From assembly GCF_900111765.1 (NCBI RefSeq), contig NZ_FOIB01000009.1, positions 434,001 through 498,000 on the forward strand: 64,000 bases of DNA, in the 5' to 3' direction. Both the position numbers and the translations under genes were made by a program. Numbering within the stretch: the first letter of the stretch is position 1; every line of letters begins with the position of its first letter. The DNA is from Myxococcus fulvus (lineage in GTDB: Bacteria > Myxococcota > Myxococcia > Myxococcales > Myxococcaceae). Below the pieces are notes generated by a model. That model did not search any database and had not been told where the DNA came from. It was given only the letters and a program-made list of their open reading frames with translations. Positions 1-64,000 of the stretch are shown here, one piece after another.

Positions 1-1293
1 GGCACCTTCCGCCTCCAGCGGGACTTGCGCGTGCTGCCCATCACCCTGGAGTCCACCGAGGTGCGCCCGCTGGTGCGGGGTGGCCACCGGCTGATGCTCC
101 ACTTCGAGTCGCGGCACGAGCGCGCGGACGCTGTCGGCACGATGAGCCTGCACGTGCGCCACCTGGACGAGTACCTGCCGTCCCTGGCGGTGTTCCACGC
201 GCTGCGCCAGCACCTGCGCGAGGTCAGCGTGGTGTACGGGCCGCCCGCGGACGAGCACGTCACGGGCGAGCGGTGCGAGGTGTCGTTCGACCGGGAGCCG
301 CCGGCGCCGGATGACTCGGAGACCTTCTCCCATCCGCTGCAGCGGCTGCGCTCGTTCTTCCTCTTCCCGGAGACGGAGCTCTTCCTCCACGTCGCGGTGC
401 CGCCGTCGCGCGGCGGGTGGCGGCGCTTCAGCCTGTGCTTCGACCTGGCGCAGGCGTGGACGGTGGGCCGCTCCCACCGGCCGGACTTCCTGGTGCCCTT
501 CGCGGTGCCGGTGGAGAACCTGCGCGCGGAGCCCGCACAGGTCATCACCACGGACGGCACCCGCTCCGAGCACCCCATCCGCAACATGAGCGCGGGGCGG
601 GAGCTGGCGCTGCACTCGGTGACGGGCGTGTTCGAGATGACCAAGACGGGGCTCGCCCCGCTCAGGCCCGCGCACCTGCCCGGCAGCGGCCCTGGCTACG
701 AGGTGGAGGAGGTGCCGTCGGAGAACGGCCCTTCCCCGCACCTGGTGCTGCGCATGCCGGAGGCCTTCACCACGCCGCGCAAGCTGGTGGTGGAGGCGCT
801 GTGGCACCAGCCGCGCTTCGCCTCGGAGGCGTCGGGGCGGATGTCGGTGAGCGTGCCGGCGCGCCACATCGAGGGCCTGGAGTGGCGGCTGGTCGGCCAG
901 CTCCAGCCGGACCGCGAGAGCCCCCTGCGGGATGACCTGACGGCGCTCACCCAGCTGCTCGCCTGGAAGGCCCAGGCCACGCTGGGGCTGGACGAGCTGC
1001 GCTCGGTGCTCCAGCACCTGGGCACGCCCTCCGAGGGCCCCTTCCGCCGGTGTCTGCCGCTGCTTCGCGAGATGAGCGTGTCGCGGGTGCCCGACAGCGC
1101 CATGAAGGGCTCTGGACTGAGGAACGTGTACGAGGTGGTGCTGGAGCCCTTCGAGGAGGGCTTCGAGCCGCTGGTGGTGACGTTCCTGACGCGGGTCCGA
1201 GATTTGCTGGATGCGTGGAACCACGAGGCGACGGTGGAGCTGAAGGCGACCATCGCCGGCCAAGGTCCCCTCGCCATCCCTGGAGCCTCCTGA
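1..1293 (+). CDS. tssF: Type VI secretion baseplate protein TssF (VasA/ImpG family), 5'-truncated by the window edge
   Basis: The frame is open from base 1, so the gene starts upstream and only about 430 C-terminal residues are seen; the full family length is about 600. The assignment rests on the order of family-typical segments: an HPLQRLRSFFLFPE stretch, a VPVENL segment where TssF proteins have CTPVVNLF, then a WRLVGQL region followed by a leucine-rich helix. TssF is part of the wedge of the T6SS baseplate in the cytoplasm, working with TssG, TssE and TssK. Its TGA overlaps the ATG of the next gene (ATGA), so translation is coupled to tssL. I considered TssK, but the N-terminal PQHF-type motif of that family cannot be checked here and the C-terminal pattern fits TssF better. 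The family call is fairly secure; the exact subfamily is less so. Confidence 0.72.
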   Translation, partial: GTFRLQRDLRVLPITLESTEVRPLVRGGHRLMLHFESRHERADAVGTMSLHVRHLDEYLPSLAVFHALRQHLREVSVVYGPPADEHVTGERCEVSFDREPPAPDDSETFSHPLQRLRSFFLFPETELFLHVAVPPSRGGWRRFSLCFDLAQAWTVGRSHRPDFLVPFAVPVENLRAEPAQVITTDGTRSEHPIRNMSAGRELALHSVTGVFEMTKTGLAPLRPAHLPGSGPGYEVEEVPSENGPSPHLVLRMPEAFTTPRKLVVEALWHQPRFASEASGRMSVSVPARHIEGLEWRLVGQLQPDRESPLRDDLTALTQLLAWKAQATLGLDELRSVLQHLGTPSEGPFRRCLPLLREMSVSRVPDSAMKGSGLRNVYEVVLEPFEEGFEPLVVTFLTRVRDLLDAWNHEATVELKATIAGQGPLAIPGAS

Positions 1294-1931
1294 TGAAGAT
1301 GACGCACTGGAAAGCCATCCTCCTGGCCTACCGCCACGTGGATGACCTGCTCGAGCGGGAGCTGGGGACCGTGAACCTGGACCCCACCCTGCGCGAGCAC
1401 CTGTCCGAGGGCGCCCTGGACGCGATGTCCCGCACGCTGATGAGCGAGCTGGACGCCCTGCGCGCGGTGCTGGAGACCGACCTGCGCCACGACGACGTGG
1501 AGAAGGTGCTCCAGCCCTTCGCCTTCCTGGTGGACGAGAAGGTGCTCGCCCGCCTGTCGAACGAGGACGCGCAGCACTGGCCGCTCTTGCAGCTGCGTGC
1601 GTTCGGCGTGGACGCGGGCGGCGACCTGTTCTTCGAGCTGGCGGACACCGCCCTGAGGCGCCCGGACACCGCGCCGCTGCTCTTCGAGATGCTGCACTTC
1701 TGCCTCACGGCGGGCTTCCTCGGCCGGCACGTGGGCCACCCGGCGCGGCTGCGCGACTACCGCGAGCAGCTGGCGGCCCGCATCCCCCGGCCGGAGACGC
1801 AGGTGGGCGAGGCGCAGACCGAGGCGGCGCCCCCTCCTCCCACCCTGTACGACTTCCCCTGGCGCTACTACGCCGTGACGGTGTCCATCATCGTCGCGGT
1901 GCCGGTGGTGCTCTGGCACCTGTCCAACTGA
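1293..1931 (+). CDS. tssL: Type VI secretion membrane-complex protein TssL (DotU/IcmH family)
   Basis: The 212-aa protein has the DotU layout: a helical cytoplasmic domain beginning near an LLAYRHVDDLL segment, a central LxPFAFLVDEKVL helix (family pattern YALCAxLDExV), an LFFELAD element and a single C-terminal membrane helix at about residues 188-208. It anchors in the inner membrane and pairs with TssM to dock the baseplate. The open frame extends upstream, but the ATG at 1293 overlaps the tssF stop as ATGA and gives the right family length. No OmpA-type peptidoglycan-binding domain follows the membrane helix, so this is the short form of TssL. The position between tssF and tssM agrees with the call. 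Confidence 0.82.
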   Translation: MKMTHWKAILLAYRHVDDLLERELGTVNLDPTLREHLSEGALDAMSRTLMSELDALRAVLETDLRHDDVEKVLQPFAFLVDEKVLARLSNEDAQHWPLLQLRAFGVDAGGDLFFELADTALRRPDTAPLLFEMLHFCLTAGFLGRHVGHPARLRDYREQLAARIPRPETQVGEAQTEAAPPPPTLYDFPWRYYAVTVSIIVAVPVVLWHLSN

Positions 1932-1938
1932 GGCCCGC

Positions 1939-2247
1939 GTGACGACTCCTCCCGGCGTCCGGAAGGACGCGAGTGCGTCCCGTCAGAACGTGGCCGAGCT
2001 GGTGGAGCGGCTCCAGAAGGCCCTGACCTCGTCGCTGGGGAGCCTGGCCGAGGGGACGGTGCCCCTCGTGGACGTGCTCCGCGAGGGCGCCAGGGCCCTG
2101 GAACCCGGCCCCGGAGGCAAGCGGTTGTCACCCAAGGAGCGGGAGGCATGGGGTGTGCAACTGGAGGCCACACTGGAGCGACTGGAGGACGTGATGGAAG
2201 GCCTCCAGCTCGCGGTCCGCGCGCAAGCGGGCGGGAAGAGGGACTAG
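1939..2247 (+). CDS. Unknown 102-aa protein inside the T6SS operon
   Basis: A GTG start 7 bp after the tssL stop opens a 102-aa frame that ends 4 bp before tssM, so spacing and coding bias say it is a real gene of the operon. No signal peptide or membrane helix is seen. The sequence is mainly amphipathic helix: residues about 15-60 hold a leucine-rich stretch, residues 65-95 a second one with a VQLEATLERLEDVMEGLQ pattern that could form a coiled coil. I do not recognise a family. Location between tssL and tssM suggests an accessory role in membrane-complex assembly, which is inference only. Confidence 0.65.
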   Translation: MTTPPGVRKDASASRQNVAELVERLQKALTSSLGSLAEGTVPLVDVLREGARALEPGPGGKRLSPKEREAWGVQLEATLERLEDVMEGLQLAVRAQAGGKRD

Positions 2248-2251
2248 AGCC

Positions 2252-5200
2252 ATGGCGGGCGAGAAGAACCCCGTTGCCGCGGCCGCGAGCGCGGCGACGA
2301 CGACAGCGGACGCGGCGCGACCCTATCTGACGTGGATATTGATAGGGCTCGGGGTGCTGCTCGCCTTGGCGCTCGTCGTCGGGCTGGTGTGGTGGTGGAG
2401 GAAGCGCCGGCGGGTGGCGCCGAAGGTGGAGACGCGCAAGCGTCTGGACACCGGCGCGCTGGTGCGCATCCGCAAGCAGTTCCTGAACGCGTTGCCCCTG
2501 CGCTACCGCGTGGCGGTGCTGGACTTCCCCACGGTGGTGGTGCTGGGGCCCGCGGGCGCGGGCAAGACGACGCTCATCGACCTGGAGGTGGACTGGCGGC
2601 GGCAGGAGCGGCAGTTCATGCCCAGCCACACCTCGGACCCGCTGCTCCAGATGTTCCTGGGGCCGGACAAGGTGGTCCACGAGGTGTCGGCGTCGCTGCT
2701 GGAGGACGACTCGCAGGAGGCGCGCCGCGCGCTCAGCCGCCTGTGGAAGGCGAGCTTCCGTCGGCAGAAGGGGCGCGTCGTGGTGGCGCTGGACGCGCGC
2801 TGGCTGGCGGAGACGCCGCCGGACGAGGTGCGCCGGGTCATCCAGCTGGTGCGCGGGAAGGTCAACCTCCTGTCGGAGGCGAGCCGGGGCTCGGTGGAGA
2901 CGCGCCTGTGCCTGACGCACATGGACTCGCTGGTGGGCTTCTCGGACTTCGCCCAGCTTTTGCGCAGCCATGGCATCCCCCTGCACTGGGACGTGCCGCC
3001 CTCGGGTGAGGAGGGCCGGCTGGCCGCGGGCCTGCAGCCCCTGGAGCAGTACTTCGCGCTGGGCCTGGTCTCGTTGTCGGTGGACGCCTTCGGGCGGCTG
3101 GAGGAGTTCTACGCGCGCGGCGGTGAGTCCTTCGCGGCGCTCGCGCGGTTCGTGACGGGGCTGGTGGAGGGCGGCACGCTGTCCTACCGCCCGGAGCTGT
3201 CGCGGGTGTACGTGTCGTCGCCGGCGGCGGACGCGCGCTCGGCGGGGGTGTTCGCCATCGCCGCGGAGAAGCGCAACGTGGAGCTGCGCGCGCGCTACCG
3301 CGGCAAGCATCTGCGGCGCTGCGCGGCGCTGCTGGCGCTGGGCGTGCTGCCGGTGGTGGCGGCGTACGGGAACTTCTACAACCGCCTGGCCGAGGCGCAG
3401 CGGCACATGGAGGACTTCGAGTCCACGGTGCAGCGGCTGGGACAGCAGCACCTGACGGCGTCCGGCGAGGTGGTGGTGGACAAGGGCCAGGGCGCGATGC
3501 AGGCCATGGACGCCCTGCTCTCCGCCGCGCGCTACTTCCCGCTCCTGAGCAACAGCTTCCAGGACGAGCAGGAGGTGCTGCGCGCGCAGCTGTCCAACAC
3601 GGTGCGCCTGTCCTATCTCAAGCCGCTGCTCGAGTCCTGCCAGGAGCAGTGCCAGCGCTGTGGCCCGCTCATCCCGGGCTGCGCCTCGACGGAGCTGGTG
3701 GGCAGCCGCTCGCTGTGGGCGGCGTCGCACGCGGAGGAGCGCTGCGAGCGCGAGACGCTCTGCCGTCCCGAGCAGATGCTGCACCTGATGGCGGTGGCGC
3801 GCGCCTCGCGCACCGACGACATGGGCCGCTTCATCCTGTCCTACCTGGATGGCCAGTACCGCAAGCGCTGGAACTGGGCGGCGGACGCGCTGAGCCTGTT
3901 GGGGACCCGCGCCACGGAGAAGGGCGGCGACTGGATGGAGGCCACGGGGCTGCGCGAGGAGGTGGTGGGCGACTACATCATCTCCAGCGACCAGGCGTGG
4001 CGCACGGGATTGCAGACGCAAGGCCAGGTGCCGTGGATGCGCTGGCCCTATGAGTGGCTGTCCGAGGAGAGCTACCTGGGCCCGTGGAGAGACCATCTCA
4101 TCAAGCTGCAGCTGGTGTTGAGCGCGCGGGAGATGGACCTGGAGCGGTGGCGCTCGCTGGCGAGCGAGCGTCAGCGACTGAGGCTCGCGCTGGCGCAGAG
4201 CATGGCGTACACGTCCGCGCACAAGGTGCTGGCGCTGCTGGACGCGTCCGGCGCGCCGGAGAGCCAGGCCACGCTCAAGGGCGTGGACAACACGCTCGTC
4301 GCGCTCGACTGGCTGCGCGAGCACGAGCCGATGCTGTCCGCGGTGCTGCGCATGGAGGACGAAATCGACGCGGGCCTGAAGGCCGCTGCGGAGATGTCCA
4401 CCGCGGAGCTGCTCACGCGCACCGGTGGCCTCTTCGTGCCCGCCAACGGCGACGCGCGCCTGGAGGTGCGGGTGATGCAGCAGTCCTTCGAGTTCCGTCC
4501 GAAGGAGCTCTCGCGCGTGCTGCTGGACAAGCTGCTGCGGCAGATCGAGCAGGGGCAGCGTCCCTTCAGCCGTCAATCGGTGGGGCTGCCGCCGGGCGCG
4601 GTGGCCTCCGCGGCCGAGGCCGGGCTGGGGCTGTCGCTGGAGGACGCGCTGGACGTGGGCGCGGTGGACGCCCTGCCCTCGCGCCGCGGCGTGGAGTGGC
4701 TGACGTTCGAGACGGACATCAAGCCGCTGGTGGACGAGTTCACCCTGCGCATGGCGGACTCGAAGCTGTCGCGCGCGGAGGCCGCGCAGCGCCAGGGCTA
4801 CGTGCTCAAGAAGGTGGCCAACTTCGGGCAGCGCTACCGGCAGGACCTGCTGGTGAAGTACCGCGACTATCGCTTCACGGCGCTGACGACGACGCTGGCC
4901 TCGGAGCTGTCCTCGGTGACGCAGCCGACCTCCGAGCTGGTGGCGATGCTGCGCGAGGTGGCCACGGGGGCGGGAATCGGCCCCATGGAGGGCCCGTACT
5001 ACGAGCCCTTGCGCCAGGAGCTGTCGCTGTTCCGGCCCATCGTGCAGCTCATGACGCCGGACAAGGACGGGCAGACGGCGCAGCTCGCGGCGTACCTGCT
5101 GCTGGTGTCGCAGCTGCACACGGAGGTGTCGGGCTTCAGCGCGCCGCCGGCGGCCGGGGCCGCGCGCACCATCGTCCCCGCGTCGCTGCGCTCGGGCGCG

Positions 5201-6127
5201 GAGGAGACTCCCGCGTCGAACGAGGACGGCGGACGACAGCTGACGGACCTGCTCACCCCGCTGGGGCGCGTGGGCCTGTCCATGCTGCTCGACGAGGAGG
5301 GCTCGTACCTGCGCCGCGTGGATGAGTGGCTGGACAAGCAGGGCATCCTCGGCGAGCTGCGCCGCCCGTTCCGCGAGCCGTTCCTGATGACGCGTGAATT
5401 GGGCCGGGCCGAGCTGGAGCGCGTGCTGGAGGAGCAGTGGGAGTGGCGCTTCCGCACGCTGCTCACGCCGCTGCTGCGTCGCTACCCGTTCGCGGTGGAG
5501 GCGAGCCAGGAGCTGGACCCGACGGAGCTGGAGGTGCTCAAGCGCAAGGACGGCGCCTTCTGGCAGTTCGTGGCGCAGGTGCTCTCGCCGGTGGTGGAGG
5601 AGCGCGGCTCGGAGTGGATGCTGCGCCGGCCGCTGCGTCAGCAGCTCGCCGTCCCGCCGCGCATGCTGGTGATGCTCGGCCGGCTGTCGAAGCTGGCGAA
5701 GCTCTTGTGGACCGAGGAGGGCAAGCCGCAGCCGCTGCAGCTCCAGGTGCGCCCATTGCCGCTGCCGCCGTCGGGTGAGAACGGCTTCGTCACCATGTCC
5801 TTCCTGAAGTGCGGCGAGGCGGCGGCGTTCGGCTTCAACCAGACGCCCGCGTGGCAGGACTTCGCGCTGGCGTGGTGGGAGCCGCGCTCGGCCTCCGTCG
5901 GCGTCGAGCTGCGCGTGCCGGGCCGCGAGGCCAAGCGCTACCGTTCCACGGAGCTTTCGCGCTCGTCGTGGAACTGCTTCCGCATCCTGGATGCCGCGAG
6001 CTTCGACGCCGAACAGAACGCCATCTGGCCGCTGCCGGGCCCGGATGGCTCACAACACTCGGAGATTCGTTTGCGCTTCGGCATGCGTGGCGGCCCCTGG
6101 ACGCTGTTCCAGGAGGTGACGCGATGA
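2252..6127 (+). CDS. tssM: Type VI secretion membrane-complex ATPase-like protein TssM (IcmF family)
   Basis: The 1291-aa protein fits the IcmF family in size and order of parts. It has an N-terminal membrane helix at about residues 26-49, then a basic KRRR stretch, a P-loop GPAGAGKTT at residues 99-107 within the cytoplasmic GTPase-like domain, a second membrane helix at about 352-374, and a long periplasmic part ending in a beta-rich domain. TssM spans the inner membrane and links TssL to the lipoprotein TssJ. Only one helix precedes the P-loop domain, where most family members have a two-helix hairpin; the charges around it suggest a periplasmic N-terminus. The ATG follows the upstream gene by 4 bp, and its stop overlaps the tssJ start as ATGA. 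Confidence 0.88.
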   Translation: MAGEKNPVAAAASAATTTADAARPYLTWILIGLGVLLALALVVGLVWWWRKRRRVAPKVETRKRLDTGALVRIRKQFLNALPLRYRVAVLDFPTVVVLGPAGAGKTTLIDLEVDWRRQERQFMPSHTSDPLLQMFLGPDKVVHEVSASLLEDDSQEARRALSRLWKASFRRQKGRVVVALDARWLAETPPDEVRRVIQLVRGKVNLLSEASRGSVETRLCLTHMDSLVGFSDFAQLLRSHGIPLHWDVPPSGEEGRLAAGLQPLEQYFALGLVSLSVDAFGRLEEFYARGGESFAALARFVTGLVEGGTLSYRPELSRVYVSSPAADARSAGVFAIAAEKRNVELRARYRGKHLRRCAALLALGVLPVVAAYGNFYNRLAEAQRHMEDFESTVQRLGQQHLTASGEVVVDKGQGAMQAMDALLSAARYFPLLSNSFQDEQEVLRAQLSNTVRLSYLKPLLESCQEQCQRCGPLIPGCASTELVGSRSLWAASHAEERCERETLCRPEQMLHLMAVARASRTDDMGRFILSYLDGQYRKRWNWAADALSLLGTRATEKGGDWMEATGLREEVVGDYIISSDQAWRTGLQTQGQVPWMRWPYEWLSEESYLGPWRDHLIKLQLVLSAREMDLERWRSLASERQRLRLALAQSMAYTSAHKVLALLDASGAPESQATLKGVDNTLVALDWLREHEPMLSAVLRMEDEIDAGLKAAAEMSTAELLTRTGGLFVPANGDARLEVRVMQQSFEFRPKELSRVLLDKLLRQIEQGQRPFSRQSVGLPPGAVASAAEAGLGLSLEDALDVGAVDALPSRRGVEWLTFETDIKPLVDEFTLRMADSKLSRAEAAQRQGYVLKKVANFGQRYRQDLLVKYRDYRFTALTTTLASELSSVTQPTSELVAMLREVATGAGIGPMEGPYYEPLRQELSLFRPIVQLMTPDKDGQTAQLAAYLLLVSQLHTEVSGFSAPPAAGAARTIVPASLRSGAEETPASNEDGGRQLTDLLTPLGRVGLSMLLDEEGSYLRRVDEWLDKQGILGELRRPFREPFLMTRELGRAELERVLEEQWEWRFRTLLTPLLRRYPFAVEASQELDPTELEVLKRKDGAFWQFVAQVLSPVVEERGSEWMLRRPLRQQLAVPPRMLVMLGRLSKLAKLLWTEEGKPQPLQLQVRPLPLPPSGENGFVTMSFLKCGEAAAFGFNQTPAWQDFALAWWEPRSASVGVELRVPGREAKRYRSTELSRSSWNCFRILDAASFDAEQNAIWPLPGPDGSQHSEIRLRFGMRGGPWTLFQEVTR

Positions 6128-6645
6128 GGTTCCCCTGGCTGTTGATGCTGGCGCTGGCCCTGGGGACGGTGGCGTGCGCGCCGACGCACCTGTCCATCCA
6201 CGTGAACTCGCCCCAGGGGACGAACCAGGGGCGGCCGCTGCACATGGTGGTGCGCGCGGTGGACTCGCAGCGGTACATGACGGAGTTCTACGCCGACGTG
6301 GCCGAGCGCGTGGTGCACCCGGATGACTCGGTGGTGCAGACGCTCGTCATCTACCCGGGCGAGAAGACCCAGACGCGGGTGAAGATTCCGGAGGAGTCGC
6401 CGCTGGCCATCTCCTTCCTGTTCACCACGCCCGACGGCGCGTGGCAGGTGTTGCTCGACTCGCCCATCCCGGGGCGCGTGGACATCGAGCTGGAGGAGAG
6501 CCGCATCCGCACGGATGCTCCGTCGAAGCGCAAGAAGCCCAAGGGTGAGCCCAAGAAGGAGGAGCCCCCCAAGTTCGAGCCGCCGAAGGTCGAGCCCCCC
6601 AAGGTCGAAGGACCGAAGGTCGAGGCCCCCTCCGCCGGGAAGTAG
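6124..6645 (+). CDS. tssJ: Type VI secretion outer-membrane lipoprotein TssJ (SciN family)
   Basis: The open frame reaches further upstream, but the ATG at 6124 overlaps the tssM stop (ATGA) and starts a lipoprotein signal peptide with the lipobox GTVAC; the lipidated Cys is residue 19. The mature part has the TssJ pattern of a short beta-sandwich: a LSIHVNSP opening strand, NQGRPLHMVVRAV, then a strand-rich core to about residue 130. TssJ sits in the outer-membrane inner leaflet and captures the periplasmic end of TssM. The C-terminal 40 residues are an added Lys/Pro/Glu-rich tail with repeats of the type PPKVE, not typical of the family. Last gene of the operon in this window; total length 173 aa. 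Confidence 0.82.
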   Translation: MRFPWLLMLALALGTVACAPTHLSIHVNSPQGTNQGRPLHMVVRAVDSQRYMTEFYADVAERVVHPDDSVVQTLVIYPGEKTQTRVKIPEESPLAISFLFTTPDGAWQVLLDSPIPGRVDIELEESRIRTDAPSKRKKPKGEPKKEEPPKFEPPKVEPPKVEGPKVEAPSAGK

Positions 6646-7029
6646 CCGGGCCGCGCCGACCAGCCGCCAGCGTCCCTCCGGCGTGAGCGAAGGCTCGCGC
6701 TATCTGGGGAGGGAAGTATCACCTGCTCCCCGGCGGAGGGCCCGTCTTCACCCTCTAGCAGGGCAAGGGGACGCAGTCCTCGAGGGACACCCCGATGACC
6801 GCACGGACCTGACGCACCGCTGCTCCTTCGTCAAGTCGGCCATCATGAGGGCCGCCAACAGCCCGCATCTCGACGACCGGGACTCCACGCTCAAGGTGTG
6901 GAGGGCCTGGGGAGCTTCGCCATCCCATCCCCACAGCGTCCCCAATTCGAGAGCCCGCTCGTCGCCCTCTCCGGCCCTTGAGGTCCACGCGAGTCCCCCT
7001 GTGCACTTCGCCACCGGGGGCTCGGAGGC
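6646..7029. other. Intergenic stretch between convergent genes, no gene supported
   Basis: These 384 bases lie between the end of tssJ on the + strand and the end of the coiled-coil gene on the minus strand. Two overlapping minus-strand frames of about 90 codons exist, but they share the same bases in different frames, have no clear ribosome binding site and show no recognisable protein. No convincing hairpin with a T-run was found. Confidence 0.5.
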
Positions 7030-8583
7030 TCAAGCCTTCGAGGGACGCTTGATGCCCGGCGCGGTGGCCGTCCTCGCACCGAGCTCCGCCTCCGCGCGGC
7101 GCTCGGCGTCGGACGCCTGGGCCTCCGCTTCGGCCTTCTCCACCTGCGTCTTCGCGGACGCGACCTGCGCCTCGGCCGACGCTCGCGCCGACGCCACCTT
7201 CGCCTGCGCGGCCGCCGTGCCCGCGGCCAGCTGCTGCTCCGCGGAGGGTGCCGTCGGAATCGGCCGCGCCTCCAGCGCATCCAGCTCCGCGTTCACGCTG
7301 CTCGTCGTCGCATCGACCTGGGACTTCAACGTCGCGCGCGTCGAGGTGACCTGGTCCTCGGCCGAGGCCCGCGCGGTCTCCACCTGCGCCTGCGCGGCCT
7401 TCGTGCCCGCGTCTACCTGCTGCTCCAGCGTGGGCAGCTGGGACTTCACCTGCGACTTCACCGCGTCCACGCGCGCGGCCATCTGGTCCTGCACCGTCGT
7501 CACCTGGGCGATGGCCTGGTCCTTCGCCGTGCCCACCTGGGTGACGGCGGCCGCGACGGCCTGGTCCATCTGCGCGCTGACGGGCTGAACTTGTTGAAGG
7601 AGGGTCTGCTTGAGCGTGTCCACCTGCTGGACCAGCTGCTTCTGCACCGTCTCCACCTGCGCGAGCGCCTGCGTGCGCACCTGGTCCACCTGGGTGAGTA
7701 CCTGCTCCTGGAGCGTGCCCATCTGCTGCGTCATCTGGGTGGAGAACGTGCCCAGCTGCGTGGTGATCTGCGTCACCACCTGCTGGATGGCCTGCACCGC
7801 GGGCGTCACCAGGGGCTTGGGCAGGTTCGCCGCGGGAATCGCATCCAGGAGCGTGTTCACCTTGGTGAGCAGCGCCTCCAGCGAACCGACGAGCGTCTGA
7901 TACAGCGTCTGGAGCTGCTCCAGCACCGCGGGCAGCGGCGTGAAGAGCGCCAACACCTGCTCCTTGAGCGCGGCGAGCTTCTCCACGACGGCGTCCAGCG
8001 TCGCCATCGCCGTGTCCACCGCCATCTTCAGCGGCTCGCGGATGGCGGCGACCGAGGCCAGCGCGCCCGCGACCAGCGTCTCCAGCGCCTCGTTGGCCTG
8101 CTTGATGAGCGTGTCCACCTGCGCCTGCGCGGGGACGATGGCCTTCTCCACCGCCTCCACCTGCCCCGTCAGCGACTGCACCTGCGTGGACAACGTCGTC
8201 TCGAGCGTCCCCAGGGACGTCGCCGCGCCGTCCTTCGCGGACGTCAGCGAGCCCCCCGCCCCACCCTCCAGGCTCGCGAGGCTCGTCGCCATCGACTGGG
8301 ACGTGCCATCCACCCGGGAGCGCAGCGGCGCCAGCTGCTCGCGCATCCGCTCCGCCTCCGGCTGCTTCGTCGCCGCGAGCTTCGCGTCGAGCGCGTCGAT
8401 GCGCGCGAGCAGCCCCGTCAGCGGAGGCTCCAGGTCAGGACGAATCGAGGCGATGAGCGCGGTGACGCCCTCCGCCATGGACTCGATGGCCGAGCGTGCG
8501 TCACCGATGCGGGCCACGCCCCCCGAGCCCGTCGTCTCCAGGTCTCCCCGCAGCTCCGCCAGCGTGCCCAGCAGTGCCTTCAC
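7030..8583 (-). CDS. 517-aa repetitive coiled-coil protein next to a VgrG-like gene
   Basis: A GTG start preceded by GTGGAGGTC at good spacing opens a 517-aa protein that lies 46 bp downstream of the VgrG-like gene and is probably cotranscribed. No signal peptide or membrane helix is evident at the start. Nearly the whole chain is Ala/Gln/Thr/Val-rich helix in repeated 11- to 22-residue units of the kind QVxTxxxQxxxQVDTxK, especially residues about 250-440, as in apolipoprotein-like or phasin-like amphipathic rods. Short units such as TQVGTAKDQAIAQV recur with changes. The function is not known. The upstream spike protein ends in a similar helical tail, so a partner, adaptor or cargo role for T6SS is possible but only inferred. 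Confidence 0.75.
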   Translation of the reverse strand: MKALLGTLAELRGDLETTGSGGVARIGDARSAIESMAEGVTALIASIRPDLEPPLTGLLARIDALDAKLAATKQPEAERMREQLAPLRSRVDGTSQSMATSLASLEGGAGGSLTSAKDGAATSLGTLETTLSTQVQSLTGQVEAVEKAIVPAQAQVDTLIKQANEALETLVAGALASVAAIREPLKMAVDTAMATLDAVVEKLAALKEQVLALFTPLPAVLEQLQTLYQTLVGSLEALLTKVNTLLDAIPAANLPKPLVTPAVQAIQQVVTQITTQLGTFSTQMTQQMGTLQEQVLTQVDQVRTQALAQVETVQKQLVQQVDTLKQTLLQQVQPVSAQMDQAVAAAVTQVGTAKDQAIAQVTTVQDQMAARVDAVKSQVKSQLPTLEQQVDAGTKAAQAQVETARASAEDQVTSTRATLKSQVDATTSSVNAELDALEARPIPTAPSAEQQLAAGTAAAQAKVASARASAEAQVASAKTQVEKAEAEAQASDAERRAEAELGARTATAPGIKRPSKA

Positions 8584-8629
8584 GACTCGACCTCCACTCC
8601 CCGGGAATCAACCCTTCGCGCGCGTGTCC

Positions 8630-10564
8630 TCACTTGAGCTGCTCCAGCGCCGCGCGGGCCTCGGAGGCCGCGCTGGTGAGCGAGGACGTGCGTCCCTCCA
8701 GCCCGGAGAGCGCGCCCTTGAGCTCGGCCTTCGCCTCGGAGACCTTCGCGGAGACCTCCGCCTGCGCGGACTCGAGCGCCGCCTGCGTGTCGGACGACGC
8801 CCCGTCCAGCTTCGCCTGCGTGCTTCCCGAAGCCACCCGGTACGCGGCGGTCGTCTCCCCCACCGCCCCGCCGACCCCCGCCGAGAGGTCCGCGCGCGCG
8901 GTCTCCACCTGCGGCGAGACATCGAACGTGGGCGTGACGGACGCTGCGCCGGGCAGCTCCTTCGTCCGGAACATCATCGTGCCCTCGGCCATGCGCACCG
9001 TCTCGGTGTCCGGTCCCGAGGTGCGCTCCAGGTGCCACACCGGCTTCATGTCCTGGAAGTCGTGGACGATGGACGTCTGGCTGGTGTCGTTCTTCCCCAG
9101 GAGGATGCCATCCCCCTGCCCGTCCTGCGGCAGTCGCGCCGCGTCCGCCCAGTCCAGGTGACGGTGGAGCTCCGCCCGGTCGAAGTGCAGCGCCACCAGC
9201 ACGCGCGCGTTCTTGTACGGCGGGAAATAGAAGTGGCCCGGGAAGAAACCCGGCTCGGCCGGCACGCTCACGTCCTTGTTCCACAGCGGCACCTTCACGC
9301 GCCACGTGAGCACCGAGGTCTTCTTGTCCTCGGACAGCAGGTAGATGCGGTCCTTCTCCCCTCCTCCGGGGCTGAGCACCTTGCCCTCGACGTGGATGGG
9401 ATAGCGGGGCGCGTGGTGCGCGGGCAGCGACACCGTCGTGTCCGCGGCGCGCTCCGCCAGCAGCGACATCTCCACCTCGAACCCCGTGTCCTTCAGCTGC
9501 AGCCCCGCGTGTGGCCCCTCGTCGAGCGTCCGCGCCGACAAGGACAGCTCCACCACGCGGAGGTCCTCGCCGCTCCCCACCACCGAGGAGCCCCACAACA
9601 GCCCCTCCAACCGCAGCCCGGCCCACGGGCTCACCGGCACGGTGGGGAAGTGGTTGAACGTCATCCGGTACCTGCGCTGCGGGACACGCAGCCGGTTGAC
9701 CTCCAGCGCCTGGCGCTGCTCCACCACGGACACGATGGGCGTGCGCACCAGGTGGTCCTGATGGATGCCCGCGACGCCCGCGCCCTTGCTCGCGGGGACC
9801 TCCAGCGTGGAGGACTTGAGCGTGGAGGCGTTGAGCACCCGCGCCGCGTTGCGGGGAATGGCGGGGACGACCACGTCCAGCCGCTCCACCTTCGTGCGCG
9901 ACAGCAGCTTCGCGCCGCTCACCGCGGGCTTGCGTCCCCACAGCCCGTACTGGTCCTTCACGCAGTCGTAGGCGAACACACCCCCTCGCGTGTCCGCGAG
10001 CCACGCGACGAAGTCGTACAGGCCCACGCCCGGCGCGTCCTCCCCCAGCGCCAGGCACACCAGGGGCCGCTTCTCGTCGAGCACGTCCCAGTCGAAGTCG
10101 AAGGTGAACGCCCCCGCGGTGTGCTCGGTGAGCAGCGTCTTCAGCGCGAAGTCCGTGCGCAGCTCCGTGGGGCGGTGCTGGCGCCAGAGCACGCGCGCGG
10201 CGTCCTCGAACGCCACGGTGTAGCGCCGGAAGCGCACCGGCGCGCCGCCCACCGGGCCATGCGTCCGGGCCTCCAGCGAGCGCGCGCGGGCCAGGCCATG
10301 GAGGAGGAGCGGCTTGGGCGGGGGCTGGGGGACGGGGTAGCCGCCGGAGATGGACAGCTTCACGTCCAGGAGGTCCGGGGTGGCGAAGGCCGTGAAGAGC
10401 GGCCCGTCGTCCTTCTCCAGGCCGGTCCAGAAGCTCACCTCCGCGGTGAACCCGTGGGGCTGGAGGTCCACGGAGAAGGCCTCCACCTGCCCCCCCGGGA
10501 TGACGAAGGACTGCCCGCCCAGGGTCAGGGTGAGGGACAGCGCGAGTCGTTCCTGGAAGGCCAT
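8630..10564 (-). CDS. vgrG: VgrG-like T6SS spike protein with a C-terminal helical tail
   Basis: This 644-aa protein has the two-part plan of a VgrG/gp27-gp5 spike. Residues about 1-380 resemble the gp27-like hub: a beta-rich start, an LHGLARARSLE strand, and a VCLALGEDAPGVGLYDFVAW segment where VgrG proteins have the CVQYxExDxxFxxRLLEEEG signature. Residues about 400-510 resemble the gp5 OB fold, with EGKVLSP, WRVKVPLW and a GHFYFPPYKNARVLVALHF run. Residues about 540-644 are Ala/Ser/Glu-rich helix similar in style to the downstream coiled-coil protein. A frame extension to 10720 is rejected because the conserved part starts at the ATG at 10564. It is next to tssF-L-M-J, which supports the call, but the sequence is divergent. 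Confidence 0.68.
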   Translation of the reverse strand: MAFQERLALSLTLTLGGQSFVIPGGQVEAFSVDLQPHGFTAEVSFWTGLEKDDGPLFTAFATPDLLDVKLSISGGYPVPQPPPKPLLLHGLARARSLEARTHGPVGGAPVRFRRYTVAFEDAARVLWRQHRPTELRTDFALKTLLTEHTAGAFTFDFDWDVLDEKRPLVCLALGEDAPGVGLYDFVAWLADTRGGVFAYDCVKDQYGLWGRKPAVSGAKLLSRTKVERLDVVVPAIPRNAARVLNASTLKSSTLEVPASKGAGVAGIHQDHLVRTPIVSVVEQRQALEVNRLRVPQRRYRMTFNHFPTVPVSPWAGLRLEGLLWGSSVVGSGEDLRVVELSLSARTLDEGPHAGLQLKDTGFEVEMSLLAERAADTTVSLPAHHAPRYPIHVEGKVLSPGGGEKDRIYLLSEDKKTSVLTWRVKVPLWNKDVSVPAEPGFFPGHFYFPPYKNARVLVALHFDRAELHRHLDWADAARLPQDGQGDGILLGKNDTSQTSIVHDFQDMKPVWHLERTSGPDTETVRMAEGTMMFRTKELPGAASVTPTFDVSPQVETARADLSAGVGGAVGETTAAYRVASGSTQAKLDGASSDTQAALESAQAEVSAKVSEAKAELKGALSGLEGRTSSLTSAASEARAALEQLK

Positions 10565-10793
10565 GCGCCGGCGAGCACTTGCCCTTTCCGTGCCAGCGCT
10601 TCCCCCCGGGAGAACCCCGCCTGGCCGCCGCTCCTGCGGTCCTCCCGGACGCAGCCGCGTTCCGCCGGTACGCAGCCAGGACCCTCCCCCGGGGTGCTCG
10701 CGACACGCCCCCTCCCGCACGCCTCCTTGGTACGTGCCTTGCTCTCAGGCCGAGCCGGCGTGTGTCCGCGGGCTGTCTCCCGCATGAGCACCA

Positions 10794-12239
10794 ATGTCGG
10801 TCATGCGCCATGGGACGCGGATGAGTGGGTGGTGCCTCACGTGGCAACGGATGGGGACGCTGGCGCTGCTGCTGCTGGCGCCCGGCGCGTTCGCCCAGGA
10901 GCCGGCGGCCCTGCCCGCCTTCTTGATGGAGCGACTGGAGATCAACCCAGGTCCCGGCCCCCTCGCGACGGGCGGTGGCACCGTGCTGCGCGCGGCCGAG
11001 CTCCGGGTGCTCATCCTGGGTCACTACCAGCACGAGCCCATGACACTCAACGCGAAGGGCGAGACGATGCCCATCCTGACGAGCCGCACAACGGGCGTGC
11101 TCGCGGTGGCGCTCGGCTTGAGCTCGCGGCTGCAGATCGACGCGCGAATCCCGGTGCTGACCCAGCGCGAGGGAGACGACCTGGCCTCACAGGGGCTGCT
11201 CGGGCCCACGCGGCACGGCGTGGGCTCTCCGCGCGTGGGCGCGCGGGTGGGCCTGCTGCGCACGGAGGAGGACGACGCGGTGGACCTCGCCTCGGAGGTG
11301 AGCGTCTATCTGCCGTTCGGGACGCAGGGCGCGTTCGCTCGGGGCGCCGACACGAGCATCCTGGCGCGCGTCATGGTGGGCGGCATGCTGGGCTCCATCC
11401 TGGCGCCGTCGTTCGAGCTGGGCGTGCTGGTGCGGCGCGGAGTCACCATCGAGGTCCCCACGCTGGAGGCGCGCGAGCTGGGCAGCGAGCTGCGCCTGGG
11501 CGCGGGCCTGATGACGACGGGGGCGCCGCTGCGCGCGGAGGTGGCGATCAACGCGGCGCTCTCCTGGAAGCAGGCGCGGGGCGCGGTGGAGGTGCTGGGC
11601 GGCGCGCGCTATGCGCCGCGCGAGGGCGTGGAGCTGTTCGCGCTCGGTGGCCTGGGCTTCGGCTCGGAGCCGGGCATCCCGCTGTTCCGCCTGGTCGCGG
11701 GCGTGGCGTTCAACTCGCTCCTGGGTGAGGACACGCGGCCCGACAGTGACACGAGCATCGTGCACGAGTCCGTGCCGCTGCCCACGCCCGCGCCTAACCG
11801 GCGCGTGTCGGACATGCAGGGCTCGATGATTCCCAACCCCGGCGAGGCCTCGCCCGTCGCGAACGTGTCCCGGGACAAGTTCGTGCTCGACGGCCGGGTG
11901 TACTTCCGGGTCGGCAGCTCGGAGCTGCCCGAGTCCTCGCCGGACCTGGAGCGGGCCGTGGAGCTGATGCTGACCAACCCGTCGGTGAAGCTGATGACGG
12001 TGGATGGACACACGGACGACTCGGCCACGGAGACCTTCAACCCACGGCTCGGTCGCGCTCGCGCGGAGGCCGTGTGGCGCTACCTGGTGGAGCGTGGTGT
12101 CTCTCCCCAGAAGCTGCGATTGCGGAGCTACGGCCCGGAGCATCCCGCACAGAGCAACGGAACCGTCGAGGGGCGCGAGAAGAACCGCCGGGTCGAGCTC
12201 CTCCTCATGCTGCCGACGAACCTGGAAGCCACGCCATGA
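10794..12239 (+). CDS. OmpA-family outer-membrane protein with beta-barrel-like N-domain
   Basis: The 481-aa precursor has a signal peptide whose hydrophobic core is followed by AFA-QE at residues 33-36. Residues about 60-310 are alternating beta strands of the outer-membrane-barrel kind. Residues about 365-475 form an OmpA peptidoglycan-binding domain with TVDGHTDD, the helix NPRLGRARAEAVWRYLV and the NRRVEL end motif, so the protein links outer membrane and cell wall. The start may instead be the ATG at 10821, which leaves a more usual signal peptide; both keep the same mature protein. The stop overlaps the start of the giant Ig-repeat gene (ATGA), so the two are coupled. It could support surface display of that protein; this is inference. 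Confidence 0.82.
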   Translation: MSVMRHGTRMSGWCLTWQRMGTLALLLLAPGAFAQEPAALPAFLMERLEINPGPGPLATGGGTVLRAAELRVLILGHYQHEPMTLNAKGETMPILTSRTTGVLAVALGLSSRLQIDARIPVLTQREGDDLASQGLLGPTRHGVGSPRVGARVGLLRTEEDDAVDLASEVSVYLPFGTQGAFARGADTSILARVMVGGMLGSILAPSFELGVLVRRGVTIEVPTLEARELGSELRLGAGLMTTGAPLRAEVAINAALSWKQARGAVEVLGGARYAPREGVELFALGGLGFGSEPGIPLFRLVAGVAFNSLLGEDTRPDSDTSIVHESVPLPTPAPNRRVSDMQGSMIPNPGEASPVANVSRDKFVLDGRVYFRVGSSELPESSPDLERAVELMLTNPSVKLMTVDGHTDDSATETFNPRLGRARAEAVWRYLVERGVSPQKLRLRSYGPEHPAQSNGTVEGREKNRRVELLLMLPTNLEATP

Positions 12240-15200
12240 AATCACTGAGATGGTTGCACCTGCTGACCTGCGTCGTGGCGTTGGGCGCGCACTCCGCGTT
12301 CGCCGAGGCGGATGTCTTCGGCCTGGGCGAGGCGCGTGACGAATCCCTCACGGTCCCCGCCAACTCGAGTCAGGTCATCAATCACTACGCGGCGGTGACG
12401 GGCCCGGTGCGCAAGGGCGACCGCGAGCTGCGCGTGGAGACGCTCCAGGGCTTCGCGGCCGGAGACCTGGTGATGGTGTTGCAGAGCGCGGCCGCGGGTC
12501 CCGTGGCCGCCCTGTCGCTCTCCACCTTCACGTACGGCCCGCGCGAGGAGAGCCCGCCAGGCCAGTGGGAGCTGGCGCGGGTGTCGCGCGCGAAGGACGG
12601 CGTGCTGCTGCTCGCGCGTCCGGTGCTCAATGACTTCGCCTTCCCGGGCACGCAGGTCATCCGCGTGCCCGAGTTCCAGAACGTCACCATCCACCCCACG
12701 GGGGAAGTGAGCGCGCGCGCCTGGAATGGTTCGTCCGGCGGCGTGGTGGCCTTCCTCGTCGCGGACACGCTGCACAACAACGGCGTCATCACCGCGAGCG
12801 GCGCGGGCCCGCGGAGCGGCTCGACGAGCGGCGGCGGCGTGGTCTTCTTCCGCGCGCGCAAGCTCACTGGCGCCGGTCGCATCGAGGCCGACGCGCGGGC
12901 CTGGCCGTGGGAGCTGGAGGGGCTCACCCAGGGCGGCGCGGGCGGCAGCATCTCCGCGCGGCTGGTGGAGGGCGCGGACTGCGAGGCGCTGCTGGCGAGG
13001 AGCGCGGGCAGCGTGCTGCTGCAGGCCGCGAGCCTCCGGGGCTGCCCGGTGTTCGTGGAGTCGGACGTCTCGGGCGCCAAGGCCTTCGCGGCGCGAGCCG
13101 GCGATGAAGGTGGCGCGACGCTCGTGGAGCACGGGCTCGTCATCCCGCAGCGTCCGGTCATCACCGCTCCGGGAGAAGGCGCCAACGTGAAGGCCCGGTC
13201 CCCGCGCGTCACGGGCACGGCGGACCCGGGCGCCACCGTCCACGTGAAGCTGGGCAACACCGACCAGCCCACCACGCCCGAGCGCGAGTTGCCCGCCGCG
13301 GTGGTGAGCGAGTCCGGCGCGTTCTCCATCGAGGTGCCCGGCCGCCTGGAGGATGGCCTGTACGCCGTCACGGCGCACACGGAGGTCGAGGGACTCGCGA
13401 GCCCCACGAGCGACCCGGTCTACTTCTCCGTGGAGGCGCTGCTCGCCCCCGCGCGTCCCGTCATCGAGGTTCCCGTGGCGGACGCGAAGGTGGGCGTGGC
13501 CGGCACGGGCTTCTCCGGCACCGCGGAGACGGACAGTACGGTGACCGTCACGGTCGGCACGCTCGAGTGGGAGGCCCTCACGGGCGCGGATGGCCGGTGG
13601 TCGGTTCCGGCGACGACGGACCTCGATGATGGCACGCACACCGCCTCCGTCACGGCCACGAACGAAGACAACGAGACCGGGCCGGCCGCGACCGTCACCT
13701 TCCAGGTCGATACGACGCCGCCGGGCGCGCCCGTCATCTCCGTCCCGGTCGCGAGCGCCCAGGTGGGCACCGCCGGCACGGGCTTCTCCGGCACCGCCGA
13801 GGCGGGCAGCACGGTGAGGGTCACCGTCGACGGCACCACGTGGACCGCCGTCACAGCCGCGGGGGGCACCTGGTCCATTGCCGCCCAGACGACCATGACG
13901 GAGGGCAGCCGCACCGCCTCCGTCACCGCCACCGACACGTTCGGCAACACCAGTCCGCCCTCGACCGTCACCTTCACCGTCGACAAGACGGCGCCGGCCC
14001 GGCCCATCATCACCACGCCCGCGGCGAACGCCCAGGTGGGCACGGCCGGCACGGGCTTTGCCGGCACCGCCGAGGCGAACAGCACGGTCACCGTCACGGT
14101 CGGTGCCCTCACGTGGAACGCCACGACGACCGCGGGAGGCGCCTGGTCGGTTCCCGTGCAGACGACCATCGAGGAGGGAAGCCGCACCGCCTCCGTCACC
14201 GCCAGGGACGCCGCGGGCAACGTCAGCTCCGCGGCGACGGTCATCTTCACCGTCGACATCACGGCTCCGGCGCGGCCCGTCGTCACGACCCCCGCGGCGG
14301 GCTCCACCGTGGGCACGGCCGGCACGGGCTTCTCCGGCACCGCCGAGGCGGGCAGCACGGTGACCGTCACAGTCAGCAGCGAGTCGTGGACGGCCGTCAC
14401 CACCGCTGGTGGCGCCTGGTCCATCCCCACGCAGACGACCCTTCCGGAGGGCAGCCAGACCGCCTCCGTCACCGCCACGGACGCGTTCGGCAACGTCAGC
14501 ACCGTGAGGACGGTCACCTTCACCGTCAACAAGACGCCCGCCGCCACGCCGGTCATCAGCGTGCCCGCCGAGGGCGCCGTCGTCGGCCCGACGGGGCTGA
14601 CCTTCTCGGGGACGGCCACCGCCACGCATCAGGTGCGGGTGAGCCTGGACGGCAACCTGGTCGACACCGTCACGGTGCCCGCCACCGGACGCTGGAGCGT
14701 GCCGGCCAACAGCACGCCCGCCCACGGAAGCCACGCCGTCACGGCCATCGCCACCAACGCCATCGGCAACACCAGCGCCACCGCCACGCGCACCTTCACC
14801 GTCGACGCGACGCCTCCGGCGAGCCCCATCGTCACCACGCCCACCGCGGGCCAGGTGGTGGGCAAGAGCGGCACGGGCTTCTCCGGCACCGCCGAGGCGG
14901 GCAGCACGGTGACCGTCACGGTCGGCGGCAACACCTGGACGGACACGGCCGCCGCCGATGGCACCTGGTCCGTTCCGACGAAGACGACCATCGCGGAGGG
15001 AAGCCGCACCGCCTCCGTCACCGCCACCGACACGTTCGGCAACGTCAGCGCGGTGACGACGGTCGCGTTCACTGTCGACACCACGAATCCGGCGAGGCCC
15101 GTCGTCGCGACGCCCGTGGAAGGCTCCACCGTGGGCATGCCCGGCACGGGCTTCTCCGGCACCGCCGAGCCGAACAGCACGGTGACCGTCACGGTCGGCT

Positions 15201-18200
15201 CCCTCACGTGGACGGCCCCGGCCGCCGCCGCGGGGGGCGCCTGGTCTGTCCCCGTCCAGACGGACATCCCCGCGGGGTCCCGCGTCGCGTCCGTCACCGC
15301 CACCGACGTCGCGGGCAACGTCAGCTCCACGGCGACGGTCAACTTCACCGTCAACAAGACGCCCGCCAGCGCGCCCACCATCACCGCGCCCACCACCGCG
15401 ACGCCGGTGGGCCCGACGGGGCTGACCGTTTCGGGGGCGGCCACCGCCACCAACCGCGTGACGGTGAACCTGGACGGCAACCTGGTCGACACCGTCACCG
15501 TGGCGGCCAACGGGCGCTGGAGCGTGTCCGTCAACAGCACGCTCAGCGAGGGCACGCACACCCTCACCGCCTTCGCCACGGATGGGATTGGCAACACCAG
15601 CTCCACCGTCACGCGCACCTTCACCGTCGACGCGACGCCGCCAGTGAAGCCCGTCGTCACGACGCCTGCCCCGGGGACCCGGGTGGGAAGGACCGGCATC
15701 AGCTTCTCCGGCACCGCGGAAGTCGGAAGCCAGGTGCGGGTCACCGTCGGCAGCGCGTCGTGGACGGACACGGCCGCCGCGGGCGGCGGAGCCTGGTCCA
15801 TCCCCGCGCAGACGACCATCGCGGACGGCAACCACACCGCCTCCATCACCGCCACGGACACCGCCGGCAACGTCAGCGAGGCGACGACGGTCAGCTTCAT
15901 CATCGACACCACGCCTCCCGGCGTGCCCGTCGTCACGACGCCGACCGAAGGCGCCGTGGTGGGCACCGCCGGCACGGGCTTCTCCGGCACCGCGGACGCC
16001 AACAGCACCGTGACCGTCACGGTGGGCACCTTCACGTGGAGCGCCACGACGACCGCGGGTGGCACCTGGTCCATCCCGGTGAAGACGAACATCCCCGACG
16101 GCGCGCAGAGCGCGTCCGTCACCGCCTCGGACAGCCTCGGCAACGTCAGCACCGCGAGGACGGTCCACTTCACCGTCAACAAGACGCCCGCCGTCGCGCC
16201 CACCATCAGCGCCCCCGCCAACAACTCCGTGGTGGGCCCGGCCGGAACCCCGTTCACGGGGACGGCCACGCTGGGCAACGAGGTGACGGTCTACCTGGAC
16301 GACGTGCTGCTCGGCACCGCCACGGCGGCGGCCAACGGACAGTGGTCGGTGAGCTTCAGCGGAACCCTCACGGAGGGAACGCACAAGGTCACCGCCGTCG
16401 CCACCAACGAGCTGGGCAACAGCAGCTCCACCACCACGTCGAACTTCACGGTCGACCTGACGCCTCCGCCCGCTCCAGTCATCGAGACGCCCGCCACGGG
16501 CGCTCGCGTGGGCACGGCCGGCACGGGCTTCTCCGGCACCGCGGTCGCGGACACCTTCGTGAGGGTCTCCGTCGGCAGCGCCTCGTGGACGACCACCACG
16601 GCCGCCAACGGCCGCTGGTCCATCGCCGCGCAGACGAGCCTCTCGGATGGCAGCCGCACCGCCTCCGTCACCGCCACGGACCCCGCGGGCAACACCAGCA
16701 CGGCCACGACGGTGACGTTCATCGTCGACACGGTGCCTCCGGCCGCGCCGGTCATCGACACGCCCACCACCGGCGCCCGGGTGGGCCCGGCGGGCACGGG
16801 CTTCTCCGGCACTGCCGAGCTGGGCACCCTGGTGACGGTCAACGTCGGCGCGCTCGCCTGGACGGCCCCGACGGGCGCGGATGGCCGCTGGAGCGTCGCG
16901 ACGACGACGGCCATCCCGGATGGCGCGCAGACGGCCTCCGTCACCGCCACCGACGAGACCGGCAACGTCAGCGGCGCCACGGAGGTCCTCTTCAACGTCG
17001 ACACCCAGAAGCCCGCGCGGCCCCTGGTGGAGGTCCCCGCCGAGGGCGCCCACGTGGGTCCCGGGGGCACGGGCTTCTCCGGCACCGCCGAGGCGAACAG
17101 CACGGTGAAGGTCGTCGTGGGCGCGCTCGAGTGGACGACCACGGCCGGCAGCAACACCGTCTGGTCCATCTCGACGAAGACGGACATCCCCGAGGGCCCT
17201 CGCACCGCCTCCGTCACCGCCACCGATGCCACCGGCAACGTCAGCGACGCGCGTGAGGTCCACTTCACCATCGACAAGACGGCGCCGGGCGAGCCGGTCA
17301 TCGTGACGCCCGCCGCGGGCGCTCGCGTGGGCACGGCCGGCACGGGCTTCTCCGGCACCGCCGAGGTGGGCAGCACGGTGAAGGTCGTCGTGGGCGCGCT
17401 CAACTGGAGCGCCACGACCAATGGGGATGGCGAGTGGACCATCGCGCCGGTGACGACCATCGCCGACGGCAACCGCACCGCATCCGTCACCGCCACCGAC
17501 GCCGCGGGCAACGTCAGCGCCGCCGTGACGCGCTCCTTCACCGTCGACACGACGGCGCCCGCCATCCCCATCATCGAGACGCCCATCGGAGGCGCCCAGA
17601 TTGGCGTCGCCGGCACGGGCTTCTCCGGCACCGCCGAAGCGAACAGCACGGTGAAGGTCGTCGTGGGCGCGCTCAACTGGAGCACCACCGCGGGACCCGA
17701 CACCCGGTGGACCATCTCCGTGCAGACGAACATCCCGGATGGCAGCCGCACCGCCTCCGTCACCGCCACCGACGCCACCGGCAACGTCAGCAGCGCCGCC
17801 CAGGTCACGTTCAACGTGGACACGACGAAGCCCGACGTGCCCGTCATCGTGACGCCCGCCAGCGGAGCCCGCGTGGGCGTCGCCGGCACGGCCTTCAGCG
17901 GCACCGCCGAGCCGGCGAGCCGGGTGGAGGTCGTCGTGGGCACGCTGTCGTGGACGGCCACGGCCGGCTCCGACGGACAGTGGACGGTTCCGACGAAGAC
18001 GAACATCCCGGATGGCGAGCACACCGCGGTGGTCACCGCCACCGACGCGCTCAACAACAAGAGCGACCCGGCGACGCGCCTCTTCTCCGTGGACACCACG
18101 CCTCCGGCGAAGCCCAGCATCACCACTCCCAGGGCCGACACCGTCGTGGGGACCGCGGGCACCATCATCGAGGGCGAGGCGGAGGCCGGAAGCACGGTGG

Positions 18201-20161
18201 TCGTCACCATCAACGGCGTCGCGGCCCCCGCCGTCCAGGCCGGCGCCAGCCGCATCTGGACCCTGCCCACGCAGGTCTTCACCACCAGCGGCATCTACAA
18301 CCTGAGCGTCACCGCCACCGACGCCACGGGGAACAAGAGCGAGGCCACCGTCGACACGTTCCGGGTGGACGTCACCCCTCCGAACGCGCCCGTCATCCTG
18401 CTGCCGAACTCCGGCGTCCTGGTGGGCAGCGCGGGCGTGGACTTCTCCGGGACGGCCGAGGCGGGCAGCACCGTGGAGCTCTTCATCGAGGGCAACGTCC
18501 GCATCAACGCCCGGGTGGTCGCGGGCGCCAACGGGACGTGGGTCATGACCAAGGTCACCGCCCTCCCCGGCGGCGAGCACACCGTGACGGCCAAGGCGAC
18601 GGACGCCGCGGGCAACATCAGCCCCGCCTCCAATGGCATCGACCTGGAGGTCGACATCACGCCGCCCAACCGCCCCAGCATCACCTATCCCGTGGATGGG
18701 ACGGCCATCACCTCCGCGCGCCCCACCATCACCGGCACGGGTGACGTGGGCACCACCATCATCCTCTCCATCGACGGAGACGAGCGCGGCGGCGTGCTGA
18801 CCACGACGGTGGGAGAGAGCGGGACCTGGTCCTTCACCTCGCCCACGCTGTCGCAGGGTCTCCACGACCTCCAGGCGAGGGCGCGGGACACGGCGGCGAA
18901 CCTGAGCGAGCCGTCCGTCCCGGTCCGCTTCACGGTGGACTCCGGCTTCAACCCTCCGCTGCTCGTCACGTCGCCCAAGGAGGGGGATGTCCTCACGCTC
19001 CCCAGGCCGCGGTTCATCGGAACCTCGGAGCCCAACAGCACCGTCTCCATCACCCTGGACGGCAAGCCGCTCGCGACCGTCACCGCGGACGCGTTGAACA
19101 ACTGGAGCTACGAGCCCGTGGAGCCCCTGGCCAACGGCGTCCACGAGTTCACCGTGGAGGCGAGGGACGCCGCGGGCAACACGTCGCGGATGGCCCTGCG
19201 CAGGTTCACCCTGGACCTGGAGGACCCCACGCCCCCGGTGCTGTCGTCGCCGGCGCCGGGCGCGCTCTTGCGCTCCCGCAGGCCCTTGATTCGCGGCACG
19301 GCCCAGCCCCAGTGCCGGCTCACCGTCCACCTGAACGACCAACCCCAGACGCCGACCATCACCGTCAACGGCGCGGGTGAGTGGTCCTTCACGCCCACCG
19401 CCGACCTGACCGAGGGCGCGTACACCGTCACCGCGGACTGCCTGGATGCGTTCGACCGGCGCGGAGAGAAGGCCGAGGCGCGCACCTTCACGGTGGACGC
19501 CACCGCGCCGGGAGCGCCGCTCATCATCACCCCGACGGAGGGCAGCATCCTCGGCAGGAGCTTCGACACGATTACCGGCACGGCCGAGGCGGGCACGACG
19601 CTCACCGCGGAGCTCAACGGCCTGGTGGTGGGCAACGCCATGGCCAATGATCGCGGCGAGTGGACGCTCGTCGTGGACAAGGCCACGGTGCACGGCGACC
19701 AGGCCCTGCGCGTGTACTCGGTGGACGCCGCGGGCAACACGGGCACCCGCTCCGACCCGCGCCTGTTCCGGCTGGACTTCATCCCCCCCGTGACGACGTT
19801 GACTGGAGGCCCCACGGGCACCAGCACGCTCGCCAACGTCACCTTCACCCTGGACACCTCCGAGGACGTCGCCGGCTTCCGGTGCTCGGTGGACGGCAAG
19901 GACCCGGAGCCCTGCGACAAGGAGCTCACGCTGCGCAACCTGGCGGAGGGAGACCACACGCTGGACGTCTGGGCGACGGACTTCGCGGGCAACGTGGAGG
20001 TGGCTCCCGCCCATCGCGCCTGGCACACCATCCGCCCCAGTCTGGTGGAGGGCGGCGGCGTGGGCTGCGCGTCGACGGGCGGCAGTCCCCTGGATGTGTT
20101 CGGGTGGCTGTTGTGCGTCGCGGCGCCGGGCCTGGTGGCGATGTTCCGCCGCCGGCGCTGA
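12236..20161 (+). CDS. Giant AgmC-like surface protein: Ig-like repeats and MYXO-CTERM-like tail
   Basis: The 2641-aa protein starts at the ATG overlapping the OmpA gene stop; the frame is open further upstream but the signal peptide (cleavage near AFA-EA, residue 24) begins here. Residues about 25-300 form a beta-rich head with GLGEARD and a PGTQVIRVPEF segment, like the head of proteins annotated AgmC in myxobacteria. Then come about 24 Ig-like domains of 90-95 residues, each with a GTGFSGTAE-type strand and ending in FTVD plus TPP, and one different final domain. The last 35 residues have GC, a hydrophobic helix and RRRR, matching a MYXO-CTERM sorting signal. It is probably exported and held on the cell surface. 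A gliding-motility role is known only for the AgmC name, not shown here. Confidence 0.85.
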   Translation: MKSLRWLHLLTCVVALGAHSAFAEADVFGLGEARDESLTVPANSSQVINHYAAVTGPVRKGDRELRVETLQGFAAGDLVMVLQSAAAGPVAALSLSTFTYGPREESPPGQWELARVSRAKDGVLLLARPVLNDFAFPGTQVIRVPEFQNVTIHPTGEVSARAWNGSSGGVVAFLVADTLHNNGVITASGAGPRSGSTSGGGVVFFRARKLTGAGRIEADARAWPWELEGLTQGGAGGSISARLVEGADCEALLARSAGSVLLQAASLRGCPVFVESDVSGAKAFAARAGDEGGATLVEHGLVIPQRPVITAPGEGANVKARSPRVTGTADPGATVHVKLGNTDQPTTPERELPAAVVSESGAFSIEVPGRLEDGLYAVTAHTEVEGLASPTSDPVYFSVEALLAPARPVIEVPVADAKVGVAGTGFSGTAETDSTVTVTVGTLEWEALTGADGRWSVPATTDLDDGTHTASVTATNEDNETGPAATVTFQVDTTPPGAPVISVPVASAQVGTAGTGFSGTAEAGSTVRVTVDGTTWTAVTAAGGTWSIAAQTTMTEGSRTASVTATDTFGNTSPPSTVTFTVDKTAPARPIITTPAANAQVGTAGTGFAGTAEANSTVTVTVGALTWNATTTAGGAWSVPVQTTIEEGSRTASVTARDAAGNVSSAATVIFTVDITAPARPVVTTPAAGSTVGTAGTGFSGTAEAGSTVTVTVSSESWTAVTTAGGAWSIPTQTTLPEGSQTASVTATDAFGNVSTVRTVTFTVNKTPAATPVISVPAEGAVVGPTGLTFSGTATATHQVRVSLDGNLVDTVTVPATGRWSVPANSTPAHGSHAVTAIATNAIGNTSATATRTFTVDATPPASPIVTTPTAGQVVGKSGTGFSGTAEAGSTVTVTVGGNTWTDTAAADGTWSVPTKTTIAEGSRTASVTATDTFGNVSAVTTVAFTVDTTNPARPVVATPVEGSTVGMPGTGFSGTAEPNSTVTVTVGSLTWTAPAAAAGGAWSVPVQTDIPAGSRVASVTATDVAGNVSSTATVNFTVNKTPASAPTITAPTTATPVGPTGLTVSGAATATNRVTVNLDGNLVDTVTVAANGRWSVSVNSTLSEGTHTLTAFATDGIGNTSSTVTRTFTVDATPPVKPVVTTPAPGTRVGRTGISFSGTAEVGSQVRVTVGSASWTDTAAAGGGAWSIPAQTTIADGNHTASITATDTAGNVSEATTVSFIIDTTPPGVPVVTTPTEGAVVGTAGTGFSGTADANSTVTVTVGTFTWSATTTAGGTWSIPVKTNIPDGAQSASVTASDSLGNVSTARTVHFTVNKTPAVAPTISAPANNSVVGPAGTPFTGTATLGNEVTVYLDDVLLGTATAAANGQWSVSFSGTLTEGTHKVTAVATNELGNSSSTTTSNFTVDLTPPPAPVIETPATGARVGTAGTGFSGTAVADTFVRVSVGSASWTTTTAANGRWSIAAQTSLSDGSRTASVTATDPAGNTSTATTVTFIVDTVPPAAPVIDTPTTGARVGPAGTGFSGTAELGTLVTVNVGALAWTAPTGADGRWSVATTTAIPDGAQTASVTATDETGNVSGATEVLFNVDTQKPARPLVEVPAEGAHVGPGGTGFSGTAEANSTVKVVVGALEWTTTAGSNTVWSISTKTDIPEGPRTASVTATDATGNVSDAREVHFTIDKTAPGEPVIVTPAAGARVGTAGTGFSGTAEVGSTVKVVVGALNWSATTNGDGEWTIAPVTTIADGNRTASVTATDAAGNVSAAVTRSFTVDTTAPAIPIIETPIGGAQIGVAGTGFSGTAEANSTVKVVVGALNWSTTAGPDTRWTISVQTNIPDGSRTASVTATDATGNVSSAAQVTFNVDTTKPDVPVIVTPASGARVGVAGTAFSGTAEPASRVEVVVGTLSWTATAGSDGQWTVPTKTNIPDGEHTAVVTATDALNNKSDPATRLFSVDTTPPAKPSITTPRADTVVGTAGTIIEGEAEAGSTVVVTINGVAAPAVQAGASRIWTLPTQVFTTSGIYNLSVTATDATGNKSEATVDTFRVDVTPPNAPVILLPNSGVLVGSAGVDFSGTAEAGSTVELFIEGNVRINARVVAGANGTWVMTKVTALPGGEHTVTAKATDAAGNISPASNGIDLEVDITPPNRPSITYPVDGTAITSARPTITGTGDVGTTIILSIDGDERGGVLTTTVGESGTWSFTSPTLSQGLHDLQARARDTAANLSEPSVPVRFTVDSGFNPPLLVTSPKEGDVLTLPRPRFIGTSEPNSTVSITLDGKPLATVTADALNNWSYEPVEPLANGVHEFTVEARDAAGNTSRMALRRFTLDLEDPTPPVLSSPAPGALLRSRRPLIRGTAQPQCRLTVHLNDQPQTPTITVNGAGEWSFTPTADLTEGAYTVTADCLDAFDRRGEKAEARTFTVDATAPGAPLIITPTEGSILGRSFDTITGTAEAGTTLTAELNGLVVGNAMANDRGEWTLVVDKATVHGDQALRVYSVDAAGNTGTRSDPRLFRLDFIPPVTTLTGGPTGTSTLANVTFTLDTSEDVAGFRCSVDGKDPEPCDKELTLRNLAEGDHTLDVWATDFAGNVEVAPAHRAWHTIRPSLVEGGGVGCASTGGSPLDVFGWLLCVAAPGLVAMFRRRR
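13150..20037 (+). repeat. Tandem array of about 24 Ig-like domain coding units (270-285 bp each)
   Basis: The coding units repeat in phase, each starting near the codons for P-x-x-P-V-I-x-x-P and ending near the codons for F-T-V-D. Units 2 to 17 are very alike at the DNA level, with ggcacgggcttctccggcac recurring nearly unchanged, while units 18 to 24 have drifted and the last domain before the tail is a different Ig-like type. The gradient suggests that the central part expanded or was homogenised most recently. Confidence 0.9.
13985..16456 (+). repeat. Higher-order three-domain repeat, three units of 822, 825 and 825 bp
   Basis: Inside the Ig array the domains follow an A-A-B pattern three times. 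Units begin at 13985, 14807 and 15632 and the pattern would continue at 16457. The B domains start with KTPA at 14531, 15356 and 16181, exactly 825 bp apart, and carry a shared GNLVDTV-type loop in the first two that other domains lack. This points to duplication of a 275-codon block on top of single-domain duplication. Confidence 0.85.
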
Positions 20162-20176
20162 GCAAGACTCCAGACG

Positions 20177-20210
20177 AAGCGCTCGCCCCAGCGCACAGGG
20201 GCGAGCGCTT
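20177..20210. terminator. Bidirectional terminator hairpin, 13-bp perfect stem
   Basis: Arms aagcgctcgcccc at 20177-20189 and its exact complement at 20198-20210 enclose an 8-base loop. It sits between the convergent ends of the giant Ig-repeat gene and the lipoprotein gene. AA before and TT after the stem give only a short U-run on either strand. Confidence 0.8.
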
Positions 20211-20214
20211 CACG

Positions 20215-20856
20215 TCACTGGATGGTGAACGAGCCCACGTAGTCGTTCGTGTACGCCAGCGGGCCCTGGCCGCCGTTCATGTACCAGCCGTCGTTCAGGT
20301 AGATGCCGATGAACCAGTACGACGCGTAGACCAGGTAGGTGCCCGCCGTCAGGCCGTACGTGTTGGTGACCTCCTGCTCGTGCGCGATGACGCAGTTGTC
20401 GTGCGAGTGGTGCGTCTGGTGCGTCTTCACCAGGTTGCCCAGCATGTCGTAGATGTAGATGTTCACCTTGGTGCTCGGCGCGACGACGCCGCTGAAGGTG
20501 AGCGAGCCACCCGGGCTCAGCGGGCTGGTGTAGCTCATCGACACGTAGCTCGACTGCCGGCACCAGTCCCTGGGGCGCCCGTAGGCCAGCGGGTACAGGG
20601 GGATGTTGGCGTTGATGTAGACGGGCGGCGAGGTGTTCTGCACCGTGCTGATGGTGACGGGCGTGGAGCCGCCGCCACAACCGCCGCAGCCACCACCCGG
20701 CTCCTCCTCATTGGGATCCGGGAAGGGCGGCAGCTCCTGCACGCTCGTGTCGAGCGAACCGGACGCGTCCTCCGGCAGGGGCTCTCCGCAGGCGGTGAGC
20801 AGCGAGGCGAGGCACAGCGAGGCAAGGGCCGTACGCAACAGCATCATGGGGTTCAT
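20215..20856 (-). CDS. Predicted lipoprotein with Gly/Cys-rich linker and beta domain
   Basis: The ATG at 20856 (or the ATG three codons later at 20847, which has GGAG at a better spacing) starts a lipoprotein signal peptide with lipobox LLTAC. The mature part has an acidic/proline linker, a striking GGGCGGCGGG cluster near residue 55, and a beta-rich domain of about 140 residues with many Tyr residues, a SYTSPLSPGGSLTFSG strand and a DMLGNLVKT segment that looks like an extracellular Ig or FlgD-like fold. The function is unknown; export to the outer membrane is expected. The longer frame to 20970 is rejected because it adds Arg-rich sequence ahead of the signal peptide. It does not overlap its neighbours and probably has its own promoter at 20857-20992. 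Confidence 0.75.
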   Translation of the reverse strand: MNPMMLLRTALASLCLASLLTACGEPLPEDASGSLDTSVQELPPFPDPNEEEPGGGCGGCGGGSTPVTISTVQNTSPPVYINANIPLYPLAYGRPRDWCRQSSYVSMSYTSPLSPGGSLTFSGVVAPSTKVNIYIYDMLGNLVKTHQTHHSHDNCVIAHEQEVTNTYGLTAGTYLVYASYWFIGIYLNDGWYMNGGQGPLAYTNDYVGSFTIQ

Positions 20857-20992
20857 CTCCGGGCTGACGCTGGCGCGCCTGTCGCGCCAGGACGCGGGAC
20901 AGGCTCGGCGCCTTCGCGCCGCTCCCCCCTCGTTCACCAGGAGGTCGGCACCCGGGGATTTTCTTTGCATCGAGGGGTGACGATTTCCTCGC

Positions 20993-21017
20993 CGCCCCCT
21001 GCCCTGCTCAGGGGGCG
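20993..21017 (-). terminator. Possible terminator hairpin after the partner-switching operon
   Basis: Arms cgccccctg (20993-21001) and cagggggcg (21009-21017) form a perfect 9-bp stem with a 7-base loop. The hairpin covers the stop codon of the last operon gene. No clear U-run follows on the minus strand, so the role is less sure. Confidence 0.45.
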
Positions 21018-21430
21018 CGGGAGACCGCCTGCGTCTGGGCGCGGAGGTCCGCCACCCAGGCGCGGGCCTGGTCCTCCGTGTCCACCATGCCGAATGGCGC
21101 GCCGCGCGTCCGCCCCAGCAGCATGGAGGCGCGGCCCATCATGTTCGCCATGGTGCGCAGCGAGAAGCTGGCACCGAAGATGACGGTGCCGGCGAAGGGC
21201 ATCACCTCCGGCGTCTCGCTCAAGATGCGGCGCGCCTCGGAGGTGATGCTCGAGGTCCGCCGCGAGTCATTGATGAGATAGAGCGTGGGGTGCGTCTCGC
21301 GCAGCTCCGCGGCCACGCCGGCCAGGTCGTGGATGAGCTTGACGTCGAACGGGCCCACGTTGACGAGCCGCACGATGTCCGGGGACTCGAGCCACACCTT
21401 GCTGTCACCGAACGTCCACATGCGAACCAT
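21008..21430 (-). CDS. Small SpoIIAA/STAS-like protein, last gene of partner-switching operon
   Basis: This 140-aa soluble protein has the alternating strand-helix pattern of SpoIIAA-like or STAS-like domains: MWTFGDSKVWLESPDIVRL, then a LIHDLAGVAAELRE helix, a LYLINDSRRTSSI strand-loop, and a VIFGASFSLRTM strand-helix. Asp and Ser residues in the central loop lie where anti-anti-sigma proteins carry the phosphorylated Ser or Thr, but the match is weak. GGAGGAG precedes the ATG at usual spacing, and the gene starts 30 bp after the RsbR-like gene. It may be an output antagonist for the kinases upstream in the operon; this is inference from position. Confidence 0.65.
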   Translation of the reverse strand: MVRMWTFGDSKVWLESPDIVRLVNVGPFDVKLIHDLAGVAAELRETHPTLYLINDSRRTSSITSEARRILSETPEVMPFAGTVIFGASFSLRTMANMMGRASMLLGRTRGAPFGMVDTEDQARAWVADLRAQTQAVSRAP

Positions 21431-21460
21431 GTCGTGTCTCCTCCAGGGACCGCGCGGGCT

Positions 21461-22132
21461 TCAGCGGTGGGCGCCCGCGCCGCGGCCATTCAGGTGCAGG
21501 AAGCAGTCGCGCAGGCCTTCCTTGAGGCTGCCGAGCGTCTTCACCTCCCGCAGGTCCACGCCAATCTGGACCAGCGTCTGAGCAATCACCGGGCTGATGC
21601 CCGTCACCACGCAGTAGGCGCCGAGCAGCCGCGCCGAGCCCACCATCTTGATGAAGTGGTTGGCCGTCATCGTGTCCACCACCTCCACGCCGGTGAGGTC
21701 GATGATGACGCAGCGGGCCTTGCCCTGGACCACGCGGTGCAGGAGCCGCTCGGTCATCTCCATGGCGCGCTGGGTGTCCACCACGCCGACGATGGGCAGG
21801 GTGAGGATGTCGTCCCACAGCTCGATGATGGGCGTGGACAGGTCCCGGATGGCGTCGCGCTGACGGTCGATGGTGGCCAGCTTCTCCTCCAGCTCCCGGT
21901 GGCTCGCCGCCAGGCGCGTGAGCGCCTCCTCGTGCTCGCGGCGGGTGGAGGCCAGCTCGCGCACGAAGATGTTGAGCGTCTCCTCGAGCGCCGCCAGCTC
22001 GTCCTGCTCGCGGATGTCGATGGTGGTGCGCTCGGCGGAGAACTCCCCCACCGAGATGAGCGACAGCACGTCGATGATGCGGCCGATGCGCTCGGGCGAG
22101 ATGGACAGCGGAGCGAACGGGGTGTGGCTCAT
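21461..22132 (-). CDS. RsbR-type stressosome protein with C-terminal STAS domain
   Basis: The 223-aa protein has a short N-terminal helical part instead of the globin-like sensor of classical RsbR, then a coiled-coil linker at about residues 45-90 and a STAS domain from about residue 95. The STAS domain has the RsbR signatures: LPIVGVVDTQRA, VVDTMTANH with the Thr equivalent to the first phosphorylation site, and GISPVIAQTLVQIGV with the second Thr. In the known system RsbR and RsbS build the stressosome that holds RsbT until stress. The start is well set by AAGGAGGTG right upstream. It lies 21 bp after the RsbS-like gene. Without a sensor domain the signal it reads is unclear. Confidence 0.85.
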   Translation of the reverse strand: MSHTPFAPLSISPERIGRIIDVLSLISVGEFSAERTTIDIREQDELAALEETLNIFVRELASTRREHEEALTRLAASHRELEEKLATIDRQRDAIRDLSTPIIELWDDILTLPIVGVVDTQRAMEMTERLLHRVVQGKARCVIIDLTGVEVVDTMTANHFIKMVGSARLLGAYCVVTGISPVIAQTLVQIGVDLREVKTLGSLKEGLRDCFLHLNGRGAGAHR

Positions 22133-22153
22133 GGCACCTCCTTCGGACGACGG

Positions 22154-22642
22154 TCAGACGACGGTGCGCGGGGACGCCGGAGCGACGAGGCCGAGCATCT
22201 CGTCGGCCAGCCGCTGCGCCTCCTCCCGCTCGGACTCCTCCGTGCGCGCGCCCACCGCCCGGACGCCGAGCAGCGACAGGCCCTCCTCCAACCCCAGCGC
22301 CGTCTCCACGCCGTCCAGTTGGATGCCCATGCTCTGCAGCGTGAGCGCCACGTCCGCGCCCATGCCGCACAACACCGTGCGCGTGCCCATCAACCGGGCC
22401 GAGCCCGCCAGCCGCGCCAGCACCGCGCACAGGTGGCTGTCCACCAGCCACAGCCCGGAGATGTCCACCACCATCCCCTTGGCGCCGGTGCGCTGGATGT
22501 CGCGCAGCACGTCCGAGCAGAGCTGCGCGGCCTGCGCGTCGGTGATGTCGCCCTGCAGGGGGACGATGAGCTGCCCCCACAGCGGGATGATGGGGATGCG
22601 CGACAGGTCACGCGAGGACGGGGGGGATTCGGGGTGGCTCAT
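22154..22642 (-). CDS. RsbS-type stressosome scaffold STAS protein
   Basis: This 162-aa protein is a STAS domain with the RsbS order: IPIIPLWGQLIVPLQGDITD, then VVDISGLWLVDSH, where the Ser after VD matches the phosphorylated Ser of RsbS, then LMGTRTVLCGMGADVALTLQSMGI. It extends beyond the STAS domain by about 45 residues with an acidic helix and a proline end. The ATG overlaps the stop of the RsbX-like gene (ATGA), and GGAG lies upstream within that gene. It is expected to pair with the RsbR-like protein next door and to be phosphorylated by an RsbT-like kinase. Family knowledge gives the role; the sequence shows the conserved sites. Confidence 0.85.
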   Translation of the reverse strand: MSHPESPPSSRDLSRIPIIPLWGQLIVPLQGDITDAQAAQLCSDVLRDIQRTGAKGMVVDISGLWLVDSHLCAVLARLAGSARLMGTRTVLCGMGADVALTLQSMGIQLDGVETALGLEEGLSLLGVRAVGARTEESEREEAQRLADEMLGLVAPASPRTVV

Positions 22643-23208
22643 GAAGGCTCCACGTCCGCCACCAGCACGGTGGCGTCATCGGTGGCACGGCCGAAGCGCT
22701 CCAGGAGCACCGCGCAGGCCGCGTCGGGGGGCTGGTCGCGGACCTGCTCCAGGTCCAGGCGGAAGCTCAGCCCGTCTGAGAAGAGGACCAGCCGGTCCTT
22801 GGGCAACAGCGGCGTGGACACGGTGCGCAGCGTCCGGAACGACTGGCCCAGGATGCCCGGCGTGGGGAGCACCGGCACCCTGGTGCCCAGCGTGCGCAGC
22901 TCCACGTTGCCCACGCCGCCCGCGTGCAGGACGCTCCCGTCGAACAGGGCCAGCATCACCGCGGAGCCCCGGCCGTGCTTGAGCGCCACGTGCAGCGCGG
23001 CGACCAGCTCCTCCACCGAGGACGTCAGCGGCATCCGCGTCAGGCACTGCGTGGCGGACGCCGTCGCCAGGGCCGCCGCGGGGCCGTGGCCCAGCGAGTC
23101 CACCACGGCGAGCAGCGTGACGCCCGAATCGGTGCGCACCACCACGCCGTCGCCGTTCTCCACTTCGCCCGGCTTGGGCCTGGTCAGGTGGGCGACGGAG
23201 AGCCTCAC
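22639..23208 (-). CDS. RsbX/SpoIIE-type PP2C serine phosphatase
   Basis: The 189-aa protein is a compact PP2C-like phosphatase with the metal-site Asp in ENGDG, the VVDSLGHG motif (classical DGLGHG, here with Ser for Gly), a LFSDGLSF motif and the final ATDDATVL. No sensor domain is present, like RsbX, which dephosphorylates RsbR and RsbS and resets the stressosome. The start is GTG at 23208, overlapping the stop of the RsbT-like gene as GTGA and preceded by GAGGTG. The frame is open further upstream, but that part is only a shadow of the neighbour. An RsbU role is less likely because there is no N-terminal RsbT-binding domain. Confidence 0.82.
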   Translation of the reverse strand: MRLSVAHLTRPKPGEVENGDGVVVRTDSGVTLLAVVDSLGHGPAAALATASATQCLTRMPLTSSVEELVAALHVALKHGRGSAVMLALFDGSVLHAGGVGNVELRTLGTRVPVLPTPGILGQSFRTLRTVSTPLLPKDRLVLFSDGLSFRLDLEQVRDQPPDAACAVLLERFGRATDDATVLVADVEPS

Positions 23209-23894
23209 AGCCACACCTCGAACTCCACCTGGGTGCCGGCGGGGCCCGTCTTCACCTCGAACCTGTCCGCCAGCCGCTTGACGCCCAGGATGCCCAGGCC
23301 CATGCCCGTCTTGCTGCGGTAGGTGCCGGACAGCACGCGCTCCAGCTCGGGGATGCCCTTGCCCTGGTCCTCGGCGCGCACGCGCAACAGCTTGCGCGGC
23401 GTCTGCACGGGGATGAGCTGGATGGTGCCGCCGCCGGCATAGGAGACTTGGTTGCGCGCCAGCTCGCTCACCGCCGTCGCGACCTTCTGGCACTCGTAGC
23501 CGCGGCCGCCCATGGCCTCACACACGGCGCGCGCCGCGAGCCGCGCCTGGCTGGCGTCCGCCTCCGTGCGCACCTGATACGTCGTGGGCCGCGCCTCCAC
23601 CGGAGCGCTGGACGCGGACAACGGCTCGCGCAGGCCCAGGCCGCTGGGCACGGTGGACGTCGCCAGCAGCGCCTTGAGCCGCGCGGACAGGTCCGGCCGT
23701 CGCGACGGGTCCACGAAGTGCCGCGTGGCCGGCTCCAGCGCCTCGATGACCCGGGGCAGCTCCGCCGAGCCCAGCGTGTCCGCGCTCAACCGCATCGGCT
23801 CCAGCGTCCCTCTGAGCACGAGCCTCGCGGCGGTCTCCGACATGAAGTGCTGGAGCACACCGAGCAGCTGCGAACTGGTCCCACCACGACTCAC
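23205..23894 (-). CDS. RsbT-type serine kinase with extra N-terminal domain
   Basis: Residues about 90-229 form a GHKL ATPase-kinase domain with N-box SELARN, G1 box DQGKGI and G2 region GMGLGILGVKRL, which matches RsbT (GLGxGLxGVKRL) rather than RsbW. An extra N-terminal part of about 80 residues, helical with no known domain, precedes it. In known systems RsbT phosphorylates RsbS and RsbR and then leaves to activate RsbU; no RsbU is encoded here. The start is GTG at 23894, overlapping the upstream gene stop (GTGA); its stop overlaps the RsbX-like start. The longer frame to 24134 is rejected as antisense-frame shadow of the neighbour. Confidence 0.82.
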   Translation of the reverse strand: MSRGGTSSQLLGVLQHFMSETAARLVLRGTLEPMRLSADTLGSAELPRVIEALEPATRHFVDPSRRPDLSARLKALLATSTVPSGLGLREPLSASSAPVEARPTTYQVRTEADASQARLAARAVCEAMGGRGYECQKVATAVSELARNQVSYAGGGTIQLIPVQTPRKLLRVRAEDQGKGIPELERVLSGTYRSKTGMGLGILGVKRLADRFEVKTGPAGTQVEFEVWL

Positions 23895-24358
23895 CACGGC
23901 TTGCTTGCCTCCAGCTTCATGCGCTTGCGTGCGAACACTTCCAGGCCACCGCCCTCGCGGTTGGACACGCGGACCTCGTCCGTCAGTCGCCGCACCGCCG
24001 CGCCGCCCTCGCCCAGGCTCTCTCCGGGCAGCGGCCCTGGCCGGCCCGCGCGGCCCAGGAAGAGCCGCTCCGGCTCCACCATGCCCGGGCCCCTGTCGCG
24101 CGCGCGGATGCACAGCCAGCAGTCCTCGCGCCACAGCTCCACCGTGCCGCCCACCCGCGTGTGGCGCACCAGGTTGGTGGCCAGCTCGCTCACCACCACC
24201 GCCACCTCCGCGCTGGACGCCGCCGACAGCCCCGACTCGCGCGCGAAGCGCCGGCTCAGCGAGGCCGCCACCACCGCGTCCACGGGATGTCGGACGGTCA
24301 CCGACAGGTGCGGGTCCAGCGAGGCGGAGGCAGGCAGAGGCGACGGCAAAGGGCTCAT
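23891..24358 (-). CDS. RsbW/RsbT-type anti-sigma kinase, first gene of partner-switching operon
   Basis: The 155-aa protein is a single GHKL ATPase-kinase domain with N-box SELATNLVRH, G1 box DRGPGM and a G2 segment GEGGAAVRRL. The last is nearer to the RsbT-like LGxGLGAVRRL than to classical RsbW. It would phosphorylate an anti-anti-sigma or STAS partner. The ATG at 24358 is chosen because the PLPSPLPASAS leader fits; a GTG at 24436 would add 26 residues. No strong ribosome site is seen for either. It is the first of six coupled genes; the promoter should lie in 24359-24621. There is no sigma factor gene nearby, so the target is unknown. Confidence 0.78.
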   Translation of the reverse strand: MSPLPSPLPASASLDPHLSVTVRHPVDAVVAASLSRRFARESGLSAASSAEVAVVVSELATNLVRHTRVGGTVELWREDCWLCIRARDRGPGMVEPERLFLGRAGRPGPLPGESLGEGGAAVRRLTDEVRVSNREGGGLEVFARKRMKLEASKPW

Positions 24359-24621
24359 TCCCGGAGTAAATCCCTTGGGATTACGCGGGTATGAGGCAAT
24401 GAATCTCAAAGCCTTGTAAAGAGGTTCACAATCCACCCATGGATTTGGCTTCCGTTCTCCGGAAGAGGTGTCTAGAATCCAGGGTTTTTGCTTTTTGGGG
24501 TCCGGGCTTCACCGGCTTCTGCCAGGAAGCGCCGGGAATCCGCCACTCGGCCTCTTCGGCGCGGGGCGCGGAAGACCCACGCGGCCCGAGAGGGACTGCG
24601 AGCGGGAGGGCGGCTCCGGGC

Positions 24622-25458
24622 TCAGTTGCCCTGGAGCAGTTGGACCTGCAGGTCCAGGCCCACGGCGAGCGTGGTGCCGCGAGGCAGCTCCACCCAGCTG
24701 CCGGGGCGCTGGAGGTGGCTGGCCACGACGACGGTGCGACGACGGCGGTGCGCGCCGACGGCGGGCTGGCTCTCCGGGGTGCTCGCCGTCACGCCACAGG
24801 GCTCGCACTCCGCGCCGCCCTCCAGCCGCGAGTAGTAGAGCGGCTCCTCGCCGCAGCGGGTCGCCACGAGCAGGAGTCCGTTGGTGGCCACCAAGTTGAG
24901 CGTGGAGGCGCGGGGGATGCCCAGGTCCATGGAGCGCTTGACGACCTCGCGCGCGGTGTCCGCCAGGAGGCGTCCGGCGACGTGGGGCTCCAGGCGCGGA
25001 TCATCCGTGCGGCCGACGTCGCGCAGCTGGCGCAGGAAGAGCGCGAAGAGGACCTCGCTGTCGGTGCCGCCGCGCACCTGACGTTGGAGGTGCTCGGGGA
25101 GCGAGGCCATCAACGGCCCGCGAAGCTGATCGAACCCGCTGATGGCGCCCTGATGGGCGAACAGCCACCGGCGCGAGCGGAACGGCTGGGTGTTCTCCTC
25201 GAGCGACGCGCCCAGGGGCAGCCGGCCCGCGTGGAACAGGAGCGCTTCGGACTCGGTGGGTGGGGCGAGCGACTCCAGCGAGGGCACCGCCTCCACGACG
25301 GCGAGCCGTCGCAGCAGGACTTCGTCCTGGGCATACGCGCCCACGCCCATCGCGTTCGCTCGAGGCTCCGTCTGGACGAGCACCTGCCCGGCGAGCCGGG
25401 AGAGCTCGCACTTCAGCAGGTTCGGGTCTGACGTGAGGGCGGCGAGGACGACGGACAT
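24622..25458 (-). CDS. Class II glutamine-amidotransferase-fold protein without N-terminal Cys
   Basis: The 278-aa protein has the class II GATase (Ntn-hydrolase) pattern: GVGAYAQD, ALLFHAGRLP, ENTQPFRSRRWLFAHQGAISGF, then GGTDSEVLFALFL. Family enzymes start Met-Cys, the Cys becoming the N-terminal nucleophile. Here the chain starts Met-Ser, and the oxyanion Asn-Gly of FAHNG is Gln-Gly. No in-frame upstream start gives a Cys. It is therefore either a Ser-type Ntn hydrolase or a non-catalytic relative. The start at 25458 has GGAG 9 bases upstream. It is divergent from the Hsp70 gene and upstream of the partner-switching operon; no substrate can be named. Confidence 0.72.
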   Translation of the reverse strand: MSVVLAALTSDPNLLKCELSRLAGQVLVQTEPRANAMGVGAYAQDEVLLRRLAVVEAVPSLESLAPPTESEALLFHAGRLPLGASLEENTQPFRSRRWLFAHQGAISGFDQLRGPLMASLPEHLQRQVRGGTDSEVLFALFLRQLRDVGRTDDPRLEPHVAGRLLADTAREVVKRSMDLGIPRASTLNLVATNGLLLVATRCGEEPLYYSRLEGGAECEPCGVTASTPESQPAVGAHRRRRTVVVASHLQRPGSWVELPRGTTLAVGLDLQVQLLQGN

Positions 25459-25578
25459 GAGGGAGAACTCCTTTGCTCCATAGATAATGACGTCCCCTCC
25501 CCCCCTCAAGCCAGCGAGCCCGTCCCCTTAACAGCCCGCTAAGTGCCTGAAATGGCTGGGGTTTACATTGAACGAACA

Positions 25579-25607
25579 TTGACACGTCGTTGGGAGGCTC
25601 CTAACCT
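25579..25607 (+). promoter_or_regulatory. Sigma70-type promoter of the Hsp70-like/J-protein operon
   Basis: A perfect TTGACA at 25579-25584, a 17-bp spacer and TAACCT at 25602-25607 place the start of transcription near 25614, about 45 bases before the Hsp70-like gene. GGAGG and CCTCC flank the spacer end and -10 region as a short inverted repeat that could bind a regulator. Confidence 0.7.
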
Positions 25608-25658
25608 CCGGGCGCTTCACCGACGGCCTCGGGCTTCGAGACCTTCACCGGAGATGGA

Positions 25659-27266
25659 ATGTCGGACGACATCGCAATCGGCATCGACCTCGGCACGTCG
25701 TACTCGTGCGTGTCGGTGGTCCAGGACGGGCAGCCCATCGTCATCCCCAACGAGTGGGGTGAGACGACGCATGCCTCCTGCGTGTCCTTCCTCGAGGACG
25801 GCTCGGTGCTGGTGGGTAACGCCGCCAAGAAGAACATCATCACCAGCCCCGAGACGACGGTGTACTCCGCGAAGCGGCTCATCGGCCGGTACTACTTCTC
25901 CGACGAGGTGAAGAAGGCCCAGGCGGTGATGCCGTACCGGATTGTGGAGGGCGAGAACAACTCGGTGCGCATCGGCGTGCGCGAGCGCGCGTACTCGCTG
26001 CCGGAGATCTCCGCGCTGGTGCTCAAGGAGATGAAGGCCGTCGCGGAGACGTACCTGGGCCGCGAGGTGACGAAGGCCGTCGTCACGGTCCCCGCGTACT
26101 TCAACGACAACCAGCGTCAGGCGACCAAGGACGCGGGCCGCATCGCGGGGCTGGAGGTGCTGCGCATCCTCAACGAGCCCACCGCGGCGGCGCTCGCGTA
26201 CGGGTTCGGACGGGACGTCAACCAGCGCGTCGTCGTCTATGACCTGGGCGGTGGCACGTTCGACGTGTCCATCCTGGAGATCGGCAAGGACGTCTTCGAG
26301 GTGCTGGCGACGGCGGGTGACACGTACCTGGGCGGCGACGACTTCGACGACCGCATCATGACGTACCTGGCGGACGACTTCCTGAACAAGACGCGGCTGG
26401 ATCTGCGACAGAACAAGTTCTGCCTGCAGATGCTCAAGGAGGCCGCGGAGAAGGCGAAGATCGACGTGGGGCAGACGGGCTCGGCGGACATCCTCTGCCA
26501 GGGCATCTGCCAGGACGCGCAGGGCAACGTGATGGACCTGCGCAACACGCTCAACCAGGACCAGTTCAACAAGATGGTGATGGACCTGGTGCAGCGCACG
26601 TTCAAGGTCTGCGACGAGGCGCTGCAGAGCGCGCGGCTGACGGCGGCGGACATCGACGCGGTCATCCTGGTGGGTGGGCCCACGCGGCTGCCCATCATCC
26701 GCAACTCGGTGAAGCACTACTTCCAGAAGGCGCCGCTGGAGGGAATCAATCCGGACCAGGTCGTGGCGATGGGCGCCGCGCTCCAGTCGCACGCGCTGCT
26801 CGACAGCAAGACGGAGACGTTCCTGGTGGACGTCACGCCGCTGACGCTGCGCATCGGCACGGTGGGTGGGTACACCGAGAAGATCATCGACAAGAACACG
26901 CCGGTGCCCATCGACCGCTCGAAGGCGTTCACCACCAGCCGTGACGGGCAGGAGAAGGTGAAGATCCGCGTGTACCAGGGCGAGTCCAACCGGGCCGACG
27001 AGTGCGAGATGCTCGGCGAGTTCGAGTTCGCGGGCTTCCGCATCGGGTATCGCGGTGAGGTGAAGATCGAGGTCACCTTCGAGATCAACACCGACGGCCT
27101 GGTGAACGTGTCCGCGTGCGACACGGAGACGGGCCAGAAGACGTCGACGACCATCACGCTGTCCTCGGGCATGTCCGAGGCGGACATCCAGAAGTCCATC
27201 CAGGCGAACCGGAGCACGCGGCTGGCTGGGCACAACAACTCCGACCTGCCCGCCGTGGCCCAGTAA
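25659..27266 (+). CDS. DnaK-family Hsp70 chaperone lacking the C-terminal lid
   Basis: The 535-aa protein has a complete nucleotide-binding domain with IGIDLGTSYSCVSV, VVVYDLGGGTFDVS and VILVGGPTRLPIIR, then the interdomain linker in FLVDVTPLTLRIG near residue 390 and a beta substrate-binding domain to about residue 515. It stops there; E. coli DnaK continues about 100 residues with the helical lid, so substrate release is expected to be fast. Next in the operon is a J-domain protein, the natural partner. No GrpE is present. Likely a dedicated cytoplasmic chaperone rather than the housekeeping dnaK. It could also be called an HscA/SglK-like paralogue, but I cannot choose between them. Confidence 0.9.
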   Translation: MSDDIAIGIDLGTSYSCVSVVQDGQPIVIPNEWGETTHASCVSFLEDGSVLVGNAAKKNIITSPETTVYSAKRLIGRYYFSDEVKKAQAVMPYRIVEGENNSVRIGVRERAYSLPEISALVLKEMKAVAETYLGREVTKAVVTVPAYFNDNQRQATKDAGRIAGLEVLRILNEPTAAALAYGFGRDVNQRVVVYDLGGGTFDVSILEIGKDVFEVLATAGDTYLGGDDFDDRIMTYLADDFLNKTRLDLRQNKFCLQMLKEAAEKAKIDVGQTGSADILCQGICQDAQGNVMDLRNTLNQDQFNKMVMDLVQRTFKVCDEALQSARLTAADIDAVILVGGPTRLPIIRNSVKHYFQKAPLEGINPDQVVAMGAALQSHALLDSKTETFLVDVTPLTLRIGTVGGYTEKIIDKNTPVPIDRSKAFTTSRDGQEKVKIRVYQGESNRADECEMLGEFEFAGFRIGYRGEVKIEVTFEINTDGLVNVSACDTETGQKTSTTITLSSGMSEADIQKSIQANRSTRLAGHNNSDLPAVAQ

Positions 27267-27275
27267 CCGAGCGCG

Positions 27276-29591
27276 ATGTCCGAGCCTACCGATCCCAGCT
27301 CCGGCAAGCCGCCGGGAAGCCCGCCCGGGACACCGGCGGCTCCCTCGCGACCGGCCATTCCGCGGATGACGGCGGCCTCGCCGGTACCGCCCACGCCCGC
27401 CCCCGTGGCGAAGCCTCCAGCGGCGCCTGGCGCGCCGGTGCCCCCGGGCGCGAAGCCTCCGGGTGTCGCGGCGCCCGCCGTGCCCCAGTCCCAGCGGCCC
27501 ACCGTGTCCATCCCCGCCGTCACCGCGCCGGTGCCGCAGCGGATGAGCGCCACGGGGATTCCCGCCGTGGGAGCGCCCGCGGCCATGACGCCCACGGGTG
27601 CGCGACCCACGGTGTCCGCGATCCCCGCCGTCGGTGCGCAGCCCGCGAGTCCGGCCACGCCGCCTGCCCCGGGCGTCCCCCCCGCGGCGCCCCGCGTCCC
27701 GGGCGTCGCGCCCCTGACACCGGCGCCCGTGGCTCCTCCTCGAGCGCCGGGAGCCGGGCCTGCCTCCGGTGCCGTGCCGACGGTGGCGCCCGCTGGCGTG
27801 CCCCGTGCTCCAGTCGGCACGCCGCAGACACCCGCGCCCGTGACTCCTCCTCGCGCGCCCGGCGCCGTGCCGACGGTGGCGCCGGCTGGCGTGCCCGGCG
27901 TCGGGACGGGTGCCGTGCCGACGGTGGCGCCCAGCGTCGGGACGGGTGCCGTGCCGACGGTGGCGCCCGCTGGCGTGCCCCGTGCTCCAGTCGGCACGCC
28001 GCCGACTCCCGCGCCCATCGCCCCTCCTCGCGCGCCGGGAGCCGGGCCTGCCTCCGGTGCCGTGCCGACAGTGGCGCCTGCGGGAGTGCCTCGTGCTCCG
28101 GTCGGCACTCCGCCGACTCCCGCGCCCGTCGCCGCGTTGATCCCTCCGCCTCCGCCTGTTCAGGCCATTGCGTCGTCTCCCGGCGCCATCATTCCGCCGC
28201 CTCCGCCCGTCGCGGCCGGAATGCCTCCGCCTCCGCCGGGCTCGGGCCCCGCGCCGAGGGCGACTCCGGTCGGACTGACGCCACCGCCACCTCCGGGCTC
28301 AGGTCCTGCGCCAAGGGGAACGCCCATCGGGCTGACTCCTCCGCCGCCTCCCGATCCTGGCTCCGGTCCGCGAGGAACTCCTGTCGGCCTGACACCGCCG
28401 ATGCCCCCCGGCTCGGGCCCTGCCCCCCGAGGGACACCGGTCGGCCTGACGCCGCCGATGCCCCCCGGCTCGGCCCCCGCGCCGAGGGGAACCCCGGTCG
28501 GCCTGACGCCGCCGACGCCCACCCCCGTCGTGGGAGCACCGCGCGCGGCGCCCGCGAACCGTCCTCCCTCGGGAGCCGTTCCCGCCATCTCCCCCGTCGT
28601 TCCGCCCATCGCGCCCGCGGTGCCCTCCATCGCGCCAGCTACGGGCGCACCCGCGGTGCCCACCATCGCGCCGGCCACGGGCGCGCCCGCCGCGCCGCGC
28701 AGTCCGGCCCTGACGCCGCGCCCGCCTCCGACGCTCGCCGTCGGTCAGGTCATCGCACCGCCGCCCCCGCCCTCGGTGCCCGCGAATCGCCCCGGCGCCC
28801 GGCCCACCATGTCGCTGCCGGCCATCGCGCCGTCGGACCTCTCGCCGCGACCTCCCGTCCCAGGCATCCCGCCGGTCGCCGCGCCCCGCGTGCCCGCGGT
28901 CAGCCCGCTGGTCCCGCCCATCGCGCCGGCCATCCCGTCCGTGGCGCCGATGACACCGCCGCCCCCACCGCCGGGCGCGCTGTCACCGCCGCCGCCGCCG
29001 AGCGCCGACAAGGGCCCGGGGCTCGACGCCAACCAGCTCGCGGACCTCGCGTCGCGCTGCGCGAAGCTGGAGCAGCTCGACTACTTCGAGGTGCTCCTGT
29101 TGGAGCGCACGGCCACGCCCGCGGACATCAAGAAGGCGTTCTACCGCGAGAGCCGCACCTACCACCCGGACCGCTTCTTCCACATCACGGACAAGCAGCT
29201 CAAGGAGCAGGTCCACGAGCTCTACAAGCGCGTCACCGAGGCCTACTACGTCCTGCGCGACGACACGAAGCGCAAGAAGTACGTCTCCGACGTGACGGGC
29301 CCCGAGCGCGCCCAGAAGCTGCGCTTCACCGAGGCCTCCGAGGCGGAGACCAAGGCCGCCGCCAAGAAGGAGCAGGAAGAACAGATCGGCACCCACCCCA
29401 AGGGCCGTCAGTTCTACCAGCAGGCCCAGAAGGACATCGACGCGGGCAACTGGTCCGCCGCCGAGCGCAACCTCAAGATGGCCCTCACCTACGAGCCCTC
29501 CAACCCGCGCTACAAGGAGAACCTCGCCGAGGCCCAGAAGCGCCTCCAGGAAGAAGCCAAGGGCAAGGGCGACTCGTTCAAGATCCGCTGA
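27276..29591 (+). CDS. J-domain protein with long proline-rich N-terminal region and helical-repeat end
   Basis: Residues 1 to about 590 of 771 are Pro/Ala/Gly/Val-rich low-complexity sequence, including repeats of the types VPTVAPAGVP and PAPRGTPVGLTPP. A J domain follows at about residues 600-670, with LDYFEVLLLERTATPADIKKAF and the HPD motif in YHPDRFF. The last 100 residues have an Arg/Lys/Glu helix and a TPR-like unit ending WSAAERNLKMALTYEPSNPRYK. The J domain would stimulate the Hsp70 encoded 9 bp upstream. Myxobacteria have many proline-rich signalling proteins, and the tail may serve as a spacer or protein-binding region. No signal peptide or membrane helix is seen. The start has only a weak ribosome site. 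Confidence 0.85.
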   Translation: MSEPTDPSSGKPPGSPPGTPAAPSRPAIPRMTAASPVPPTPAPVAKPPAAPGAPVPPGAKPPGVAAPAVPQSQRPTVSIPAVTAPVPQRMSATGIPAVGAPAAMTPTGARPTVSAIPAVGAQPASPATPPAPGVPPAAPRVPGVAPLTPAPVAPPRAPGAGPASGAVPTVAPAGVPRAPVGTPQTPAPVTPPRAPGAVPTVAPAGVPGVGTGAVPTVAPSVGTGAVPTVAPAGVPRAPVGTPPTPAPIAPPRAPGAGPASGAVPTVAPAGVPRAPVGTPPTPAPVAALIPPPPPVQAIASSPGAIIPPPPPVAAGMPPPPPGSGPAPRATPVGLTPPPPPGSGPAPRGTPIGLTPPPPPDPGSGPRGTPVGLTPPMPPGSGPAPRGTPVGLTPPMPPGSAPAPRGTPVGLTPPTPTPVVGAPRAAPANRPPSGAVPAISPVVPPIAPAVPSIAPATGAPAVPTIAPATGAPAAPRSPALTPRPPPTLAVGQVIAPPPPPSVPANRPGARPTMSLPAIAPSDLSPRPPVPGIPPVAAPRVPAVSPLVPPIAPAIPSVAPMTPPPPPPGALSPPPPPSADKGPGLDANQLADLASRCAKLEQLDYFEVLLLERTATPADIKKAFYRESRTYHPDRFFHITDKQLKEQVHELYKRVTEAYYVLRDDTKRKKYVSDVTGPERAQKLRFTEASEAETKAAAKKEQEEQIGTHPKGRQFYQQAQKDIDAGNWSAAERNLKMALTYEPSNPRYKENLAEAQKRLQEEAKGKGDSFKIR
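27774..28540 (+). repeat. In-frame minisatellite coding the proline-rich region of the J-domain protein
   Basis: A run of about 50 bases starting gtgccgacggtggcgcccgc occurs at 27774 and again at 27951, 177 bp (59 codons) apart, with a more diverged copy near 28062. A second family of about 48-51 bp units coding GSGPAPRGTPVGLTPP-like peptides covers about 28240-28520. Both keep the reading frame, so copy number may vary between strains. Confidence 0.75.
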
Positions 29592-29612
29592 CGCCCCGCG
29601 CCCCGACTCCCC

Positions 29613-30380
29613 ATGGTCATCGACCTCGTCATCCTGGGCCTGGTGCTGTTCTTCGGCATGATCGGCGCCTTCACCGGCGCCTCACGCCAGGTCGCCAACT
29701 GGGTGGGGCTCGCGCTGGGCTACTTCGCCTCGCGCAGGCTGGGGCCGCTGCTCGCCCCCCGCTTCGCCGAGGCCGTGGACGGGCCGCTCGTCGTGGGCCT
29801 CGTGCTGGGCACGGCGCTCCTGTTCGTCTGCGTCTGGCTCACGGTGCGCTACGCCCTGGGAGCGCTGCTCGCGCGCTTCCTCGCCACCGGCAAGGACAAC
29901 GAGGACCGGAGCATCGACCGCCTCCTGGGCTTCATCCTGGGCGCGGCCAAGACGGCCGCCTTCGCCTGGTTCGTCCTCAGCGCCATGTCCTTCTTCGAGC
30001 AGCACGTGGTCATCGCCGGCAAGCGCCTGGGCGTCTCCCCCAAGGACTCGCTCGCCGTCTCCGCCGCGCGCCGCTACAACCTCTTCGAGATGAGCCAGTT
30101 CGCGCCCATGGACGACATGGTCGCGGTGGCCCGCGCCAGCACGGACCCCGAGCGCGCCCAGAAGCTCAAGAACGACCCGGCCTACAAGGCCCTGCGCAAG
30201 GACCCGCGCTTCCAGCGGCTGCTCCAGGATGACCAGGTGAAGCAGGCGCTGGCCCGGGGTGACACCGCCGCGCTGCTGCGCAACGACCTGGTCCTCCAGC
30301 TCATCCAGGACCCGGACATCGCCGCGAGGCTGGGCGCCGCCGCCCAGGCCTCGGAGCGTGACGCGGACGTCACACGTTGA
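29613..30380 (+). CDS. CvpA-family inner-membrane protein
   Basis: This 255-aa protein has the CvpA pattern: an N-terminal helix IDLVILGLVLFFGMIGAFTG with the conserved Asp and a GxxxGxxR region, then helices at about residues 25-40, 60-82 and 105-125. A cytoplasmic C-terminal part of about 110 residues is charged and helical. CvpA is linked to colicin V production and, in several bacteria, to envelope stress tolerance; no biochemical role is settled. It follows the J-domain gene by 21 bp and is probably the third gene of the operon. Its 3' end overlaps the convergent ClpX-like gene by 11 bp. Confidence 0.8.
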   Translation: MVIDLVILGLVLFFGMIGAFTGASRQVANWVGLALGYFASRRLGPLLAPRFAEAVDGPLVVGLVLGTALLFVCVWLTVRYALGALLARFLATGKDNEDRSIDRLLGFILGAAKTAAFAWFVLSAMSFFEQHVVIAGKRLGVSPKDSLAVSAARRYNLFEMSQFAPMDDMVAVARASTDPERAQKLKNDPAYKALRKDPRFQRLLQDDQVKQALARGDTAALLRNDLVLQLIQDPDIAARLGAAAQASERDADVTR

Positions 30381-31446
30381 GCTCCACGGCGTCCAGCGTC
30401 GCCAGCCTCGGGCGCACGTAGTCCGCGTCCACCTTCACCTGCCGACGCCGCCGCTCGGGGGCCTCGAACATGATGTCCGCCATCACGTGCTCCAGGATGG
30501 AGCGCAACCCGCGCGCCCCCAGCCCGCGCGCCACCGAGTAGTGCACCACCTCGCGCAGCGCCCCGTCGTCGAAGTCCAGCTCCAGCTCATCCATGGCGAG
30601 CAGCTCGCGGAACTCGCGGATGATGGAGTCCGGCGGCTCGGTGAGCACGCGGATGAGGTCCGCCTCGCCCAACAAATCCAGCTGCACCACCACCGGCAGG
30701 CGCCCGAGGAACTCCGCCAGCATGCCGAACTCCACCAGCTGCTTGGTGCCGATGCGCTTCTTCGCGCGCCGGAAGCTCTCGTCCGCGCCGAAGCCCAGGG
30801 GCCTGCCGCCGCCGGGCTCGTCCCCGTAGTCGTGCAGGTCACTGAACGTCCCCGCGCAGATGAAGAGGATGTCCCGGGTGTCCACCTGGACGAAGTCACT
30901 CTTGTTCCACGCCTGCGTGACATTCAGGGGGACATAGACCTCGCGCCCCTCCAGGAGCTTGAGCAGGCCCTGCTGGACGCCCTCGCCGCCGATGTCGCGG
31001 CTGCCCGCGCCGTTGCGAGCCCCCTGCGAGCGCCGGGCGATCTTGTCCACCTCGTCCACGAAGATGATGCCCCGCTGCGTGTCCTCGACGGAGTGGTTCG
31101 CCTTGAGGAGCAGGTCGGAGATCATCACCTCCACGTCCTTCCCGTAGTAGCCGGCCTCCGTGTACTCGGTGGCGTCCACCGTGGTGAAGGGGACGTGGAG
31201 GATCTCCGCCAGGTTGCGGGCGATGTGGGTCTTCCCGCTCCCCGTGGGGCCGATGAGCAGGATGTTGGATTTCTTGATGAGGGACTGACGGCGCAGGCGC
31301 CGGGCCTGCACCCGCTTGAGGTGGTTGTGGGCGGCGATGGCCACCGCGCGCTTGGCGGCGTCCTGGCCGATGACGTACCGGTCCAGTCGCTCATAGATTT
31401 CCCGAGGGGTCAGCGGCGCTTCTTCCCTACGTGCGGACGACTCCAT
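30370..31446 (-). CDS. ClpX-like AAA+ unfoldase lacking the zinc-binding domain
   Basis: The 358-aa protein has ClpX order from the AAA+ module on: LDRYVIGQDAAKRAV, Walker A GPTGSGKT, Walker B IIFVDEVDKI, the GEGVQQGLLKLLEG box, FLGRLPVV and sensor 2 GARGLRSILEHV. Differences matter: the N-terminal C4 zinc domain is absent, pore loop 1 is GYYG instead of GYVG, and the RKH loop is replaced. The ClpP-contact loop is kept in form as LGF (usual IGF). It may thus still feed ClpP but choose other substrates. The ATG at 31446 has AAGGGAAGGG upstream. HslU is excluded by the GEGVQQ and sensor-2 matches. Confidence 0.85.
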   Translation of the reverse strand: MESSARREEAPLTPREIYERLDRYVIGQDAAKRAVAIAAHNHLKRVQARRLRRQSLIKKSNILLIGPTGSGKTHIARNLAEILHVPFTTVDATEYTEAGYYGKDVEVMISDLLLKANHSVEDTQRGIIFVDEVDKIARRSQGARNGAGSRDIGGEGVQQGLLKLLEGREVYVPLNVTQAWNKSDFVQVDTRDILFICAGTFSDLHDYGDEPGGGRPLGFGADESFRRAKKRIGTKQLVEFGMLAEFLGRLPVVVQLDLLGEADLIRVLTEPPDSIIREFRELLAMDELELDFDDGALREVVHYSVARGLGARGLRSILEHVMADIMFEAPERRRRQVKVDADYVRPRLATLDAVELNV

Positions 31447-31581
31447 GTACCCTTCCCTTCTATCCACGCGTCCTCCCGACACTCCGGACAAAGGGTAGGA
31501 ATCGGATGGAAGGTCCGCCCGCCAGGACAGGGGCCCCAGCGGGACGCCTGCCTGGCAGCTCGCTCCACTTTCAGGCGGCTG

Positions 31582-31608
31582 TTGAATGCTGGGGGGCTTT
31601 CCTATAGT
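31582..31608 (+). promoter_or_regulatory. Possible promoter of speA
   Basis: TATAGT at 31603-31608 is a good -10 element. TTGAAT at 31582-31587 would be a -35 with a short 15-bp spacer, or TGTTGA two bases upstream with 17 bp. It lies 65 bases before the speA start in the divergent region shared with the ClpX-like gene. Confidence 0.4.
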
Positions 31609-31673
31609 TCCCGCGCCCCTCCACTGTTGACTGGAGTCCACCCTCTCTCTTCCCAGGGAGCCTCGAACCGCCG

Positions 31674-33680
<2,007 letters not shown>

Positions 33681-33711
33681 ACCGTCTGCGGTAACAGGTG
33701 ACGGAAGCACC

Positions 33712-33745
33712 CACGCCCTCCGCCGAGAAAGCGCCGGGGGGCGTG
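33712..33745. terminator. Probable terminator after speA
   Basis: Arms cacgccctccgcc (33712-33724) and gccggggggcgtg (33733-33745) pair at 11 of 13 positions with an 8-base loop. GTGTTT follows on the + strand. A convergent gene ends at 33759, so it may work for both. Confidence 0.6.
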
Positions 33746-33758
33746 GTGTTTCCAGCCC

Positions 33759-34286
33759 TCAGTAGCTGGCGATGGGCGTCTCGCCCGAGCCGAACGCCAT
33801 GGGCTCGTCGGCGAAGGCCACGTCGGAGGCGCGGGCCCGGAGCCGCTGGAGCGCGGCCTTCTGCAGCTCGCCTCGGGCGATGAGCGACTCGAAGTCGAAC
33901 GGTGCGAGCCGCGCGTCCTTCCGCTGGAGCCTGGCCAGCGTGGTCCACAGGGACAGTCGCCCCTCGGTGGCGGTGCACAGCCCCTCCAGCTCCACCAGTC
34001 GGCTCAGCGGCGAGTAGCGCACCCAGGAGCCGTTGAGCTTCAGCCGGGCGGCCTTCTCCACCACCCACGCGACGCGGGACTTGAGCGGATCTCTTCGCAG
34101 CTCCAGCGCGCGCATCACCGCCTCGAGCGTGCGCTGGTCCTCGCGCAGCTCCGGGACGAGGGTGGCCAGGAAGTGGCCCACGGGGTTGCTGTGGTTCTCC
34201 GACTCGGTGCGCCGGGCCAGCTCGATGCCGGCCACGGAGCCCGCGTGGTGGTCGTTGAGGTAGATGCCCAGGCGCTTCGCGTCCAT
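33759..34286 (-). CDS. Unknown 175-aa helical protein
   Basis: The ATG at 34286 has GGAGAGGGG upstream, which decides it over the longer frame to 34373. The protein is soluble and mostly helical: MDAKRLGIYLNDHHAGSVAG, an amphipathic region with ATLVPELREDQRTLEAVM, a LEGLCTATEGRLSLWTTL helix, and a FDFESLIARGELQKAALQRL helix. No signal, membrane helix, metal site or nucleotide motif is seen, and I do not recognise a family. Its upstream region carries two hairpins shared with the end of the OsmC gene. Confidence 0.7.
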   Translation of the reverse strand: MDAKRLGIYLNDHHAGSVAGIELARRTESENHSNPVGHFLATLVPELREDQRTLEAVMRALELRRDPLKSRVAWVVEKAARLKLNGSWVRYSPLSRLVELEGLCTATEGRLSLWTTLARLQRKDARLAPFDFESLIARGELQKAALQRLRARASDVAFADEPMAFGSGETPIASY

Positions 34287-34309
34287 GCCCCTCTCCGGGT
34301 TGGGAGTGC

Positions 34310-34361
34310 CGTCGTGAAGACTCTTCACGACGAAGCCCCCTGGCAGCGAAGGCCAGGAGGC
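34310..34361 (-). terminator. Two adjacent hairpins between osmC and the 175-aa gene
   Basis: cgtcgtgaag (34310-34319) and cttcacgacg (34323-34332) are perfect 10-bp arms with a 3-base loop. A second pair, gccccctggc and gccaggaggc, matches at 9 of 10 positions in about 34334-34361. They lie after the OsmC gene on the minus strand and 24 bases before the next gene start, so they may end one transcript or attenuate the next. Confidence 0.55.
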
Positions 34362-34391
34362 TCCCGTGCACACCGAGCGGGCGGGCGCGCT

Positions 34392-34826
34392 TCAGTCCGG
34401 GTAGCTGAACGTCATCGGCAGCTTCAGCTCCGGGTGGAGGCTGCGCGCCACCGGACACTCGCGGCCCACCTGCTCCAGGCGGGCGCGGTGCTCGGCGGAC
34501 AGGCCAGCGGGCATCGTGAGGTCCACCACCAGCTCACCGATGCGGCGCGGCGGCGGCGTCATCCGCTTCTCCACGCGGCCGCGAATCTCGCCCAGGGAGA
34601 TGCCCTCGCGCGAGGCGAACAGATGCATCGTCGTCACCGCGCAGGCCAGCAGCGCGGCGCCCACCAGGTCCGTGGGCGAGAAGCTGCCGCCGGTGCCGCC
34701 GTTGTCCCGGGGGGCCTCCGTCTGCATCTCCGTGGCGGACGGGCCGTGGGTGAGCTTCGTCTTGAACTGGGGGTGGCTGACCAGGGTCATCACCACGCCG
34801 GTGGCGGGGGGCTGTTGCTGGCTCAT
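34392..34826 (-). CDS. OsmC/Ohr-family peroxiredoxin-like protein
   Basis: The 144-aa protein has the OsmC fold signs: GGSFSPTDLVGAALLACAVTTM with Cys62 at the start of the central helix and a second Cys124 in GRECPVARSLHPEL, the two redox-active positions of the family. OsmC-type proteins reduce organic hydroperoxides in the cytoplasm using a dithiol partner. The conserved acidic and Arg residues near the first Cys are less clear, so it belongs to the general OsmC class rather than Ohr. AGGAGAG stands at good spacing before the ATG. It is a single gene with hairpins after it. Confidence 0.85.
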   Translation of the reverse strand: MSQQQPPATGVVMTLVSHPQFKTKLTHGPSATEMQTEAPRDNGGTGGSFSPTDLVGAALLACAVTTMHLFASREGISLGEIRGRVEKRMTPPPRRIGELVVDLTMPAGLSAEHRARLEQVGRECPVARSLHPELKLPMTFSYPD

Positions 34827-34917
34827 GTCGGTCTCTCCTCGGGCCGGGTGACTTCGGGGGCGCTCCGCTCACGGGGCGCTCCAGCAGCTTCATCATCCAC
34901 GGCGCGAGGGAGCGCGC

Positions 34918-35187
34918 CTACTTGTTCCGCTTCCCGCGGCGCGCGGACTTCGGCTCCGGAGCGGGCGCGCTCAGCAGTCGCTCCCGCACGGCCTCCGGGG
35001 ACAGGTCCTCGGTGTCCGCCACCACACAGGAGACGTACGCCAGCTCCGCGAGGACCCTGCGGGCGCGCTCGCGCTCGGCGGAGTCCTTGGAGCCCAGCGC
35101 GTCCGAGGCCGCGGCCACGTAGCTGCTGGCGAGCGACTCGAAGAGGTACACCCGGTTCTCGATGCTCGATTCGGATTTCTTGGCCAT
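34918..35187 (-). CDS. Unknown 89-aa protein
   Basis: This is a small soluble protein with a helical core (VYLFESLASSYVAAASDALG and RARRVLAELAYVSCVVAD) and a proline/basic tail ending RRGKRNK. The ATG directly follows the Rrf2 gene end by 12 bases, so it is probably cotranscribed with that regulator. No known domain is recognised. The end of the gene lies 91 bases before the OsmC gene start. Confidence 0.65.
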   Translation of the reverse strand: MAKKSESSIENRVYLFESLASSYVAAASDALGSKDSAERERARRVLAELAYVSCVVADTEDLSPEAVRERLLSAPAPEPKSARRGKRNK

Positions 35188-35199
35188 GGGCCGGGCAGT

Positions 35200-35670
35200 C
35201 TAGGCCCGCGCCGCCACGGACAGCGAGTCGGCGGGCGGCGAGCCCTTCAGCTCTGTCATCGCCAGACGGTCCAGCGTGGTGGAGCGGTACACCTCCAACA
35301 TCCGCTGCTGGCCCAGCTTCCACACGCCGTACATGGTGCAGCTCCCGGTGGCCCGGCAGCCGTCATGCTGTGTGTCCTGGCAGACGTTGACGTTGACGGG
35401 GCCTTCCACCGCCTCGATGACATCCAGGAAGGTCACCTCGCGGGCGGGCCGCGCCAGGGCGTAGCCACCATGGGCGCCGCGGGTGGAGCGCACGAGCTTG
35501 CGGGAGAGGAGGACCTTGAGGATCTTGGCGAGGAAGTCCTCGGGCACGTCCATGCGCCGGGCAATCTCCCGGAAGGGGACCATGCGCTCCAGCGGCTGAG
35601 AGGCCAGGAAGGTCATGGCCCTCAGTCCGTATTCAATCTTCCGGGAGATCTGGAGTGGGTGCTGCGGCAT
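35200..35670 (-). CDS. Rrf2-family regulator with a likely Fe-S-binding Cys triad
   Basis: The 156-aa protein has the Rrf2 winged helix: YGLRAMTFLA, then the recognition region PEDFLAKILKVLLSRKLVRS and the wing TRGAHGGYALARP. Three Cys at 97, 105 and 111 (C-x7-C-x5-C) stand where IscR and NsrR bind an iron-sulfur cluster, so redox, NO or Fe-S sensing is likely. The spacing differs from IscR (C-x5-C-x5-C). The ATG at 35670 has CAAGGG upstream. It is divergent from the PHP phosphoesterase with only 82 bp between, where its operator would be expected. No isc genes are adjacent. Confidence 0.88.
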   Translation of the reverse strand: MPQHPLQISRKIEYGLRAMTFLASQPLERMVPFREIARRMDVPEDFLAKILKVLLSRKLVRSTRGAHGGYALARPAREVTFLDVIEAVEGPVNVNVCQDTQHDGCRATGSCTMYGVWKLGQQRMLEVYRSTTLDRLAMTELKGSPPADSLSVAARA

Positions 35671-35752
35671 CGCCCTTGACGTGGCTCGTGGTTTGAAGAA
35701 GAGCCTAGGTCGCGACAGTGCGGCTTTCAACCGCTCGCCTCTGGAGACCGAT

Positions 35753-36571
35753 GTGATCGACCTGCACTCCCACACCACCGCCAGCGACGGGCAGTACACG
35801 CCCACGCAGTTGCTCGAGCGCGCCCGGGCCGCGGGCGTGACGGTGTTGTCGGTGACGGACCACGACACGGTGGCGGGGCTCGCCGAGGCGAAGGCCGCCG
35901 CGCTCGCGAACGGCGTGGAGCTGGTGCCCGGCATCGAGATCTCCGCCTTCGTGCTGGGCCGGGAGGTCCACATCCTCGGTCACTTCGTGAGGCCGGAGGA
36001 CGAGGACCTCGCGCGCTTCGCGCAGCGGCTGCGCGGTGAGCGCGAGCAGCGGATGGAGGCGATGGTCGCGAGGATGCAGCAGCTGGGCTTCCCCGTCCGC
36101 ATGGAGCACGTGCGCGCCATCGCGGGTGACGCGCAGTTGGGGCGGCCGCACCTGGCGCGCGTGTTGGTGGACCAGGGTTGGGCGGTGGACATGAAGGCCG
36201 CGTTCGACCGGTTCCTGGGCACGCGGGGCATGGCATGGGTGGAGCGCTTCAAGCTGGACGGCGCGGACGCCATCCGTCTCATCCGCAAGGCGGGCGGGAC
36301 GGCGACGCTGGCGCATCCTGGCTCGTCGAAGGTGGAGCGCATGGAGCTGCGCGAGCTGGTGAAGGCGGGCCTCGCGGGCCTGGAGGTGCTGCACGCGGAC
36401 CACAACCCCGCGCTGAAGCAGAAGTACCTGGCGCTGGCGAAGGAGCACGACCTGGTGCCGACGTCGGGCAGCGACTTCCACGGCGAGGCGGTGTCAGCCG
36501 ACCACAAGCTGGGCAGCGCCGCCATGCCACCGGAGCTGTTCGCGAAGCTGCGCTCCCGCGCCACGGCCTGA
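35753..36571 (+). CDS. PHP-domain phosphoesterase (RNase AM/YciV-like)
   Basis: This 272-aa protein is a PHP domain with its metal ligands in order: DLHSHTTASDG, VTDHDTVAG, GIEISAF, HILGHFV, and near the end TSGSDFHGE. This set and length match YciV/RNase AM-type enzymes, which cut phosphates from short RNA ends or 3',5'-bisphosphonucleotides. The start is GTG at 35753, chosen because CTGGAG lies 6 bases upstream and the HSH motif begins 4 residues later. The longer frame from 35615 overlaps the divergent Rrf2 gene and is rejected. Histidinol-phosphatase is a less likely alternative. Confidence 0.83.
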   Translation: MIDLHSHTTASDGQYTPTQLLERARAAGVTVLSVTDHDTVAGLAEAKAAALANGVELVPGIEISAFVLGREVHILGHFVRPEDEDLARFAQRLRGEREQRMEAMVARMQQLGFPVRMEHVRAIAGDAQLGRPHLARVLVDQGWAVDMKAAFDRFLGTRGMAWVERFKLDGADAIRLIRKAGGTATLAHPGSSKVERMELRELVKAGLAGLEVLHADHNPALKQKYLALAKEHDLVPTSGSDFHGEAVSADHKLGSAAMPPELFAKLRSRATA

Positions 36572-36706
36572 GCCCTCGGGCTGGAGCGCCGCTCGCTCGC
36601 GCGCCTGGGCCAGCCCCGAGGACGACGTCCGACCCCCACCCTCCCCCTCACCTTTGCCACGGGCCGGACGGAGTCCACCGACGGCGGGCGATGGGGGAGC
36701 AGGCAC

Positions 36707-38374
36707 ATGGCATCCAGCGGGAAGTCCAAGAGCAACGGCAATGGCAACGGGCACGGCAAGCAGCCGGCGCGCAAGCCCAACATCCTGGTCATCTGGGGCG
36801 ATGACATCGGCCTGTGGAACGTCAGCGCCTACAACCAGGGGATGATGGGCTACCGCACGCCCAACATCGACCGCATCGCCCGTGAGGGCGCGATGATGAC
36901 GGACTGCTACGGCCAGCAGAGCTGCACCGCGGGCCGCGCCGCCTTCATCACCGGCATGAACCCGCTGCGCACGGGCCTGACCACCATCGGCATGCCGGGC
37001 GCGGACTACGGCCTCCAGGACTCGGACCCGACCATCGCGGAGCTGCTCAAGCCCCAGGGCTACGTGTGTGGCCAGTTCGGGAAGAATCACCTGGGGGACT
37101 CGAACCGCTACCTGCCCACGGTGCACGGCTTCGACGAGTTCCACGGCAACCTCTACCACCTCAACGCGGAGAACGAGCCCGAGTGCCCCGACTACCCGAA
37201 GGACCCGGCGTTCAAGGAGCGCTTCGGTCCGCGCGGCGTGCTGCACTGCTGGGCCACGGACCGGGATGACCCGACGGAGGACCCTCGCTGGGGCCGCGTG
37301 GGCCGCCAGAAGATCGAGGACACGGGCCCGCTCACCAAGAAGCGCATGGAGACGGTGGACGAGGAGTTCATGAAGTCGTCCCTGGCATTCATGGAGCGCG
37401 CGGTGAAGGACGACAAGCCGTTCTTCATCTGGCACAACACCACGCGCACCCACGTGTGGACGTTCCTCCAGGAGAAGTACCGCAACAAGACGGGCAAGGG
37501 CCTGTACGCGGACGCGATGACGGAGCTCGATGACCACGTGGGCATGCTGCTCGCGAAGCTGGAGGAGCTGGGCATCGCGGACAACACCATCGTCGTGTTC
37601 TCCACCGACAACGGCGTGGAGAAGATGGGCTGGCCGGACGGCGGCAACGCGCCCTTCCGGGGCGAGAAGGGCTCTACCTGGGAGGGCGGCGTGCGCGTGC
37701 CCTGCGTGGTGCGCTGGCCGGGCGTCATCGAGCCGGGCACCGTCATCAACGACATCTTCGCCCACGAGGACTGGATGCCCACCTTCGTCGCGGCGGCGGG
37801 CGGCCCCGAGGACCTGGTGGACAAGTGCAAGGTGGGCCACACCGTGGGCAAGAAGAAGTTCCGCGTCCACCTGGACGGGTATGACCAGCGCGGGCTGCTC
37901 GCGGGCAAGGAGCCGGGGCGGCGGCACGAGTTCATCTACGTGCTCGACAGCGGCAACATCGCGGCGGTGCGCTACGACGACTGGAAGGTCATCTTCGCCT
38001 ACCAGGACGGCCGGGGCCCGGACATGTGGTTCAGCGGCAAGCGCTTCAATCCGGCGTGGCCGTACCTCATCAACCTGCGCTCGGACCCGTTCGAGGAGGG
38101 GCTCTTCTCCGGCCTGTACACGAGCTGGTACGGCGAGCGCATGTTCCTCTTCGTCCCGGCGCAGGGGCTGGTAAAGAAGTTCGCCGAGAGCCTCATCGAC
38201 TACGTCCCCAGCCAGGCCCCGGGCAGCCTCAGCATCGGCAACTTGAAGGACCGGGTGAAGGAGAAGATAAAGGAGACCCAGCGCGACGGCCGCTCGGAGG
38301 TCGGCGACCAGGTGATGTCGCTCGCCAACGAGGTGGAGCAGGCCCTGCACCGCTTCCAGCAGAGCCACGCCTGA
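36707..38374 (+). CDS. Sulfatase (arylsulfatase family) with formylglycine motif
   Basis: The 555-aa protein has the sulfatase metal site at PNILVIWGDDIG, and the nucleophile motif SCTAGRAAFITG with Cys73, which would be turned to formylglycine; the motif has Ala for the usual Pro, as in one known subgroup. FGKNHLGD and VFSTDNGVEKMGWPDGG give further metal and substrate residues. It has no signal peptide; the N-terminus is Ser/Gly/Asn/Lys-rich. So it should act in the cytoplasm or leave by another route. The last 80 residues form a helical tail unlike the catalytic core. It is a single gene; a formylglycine-generating enzyme is not encoded nearby. The substrate is unknown. Confidence 0.88.
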   Translation: MASSGKSKSNGNGNGHGKQPARKPNILVIWGDDIGLWNVSAYNQGMMGYRTPNIDRIAREGAMMTDCYGQQSCTAGRAAFITGMNPLRTGLTTIGMPGADYGLQDSDPTIAELLKPQGYVCGQFGKNHLGDSNRYLPTVHGFDEFHGNLYHLNAENEPECPDYPKDPAFKERFGPRGVLHCWATDRDDPTEDPRWGRVGRQKIEDTGPLTKKRMETVDEEFMKSSLAFMERAVKDDKPFFIWHNTTRTHVWTFLQEKYRNKTGKGLYADAMTELDDHVGMLLAKLEELGIADNTIVVFSTDNGVEKMGWPDGGNAPFRGEKGSTWEGGVRVPCVVRWPGVIEPGTVINDIFAHEDWMPTFVAAAGGPEDLVDKCKVGHTVGKKKFRVHLDGYDQRGLLAGKEPGRRHEFIYVLDSGNIAAVRYDDWKVIFAYQDGRGPDMWFSGKRFNPAWPYLINLRSDPFEEGLFSGLYTSWYGERMFLFVPAQGLVKKFAESLIDYVPSQAPGSLSIGNLKDRVKEKIKETQRDGRSEVGDQVMSLANEVEQALHRFQQSHA

Positions 38375-38506
38375 GCAGACGCTCGACCCGGGGCTCCGTG
38401 GAGCACGGTTGCTTCACGGGGCCTCGCGCCGTCCCGCCTCGCGAGCCTCGCCCTTCCGACAGGTCCGGAGTTCGACGGTGCGGGGCCTCGCTGGCAGGAT
38501 GGCGCG

Positions 38507-38731
38507 ATGGCCAAACGACCCGAGCGAGACATCGAGAAGACGTACCCGCGAGCGCAGTTCGTCGCGAAGCTGCGCCGGCTGGCGGACGCGCTGGAGAAGG
38601 GCAAGGCGTTCAGCATCCAGGTCGCCGGCGAGCGGCTGCACGTGCCTGCCGACGCGTACTTCAGCGTCGAGCACGAGCGCGAGGGCGCCGTGGACGAGCT
38701 GGAGCTCCAGGTCCGCTGGAAGCGCGAGTAG
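38507..38731 (+). CDS. Amphi-Trp domain protein
   Basis: This 74-aa protein fits the small amphi-Trp family: an N-terminal helix ending in FVAKLRRLADALEKGKAFS, then IQVAGERLHVPADAYFSVEHERE and the end LELQVRWKRE with the family Trp. The domain name comes from conserved tryptophans and its role is unknown. It ends 3 bases before the convergent chemoreceptor gene. Confidence 0.75.
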   Translation: MAKRPERDIEKTYPRAQFVAKLRRLADALEKGKAFSIQVAGERLHVPADAYFSVEHEREGAVDELELQVRWKRE

Positions 38732-38734
38732 CCC

Positions 38735-40300
38735 TCAGCTGCGCGTCGTCTTGAAGCGGGTGGTGACGGTGGTGAGCCCCTCCGCCACCGCCTGCAGGTC
38801 CTGGGCGATGCGGGTGGTGCGCCCGGTCGCGTCCACGCCCTGCTTCACCAGCTCCGCCACGTTGCGCGCGCCCTGCACGGCCTGCTCGCTGGACTGACGC
38901 TGCTGCCGCGTCGCAATCGTAATCTGGCGCGCGGCCTCGCTGGTGCCACGCGCCAGCTCCACGATGCGCTGGAACACCGAGGACGCCTGCTCCGCGACCT
39001 CGACGCCGCGATCACTCGTCGCCATGCCCACGCGGGCCTTCGACGCGGCCTCCTCGCCGGAGTCCTGCACCTTCTCGACGATGCGGCCGATGTCGCGCGC
39101 GGACGCGGACACGTTCTCCGCCAGCTTGCGCATCTCCGCGGCCACCAGCGAGAAGCCCCGGCCCACCTCGCCCGCCTTCGTGCCCTCCAGCGCGGCGTTG
39201 AGCGCGAGCAGGTCCGAGCGCTCCGCCACCTGGTTGATGACGTGGGCGATCTTGGACACCTGCTGCAGGTCCTGGTTGAGGCCGACGATGGCGTCCGCCA
39301 CGCCCTTGGACTCGGTGCGGATGTCGTTGATGCCCGCCACCACCTGCGCCACCACGGCCATCGCCTCGGCCACCGCCTCGTGAGTGCGCCGGGCGCTCGA
39401 CTCCACCACCTCCGTGGAGGAGGAGATCTGCTCGGCCGTGCGGCTCAGCTCCTCGAACGTCGCGGCGATCTGCTGCGCATAGGCCGCCTGCTGGCTGATG
39501 ACGTGCTCCTGGTCCGCGGACGCGCCCAACAATCCCCGCGACGCGCCGGAGAGCTGCTCCGTGCGCGACACCAGCTCCAGCACCGTGATTCGCAGCGTGC
39601 CGAGCATCTTGTTGAAGGACTCCGCCATCAGCCGGACCTCGCCCGTCGCGGGCACGTCCAGCTCCATGCGCGACACGTCCCCCCGCGCCACGTCCCGCAC
39701 CACCTCCGTCACCTGCGACACGGGGTCGACGATGGTCCTGCCGATGAGCACCGCCAACAGGAGCCCCAGGCCCAGCGCGCCCACCAGCCCCACCACCACG
39801 GAGCCCTTGAGCTCCGTGACGGACTCCGCCGCCTCGTCCAGCCCCAGGCCCACGACATAGGTCCGCTCGCCGCTCGCGCACCGCAGCGACACCTCGCGCA
39901 GGCCGATGAGCGACGTGACACAGCCCTCGAGCACCCGGAGCGCCGGTCCCCGCGCGTGCTCCGGCAGACGCGCCAGCGACTCGTACACGGGGCGACCGTC
40001 CGGCCCGAGCAGGCCCTGGTAGCTCACCGTGAAGCCCGCGTCGCCGTTGGCGTCCCGCGCCTCCACCCGCGCGAGCACCGTCTCCAGCCGCGCCTGGGCC
40101 TCCCGCGAGCCGTCCCACTGGAGCACCGCCGGATGCTGCGCCACCAGGGAGCCCAGCACCCGGGCGCGCTTCTGGAGCAGCTCCAGCGAGACCTCGCGCT
40201 GTCGGGCGGAGAAGTTCCAGATGCACAGGCCCATCACCGTGAGGCAAGGCACCAGCACCGCGATGGCCACCTGCATCCGCAAGCCGAGCCGGCCCCACAT
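38735..40300 (-). CDS. Methyl-accepting chemotaxis protein
   Basis: The 521-aa receptor has a first membrane helix at about residues 8-30, a periplasmic sensor of about 130 residues, a second helix near residues 165-188, a HAMP domain, and the signalling domain with the hairpin tip SDLLALNAALEGTKAGEVGR followed by GFSLVAAEMRKLAENV. Two Cys in the sensor (in RVLEGCVTS and VSLRCASGE) may form a disulfide. The ATG at 40300 has GGAGAGGAAGAGG upstream. It would act with a CheA/CheW pathway; none is encoded in the window. Ligand unknown. The sensor is not a known Cache or TarH domain by eye. Confidence 0.9.
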   Translation of the reverse strand: MWGRLGLRMQVAIAVLVPCLTVMGLCIWNFSARQREVSLELLQKRARVLGSLVAQHPAVLQWDGSREAQARLETVLARVEARDANGDAGFTVSYQGLLGPDGRPVYESLARLPEHARGPALRVLEGCVTSLIGLREVSLRCASGERTYVVGLGLDEAAESVTELKGSVVVGLVGALGLGLLLAVLIGRTIVDPVSQVTEVVRDVARGDVSRMELDVPATGEVRLMAESFNKMLGTLRITVLELVSRTEQLSGASRGLLGASADQEHVISQQAAYAQQIAATFEELSRTAEQISSSTEVVESSARRTHEAVAEAMAVVAQVVAGINDIRTESKGVADAIVGLNQDLQQVSKIAHVINQVAERSDLLALNAALEGTKAGEVGRGFSLVAAEMRKLAENVSASARDIGRIVEKVQDSGEEAASKARVGMATSDRGVEVAEQASSVFQRIVELARGTSEAARQITIATRQQRQSSEQAVQGARNVAELVKQGVDATGRTTRIAQDLQAVAEGLTTVTTRFKTTRS

Positions 40301-40509
40301 GCCCTCTTCCTCTCCCCAAGTGCAGCGCTGATCGCCCGCCTGCGCGGGCCGCACGACGGTAGGCGTCCGTCCCCGGGAGCGTCAAACACGCCTCCCTCCA
40401 GGGCCACCCGAGGAGACATCCGCCAGCCCCCTGCCCGCCCCCGCGGGGACAAGCCTCGCTTTTCGTCGTCATCTCAAGGGGTTGCGGCGCCGGGCAGGGG
40501 ACTTTCCCT

Positions 40510-40539
40510 TTGACATGGGTGAGCGGGTGTCATTAGGTT
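40510..40539 (+). promoter_or_regulatory. Promoter of nuoAB
   Basis: A perfect TTGACA at 40510-40515 and TAGGTT at 40534-40539 are 18 bp apart. The nuoA ATG follows ten bases after the -10 element, so the leader would be only a few bases long or absent. Confidence 0.5.
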
Positions 40540-40548
40540 CCGCGCGCG

Positions 40549-40920
40549 ATGACTCCCTCTCCCCTCTCGCCCTATCTGCCCCTGGCGGTGGTGCTGCTGC
40601 TGGCCGGCATCATGGGCGTCGCGATTCCTTTCATCACCTCGCTGCTGGGCCCCAAGCGCCCGAGCGCCATCAAGTCGACCGCCTTCGAGGCCGGCTCCGA
40701 GTCGAGCGGCCCGGCACGTCAGCGGTTCGCGGTGAAGTTCTACGTCGTCGCGCTGTTGTTCATCGTGTTCGACGTCGAAGCGGTGTTCATGTACCCCTGG
40801 GCGGTGAACTTCCAGGCGCTCGGTTGGTTCGGGTACATGGAGATGCTCGTCTTCGCGGTGACCCTCGTGGTGGGGCTCATCTACGTGTGGAAGAAGGGCG
40901 CCCTGGATTGGGAGAGCTGA
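40549..40920 (+). CDS. nuoA: NADH-quinone oxidoreductase subunit A
   Basis: The 123-aa protein has three membrane helices (about residues 10-30, 60-82 and 90-113) and the NuoA loop FEAGSESSGPARQRFAVKFY with the cytoplasm-facing acidic residue and FDVEAVFMYPWA in helix 2. NuoA joins the membrane arm to the connecting subunits and takes part in proton movement near the quinone site. It precedes nuoB by 6 bp. The ATG follows a promoter-like motif closely. Confidence 0.95.
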   Translation: MTPSPLSPYLPLAVVLLLAGIMGVAIPFITSLLGPKRPSAIKSTAFEAGSESSGPARQRFAVKFYVVALLFIVFDVEAVFMYPWAVNFQALGWFGYMEMLVFAVTLVVGLIYVWKKGALDWES

Positions 40921-40926
40921 ACCATC

Positions 40927-41490
40927 ATGGCTGATGCAGACATCGCTCCAGTGCTGACGACCCGCCGTGACGAGGCCATGGGCTTCTTCCAGCGGATGGT
41001 CTCCAAGGGCCTGGGTTGGGCCCGCAAGTACTCGCTGTTCACCTACCCGTACGCCACCGCCTGCTGCGGCATGGAGTACATGTCCGTGGCGGCCAGCCGT
41101 CACGACATCGCGCGGTTCGGCGCGGAGTTCCCGCGCTTCTCGCCCCGGCAGGCGGACCTCCTGATGGTGGTGGGCACCATCAACCTGAAGCAGGCGCCCA
41201 TCCTCAAGCGCGTGTACGAGCAGATGACCGAGCCCAAGTGGGTCGTGTCGTTCGGCGTGTGCGCGTCCTCGGGCGGCTTCTACGACAACTACGCGGTGCT
41301 CCAGGGCATCGACCGAATCCTCCCGGTGGACGTCTACATCCCCGGCTGCCCGCCCCGCCCGGAGCAGGTGCTGGACGGTCTCATGCTGCTCCAGGACAAG
41401 ATCGCCAACCAGGTCCACCGCATCGCCGACCGCGAGCAGCCCAACCCCACCGCGGCCCGGCACGACCTGCTCATCTCCATGGGCAAGTAG
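40927..41490 (+). CDS. nuoB: NADH-quinone oxidoreductase subunit B (N2 cluster)
   Basis: The 187-aa subunit holds the terminal [4Fe-4S] cluster N2: vicinal Cys-Cys in [11 protein letters not shown], a third Cys in [10 protein letters not shown] and the last in [10 protein letters not shown]. It passes electrons to quinone at the interface with NuoD. Its end is followed by a hairpin, so the message probably covers nuoA and nuoB only. The partner nuoC lies 4.1 kb away, behind three unrelated genes. Confidence 0.97.
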
Positions 41491-41516
41491 TCCGCGCCAA
41501 GCCCGACGAAGTGCCC

Positions 41517-41563
41517 CCGGGGCCCCGCGTGCCACCCTCTCGAAGGGCGGCGTCGGGGCCCCT
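41517..41563 (+). terminator. Probable terminator after nuoB
   Basis: ccggggccccgcg (41517-41529) and cgtcggggcccct (41551-41563) pair imperfectly around a loop of about 20 bases, then GGTGTTTT follows on the + strand. The convergent thioesterase gene ends at 41576. Confidence 0.5.
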
Positions 41564-41575
41564 GGTGTTTTGCGC

Positions 41576-42052
41576 TCACCAGCGGTGGTACGCGGGGTGG
41601 CCCTCCTTCACCGCGACGAAGGTGCCGCGGCACAGCGCCGTCACCTTGCCGCCCGCGATGAGGGTGCCCTCAATCACCGCGCGGTCGCCCTTGATTTCAA
41701 CGGGCTTCGCCTCCAGCCGCACCGGCCCCGTCATGGGCGTGGGGCGCTTGAGGGTGATGGCGTAGTCGGCGGTGACGGTGCACGGAGGGGACGCCGCGCC
41801 CTGCGCCTTCATCAGGTGGTACGCCGCCGTCCAGTTGCAGTGACAGTCCAGCAGCGCGCCGATGATTCCGCCGTTGAGCACGCCGGGGAAGGCCTGGTGG
41901 TGCTCGGAGGGCGTCCACTCGGCGACGACGAGCTCACCCTCCGCGCGGCTGCGGATGCGCAGGCCCTGGGTGTTGGCCGGGCCGCAGCCGAAGCAGCTGT
42001 TGTGTGGGGCGTACTGTTCCTGAAGGGACGGGGTGTCTGGGGTCGTCGACAT
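41576..42052 (-). CDS. Hotdog-fold thioesterase (PaaI/YbgC-like superfamily)
   Basis: The 158-aa protein has the pattern [15 protein letters not shown] near the start and HQAFPGVLNGGIIGALLDCH with the central hotdog helix and the HxxxxGxxxxG region; a LKRPTPMTGPVRLE strand and a REG-like end follow. Such enzymes hydrolyse acyl-CoA thioesters; the substrate cannot be told. The ATG at 42052 is kept because the CFGCGPAN motif needs it. The first 119 bases overlap the end of the upstream membrane-sulfatase gene in another frame. Confidence 0.82.
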   Translation of the reverse strand: MSTTPDTPSLQEQYAPHNSCFGCGPANTQGLRIRSRAEGELVVAEWTPSEHHQAFPGVLNGGIIGALLDCHCNWTAAYHLMKAQGAASPPCTVTADYAITLKRPTPMTGPVRLEAKPVEIKGDRAVIEGTLIAGGKVTALCRGTFVAVKEGHPAYHRW

Positions 42053-44072
42053 GGCCCGCCACCTTACGCGAGTCCCCTGCCCCCGTCCGTCCCTGCACCG
42101 CGTCCAGCCACGCCTCCAACGCCAGCGCGTCCAGGCCCTCACAGTCGCCCGTGCAGACACGCAGCACGGAGCCATCCGCTCGCGGACGGTCCACCCACCA
42201 GCGCTGCCCGTCGTAGGCGCCCCGGTCCTTCTCCAGCACCACCGCCGTGTGCGCCGTGTCGCTCAGCTCCACCACGCCGTCCGGACGGATGCGGTACGCG
42301 TCGAACGCGCGCGGCGCCCCGGGCCAGTGCCCCTCGTCGAAGACCTCCGGCGACACGTGCGTGAAGCCCGTCTCCGCGTACAGCGAGAGCGGCGGCACCG
42401 TCTCCCCCCGGAGCAACGGCCCGAGCGACACGCCATCCGCGCCGCTCAGCGCGGGCAGACCCGACAGCTCCAGCAGCGTGGGGCCCACATCGACCAGGCG
42501 CACCAGCGAGTCCAGCGTGGCCGGCGTCGCGCCTCGACCTCCCGCGGGCTTCACCGCGAACAGGATGCGGTTCTCCAGCTCCGACAGCCGGGCCCCGTGC
42601 ACGGGCGTGGCACCCGCGAGGTCCGGCCGGTCCTCGTGGAAGCTCTCGCCATGGTCCGACACCAGCACGATGAGCGCGTCGTCGTAGCGGCCCGAGCGGC
42701 GCAGCGCCTCCAGCATCAGCCCCACCTGCGCGTCCGCCTGGGAAATCAGCTCGTCGTAGAGCGCCTCCGCGCCCTCGCGGCTCCAGCTCCCCTTCGCCCC
42801 CGGTGACACGGGCGCGAAGTGCATGCGCAGCCGCCGCTCCAGCGGCTCGGACGCGGACACGAAGCGCCGGTAGAACGGATGCACCGGGTCGCCCGGGAAG
42901 TGCGCCGCGGTCGCGTGGAAGGCGAACAGCGTGGGCCCCTGCCCCGCCTCCTCGAGCAGCCGGGACGTCAGTCGCTCCGCGTAGCCCATGGGGTCGTGGA
43001 TGCCCGCGAGCGCGCGGTTGTCGATGAACTCCGGCACCCACGCGGCGCCCAGCGAGTGGTCCGCGAACACGCCCAGCGCCCGGTAGCGCAGCTTCTCCAG
43101 GAGGAAGTTCACCGCCCCACGTGGAGGCTGCAACCGGGTGGCGAAACCCGAGGACGGCCCCTCGGCGTGGAAGCGCGAGCAGTCGGTGGCGAACACCGTG
43201 CGCCAGCCCGCGCGCGCGAAGGTCTCCGCGAAGGTGGGTTGCAGTTGCATCCGGGATTCCGCCGTCAGCGCGTAGCGGACCCCCGTCTCGTGCGGCCAGC
43301 GCGCGGTGAGCAGCGAGCGCCACGCGGGCTCCGTCTGCGCCACCGGCGTGTACGCCTTCGTGAAGAGCGTGGACTCCGCCACGAAGCGGTCCACATGGGG
43401 CGCCACCGCGCGCGTCCCTCCCAGGCTCGCGAGCCGGTCCGGCCGGAACGCGTCGATGCCGATGAGCACCACCAGCGGATGCTTGTCGCCGCCCCCCCAG
43501 CCGCCCACGCGCGTCGCGACGAACAGCACCAGCGCCCCCACCAGCACCGCGCCGCCCAGCCGCACCCTCCGCATCCACGTGTCCTGCCGGTAGAGCCACA
43601 CCCCGACGTGCAGCAGCGCGAGCAGCCCCGCCGCGAGCCTCGGGTGCCAGGGCTCGCCATGGTCCACCAGCCACGCCAGCACCGGCCTCACCGCCGGCAG
43701 GTCATCGAACAACGCCGGCCGGGCGATGGCGCGGTCCCACGCAAGCAGCAGGGCGAGCCCGAGCCACCCCACCAGCGTGGCCAGGGCGCCCCCTCGCCCC
43801 CAGACGCGCGCGAGCCCCCAGGCCACCGCCGCGAGGCTCATGCCCGCCACGACGTAGACGGCCGCCACGCGGGCCAGGAGCCCCGGGAGCACGGGTCGCA
43901 CCGCCGCCGACAGCGCCGCATAGGGGCCATCCACCGGGATGTCCACGCCGACGAGGCCGGAGCGCAGCAGCCACCAGGTCTCCCCGGCGAACAGCGCGAG
44001 TCCCAGCCCCAGGCCCAGGGCGAGGCGCCAGACGAGCGGGCGGAGGGGGTGCGAGGAAGAGGACTCGACCAT
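41934..44072 (-). CDS. Membrane-anchored sulfatase/phosphoethanolamine-transferase-like enzyme
   Basis: The 712-aa protein starts with about five membrane helices within residues 12-195 and then a periplasmic alkaline-phosphatase-superfamily domain: [15 protein letters not shown] for metal binding, an [16 protein letters not shown] segment where the nucleophile stands, and a [12 protein letters not shown] metal motif. Thr in QTEPAWR sits at the nucleophile position, so a transferase or phosphodiesterase is more likely than a true sulfatase, which needs Cys or Ser. The general plan resembles PbgA/YejM and LtaS. The last 40 residues run into the thioesterase gene in another frame; this tail is Pro/Arg-rich and may not be part of the ancestral protein. 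Confidence 0.75.
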
Positions 44073-44197
44073 GCAGGGCGTGTATACCGCACTGGGAGAG
44101 GCTCGCGAGCCATGGCACCTTTCCGGCCGGAAGGCCCCGTGCTCGCGGATGGGGGGTAGCCCTGCGGCTCAACGCGCCAGAAGGCATCGAGGACTCG

Positions 44198-45430
44198 GTG
44201 AACCGCGCCCTCGACGGCGAGCGCCATCGCAACGCGCGCCAGCTCGCGTGGATCCGCTTCGTCGCCATCACCGTGATGTTCGGCATCTCCGCCACGCTGG
44301 GCATCGGCGTGGGCAAGGCCGACTGGGCCGAGTACCTGGCCCCCTTGAGCGTCTACTGGCTGTGCACCGCGGGTGTGCTCGTCGCGGTGGCCCGCTCTCC
44401 CCGGGCCGTGCGCTGGGCGGGCCTGTCCGTGGCCTTCATCGACGTGCCCGCGGTCTACTGGCTCCAGAGCCACGCCATCCCCGTGTCCCCCTCCCCCGGA
44501 GGCGTCGCCGGCTTCACGCTCGGCATCTACGCGGTGCTGGTGCTGCTGGCCGCGCTGTCCCTGCGCAACACGGTGACGCTGGTCGTCACCGCCTTCGCCG
44601 CCGTCGCAGAGACGGCCCTCCAGCACCAGGCCGGCATCGGCATGGGCGCGCAGATGGCCGCCGTCGTCATGCTCTCCGTGGCCGCCGCCGGCGCCCGGCA
44701 CCTGCTCAACCGCATCCGCGCCCTGTCCGCCGCCGTCTCCGAGGAGGAGCTCAAGCGCGCCCGCCTGGGCCGCTACTTCGCCCCCGCCGTCGCCGAGCGC
44801 CTCCAGCGCCTCGCCTCCCCCGAGCCCGAGCTGCGCGAGGTCACCGTCCTCTTCGCCGACATCCGCGACTTCACCGCCATGAGCGAGCACCTGCCTCCGG
44901 GCGAGGTCGTGAAGCTCCTCAACGCCTACTACGGCCGCATGGTGGAGGTGGTGTTCCGCCACGGCGGAACGCTGGACAAGTTCATCGGGGACGCACTCAT
45001 GGTGTACTTCGGCGCGCCCCTGGCCGACGAGGAGCACGCGTCCCGGGCGGTGCGCTGCGCGCTGGACATGGTGAGCGAGCTGGAGGGGTTCAACGCGGAG
45101 CGGGCCCTCCAGGGCATCCCCGCCCTGCGCATGGGGGTGGGCATCCACACCGGCCCGGTGGTACTGGGGAACATCGGCTCCACGGCCCGGCGCCTGGACT
45201 ACACCGCCATCGGCGACACGGTGAACCTGGCCAGCCGCATCGAGGGGCTCACCAAGCGGGCCGGGGTGCCCGTCCTCGTGTCGCAGGCGACCCGGGAGCA
45301 GGCGGGGGCCCGGTTCGGCTGGGAGGCGGTGGGACAGACCCTGGTGGCCGGCAAGAGCCAGCCGGTGGCCACCTTCGTCCCCCTGCCGGCGGGCCCCTCG
45401 CTGGCCCGGGCACCGGGCTCGGCGGCCTGA
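44198..45430 (+). CDS. Class III adenylate cyclase with N-terminal membrane domain
   Basis: The 410-aa protein has about six membrane helices in residues 15-175, then a short helix and a cyclase domain. Catalytic positions are intact: metal Asp in VLFADIRDF and in [14 protein letters not shown], Lys in LDKF for adenine, Thr in LDYTAIGD, and the transition-state Asn and Arg in TVNLASRIE. It should make cAMP from ATP. No receiver or CHASE domain is visible; the membrane part may sense a signal. The GTG start follows GAGGA; a CTG at 44162 is another option. It stands between the two nuo blocks, with no sign of a shared message with the second block. Confidence 0.88.
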
Positions 45431-45529
45431 TTTCCACCCCGGCGGACGATCCGTGAGCCTCCCCGGACGCCGCGTGCGCAACGCTGGCTTCTGGGCTTCC
45501 TAAGTGGCCTACATGGTTGAGGGTTTACG

Positions 45530-45559
45530 TTGACGCCCCCCTTCTGGGCTCCTTATAAA
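45530..45559 (+). promoter_or_regulatory. Strong sigma70-type promoter of nuoCDGHI
   Basis: TTGACG at 45530-45535, an 18-bp spacer and TATAAA at 45554-45559 match consensus well. The start of transcription would be near 45566, about 30 bases before the TTG start chosen for nuoC. The long open frame from 45530 uses the -35 box as its start codon, so it cannot be the protein start. Confidence 0.75.
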
Positions 45560-45595
45560 GCCGCGGATTCTTCTCCCTCAGTCATTGGGTCCCCC

Positions 45596-46129
45596 TTGAG
45601 CACTTTCGCGTTGGACAGGGTCTCCGCCCACTTCCCCGAGGCGGTGGTGGAGCGCTACGTGGACCGGGCCGGTGGCGCCTGGGCCGTGATCCATCCCGAC
45701 TCACTGCCGAAGGTCGCCGCGTTCCTGAAGAACGACGAGGAGCTGCAGTTCAAGCTCTTCGGCTCCGTCGACGCCGTGGACCGGCTGCACCTGGCGGAGA
45801 ACGACCCGCGCTTCGAGGTCGTCTACTTCCTCTACTCCCTCAAGCGTCACGAGCACGTGCGGCTCAAGGTGCGCGTGAGCGAGCACCAGGCCGTGCTTCC
45901 CTCGCTCGTGCCCCTGTATCGCGGCGCCAACTGGTGGGAGCGCCTGGTCTGGGACTTCTACGGCATCCGCTTCGACGGGCACCCGGACCTGCGCCGCATC
46001 CTCCTGTACGAGGAGTTCCAGGGCCACCCGCTGCGCAAGGACTACGCGCTGAGGGATCGCCAGCCGCTCATCCCGGAGCGCCCCATCAAGGACATCTTCC
46101 GCGGTCCCGGCACCAGCGGGCACTCCTGA
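45596..46129 (+). CDS. nuoC: NADH-quinone oxidoreductase subunit C
   Basis: The 177-aa subunit is part of the peripheral arm close to NuoD. Family segments are YFLYSLKRHEHVRLKVRV and the NuoC signature W-x-E-R-x-x-x-D-x-x-G-I seen as NWWERLVWDFYGIRFDGHPDLRR broken across the centre, then HPLRKDYAL. The start is TTG at 45596, downstream of the promoter; a further TTG at 45611 is possible. Next is nuoD after 10 bp. No fusion to NuoD is present, unlike in E. coli. Confidence 0.92.
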   Translation: MSTFALDRVSAHFPEAVVERYVDRAGGAWAVIHPDSLPKVAAFLKNDEELQFKLFGSVDAVDRLHLAENDPRFEVVYFLYSLKRHEHVRLKVRVSEHQAVLPSLVPLYRGANWWERLVWDFYGIRFDGHPDLRRILLYEEFQGHPLRKDYALRDRQPLIPERPIKDIFRGPGTSGHS

Positions 46130-46139
46130 GGACGACACC

Positions 46140-47399
46140 ATGGCCGACAGCCACAACGTTGAAGTGAAGGGCCACAATCCGGACACCGACGGCTCGCTGC
46201 CGCCGGAGGGCTCGGAGCTGGAGGCGCACCTCCAGGCCAAGCACATGGTCATCAACATGGGCCCGTCCCACCCCGCCACGCACGGCACCGTGCGGCTGAA
46301 GGTGGAGCTGGACGGCGAGACCATCGTCAAGATCGACCCGGAGATCGGCTTCCTCCACCGCGGCTTCCAGAAGAGCTGCGAGAACGTCACCTGGACGCAG
46401 TGCCTGCCGTACACGGACCGGCTCAACTACCTGTCCGCGATGATGAACAACTTCGGGTTCCTCAACGCCGTCGAGAAGCTCATCGGCCTGGAGATTCCCG
46501 AGCGCGCCCAGTACATCCGCGTCATCGGCAGCGAGCTGCACCGGCTGACGGACCACCTGACGTGCGTGGGCGCCACCGGCCTGGAGATGGGCGGCTTCGC
46601 GCCGTTCCTCTACGGCATGGAGGCCCGCGAGCTCATCCAGGACCGCGTCACGGAGCTGACCGGCGCGCGCCTCACCACCAGCTTCGGCCGCGTGGGTGGC
46701 ATCAACCGCGACCTGCCGGACGGCTGGGCGGACAAGGTCCGCAAGACGCTCACCCGCACGGAGGAGCTGCTGGTGGAGATGGACGGGTTGCTCACGCGCA
46801 ACCGCATCTTCGTCGACCGCACCAAGGGCACCGGCATCATCACCGCCGACGACGCCATCGACTACGGCTGGACGGGCCCCGCCCTGCGCGCCTGCGGCGT
46901 GGACCACGACCTGCGCAAGACGCAGCCGTACTGGGTCTACGACCGGTTCGACTTCGACATCCCGGTGGGCGAGCACGGCGACAACTACGACCGCTACCTC
47001 GTCCGCATGGAGGAGATGCGTCAGTCCATCCGCATCCTGCGGCAGGCGCTCGACACCATCCCCGCGGGCCCCATCATCGTGGATGACTGGCGCATCGCGC
47101 TGCCGCCCAAGCCCGAGGTGTACGGAACCATCGAGGGCGTGATGGCGCACTTCAAGCTCGTCATGGAGGGCATCCAGGTGCCCCCCGGCGAGGCCTACGA
47201 CGCGACGGAGGCCTCGAACGGCGAGCTGGGCTGGTACCTGGTGAGCGACGGGCGCGGTCGCCCGTACAAGGTGCACGTGCGCGCGCCGGGCTTCCCGGTG
47301 CTCGCGGCGGTGCCCCACATCATCGAGGGGAAGATGCTGGCGGACCTCATCCCCACGTTTGACACCATCAACATGATTGGCGGCGAGGTCGAGCAGTGA
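46140..47399 (+). CDS. nuoD: NADH-quinone oxidoreductase subunit D
   Basis: The 419-aa 49-kDa-type subunit has NMGPSHPATHGTVRLKVELD, the QKSCENVTWTQCLPYTDRL region with the quinone-site Tyr, and a conserved ending FDTINMIGGEVEQ. It shapes the quinone pocket with NuoB. The N-terminus has an extra 30 residues of Pro/Gly/Asp-rich sequence before the core. The stop overlaps the GTG of nuoG (GTGA), so translation is coupled. Confidence 0.96.
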   Translation: MADSHNVEVKGHNPDTDGSLPPEGSELEAHLQAKHMVINMGPSHPATHGTVRLKVELDGETIVKIDPEIGFLHRGFQKSCENVTWTQCLPYTDRLNYLSAMMNNFGFLNAVEKLIGLEIPERAQYIRVIGSELHRLTDHLTCVGATGLEMGGFAPFLYGMEARELIQDRVTELTGARLTTSFGRVGGINRDLPDGWADKVRKTLTRTEELLVEMDGLLTRNRIFVDRTKGTGIITADDAIDYGWTGPALRACGVDHDLRKTQPYWVYDRFDFDIPVGEHGDNYDRYLVRMEEMRQSIRILRQALDTIPAGPIIVDDWRIALPPKPEVYGTIEGVMAHFKLVMEGIQVPPGEAYDATEASNGELGWYLVSDGRGRPYKVHVRAPGFPVLAAVPHIIEGKMLADLIPTFDTINMIGGEVEQ

Positions 47400-49282
47400 G
47401 CGACAACGACACGAAGAAGCCGACCGGTGACGCGCAGCCGCCCCCCAAGGGCGCGCCCACGGACACCCCCGCGGCGAAGATCGGTCCCGAGCCCTCCAAC
47501 CCTCCGGCCGGTCCGAAGATGGACACGCCCCCCGCGGCGGCCAGCAGCGTCACGCCGCCGCCCAAGGCCGCGGCGCCCGCGGGCCCGCCGCCCAAGCCCG
47601 CGCCGAAGAACCCGGGCTTCGTCACCTGCACCATCGACGGCAAGGAAGTCGTGGTGAAGCCGGGGACGAACATGATCGAGGCGGCCAAGACGGTCGGCTC
47701 GGACATCCCCTACTACTGCTACCACCCGCGCCTCTCCATCGCGGCCAACTGCCGCATCTGCCTCATCGAGGCGTCCAACGCGCCGAAGCTCGTGCCCGCG
47801 TGCCAGACGCCGCTGGCCGAGGGCGTGGCCGTCAAGACGACGACGCCCAAGGTGAAGGAGCAGCAGCGCGCGGTGATGGAGTTCCTGCTGCTCAACCACC
47901 CGGTCGACTGCTCCATCTGCGACCAGGCCGGTGAGTGCAAGCTGCAGGACTACTACATGAAGTACGACTACCGCCCCTCGCGGCTCGAGGGCGGCAAGAC
48001 GCTGAAGAACAAGCGCAAGGTCCTGGGCCCCCGCGTGGTGCTGGACCAGGAGCGCTGCATCATGTGCACCCGCTGCGTGCGCGTGATGAACGAGATCGCC
48101 AAGGAGCCGCAGCTGGGCGTGTTCGGCCGCGGCAGCCACGAGCGCATCGACGTGTTCCCGGGCAACGAGCTCGACAGCGACTACTCGATGAACACCGTGG
48201 ACGTCTGCCCGGTGGGCGCGCTGCTCAGCCGCGACTTCCGCTTCAAGGCGCGCGCGTGGTTCCTGTCCGCCACGCCGTCCATCTGCACCGGCTGCGCGAA
48301 GGGCTGCAACACGTACGTGGACTGGATGTCGCAGGACACCTACCGCATCCGTCCTCGTGAGAACGAGGAGATCAACAAGAGCTGGATGTGTGACCAGGGC
48401 CGGCTCATGTACAAGTCCTTCAACCTGGGCCGCGTGCTCCAGGCGAGGGTGGGCCGCGCCACGGGCCAGTCCGGCTCCGAGGCCGTGCCGGTGGTGACGC
48501 GCAAGGAGGCCGCGCAGGCCGCCGCCAAGGCGCTCAAGCCGCTGGTGGGCTCGGGCAAGCTCGCGGTGCTCGCCTCGCCGGTGTCCTCCAACGAGGAGCT
48601 GCTGGCGGGCCTCACGTTCGCCAAGGCGACGCTGGGCCTGACCACCGTCTACGTGGGCGGTCGTCCGGCGGGCAAGGCGGACCACTTCCTGAAGACGGCG
48701 GACAAGAACCCCAACCGCAAGGGCCTGGAGTGGATCGCCAAGGGCCTGGGCCTGAAGGTGGAGACCTACGAGTCGCTCACCCAGGCGCTGTCCAAGGGTC
48801 AGGTGAAGGGGCTGTACGCCATCGGCACCGAGGTGCCGGGGGACGTGGAGGCCTTCGCCACCGCGGCGGCCGGGCTGGACGTCTTCGTGGTCCAGGAGAA
48901 GAACGAGTCTCCCATCACGGCGCAGGCCACGGTGCTCCTGCCCGCGTCCATCCACGTGGAGGACGAGGGGTCGTTCACGCAGATGGACGGGATGACCCAG
49001 CGCTTCCGCAAGGCGTACCCGCCCAAGGGCGACGTCATCCCCGGCTGGAAGTGGGCCGCGGAGCTGACGCGCGAGCTGGGTGGCGAGGCGCCGACCTGGA
49101 GCAGCGCGCGGGACGTGTGGCGCGAGCTGTCCGGCAAGGTGGCCGAGTTCGCGGAGTTCAACTGGGACAAGGCGTCTCCGCCGGACCGGGAGAAGCCGGG
49201 TATCAATCCGCTGCCGACGGGCGCCGACGGGCGTCCTCCGGGCTACCGTGAGTTCGGTGCTCCCCGGGTGAGGGGTATCTAG
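47396..49282 (+). CDS. nuoG: NADH-quinone oxidoreductase subunit G with Pro/Ala-rich N-terminal extension
   Basis: The 628-aa subunit carries several Fe-S clusters. After about 72 Pro/Ala/Lys-rich residues comes the [2Fe-2S] domain (YYCYHPRLSIAANCRICL with a later Cys in VPACQT), then the His-Cys site HPVDCSICDQAGECKLQD, then CIMCTRCVRV and a CP partner, then CTGCAKGCN. The C-terminal molybdopterin-oxidoreductase-like part is short, ending about 280 residues earlier than in E. coli (908 aa). The start GTG overlaps nuoD. The N-terminal extension is disorder-prone and is not usual in NuoG. Confidence 0.95.
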   Translation: MSDNDTKKPTGDAQPPPKGAPTDTPAAKIGPEPSNPPAGPKMDTPPAAASSVTPPPKAAAPAGPPPKPAPKNPGFVTCTIDGKEVVVKPGTNMIEAAKTVGSDIPYYCYHPRLSIAANCRICLIEASNAPKLVPACQTPLAEGVAVKTTTPKVKEQQRAVMEFLLLNHPVDCSICDQAGECKLQDYYMKYDYRPSRLEGGKTLKNKRKVLGPRVVLDQERCIMCTRCVRVMNEIAKEPQLGVFGRGSHERIDVFPGNELDSDYSMNTVDVCPVGALLSRDFRFKARAWFLSATPSICTGCAKGCNTYVDWMSQDTYRIRPRENEEINKSWMCDQGRLMYKSFNLGRVLQARVGRATGQSGSEAVPVVTRKEAAQAAAKALKPLVGSGKLAVLASPVSSNEELLAGLTFAKATLGLTTVYVGGRPAGKADHFLKTADKNPNRKGLEWIAKGLGLKVETYESLTQALSKGQVKGLYAIGTEVPGDVEAFATAAAGLDVFVVQEKNESPITAQATVLLPASIHVEDEGSFTQMDGMTQRFRKAYPPKGDVIPGWKWAAELTRELGGEAPTWSSARDVWRELSGKVAEFAEFNWDKASPPDREKPGINPLPTGADGRPPGYREFGAPRVRGI

Positions 49283-49284
49283 CG

Positions 49285-50709
49285 ATGAAGCGCGTTCTGA
49301 CTGTCCTCTTCGCGATGGGCTTCATCGTCGCGACGCTCGCGGGAGTCTCGGCGGCGGCCTACGCGGTCGGCGGCCTGGCCGAGAAGTACTGGTTCGCGGG
49401 CGCCAGCCGCCTGTCGAACATCCTGTTCCTGATGCTCGTCTTCGTGATGATCATCGCGACGCTGCTCACCATCGCCGAGCGCAAGTGGAGCGCGCTCATG
49501 CAGGACCGCGTGGGCCCCAACCGCGCGCGCATCAACCTGCCCGGCATCCGCAACCGCTCCCTGGCGGGCCTTCCGCACATCCTCACGGACGTGCTGAAGA
49601 TGCTGACCAAGGAGGACTTCATCCCGGGCACGGCGAACACGTTCATGTTCAAGCTGGGCCCCATCCTCGCGTTCGCGCCGGTGTTCGCGCTGTTCGCGGT
49701 GGTGCCCGCCGGCCCCTCCGTCACCGTCCTCGGCCACAACGTGGACATGGTGGTGGCGACGCCCGACTTCGGCGTGCTGTACCTCCTGGCCATCGCGTCG
49801 CTGGCCGTCTACGGCACGGCGCTCGCCGGCTGGGCCTCCAACAACAAGTTCGCGCTGCTGGGGGGCGTCCGCGCCTCCTCGCAGATGATCTCCTACGAGG
49901 TCGCCCTGGGCCTGTCGCTGGTCGGCCTGTTCATGGCGTTCTCCTCGCTGCAGCTGCCCACGCTCGTCGGCACGCTGGCGCTGGACGGCGCGCAGGCCAC
50001 GGGGCAGGCGCAGTACCTGTGGCGCACCGAGGGCGGGTTCGACTTCGGCCTGCCGGCGTGGGGCTTCCTCCTGCAGCCCATCGGGTTCATCGGCTTCTTC
50101 GCCGCGTCCTTCGCGGAGACCAAGCGCGCCCCGTTCGACGTGCCCGAAGGTGAGTCGGAGATCATCGGCTACTTCGTGGAGTACTCCGGCATGAAGTTCG
50201 GCCTGTTCATGATCTCCGAGTTCGTGGAGGTCGTGGTGCTGGCCGGCGTGACGACGGCGCTGTTCTTCGGTGGCCACCACCTGCCCTTCGGCAACGAGTG
50301 GCTGGCGAGCCAGCCGCTGATGCAGGAGCACGGGTGGCTGTACGGCACCATCCTGGGCACGGTGTTCTGGGTGAAGGTGGTCTTCCTCATCTGGATCCAG
50401 CTGGTCATCCGCTGGACGTTCCCCCGCTTCCGCTACGACCAGATCCAGACGCTGGGCTGGAAGATCCTCCTGCCGCTGGCGCTGGCCAACGTGTTCATCA
50501 CGGGCGCGCTGGTGCTGTGGGATCCGTCCCTGCGGGCGCTGGCCATCTTCGGCATGCTGGAGATTGGCGTGTTCGTGGTGCTGACGATGACGAAGAAGGC
50601 AGACGCGGCGGAGGGTGGTGCGCACGGAGCGCACGGAGCCCACGGCCATGACCACGGGCACGACGCGCATGGGCTGCCGTCCCACGCCAGCGCGGCGTCC
50701 TCGCACTAG
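49285..50709 (+). CDS. nuoH: NADH-quinone oxidoreductase subunit H with His-rich tail
   Basis: The 474-aa membrane subunit carries eight or more helices and the loop motifs [18 protein letters not shown] and [17 protein letters not shown], with the acidic quinone-channel residues. It makes the quinone chamber with NuoB and NuoD. The start is 2 bp after the nuoG stop. After about residue 440 comes a cytoplasmic or periplasmic tail with many His ([18 protein letters not shown]), not part of the usual subunit. Confidence 0.96.
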
Positions 50710-50738
50710 CTCCCGGCCCGACCAAGGTAGACACCATC

Positions 50739-51515
50739 ATGGCCATCAAGGTTACGAAGGTCACCCAGGACCCCCGGACGGACATCCGCGAGCGGATGTA
50801 CATCCCGGGGCTGCTGCACGGGTTGGCCATCACCACGAAGCACTTCTTCCGCAACCTCTTCGGCACGCGTGACACGAACACGCAGGTGCAGGACCGCACG
50901 GGCACCAGCCTGATGACGACGGTCGAGTACCCCGAGGAGAAGCCCATCTACCCGGAGGGCTACCGCGGTCTGCACCGGCTGGTTCCGCGCGAGGACGGCA
51001 AGCCGCGCTGCGTGGCCTGCTACATGTGCGCGACCATCTGCCCGGCGCAGTGCATCTACATCGAGGCGGGTGAGTACGAGGAAGCGGACGCGGACGGCGA
51101 GTCTCGCGTCATCGAGAAGTACCCGACCCAGTTCGTCATCGACGAGCTGCGCTGCATCGTGTGTGGCCTGTGCGTGGACGCGTGCCCGAAGGACGCCATC
51201 CGCATGGACACGTACATGCACACGCCCTCCGAGTACACGCGGCAGAACTTCGTCTACGACATCCCGAAGCTCCTGAAGGGCCCGGCGGTGTCGCACCCCT
51301 CGGACCCGTGGAACAAGCGCGAGGGCTCCGAGGAGCCGCACCACGTGCACAAGGAGGCCCACACGCGTATCGGCGAGGGCCTGGTGCAGCTCAAGACGCC
51401 GCACCTGGCCGGGGGCCATGAGCACCACGCGCCGCACGGCAAGAGCGCGGTGGCGCACGGGCAGACGGTGGTGACGCAGCAAGGCCCTATCCAGGTGACG
51501 AAGTTCCTGAAGTAG
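50739..51515 (+). CDS. nuoI: NADH-quinone oxidoreductase subunit I with His-rich tail
   Basis: The 258-aa subunit bears two [4Fe-4S] clusters, N6a and N6b: [15 protein letters not shown] and [15 protein letters not shown]. An insert rich in Glu/Asp lies between them ([12 protein letters not shown]). After the core a C-terminal extension of about 75 residues rich in His follows ([15 protein letters not shown] and [11 protein letters not shown]). It ends the operon; a strong hairpin follows. nuoJ, which usually comes next, is not here. Confidence 0.96.
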
Positions 51516-51557
51516 ATCCATCCGGACGTCCCGCGCGTAGGGACTGGTAGCAAGCAC

Positions 51558-51592
51558 GGCCCGCCTCCCGCTCCTCGAGCGGCAGGCGGGCC
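51558..51592 (+). terminator. Strong terminator of the nuoCDGHI operon
   Basis: Arms ggcccgcctcccgct (51558-51572) and agcggcaggcgggcc (51578-51592) pair at 14 of 15 positions with a 5-base loop, 43 bases after the nuoI stop. Only a weak U-run follows (GTGTCATTT). Confidence 0.8.
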
Positions 51593-51764
51593 GGTGTCAT
51601 TTCGGGGCGCGGGTGATGACGTTGCAGCTCTTCAGTGGCCCTGACGTCTGGCGTCCGGGCGGCCGTCCCGTGGGGCGGCGTGGAGTGCGTTCGGGCGCAC
51701 AGAGGCGGGGGCTGGTGGCTTTCGCGCGACGTGGGGCCTGCGTAGGGTGGGTGCTGTCTTGGCG

Positions 51765-52133
51765 ATGAAGCGCTACCGCTTGTCGGTGTGCAAGGGGTCG
51801 ACCTGCAAGGCCGGCGGCGCGGATGACGTGTACGCGACGGCCCGCACGGAGCTCGGGGCCCAGGGGCTGGTGCCCCGCTGCGAGCTGTACCGGGGCGGGT
51901 GCTACGGCTTCTGCCACATGGGGCCCAACGTCGTGGTCCGCGAGGACACCGGCCGACGCAGAGACCCTCTGTCCCCCGAGGACTACCAGCTCATGGGGTG
52001 GGACGGAGAGGTGTACTACTCGGAGATGACGCCCGAGAAGATGCGCCGGGTGGTGAGCGAGCACATCGCGAAGGACGCGCCCATCGTGGAGCTGTTCGGG
52101 CAACCGGACACGCCGGCCCCGGACGACGGCTGA
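51765..52133 (+). CDS. Thioredoxin-fold [2Fe-2S]-type ferredoxin-like protein
   Basis: This 122-aa protein has SVCKGSTCKAGG (C-x4-C) at residues about 8-13, a central helix and strand, and GGCYGFCHMGPNVVV in which Cys-x3-Cys precedes GPxV. This four-Cys layout is that of the NuoE-like C-terminal domain and of thioredoxin-like ferredoxins. It would bind one [2Fe-2S] cluster and move electrons. The start is ATG at 51765, as six upstream codons add nothing known. It follows the nuo operon after a terminator, and nuoE itself is missing from both nuo blocks, so it could serve there; that is inference. Confidence 0.78.
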   Translation: MKRYRLSVCKGSTCKAGGADDVYATARTELGAQGLVPRCELYRGGCYGFCHMGPNVVVREDTGRRRDPLSPEDYQLMGWDGEVYYSEMTPEKMRRVVSEHIAKDAPIVELFGQPDTPAPDDG

Positions 52134-52148
52134 GCGGCCTGCTCGGGC

Positions 52149-54752
52149 TCAGGCGGCGATGGCCGGCGCGTCCCCCTCCTCCAGGCCATGCACGCCGTCC
52201 CACTCCGCCGGGGGCGGCGTGACGAGGAAGCGCGCGCAGCGGGCCGCATACACCGCGGAGACGGAGTCCTTGAAGTCGGTGGCGGAGCGCTCGAACAGCG
52301 CATGCGCCTCCGGGAAGCGGCGCTGGTGGTAGGCCGTCAGCGCGCGCTCGTAGACGGAGAGCTGCTCCTGCTGCGGTGTGGTGATTTCACCCTTGCGCCC
52401 CACCAGCTCGTGCACGCGCAGCGGCTCCGCGCGGCCCTTGAGGCGCACCCGGTCCACCACGCGGAACACGTAGTTGTCCCCCGCGAGCGTCACCGTGCCA
52501 TCGCCCACGAGCACATAGGTGCCGTACACCTTGTTGAGCGACTCCAGCCGCGCGGCCATGCCCACCGCGTCACCCAGCACGGTGTAGTTGGACTTCAGCT
52601 CGCTGCCCATGTCGCCCACGACGACCTCGCCCGTGTCCACGCCGGCGCGGAAGCTCAGCCGACGCCCGTACTTCTTCTCCCAGGCGTCCTGCCGCGCCGC
52701 CAGCACCTCGCGCATCTTCAGCGCGGCCTCGCAGGCCAGGTGCGCGTGGCGCTCGGTGCGCACCGGCGCGCCCCAGAACGCCATCACCGAGTCGCCGATG
52801 TACTTGTCCATCTGCCCCGCCGTGGAGCGCACCACCGCCGCCATCTCCAGCAGGTACTCGTTGAAGAGCCCCACCAGCTGCTCGGGCGTCATGCCCTCCG
52901 ACAGTCGCGTGAAGCCCTCGATGTCACAGATGTACACCGACATCCGCCGGCGCTCCGGACGCATCAGGCTCAGATCACGCGTCACCAACCGCGCCACCTC
53001 GGGGCTCACGTACCGACCGAGCGCCGCCTGCACGAAGTCGCGAATCTGTTGCTCGTTTCGGAAGGCGTAGACGGTGGTGACGGCGAACGCGCCCACCATG
53101 GCCAGCAGCGGCCCCGCCATGGCCACCCACAGCCGCTGCTCGATGAACACGTAGCTCGCAGCCGCCGTGTAGCCCGCCCCCGCGAGCGCCAGTCCGCTCA
53201 CGTAGAACAGCGCGCCCCGCAGCGAGCGCAACAGGAAGCTCAGCGACAGCGCGAGGAAGGCCCCCAGGAAGGCCAGCCCCATGGTGAGCGCCAGGTCGTG
53301 GTCCGCCGGGGCGCGGGAGATGCCCTCGGAGCGCAGGATGTTGGCCAGCGCCTGTCCCAGGATGGCGCCACCCGGCGTCTCCGGACCGATGGGCGTGGCC
53401 CGCATGTGCCCGGACTCTCCCGCAGTCCGCGTGAGGACGACGGTGCGCCCCTCCAAGTCGTTGTCGAACCGCGCGGGCCGCTCGTCCGCGACGTCGAACA
53501 CGTTGAGCAGCACGTTCCACGCGCGGATGGAGCGTGACAGCGAGCCGCGGGAGCCCCGCCCCGCCGTTGGCGCATCCCAGCGCATCAGGCTGAAGCCCGA
53601 GTCGTCCATCGGCACCGAGTACTCGTCCCCCACGTGCAGCCGCCCGTTCGCGTAGCGGAGCGTGCGCGTGTTGGTCAGGCGCATCGCGGCGGCGAGCGGC
53701 AGCGACGGCAGCACGTGGCGGCCATCCCTCGCCGTGTAGGCCACCAGGTGCGGAATGCCGCGCACCACCCCATCCGGGTCCGCCGTCAGCGTGACGGCCC
53801 CATACCCCGCACCGCCACCCAACAGCGGCGCCACCGGGTGCTGGAGCTGGCGCACCTCCAGGAGCTTCGAGGCGTCCAGCCCCTCGACCTGGACCTCGGC
53901 GAGCGACACGAACAGGTCCGTGGGGCCCACGCGGAACGAGTCATCCGACGCGCGCCGCTCGGCGATGACCGCCCCCGGGGCGCCCAGGCGCGAGCCCAGG
54001 GACTTCGCGTCCGCTTCGTCCGTGGCGCCGCCCCAGACCTCCACCTGGTTTCCGGCGGGGATGACGAACGCGGGGCGCTGCACCGCGAGCACCGTCTGCG
54101 TCCGCTCCCGCGCCTCGCTGGTGCTGGGGAACGTGCCCACCTTCACGCGGTACGGCCACAAGCGGCTCGCCGGTGGCAGCACGCGCGAGCCCTGGCTCTC
54201 CCAGGAGAACGACAGCAGCGCCTTGCCCGGGTCGCGCTCGAGGAACTCGCGGAAGGACGCGTCATCGCTCGACGTGGCGCCGAGCGACAGCTTCGGGTTG
54301 ACGCAGGCGTTGGGGCTCAGCTCCGGGAAGGGCAGGTCCAACAGCACCAGCAGGGCACCCTCCTCCACCAGCCGGTGGGCCATGGCGCCGACGAGCTGCC
54401 GGGGCCAGGGCTGCGTGGCGATACCGGGCCGGTCGTCCTGACGGGCCTCGGCGAGCGTCTCGTCGTCGATGGCCACCACCACGGCCTCGTCCGGCCGCTC
54501 CGAGCGCGCGCCGAGCTCCAGCACGCGCCAGTCGTAGGTGCGGCGCTCCAGCCCCTCCAGCCAGCCCTGCGCCGCCTCCACCGCGCCCGAGGGAACCCAC
54601 GCGGGCGAGTCCTCACGCGGCGCCGCCGGCTGGGGTGCCCGCAGGTACACGAGGATGCCCAGCACACAGCCGAAGAAGACGGCCATCGCCAGTGAGAAGC
54701 CGAGCCGCTTGAAGAAACGCCAGCTCGCGAAGTGTACGCGGTGTGCTTGCAC
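52149..54752 (-). CDS. CHASE2-domain class III adenylate cyclase with a changed catalytic Asn
   Basis: The 867-aa protein has an N-terminal membrane helix, a large extracytoplasmic CHASE2 domain (RTYDWRVLEL, VVVAIDDETL, the CVNP segment, GRTVVLT), three helices, then a cyclase domain. It has metal-binding Asp in VYICDIEGF and DKYIGDSVMAFWG, and Lys and Thr for adenine recognition (MDKYIGD, NYTVLGD). The Asn that stabilises the transition state is Gly here (GDAVGMAARLE, usual GDxVNxxxR). Activity may be low or absent. A helix-rich end of about 110 residues follows. The GTG at 54752 is chosen as start; a GTG at 54833 would overlap the divergent promoter. Confidence 0.85.
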   Translation of the reverse strand: MQAHRVHFASWRFFKRLGFSLAMAVFFGCVLGILVYLRAPQPAAPREDSPAWVPSGAVEAAQGWLEGLERRTYDWRVLELGARSERPDEAVVVAIDDETLAEARQDDRPGIATQPWPRQLVGAMAHRLVEEGALLVLLDLPFPELSPNACVNPKLSLGATSSDDASFREFLERDPGKALLSFSWESQGSRVLPPASRLWPYRVKVGTFPSTSEARERTQTVLAVQRPAFVIPAGNQVEVWGGATDEADAKSLGSRLGAPGAVIAERRASDDSFRVGPTDLFVSLAEVQVEGLDASKLLEVRQLQHPVAPLLGGGAGYGAVTLTADPDGVVRGIPHLVAYTARDGRHVLPSLPLAAAMRLTNTRTLRYANGRLHVGDEYSVPMDDSGFSLMRWDAPTAGRGSRGSLSRSIRAWNVLLNVFDVADERPARFDNDLEGRTVVLTRTAGESGHMRATPIGPETPGGAILGQALANILRSEGISRAPADHDLALTMGLAFLGAFLALSLSFLLRSLRGALFYVSGLALAGAGYTAAASYVFIEQRLWVAMAGPLLAMVGAFAVTTVYAFRNEQQIRDFVQAALGRYVSPEVARLVTRDLSLMRPERRRMSVYICDIEGFTRLSEGMTPEQLVGLFNEYLLEMAAVVRSTAGQMDKYIGDSVMAFWGAPVRTERHAHLACEAALKMREVLAARQDAWEKKYGRRLSFRAGVDTGEVVVGDMGSELKSNYTVLGDAVGMAARLESLNKVYGTYVLVGDGTVTLAGDNYVFRVVDRVRLKGRAEPLRVHELVGRKGEITTPQQEQLSVYERALTAYHQRRFPEAHALFERSATDFKDSVSAVYAARCARFLVTPPPAEWDGVHGLEEGDAPAIAA

Positions 54753-54853
54753 GGGTGCGCGAGAGGATACCCCGAGATTCCCCAGCGCGAGGGGTCTGTC
54801 ACGAGCCCCTGCTATGCTCGCCGCCCCCGTCACACACCCCAGGAAGACCCCTG

Positions 54854-55723
54854 ATGAAACGCATCTTCGTGTCCGCCGCCGTCACCGCCCTCTTCCTCGC
54901 TCCCCTGGCGTGCGACCTGGAGAAGACGGGGGCCCAGCTCACCGCCGAGCACGTCATGGTGGGCACCCTGCTGGCCACGCCCGAGGTGGAGGTCTCAGCC
55001 CTGGCGCTCGCCGGCGTCGACGGAGGGGGCTTCGTCCCGGATGGCGGTGACGCCATCGTGATTCCGGCCCAGACGGCCGCGCTCGTGTTCTTCGGCACCC
55101 GCTCCGGTGAGAACTCGCAGCCCTCGGGCGTGACGGGCGCCACCGCGACGCTCCAGCCCCAGGGGGGACAGGCGACGACGTTGAACGAGGACGGCTCGGG
55201 CAGCTACAGCCGCACCAACGTGGGCGGGAGCGACTCGGGGCTGACGTACGCCTCCGGCGCCACCTACCAGTTCATCGCCGCGCGCAACGGCACGCGCTAC
55301 GTGGGCCAGGTGGACGACGCGCCCGTGCAAGAGGCCATCGCCCGCTTCCACCCGGCCGAGGGCTTCGTGCGGCACGCGTCCGGCACGGCGCTCAGCTTCG
55401 AGCGCGCCGCCGTCTCGGGCGGCAAGGAGCGCACGCTGGGCTTCGTCACCGTGGTGCCCCTGAGCTCGGACGGCTCGAAGGGCGAGCCCACGTACTCCAA
55501 CGTGCCCACCACGCCGGTGGAGTTCCTCCAACTGGTCGCGGTGCCGGGCTCGTACCGCGAGGCCCAGGTGACGATTCCGGGCTCGGCCTTCCCGCAGTCC
55601 AACAAGACGTACCTGGTCATCTTCCAGGCCGTGCGCCTGGGCGGCGCCGAGTCCGACAACCTGTTCATCGGCAGCGCCCTGCTCGCGGGCACCGCCGACG
55701 TGGGCATCATCCGGACGAACTGA
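54854..55723 (+). CDS. Predicted lipoprotein, 289 aa
   Basis: The ATG at 54854 with AGGAAG 8 bases ahead starts a signal peptide with lipobox LAPLAC, the lipidated Cys being residue 20. The mature part is beta-rich with a GVDGGGFVPDGGDAIVIPAQTA segment and a C-terminal half of strand pattern. No catalytic motif is visible. The frame upstream to 54743 is rejected because it would precede the signal peptide. It may be an outer-membrane lipoprotein of unknown role. The convergent next gene ends 8 bases after the stop. Confidence 0.75.
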   Translation: MKRIFVSAAVTALFLAPLACDLEKTGAQLTAEHVMVGTLLATPEVEVSALALAGVDGGGFVPDGGDAIVIPAQTAALVFFGTRSGENSQPSGVTGATATLQPQGGQATTLNEDGSGSYSRTNVGGSDSGLTYASGATYQFIAARNGTRYVGQVDDAPVQEAIARFHPAEGFVRHASGTALSFERAAVSGGKERTLGFVTVVPLSSDGSKGEPTYSNVPTTPVEFLQLVAVPGSYREAQVTIPGSAFPQSNKTYLVIFQAVRLGGAESDNLFIGSALLAGTADVGIIRTN

Positions 55724-55730
55724 AGGCGCT

Positions 55731-56624
55731 TCAGCCCGCTTCGATGTCCAGCTCGATGCGCCCCGACAGCTTGAGGCGCAGGAGGTGGCCGGCGAAGCGC
55801 TCCGACTCCTCTCGCGAGAGGACGTTGCGGAAGCTCGCGCCGTCCGCCACCTCGACCTCCAGCACCGCGCCTCGCTGGAGGAGTCGGAAGAAGTCCTCGT
55901 CCCCACCGGGCCGGGGGATGGACAGCGGCAGCATCCCCTTGAGCGGGAGGACCTCCTCGCCCGCGCGCACCCGAGCCACCAGGGCCGCTGCGTCGGGCCG
56001 CACATCACCGGGGGCCACGCCCTCCTCCGGATAGAGCGGCGCGGGCGGCAGCGCCACGTCCTCCGTCGAGTCGTCGAGCAGGAAGCCGTACCGCGACGGA
56101 ATCCGCCCGGTGAAGAGCATGCACAGGAGCACGGGCGTGTCGCCCGACACACGCTCCAGGTGGAGGATGGAGCGCTCCGCGCCCACGCGACGGAGCAGCA
56201 ACGTCAGGCGCGGGCGATGGACCGACAGGTGGCGCAAGGCCCGGTCCTTCAGCGTCGCGCGGATCTCCGCGAAGGCGGACGCATAGCCCGCCTCGGTCTC
56301 GGCCTCGCGTGCGGACAGCGCCTCGCGCGTCCTCGCGAGCTTCTCCTCCGCGTCGCGAAGGAAGTCCCCCGCGGACGCGGGCGCCAGCCCTGGCTCCGAA
56401 GAGGCCGACGGTTCGAGTCCCGCGGCACGCACCGCCCCCAGGAGGAACGAGCCCTGTTGCGTCAGCCGCTCGCGCTCCTCGCGGAACCGCGCGACGGAGG
56501 CGGCGTGTTCCAGCTTCAGCTCCAGCCACGCCTCGTATCCGGACTCGAGCGTCTCCAACGCGCGCAGCCGCGCCAGCGCCGCCTCCGGTCCCACCGCCCC
56601 ATCACCCTTTGCCAGGTCACTCAC
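55731..56624 (-). CDS. Unknown 297-aa protein with N-terminal coiled coil
   Basis: A GTG at 56624 starts the protein, which has a helical first half (LETLESGYEAWLELKLEHAA, then SAREAETEAGYASAFAEIRA, long enough for a coiled coil) and a beta-rich second half with YGFLLDDSTEDVALPPAPLYPE and LLRLKLSGRIELDI. No signal peptide or known domain is seen. The frame extends to 56678, where another GTG stands; the start is uncertain. Confidence 0.65.
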   Translation of the reverse strand: MSDLAKGDGAVGPEAALARLRALETLESGYEAWLELKLEHAASVARFREERERLTQQGSFLLGAVRAAGLEPSASSEPGLAPASAGDFLRDAEEKLARTREALSAREAETEAGYASAFAEIRATLKDRALRHLSVHRPRLTLLLRRVGAERSILHLERVSGDTPVLLCMLFTGRIPSRYGFLLDDSTEDVALPPAPLYPEEGVAPGDVRPDAAALVARVRAGEEVLPLKGMLPLSIPRPGGDEDFFRLLQRGAVLEVEVADGASFRNVLSREESERFAGHLLRLKLSGRIELDIEAG

Positions 56625-56769
56625 GAGGGCGGAGTCTACACCCGCTTCGCGCCCGCCCCGCCGTCGCTCGGCCCCCACCCCGAAACGACGAAGGCCCCCA
56701 CCCGCCTTCGCGGATGAGGGCCCTCACGTCGAGCATCGTCCACGTGGCGCGAAGCCACGGGACACGGGC

Positions 56770-57063
56770 TCAGGCCGTGCGAGACACGGACGACTGCGTG
56801 CCCTGCGCCGGAGCGCTCTCGCCCCGGTTCAGCTGGTTGTTCAGGTACTCCTGGCCGGTCTGCAGCTTCTGGCGCAGGTCGTCCCGCAGCTGGGTGCCCG
56901 GCTTGGGGGCCAGCAGCAGCCCCAGGCCCGCGCCCACCAGCAGGCCGGCCGCGAAGGCGCCGATCACCGGCAGCACATCCTCCGCCGCGCTGCGACGGCT
57001 CTCCAGGCCGATGAGGTTGAGCAGGTCGTCCTTGTCCATCTTCTTCAGGGCGTTCAGGTTCAT
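56770..57063 (-). CDS. YtxH-domain small membrane protein
   Basis: The 97-aa protein is helical at the start (LNALKKMDKDDLLNLIGLE), has a membrane helix at about residues 32-50 (VLPVIGAFAAGLLVGAGLG) followed by LLAPKPGTQLRDDLRQKL, the typical YtxH pattern, and a Gln/Ser-rich end. YtxH proteins are linked to general stress in Bacillus, with no set function. It ends a five-gene minus-strand cassette of small membrane proteins. Confidence 0.8.
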   Translation of the reverse strand: MNLNALKKMDKDDLLNLIGLESRRSAAEDVLPVIGAFAAGLLVGAGLGLLLAPKPGTQLRDDLRQKLQTGQEYLNNQLNRGESAPAQGTQSSVSRTA

Positions 57064-57108
57064 GGCGACTCCAAAGGAAAGTGAAACGACGGGGGAACGA
57101 AGATAACC

Positions 57109-57561
57109 CTAGTAGGACGGAGGACGCGGCGTGCCCGCGACCGAGGCATCCGCGGACGCGGCACCGGGCTCCCGCGAGACGGCGGAGCTCACCGCGCCGC
57201 GACCCGCCTGGTAACCCTGGAACGCCGTCTCGGCCATGCCCAACAGCTCGTCCTTCACGAAGGGCAGCGCCGCCAGCCGCACGCCCAACCGGAGCATGCG
57301 CGCCGTCAGCGGCGTGAACAGACCACCGCCCAGCACGTAGCCCACGCCCAGCGCGGCGGCGATCATCCCATACGGGTTGCGCTCCACACGGCCACGCAGG
57401 TCCAACGACTGGCCCAGGTCGTCCACGGCGCCCCTGGCATCACTCCAGAGCTGCTGCGCCTCCGAGCCAATCTGGTCCACCCGCTGGCCGAACCCCGCGT
57501 CCGTGCCCGAGGGCCGCGACGAAGGGTTGCCATTGCCTGAAGCCCCTGGATAGTTCGTCAT
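57109..57561 (-). CDS. Unknown 150-aa membrane-associated protein
   Basis: GAGAGG at good spacing sets the ATG at 57561. The first 60 residues are Gly/Ser/Asn-rich then helical (GSEAQQLWSDARGAVDDLGQ), followed by NPYGMIAAALGVGYVLGGGL, which is a membrane helix, and a second amphipathic one (LGVRLAALPFVKDELLGMA). The overall plan resembles YqjD/ElaB-type or phasin-like membrane anchors. The function is not known. It is fourth in the cassette, 35 bp after the 66-aa gene. Confidence 0.72.
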   Translation of the reverse strand: MTNYPGASGNGNPSSRPSGTDAGFGQRVDQIGSEAQQLWSDARGAVDDLGQSLDLRGRVERNPYGMIAAALGVGYVLGGGLFTPLTARMLRLGVRLAALPFVKDELLGMAETAFQGYQAGRGAVSSAVSREPGAASADASVAGTPRPPSY

Positions 57562-57596
57562 GAGTGTCCTCTCTCGTCTGCCGTCCCAGGACGGCT

Positions 57597-57797
57597 TCAG
57601 CGGCGGGAAGCGATGCGGCCGACCAGGAAGCCCACGGCCACCGCGCCCAACAGACACGTGCCGGGGTTGGCGCGGATGAAGCTCACCACGCGGTGGTTCA
57701 TGTCCACCAGGTTCTGCCGGGCCTCGTCGAGCTGCGGCAACACCTGGTCCTGGAGCTGCCGGGCCCGGTCGGCCACCTGCTGCGGATTCATGTCCAT
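57597..57797 (-). CDS. ElaB/YqjD-like small membrane protein
   Basis: The 66-aa protein has a helical first part (ADRARQLQDQVLPQLDEARQ) and a C-terminal membrane helix of the ElaB/YqjD type ending VGFLVGRIASRR after NPG. Such proteins bind the inner membrane by the tail and their soluble part touches ribosomes in E. coli. AGGAGAG stands 7 bases ahead of the ATG. Third in the cassette. Confidence 0.7.
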   Translation of the reverse strand: MDMNPQQVADRARQLQDQVLPQLDEARQNLVDMNHRVVSFIRANPGTCLLGAVAVGFLVGRIASRR

Positions 57798-57859
57798 GAA
57801 CGTGCTCTCCTCGATTCAAAAGTGGAACTGCGAAAGTCTCGAAGGGCCGACGCGCACTT

Positions 57860-58081
57860 TCAGCGACGCGAGCCCAACAACATCCCCACCGCGAACGCCG
57901 CCCCCACGCACGCGTAGGGATGACGGCGCACCCACTCACGCCAGTCGGCGGCGACCGCCACCTCCTCGCGCAGCGCGCTCACCGACGTGGCCAGCTCCGC
58001 GCGCGTCCGCTCGATGTCCTGGCGGAGCATCGCGCTCGTGCGAGGCCCCATCGGCTTGGGATGTCCATTGCTAGCGCCCAT
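57860..58081 (-). CDS. DUF3618-like small membrane protein
   Basis: The 73-aa protein has LRQDIERTRAELATSVSALREEV, matching DUF3618, and a C-terminal membrane helix (HPYACVGAAFAVGMLLGSRR). The ATG at 58081 has AGGAG 8 bases ahead and overlaps the end of the holin-like gene by 11 bp. This pairing with a holin-like gene is common in actinobacterial and other genomes. Function unknown. Confidence 0.78.
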   Translation of the reverse strand: MGASNGHPKPMGPRTSAMLRQDIERTRAELATSVSALREEVAVAADWREWVRRHPYACVGAAFAVGMLLGSRR

Positions 58082-58532
58082 GCGGGGGCTCCTTGAAGAG
58101 ATGCCCGTCCCCACCCTGGAGCGAGTTGCCCAGGGACACGGGGGCCGGCGTCGTGAGCGCCGCCATGCTGCGCGACAGCTCGTCCGTGGTGTCGTCCATC
58201 ATCCGTCGTGTCTTCAGCTTGTGCAGCGCCCAGGCCACGCCGCCACCACCCGCCACCAGGTTGAGCAGCGCCACCACGCCGAACGCTCCCGCCCACCCCA
58301 GCCAGGGGACCATCACCGCCGCGAGCGCCGCGCACGCGAAGGCATAGCCCACCAGGATGAAGGGCACGAAGGCGGCGATCATCGCCACGTTCATGCTCGC
58401 GGACTTCAGGTCCTCCTCGAGCTCCAGGCGCGCCAGCTGCAAGTGCTGGGTCACCAGCCGACTGAAGCTGTCCGCCATGCGGCCGACGAGCGCGGTGAGC
58501 CCACGCTCCGTCTGTTCGCTCCCCACGTGCAT
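58071..58532 (-). CDS. Phage-holin-3_6-family (DUF1469-type) membrane protein
   Basis: The 153-aa protein has a helical start with LVTQHLQLARLELEEDLK, which is the pattern of the family, then two membrane helices at about residues 48-70 and 78-103. The family name comes from weak likeness to holins; in cells it is mostly chromosomal and unlinked to phage, and no phage genes are near. The first gene of the five-gene cassette, which it likely drives. Confidence 0.8.
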   Translation of the reverse strand: MHVGSEQTERGLTALVGRMADSFSRLVTQHLQLARLELEEDLKSASMNVAMIAAFVPFILVGYAFACAALAAVMVPWLGWAGAFGVVALLNLVAGGGGVAWALHKLKTRRMMDDTTDELSRSMAALTTPAPVSLGNSLQGGDGHLFKEPPHGR

Positions 58533-58672
58533 TCACTCTCCGGCCGGCGCTCGCGTCCTCACAGAAGTGGCGCCAACCTAGGCACCCCTGCCCTTTGGGA
58601 CAACCTCCCCGAGGCGTTTCTGTCCGGCGTTCACAAGCGTCAGCCACTCAACGTGACGCCGGTCCCCGCACG

Positions 58673-59440
58673 CTACCCGATGAGCTGCACCGGATGAGAG
58701 TCGGACGTGCTCGTCGAGACGATGGGCGCCTGGAAGCGCAATACGAGGGGAAGATGGTCCGAGGCCACCCGGCTGAGCTCGGTGCGGTGGGGAAAGATTC
58801 GAAGCGGCCGGACACCCGAGTCCACGTAGATGCGGTCCAACCGCAGCATGGGCCAACGCGTGGGGTAGGTGCGCGCCGGGGTGCCCAGCTCCAGCGCGGC
58901 GTCGTGGATGGCCTGGCGCACCAGCGAGGGCACCGCGCCGTTACCCCAGTAGTTGAAGTCCCCGCACACCACGGCCGGGTCCTTGCGCACCGCGTCCCTC
59001 AGGATGTCCGAGCCCAAGAGCAGCGCCTCCTGCCGTCGCCGCTCCGACACCCGCAGCCCCAGGTGGAGCGAGAACACGTGGAGCTGCTGCCCCGCGCCGA
59101 TGTCCAGGTCGCACCGCAGCGCGCCCCGAGGCTCGCGCCGCCTCACGCTCAAGTCGTAGTTCTTCGAGTGGAGGATGGGCAGCCGGGTGAGGATGGCGTT
59201 GCCGTAGCGGCGGCCGTTGCGCACGACGTTGGGGCCGAAGGCCATGTGCATGCCGAGCATGTCCGCCAAATGCTCGGGCTGGTCGTCGCGCGAGGTGCGG
59301 CCGCGGAAGTCGCCCACCTCCTGCAGGGCGACAATGTCCGCGCCCACCTCGCGCAGAACCTCACCCACGCGGCCCAGGTCGAACCGGCCGTCCGTCCCGA
59401 TGCCGCTGTGGATGTTGTACGAGACGAGCGTCAGCTCCAC
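58673..59440 (-). CDS. Endonuclease/exonuclease/phosphatase (EEP) family protein
   Basis: The 255-aa protein has the EEP motif order: LVSYNIHSGIG with the metal Asn, IVALQEV with the metal Glu, VFSLHLGL, VVCGDFNYWG and ASDHLPLVLRF with the last catalytic Asp-His. It cuts phosphodiester bonds in nucleic acids or lipid head groups; nothing shows which. The start is GTG at 59440, as the conserved core begins at once. It follows the 181-aa gene by 10 bases and is likely in its operon. No signal peptide. Confidence 0.82.
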   Translation of the reverse strand: MELTLVSYNIHSGIGTDGRFDLGRVGEVLREVGADIVALQEVGDFRGRTSRDDQPEHLADMLGMHMAFGPNVVRNGRRYGNAILTRLPILHSKNYDLSVRRREPRGALRCDLDIGAGQQLHVFSLHLGLRVSERRRQEALLLGSDILRDAVRKDPAVVCGDFNYWGNGAVPSLVRQAIHDAALELGTPARTYPTRWPMLRLDRIYVDSGVRPLRIFPHRTELSRVASDHLPLVLRFQAPIVSTSTSDSHPVQLIG

Positions 59441-59450
59441 GCGCGCGGGC

Positions 59451-59996
59451 TCAGCCGTGGAGGGGATTGAGGCGCCGCGCCGCCAGCCGCACCACCTCCA
59501 GCGGCAGCGCCGCCAGTCGGGCCACGGCCTTCGCCGCGTCCCCCAGGCCGCCCTTGAGCGTCTGGAGCTGACGGCCCGCCTCGTCGAGCAGGTCCGGGAG
59601 CCGGCCGCGAGGAGGCTGCTCACGCGTGGGCGGCAGCGCGCCGATGGGCGTGGTGCTCCGGATGACGGGCTCCTCCGCCGCCTTGCGCTCCTCCTTCTTC
59701 TCGCGCGAGGCGCGCTTCGTCGCGCGCTGGGCGGGAGCCGAGGTGCCGTGGGAGAACTTCCCGTCCGGCTCCAGGCGGGCCAGCTCCTGCAGCTGCGCCT
59801 CCATCTGCCGGGCGTTGTAGAGGTCCTCCGTCTCCGCGAAGGACTTGCCGTAATGGACTCCCTCGCGCGCCGCCAGTTCCTCTGGCTGCGCACGGGACTG
59901 CGCCAGGTGCGCCTTGTCCCGTCGACGCAGGCTGCGGCTCTGCTTCGGCAGCGTCTTCGGAACCTGGAAATGGTCGAAGCTATAGGGACGAGGCAT
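59451..59996 (-). CDS. Unknown 181-aa charged protein upstream of EEP gene
   Basis: The ATG at 59996 has GGAG 8 bases ahead and begins MPRPYSFDHFQVPKT. The protein is rich in Arg/Lys/Glu with a helical region (SLRRRDKAHLAQSRAQPEEL and ARQMEAQLQELARLE) and a C-terminal leucine-rich helix VARLAALPLEVVRLAARRL that could lie on a membrane. No known family is seen. It is probably cotranscribed with the EEP-family gene. Function unknown. Confidence 0.65.
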   Translation of the reverse strand: MPRPYSFDHFQVPKTLPKQSRSLRRRDKAHLAQSRAQPEELAAREGVHYGKSFAETEDLYNARQMEAQLQELARLEPDGKFSHGTSAPAQRATKRASREKKEERKAAEEPVIRSTTPIGALPPTREQPPRGRLPDLLDEAGRQLQTLKGGLGDAAKAVARLAALPLEVVRLAARRLNPLHG

Positions 59997-60302
59997 CCGC
60001 GAATCTCCAAAAGGTAATTGGGTCCGAGCAGAAGCTAGGAAGCCTGGAGGCGCGCCGGTACGGCTTGACGCCACGACGTGCAGCCGGCTGCCTGCCCTCC
60101 AGCCCGTCGGGCCGCGATTCCGCGCCCCTGCGTCGCTCAAGTGCCGACAAATCCAGGCGCGCCCCGCTGGCCCGGTGAGCAGCCGACGAGGCACTGTTCA
60201 GCAGGCGACCCGCCGGGCGCTCCTGGGCAGAGAAGCAGGCATCCGACGCGCGGATTTCTCACCCTGGGAAGAGTCCGGCCATCCGTGGTGTAAAGAACGC
60301 CC
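59997..60302. other. Divergent intergenic region, no gene supported
   Basis: These 306 bases separate the 181-aa gene on the minus strand and the M23 peptidase on the + strand. They should hold both promoters. No clear -35/-10 pair stood out on either strand, and no long hairpin was found. Confidence 0.5.
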
Positions 60303-61292
60303 ATGGCTCCGCACCCCGCCCGCTGGTTTCATTCCGCGCCATCCCACCTGCTGCTCGCGCTGCTCGCCCTCGGTGCGAAGGCCCAGGCCTCCGAGCCGAC
60401 GCCCACGTCCGCGGCCCTCCCCTCCTCCGCGCCGACGACGGCCCAGGGACTGCCGCTGCTGTCGCTCCAGCCCGGCTCGGCGCGTCCGGGAGACCCCGTC
60501 ATCGTGACGGTGCGGGGCATGGCGGGGATGCCCACGGGCACGCTCGCGGGACGTCCGCTGCGCTTCTTCGCGTGGGGAGACGGCTTCCTCGCGGTGACGG
60601 GCCTGCCGGTGGAGCTGACGCCGGGCACGGCTCCCGTGAGCGTGGTGGGCCCTGGCGCGTCCGAGGGCGCGCCGCTGGAGCTGACGGGCACCCTGGACAT
60701 CGTCGAGCCGGGCTACCCCTCGCGCGAGCTGAAGGTGTCGGGCAAGTACGTGGCGCCGCCGGCCTCGGTGAAGGCGCGCATGGCCGCGGACCGACGCGCC
60801 TTCGCCGCCGCCTTCTCGCAGCCGTTCAGCCCGCCCCACTTCGCCCAGAACTTCGCGTGGCCGCGGCAGGACCGCATCACCGCGCCCTTCGGCGACCGGC
60901 GCACCTTCAACGGCAAGCTGTCCAGCCAGCACTTCGGCGTGGACATCGACGGAGACCCGGGCGCGCCCGTGCTGGCCAGCAACGAGGGCACCGTGGTGAT
61001 GGCGCGCGACAACTACTCCGCCGGCAAGACGGTGCTGGTGCACCACGGTGGAGACCTCTTCACCGCGTACTTCCACCTGTCGCGCATCCAGGTGAAGCAG
61101 GGCGACAAGCTCCAGCAGGGTCAGCAGTTGGGGCTGGTGGGCAGCACCGGCCGCGTCACCGGCCCCCACCTCCACTGGGGCGTGAAGGTGGACGGCATCT
61201 GGGTGGACGGCGAGTCGCTCTTGCGCCTGGACTTCTTCCCGCCCGCCCTCCCCGCCGTCGCCAGCGGGGAGACGCGACTGGGCACGCCCTGA
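60303..61292 (+). CDS. M23-family (LytM) peptidase, exported
   Basis: The 329-aa precursor has a signal peptide ending near AQA-SEP at about residue 30, then a beta-rich domain of about 130 residues like those before other LytM enzymes, and an M23 domain with all zinc ligands: SQHFGVDID (His and Asp, near residue 210) and GPHLHWGV near residues 288-292. Such enzymes cut peptidoglycan cross-bridges, in the periplasm or on prey walls. No membrane anchor or SH3 domain is present. Confidence 0.88.
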   Translation: MAPHPARWFHSAPSHLLLALLALGAKAQASEPTPTSAALPSSAPTTAQGLPLLSLQPGSARPGDPVIVTVRGMAGMPTGTLAGRPLRFFAWGDGFLAVTGLPVELTPGTAPVSVVGPGASEGAPLELTGTLDIVEPGYPSRELKVSGKYVAPPASVKARMAADRRAFAAAFSQPFSPPHFAQNFAWPRQDRITAPFGDRRTFNGKLSSQHFGVDIDGDPGAPVLASNEGTVVMARDNYSAGKTVLVHHGGDLFTAYFHLSRIQVKQGDKLQQGQQLGLVGSTGRVTGPHLHWGVKVDGIWVDGESLLRLDFFPPALPAVASGETRLGTP

Positions 61293-61302
61293 GGTCGCGT
61301 GG

Positions 61303-62097
61303 CTAGCGGTCGTTCCACTTCGGCGGGCGCTTCTCCAGGAAGGCGGAGACGCCCTCGCCCGCGTCGTCGGCGAGCACGTTGAGCGACAGCTGCGACGCGA
61401 GGAACTCCAGCGCGGCGGGCAGCGGCAGGTCCTCCGCGGTGAAGAAGGCCCGGCGCCCCAGCGCGAGCACCGCCTGGCTCTTGCCGGCGAGCTTCCCCGC
61501 CAGCGCCGCCACTGCGCCGTCCAGCTCCGAGGCCGGCACCACGCGGTTGACCAACCCCAGCGCGAGCGCCTCCCGCGCGGGCAGCTGGTCCCCCGTCAGC
61601 ACCAGCTCCAGCGCGCGCTTGCGGCCCACGTGACGCTGCAGGAGCGCCATCATCATCATCGGGAACAGGCCCACGTCGATTTCGGGCGTGCCGAAGTCCG
61701 CGCCCTCCACCGCCACGGCGAGGTCACACGCGAGCACCAGCCCCAGGCCGCCCGCCAGCGCGTGCCCGTTGACGCGCGCCACGGTGGGCTTGCGCGCCTC
61801 CTGGAACCGGGCCAGCAGCTTCCCGTAGGAGCGGCGGCCATCGTGCGTGGCGAGGAAGCCGCCGTCGCCGGCCATCTGCCCCAAATCTCCACCCGCGCAG
61901 AAGACCTTCTCGCCGGCGCCGGTGAGCACCACCACGCGCACGGCGGGGTCCGCGTCCGCGCGGTCCAACCCGTCCATCAGCGCCTTCACCACCGTGGGCG
62001 ACAGGGCGTTGCGCGCCCGGGGCCGGTCGATGGTCAGGTGCGCTTGGGGACCTTGGACTTCGTAGCGGACTTCTCCGACGACTTCTCCGGCTTCCAT
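61303..62097 (-). CDS. Enoyl-CoA hydratase/isomerase family protein
   Basis: The 264-aa protein has the crotonase fold with VFCAGGDLGQM and GHALAGGLGLVLACDLAVAVEGA for the oxyanion hole, and FGTPEIDVGLFP with the catalytic-region Glu. Length and order agree with enoyl-CoA hydratases; the substrate cannot be set by eye. Its start overlaps the end of the TetR gene by 64 bases, so the two are one operon and the regulator probably controls the hydratase. The short end lacks extra domains. Confidence 0.88.
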   Translation of the reverse strand: MEAGEVVGEVRYEVQGPQAHLTIDRPRARNALSPTVVKALMDGLDRADADPAVRVVVLTGAGEKVFCAGGDLGQMAGDGGFLATHDGRRSYGKLLARFQEARKPTVARVNGHALAGGLGLVLACDLAVAVEGADFGTPEIDVGLFPMMMMALLQRHVGRKRALELVLTGDQLPAREALALGLVNRVVPASELDGAVAALAGKLAGKSQAVLALGRRAFFTAEDLPLPAALEFLASQLSLNVLADDAGEGVSAFLEKRPPKWNDR

Positions 62098-62759
62098 GCA
62101 GGGGACTCCGCGCCTGGCGACGCGTCGGCCAGGACGCCGTGAAGGAAGGTTTCGGCGATCTGCGCCTTCGCGCGCTCCAGCGCCTGGGTGTCGCGCGCGT
62201 CGGCCAGCCCCGTGACGAAGGCCGTCAGCCCCATCTCGATGGCGCCGAAGAGCAGCGCGGACGACAGGAGCGGGTCCGTGTCCGAGCGCAGCTCCCCCGC
62301 CTCCTTCGCCCGGGTGAACAGCTCCGAGGAGAGGCGGATGGCGTCCACGAAGGCCGTCTGCCGGTTGATGCGGGAGCCGGCGGGGCTGCGGGCAATCTCC
62401 AGGATGAGGACCTTCACCGCGCGCGGGTCCACCCGGTACGCCTCGAAGGCCACGTCCACCACGCCGCGCACCTTCTGCTCCAGTGCGCCCTCGCCCTCCA
62501 CCACCGCGCGCACGCGCGTGACGAAGCCGCTCCAGCCCGTGTCGAACACGGTCTCCAGCAGCTCATCCTTGTTCTTGAAGTAGTGGTACACGAGGCCGTA
62601 GGCGACTCCGGCCTCCTTGGCCACGTCCGCGATGCGGCACCCGTGATAGCCCTTGCGGGCGAACACATCGATGGCCGCCCGCAGGATGGTGCGGCGGCGT
62701 TCGCTCTCGCGGTTGCCGTTGTCCGCCGCCGACTTGCTCTGGCCCACGACGTCCTCCAC
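62034..62759 (-). CDS. TetR-family regulator, probably autoregulated
   Basis: The 241-aa protein has the TetR helix-turn-helix at residues about 24-70 (ILRAAIDVFARKGYHGCRIADVAKEAG) broken by a short loop, with VYHYFKNKDELL, then a helical ligand domain. The tail is Lys/Ser-rich and comes within the start of the enoyl-CoA hydratase gene. A promoter and an operator-like palindrome lie directly ahead, so it probably controls itself and the hydratase, with an acyl-CoA ligand likely (FadR/PsrA-type idea, not shown). The start is GTG at 62759. Confidence 0.88.
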   Translation of the reverse strand: MEDVVGQSKSAADNGNRESERRRTILRAAIDVFARKGYHGCRIADVAKEAGVAYGLVYHYFKNKDELLETVFDTGWSGFVTRVRAVVEGEGALEQKVRGVVDVAFEAYRVDPRAVKVLILEIARSPAGSRINRQTAFVDAIRLSSELFTRAKEAGELRSDTDPLLSSALLFGAIEMGLTAFVTGLADARDTQALERAKAQIAETFLHGVLADASPGAESPAWKPEKSSEKSATKSKVPKRT

Positions 62760-62762
62760 CGG

Positions 62763-62786
62763 CCGGTTGATTCTTCAATCAGCCGG
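62763..62786 (-). promoter_or_regulatory. Operator-like palindrome at the TetR gene start
   Basis: Arms ccggttgatt (62763-62772) and aatcagccgg (62777-62786) match at 9 of 10 positions around cttc. It covers the predicted transcription start and lies 3 bases from the start codon, the usual place for a TetR autorepressor site. Confidence 0.65.
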
Positions 62787-62791
62787 GGTGG

Positions 62792-62820
62792 ACCCTACGG
62801 ACGTGGGCTCCCGGGGTCAA
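62792..62820 (-). promoter_or_regulatory. Sigma70-type promoter of the TetR/enoyl-CoA hydratase operon
   Basis: On the minus strand TTGACC (62815-62820) and TAGGGT (62792-62797) are 17 bp apart. The transcript would start near 62785, inside the palindrome that follows. Confidence 0.6.
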
Positions 62821-62841
62821 TGGGTACTTCACCGGGAGCCC
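62805..62841 (-). terminator. Hairpin after the Ca-binding Ig-like gene
   Basis: Arms gggctcccgg (62805-62814) and ccgggagccc (62832-62841) form a perfect 10-bp stem with a 17-base loop, 15 bases after the stop of the upstream gene. It overlaps the -35 region of the TetR promoter, so it may both end the upstream message and insulate the next. Confidence 0.5.
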
Positions 62842-62855
62842 GCGTCAACCGCGTC

Positions 62856-64000
62856 CTAGAGCACCGTGCCCGTCACGGTGGGGGCGACGACCTGGACCTT
62901 GTGGCCGTCGAGCTGGGCGGCCGTGTACGTGCAGACCGCGTCCGACTTCCAGGGGATGGGCTGGGGGAACGGCCCCGGCTGAGGCTCCTGGGAGACATCG
63001 TGCTTGTCCTTGATGAGGTAGCGCACGACGGCGTACGACGGGTAGGTCAGGGGAACCGCGCCCGTGATGGCCGGCTCGATTTCAATCGGGCCCTCCGCGC
63101 CGGAGTTGCAGCCGTCACCCTGCGAGTTCTGGGCGATCATGTTGAACCACGGGTCCGCGACCAGGAACGTGGCGCTGGCCGAGCCGAAGTGGTCGATGGC
63201 GACGTTGGTGGCCGGAGGCGGCGGGGAGATCTGACGCACCGTGTCCGGACGGTCCAGCGAGTGCGGCACGCCCGTCCAGAGGATGCGCTCCTGCACCCAG
63301 ATGAGCGTGCTGGTGTCGTGCACGCCGTTCTTGCCATCCCAGCGGCCGTTGCCGTTGGTGTCGACGAAGCGCTCGCCCGCGTCCCACGTGCCGTTGTCGT
63401 TGTTGTCGACGAAGGGCTCGGTCAGGTCCACGAAGGCCTCGCCCGTGTCCCACTGGCCGTTGTTGTTGTCGTCGCTGAAGGCCTCCTCGCCGGAGGTGAC
63501 GGCGATGAGGGCGACCAGGTTGTCGCGCGGGTTGTTGATCTTGTTGGGGCGGATGGGGTCGGCGCGCTGGGGCTCCGGCCGGTTCGACTGCGGCTGCGCC
63601 GGGGTGCCGTGCGCGGCCAGCGGGTTCTGCTCCCACAGGAAGGGCTGCATCCACAGCGGCGCCAGGTACTCGCCGGTGTGGGTGGCGTCGTTGGTCGGGT
63701 TCCAGGTGAACTCACCCGGGTCCACGTCCTGCGGCAGGGGCAGCGAGGTCTTGTAGAGCACCTGCGCGTTGCCCACGACGTCCGTGAGAGAGGTGGCGGT
63801 GGGGCCGATGGTGCCGGCCTCCGTCAGGAAGGACACCTGGGCGCCCTCGATGCCGTCGCCGTTGCGATCACCCACGTGGGCGATGCAGTTCACCTTCACG
63901 CCGGCGATGAGCGAGCGGGCCTCGTCCCACGCGCCGAGGGCGTGGTGCAGACCGGAGGCCTCACCGGACCACGAGCCACACTGGAAGGTGAGCTGGCGGG
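62856..64000 (-). CDS. Secreted Ig-like/Ca-binding protein, 5' end beyond the window
   Basis: The open frame runs without stop to base 64000, so only the C-terminal 381 residues are seen. A Big_1-type (invasin-like) module appears in VGDRNGDGIEGAQVSFLTE and TSLTDVVGNAQVLYKTS. Three Ca-binding-loop-like units (DDNNNGQWDTGE, DNNDNGTWDAGE and DTNGNGRWDGKN) follow, each of the DxNxNGxxD type. Cys residues occur in pairs at the end. Such proteins are secreted adhesins or surface parts; no MYXO-CTERM or autotransporter end is seen here. The short in-frame GTG at 63899 is not the real start. Confidence 0.72.
   Translation of the reverse strand, partial: RQLTFQCGSWSGEASGLHHALGAWDEARSLIAGVKVNCIAHVGDRNGDGIEGAQVSFLTEAGTIGPTATSLTDVVGNAQVLYKTSLPLPQDVDPGEFTWNPTNDATHTGEYLAPLWMQPFLWEQNPLAAHGTPAQPQSNRPEPQRADPIRPNKINNPRDNLVALIAVTSGEEAFSDDNNNGQWDTGEAFVDLTEPFVDNNDNGTWDAGERFVDTNGNGRWDGKNGVHDTSTLIWVQERILWTGVPHSLDRPDTVRQISPPPPATNVAIDHFGSASATFLVADPWFNMIAQNSQGDGCNSGAEGPIEIEPAITGAVPLTYPSYAVVRYLIKDKHDVSQEPQPGPFPQPIPWKSDAVCTYTAAQLDGHKVQVVAPTVTGTVL

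Follow-up and report, generated by a model that had tools for sequence, protein, structure and literature searches.

A putative sigma-independent stressosome module with an extended RsbT-like kinase in Myxococcus fulvus and other Myxococcota

The window analyzed here, a stretch of 64,000 nucleotides from Myxococcus fulvus, carries six minus-strand genes at positions 24358-21008, transcribed in the order g1 to g6, which we designate W, T*, X, S, R and G6. The first gene, W (23891..24358), encodes a 155-residue HATPase_c_2 kinase that resembles RsbW and SpoIIAB and falls outside the RsbT clade, and is followed by T* (23205..23894), which encodes a 229-residue RsbT-like kinase extended by an additional domain at its N-terminus. 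The product of X (22639..23208) is a 189-residue, single-domain PP2C phosphatase of the SpoIIE family, similar to RsbX, and that of S (22154..22642) is a 162-residue RsbS-like STAS protein. R (21461..22132) encodes a 223-residue RsbR-like protein composed of a weakly HAMP-like N-terminus, a helical linker and a STAS domain, and G6 (21008..21430) a 140-residue protein with a predicted SpoIIAA fold. A preliminary description of this DNA had placed a six-gene module in this interval, and all six genes were indeed found at the expected positions and on the minus strand, each with an unbroken frame and conserved motifs. The genes had also been described as all coupled, which is correct for the first four, joined by 4-nt overlaps (GTGA at g1/g2 and g2/g3, ATGA at g3/g4), but not for the last two junctions, where gaps of 21 nt (g4/g5) and 30 nt (g5/g6) are present, each harboring a GGAGG-like site. 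In the same window, on the plus strand, a very long gene (12074-20161, a frame of 2695 aa) encodes tandem repeats of about 100 residues with an Ig-like look, with a hydrophobic stretch and an RRRR tail at the end.

The proposed RsbR-, RsbS-, RsbT- and RsbX-like identities were borne out by matches in Pfam and to PDB sequences. X matches the Pfam family SpoIIE (1e-8) and displays the Asp motifs VVDSLGHG, FSDGL and TDDATVLV in its sequence. S matches STAS (Pfam, 3e-9) and the PDB sequences of RsbS structures (1e-20 to 1e-16, with B. subtilis RsbS at 1e-20), and the RsbS phosphoserine position is both aligned and conserved (VDS). Likewise, R matches STAS (Pfam, 6e-14) and the PDB sequences of stressosome RsbR proteins (up to 4e-33), and its T154 and T186, which align with Listeria RsbR, are invariant in 13 sequences (R and 12 relatives). 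The conserved serine of S and the two threonines of R are presumably the residues phosphorylated in Bacillus RsbS and RsbR. The sensor domain of RsbR is globin-like in Bacillus and Vibrio; at the N-terminus of R the Pfam search returned no globin match and a weak one to HAMP (E=0.08). The missing globin does not exclude that R belongs to a stressosome, because the N-terminal domain of RsbR is known to vary. The preliminary inventory, accurate for the local genes, missed a distant second RsbR, here RsbR2, which is 65% identical to g5 (G000:C1:1472298-1473587; L047:4275-5591) and is followed by a gene encoding a 198-aa V4R-like protein (a weak Pfam match, E=0.11). The other STAS proteins of the genome comprise one weakly STAS-like protein and a stand-alone one in an mraZ-like cell-division cluster, flanked by mraZ- and mraW-looking genes (L046:5242-5628, G000:C2); of three more matches, one looks like a SulP transporter.

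The additional kinase that had been noticed at the front of the module corresponds to W, a HATPase_c_2 protein (Pfam, 4e-11) lying outside the RsbT clade with its motifs intact: E58 and N62 of the N-box, D88-x-G90-x-G92, and G116 and G118 are invariant in the family alignment. T* matches the same family (6e-11) over residues 112-225 only, and its kinase residues E144, N148, D176, G178, G180, G199 and G201 are likewise invariant in the alignment of its family. Both proteins, inspected for a defect that would render one of them non-functional, retain the N-box Glu and Asn and the Gly motifs. They also head the HATPase_c_2 matches of the genome, where third place is taken by a histidine kinase as judged by its sequence. 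The RsbT-like identity of T* had been correctly assigned in the preliminary description, but the extra N-terminal region of about 100 residues was overlooked. This region is predicted to consist of a four-helix domain (residues ~1-80) and a disordered linker (~83-96) preceding the kinase domain (104-229), and in the structure model the 10-residue blocks of the segment 11-80 have mean pLDDT values of 88-96, with values below 50 in the segment 83-96. No Pfam family was found for the N-terminal domain in 27 diverse members, and PDB sequences, searched with a profile, returned no convincing match, only chance-like ones to helical and designed proteins. The four-helix prediction raised the idea of an RsbU-like RsbT-binding domain, which was rejected on sequence given that no RsbU match was obtained in Pfam or PDB; this comparison was made at the sequence level, the fold search with T* being dominated by its kinase domain.

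In the ATPase tree, which is built on few alignment columns and leaves many forks unresolved, the RsbT-type domains, T* included, all group in a single clade (SH-aLRT 99), and the majority of W proteins, including that of the window, form a Myxococcota clade of their own (SH-aLRT 90). The main clade of ATPase-PP2C fusions is separate (SH-aLRT 99), and the W proteins of three loci (L105, L109 and L194) are placed elsewhere, on long branches. The possibility that W is the detached half of an ATPase-PP2C fusion was rejected, since the tree places it in a separate clade. What looks new at this locus is a variant, namely the four-helix N-terminal domain of T* combined with a W kinase from a clade particular to Myxococcota.

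The SpoIIAA-like character attributed to G6 is upheld at the level of the fold, both by the predicted structure and by relatives, but not by Pfam, where the protein has no match and hence none to STAS. Its AlphaFold model has a mean pLDDT of 86.9, and the best Foldseek matches, of modest score, are 2q3l (a SpoIIAA-like fold, E 1e-3) and SpoIIAA itself (1h4z, target TM 0.65); relatives of G6 match the SpoIIAA-like family PF11964 and DUF7793. A Ser or Thr at the start of helix 2, which we take to be the position phosphorylated in SpoIIAA, is nearly invariant in the family, being replaced by Ala in one paralogue and by Pro in the protein of locus L150. SpoIIAA and RsbV are the usual substrates of W-type kinases. 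About three paralogues of G6 are encoded elsewhere in the genome.

Full-length T* is found in Myxococcus, Pyxidicoccus, Citreicoccus, Sorangium, Minicystis, Paraliomyxa and many myxobacterial MAGs. At the 39 loci outside the Myxococcus group, which were collected through full-length T* and for which all counts depend on thresholds (20 bits generally, 45 for ATPases), S is present within 4 kb in 34, X in 35 and R in 30, a separate second ATPase in 29 and G6 in 7. The order W-T*-X-S-R of the window is shared by Paraliomyxa (L136) and two MAGs (L173 and L184), and other T* loci are arranged as R-S-T*-X-W, T*-X-S-R-W or S-T*-X-W-R-G6. The sixth gene of the two MAG loci was considered as a possible G6 relative and rejected, the profile comparison not being significant. 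The search for the same gene set in relatives, suggested in the preliminary description, showed that W-T*-X-S-R recurs in distant myxobacteria and that G6 is absent at most T* loci. The arrangement is not a one-off, for the gene set, whose recurrence in Myxococcota had been overlooked, is conserved in relatives and so cannot be put down to chance. A Myxococcus-type W-T*-X-S module with 69% identity is also present in a record titled Comamonas sp. KCTC 72670 (BNCN01000003.1, locus L130), of which the organism name looks wrong, and the 12 listed genomes (9.4-10.8 Mb) of one genus of the same family, genus g5 in our set, have no T* match.

The genome, of 10.8 Mb and with Myxococcus and Pyxidicoccus species among its genus mates, was searched family by family. 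In agreement with the preliminary description, neither a sigma factor nor RsbU was found near the module. None of the 56 Sigma70_r2 matches in the genome lies near it, and a scan of about 120 neighbourhoods from the phylum (L080-L199), with models built from the sigma factors of the window genome itself, brought up no linked sigma gene save for an unrelated ECF-type match at a distance of about 3 kb (L109). These results bear on the alternative that W is an anti-sigma factor for a sigma factor encoded elsewhere, with G6 (or S) as the antagonist and a transcriptional output in trans. W is of the SpoIIAB/RsbW type and partially matches the RsbA anti-sigma model, although far under the cut-off, the genome holds the 56 Sigma70_r2 matches, and the RsbV/SpoIIAA fold of G6 would fit an antagonist of W. 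Nevertheless, a dedicated sigma factor for W is expected to be linked to it in at least some genomes, and with the neighbourhoods as they are we regard this alternative as unlikely.

The genome-wide search for an RsbU yielded a single further SpoIIE-type phosphatase matched over the full length of the domain, a dCache-HAMP-SpoIIE protein (C5:581905), but it does not possess the RsbU N-terminal domain; two further partial SpoIIE matches lie in proteins that read as PrpC/Stp-like PP2C phosphatases. Being the only other protein of its type with a complete domain, the dCache-HAMP-SpoIIE phosphatase could be thought to act as RsbU in trans. However, its input region is of the dCache-HAMP kind, and the protein is kept in genomes devoid of S and R and was not detected in two genomes that have both. 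We rejected it as RsbU on the grounds that it is not co-inherited with S and R, and consider such a role very improbable.

Within the genus, RsbS and RsbR are encoded in the same 19 of the 27 genomes, fragments of both are found in one more (G076) and neither is present in the remaining seven. The RsbR2/V4R-like locus, although far from the module, follows the same distribution, occurring in exactly those 19 genomes with remnants in G076, and a short V4R-like match of partial length is present in two genomes without S. Mapped onto a tree of the neighbouring GATase and dnaK genes, this distribution corresponds to two separate co-losses of RsbS, RsbR2 and the V4R-like gene, too few for a statistical test. 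Because two lineages of the genus lost the RsbR2/V4R-like pair along with RsbS, the pair probably serves as an input to the stressosome of the module.

T* is kept in 26 of the 27 genomes, including seven that are without S and R or have only fragments of them, and W is kept, at least in part, in six of these seven. Wherever S and R were lost, X has also disappeared or survives as a remnant. The M. xanthus group and G085 have lost X, S and R or carry broken copies of them, and in two genomes W is truncated or missing; the persistence of T*, mostly with W, after loss or breakage of X, S and R was seen at loci L238-L242, L094 and L128 (M. xanthus group, G085 and G012). Since T* is retained without S and R, it may act outside the stressosome, or the locus may be decaying in those genomes. 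The dN/dS of T* is 0.36-0.52 after loss of S and R against 0.12-0.27 otherwise, but that of the neighbouring GATase is also higher (0.11-0.25 against 0.06-0.12), and relaxed selection on T* was set aside as inseparable from this background. These losses might suggest that the module is vestigial in the lineage of the window as well and in the course of being lost, which is hardly credible given its six intact frames with conserved motifs and the dN/dS of about 0.05-0.28 in intact modules.

The stressosome, a switch that senses stress, is a 1.8-MDa pseudo-icosahedral complex from which the T kinase is released upon a signal. We favor, with a probability of roughly 70%, the reading that the module encodes a sigma-independent stressosome, a Myxococcota variant in which an RsbR/RsbS core would hold T* and be reset by X. 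The orthology of R and S and their conserved phosphosites, the kinase motifs, the linkage at the 39 loci and the co-loss with RsbR2 all argue for it. Based on homology and on the conserved residues, we hypothesize that R (g5), RsbR2 and S (g4) form the STAS core that holds T*, that in response to a signal T* would detach from the core after phosphorylating S and R, and that X would dephosphorylate both proteins, thereby resetting the core. For the output we infer two possible routes, which may operate separately or together: free T* could engage a target through its N-terminal helical domain, and W and G6 could constitute a second partner-switching pair that relays the signal to a target in trans. 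The absence of G6 from most T* loci, its several paralogues and the uncertainty of its phosphosite speak against the second route. The earlier conclusion that the output must be in trans or non-transcriptional stands. More tentatively, the module could represent a phylum-wide class of stressosomes in which T*, equipped with an output or oligomerization domain of its own, would pass the signal on to a second kinase and to a protein of the SpoIIAA fold, sigma factors playing no part, the output being non-transcriptional or of another kind. If this is true, the class would combine two coupled partner switches without any sigma factor. The targets of sigma-less stressosomes in Gram-negative bacteria are largely open, and the in vivo work found concerns only Vibrio. 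A compact gene set that recurs in the phylum, a dedicated N-terminal domain in T* and a clear pair of kinase and SpoIIAA-fold protein make the question of output approachable, and the RsbR2/V4R-like pair hints at a possible input.

Stressosome modules had been said in the preliminary description to end usually in RsbU and a sigma factor, a generalization that does not hold: the eight-gene operon rsbRSTUVW-sigB-rsbX seems confined to Bacillales, and the four-gene rsbRSTX, which has no sigB, is conserved widely and followed downstream by many different partners (PMC9237108). As this sigma-less form is the widespread one (PMC9237108), the missing sigma factor and RsbU are the rule and not the exception. 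The module of the window shares with the SigB operon of Bacillus and Listeria the phosphosites of the R/S/T core and RsbX, but has no RsbU, no sigma factor and no RsbV recognizable as STAS by Pfam, and differs in gene order and kinase architecture. Among myxobacteria, putative RsbRST clusters of Sorangium cellulosum have already been marked among the phosphatase genes, and the consulted part of that study, in which a single SpoIIE-like phosphatase is reported for M. xanthus, in accordance with the loss of X seen there, does not describe the N-terminal domain of T*, the W kinase or the gene set (PMC2887360). A literature search, with subscription journals mostly outside its reach, returned no paper naming both stressosome and Myxococcota.

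The RSTX modules of Vibrio vulnificus and V. brasiliensis are alike in having RsbR, RsbS, RsbT and an RsbX-type phosphatase and no SigB, with the output conveyed by other partners (PMC9237108, PMC4976288). In contrast to them, the order here is W-T*-X-S-R-G6, T* has an N-terminal helical domain, R is without globin, W is encoded as a kinase of its own alongside a SpoIIAA-fold protein, and no adjoining two-component gene was found. The second kinase noted at the front of the module is real, and an ATPase beside RsbX is also common elsewhere, in a form fused to the phosphatase. RSTX modules with an ATPase-PP2C fusion (L102-L104, L112-L114, L175 and L188) occur in other myxobacteria, Proteobacteria and Cyanobacteria, mostly in the canonical order R-S-T followed by the fusion of ATPase and RsbX-type phosphatase, and also contain two kinase-type domains. 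In canonical RSTX modules of several phyla (L102-L104, L159, L174, L175, L181 and L188-L199), a large gene after the fusion starts with a further ATPase domain of the RsbT-like kind, placed close to T* in the ATPase tree. The fusion modules differ from that of the window in that their second ATPase is joined to the phosphatase and belongs to another clade, and in that their RsbT has no N-terminal domain.
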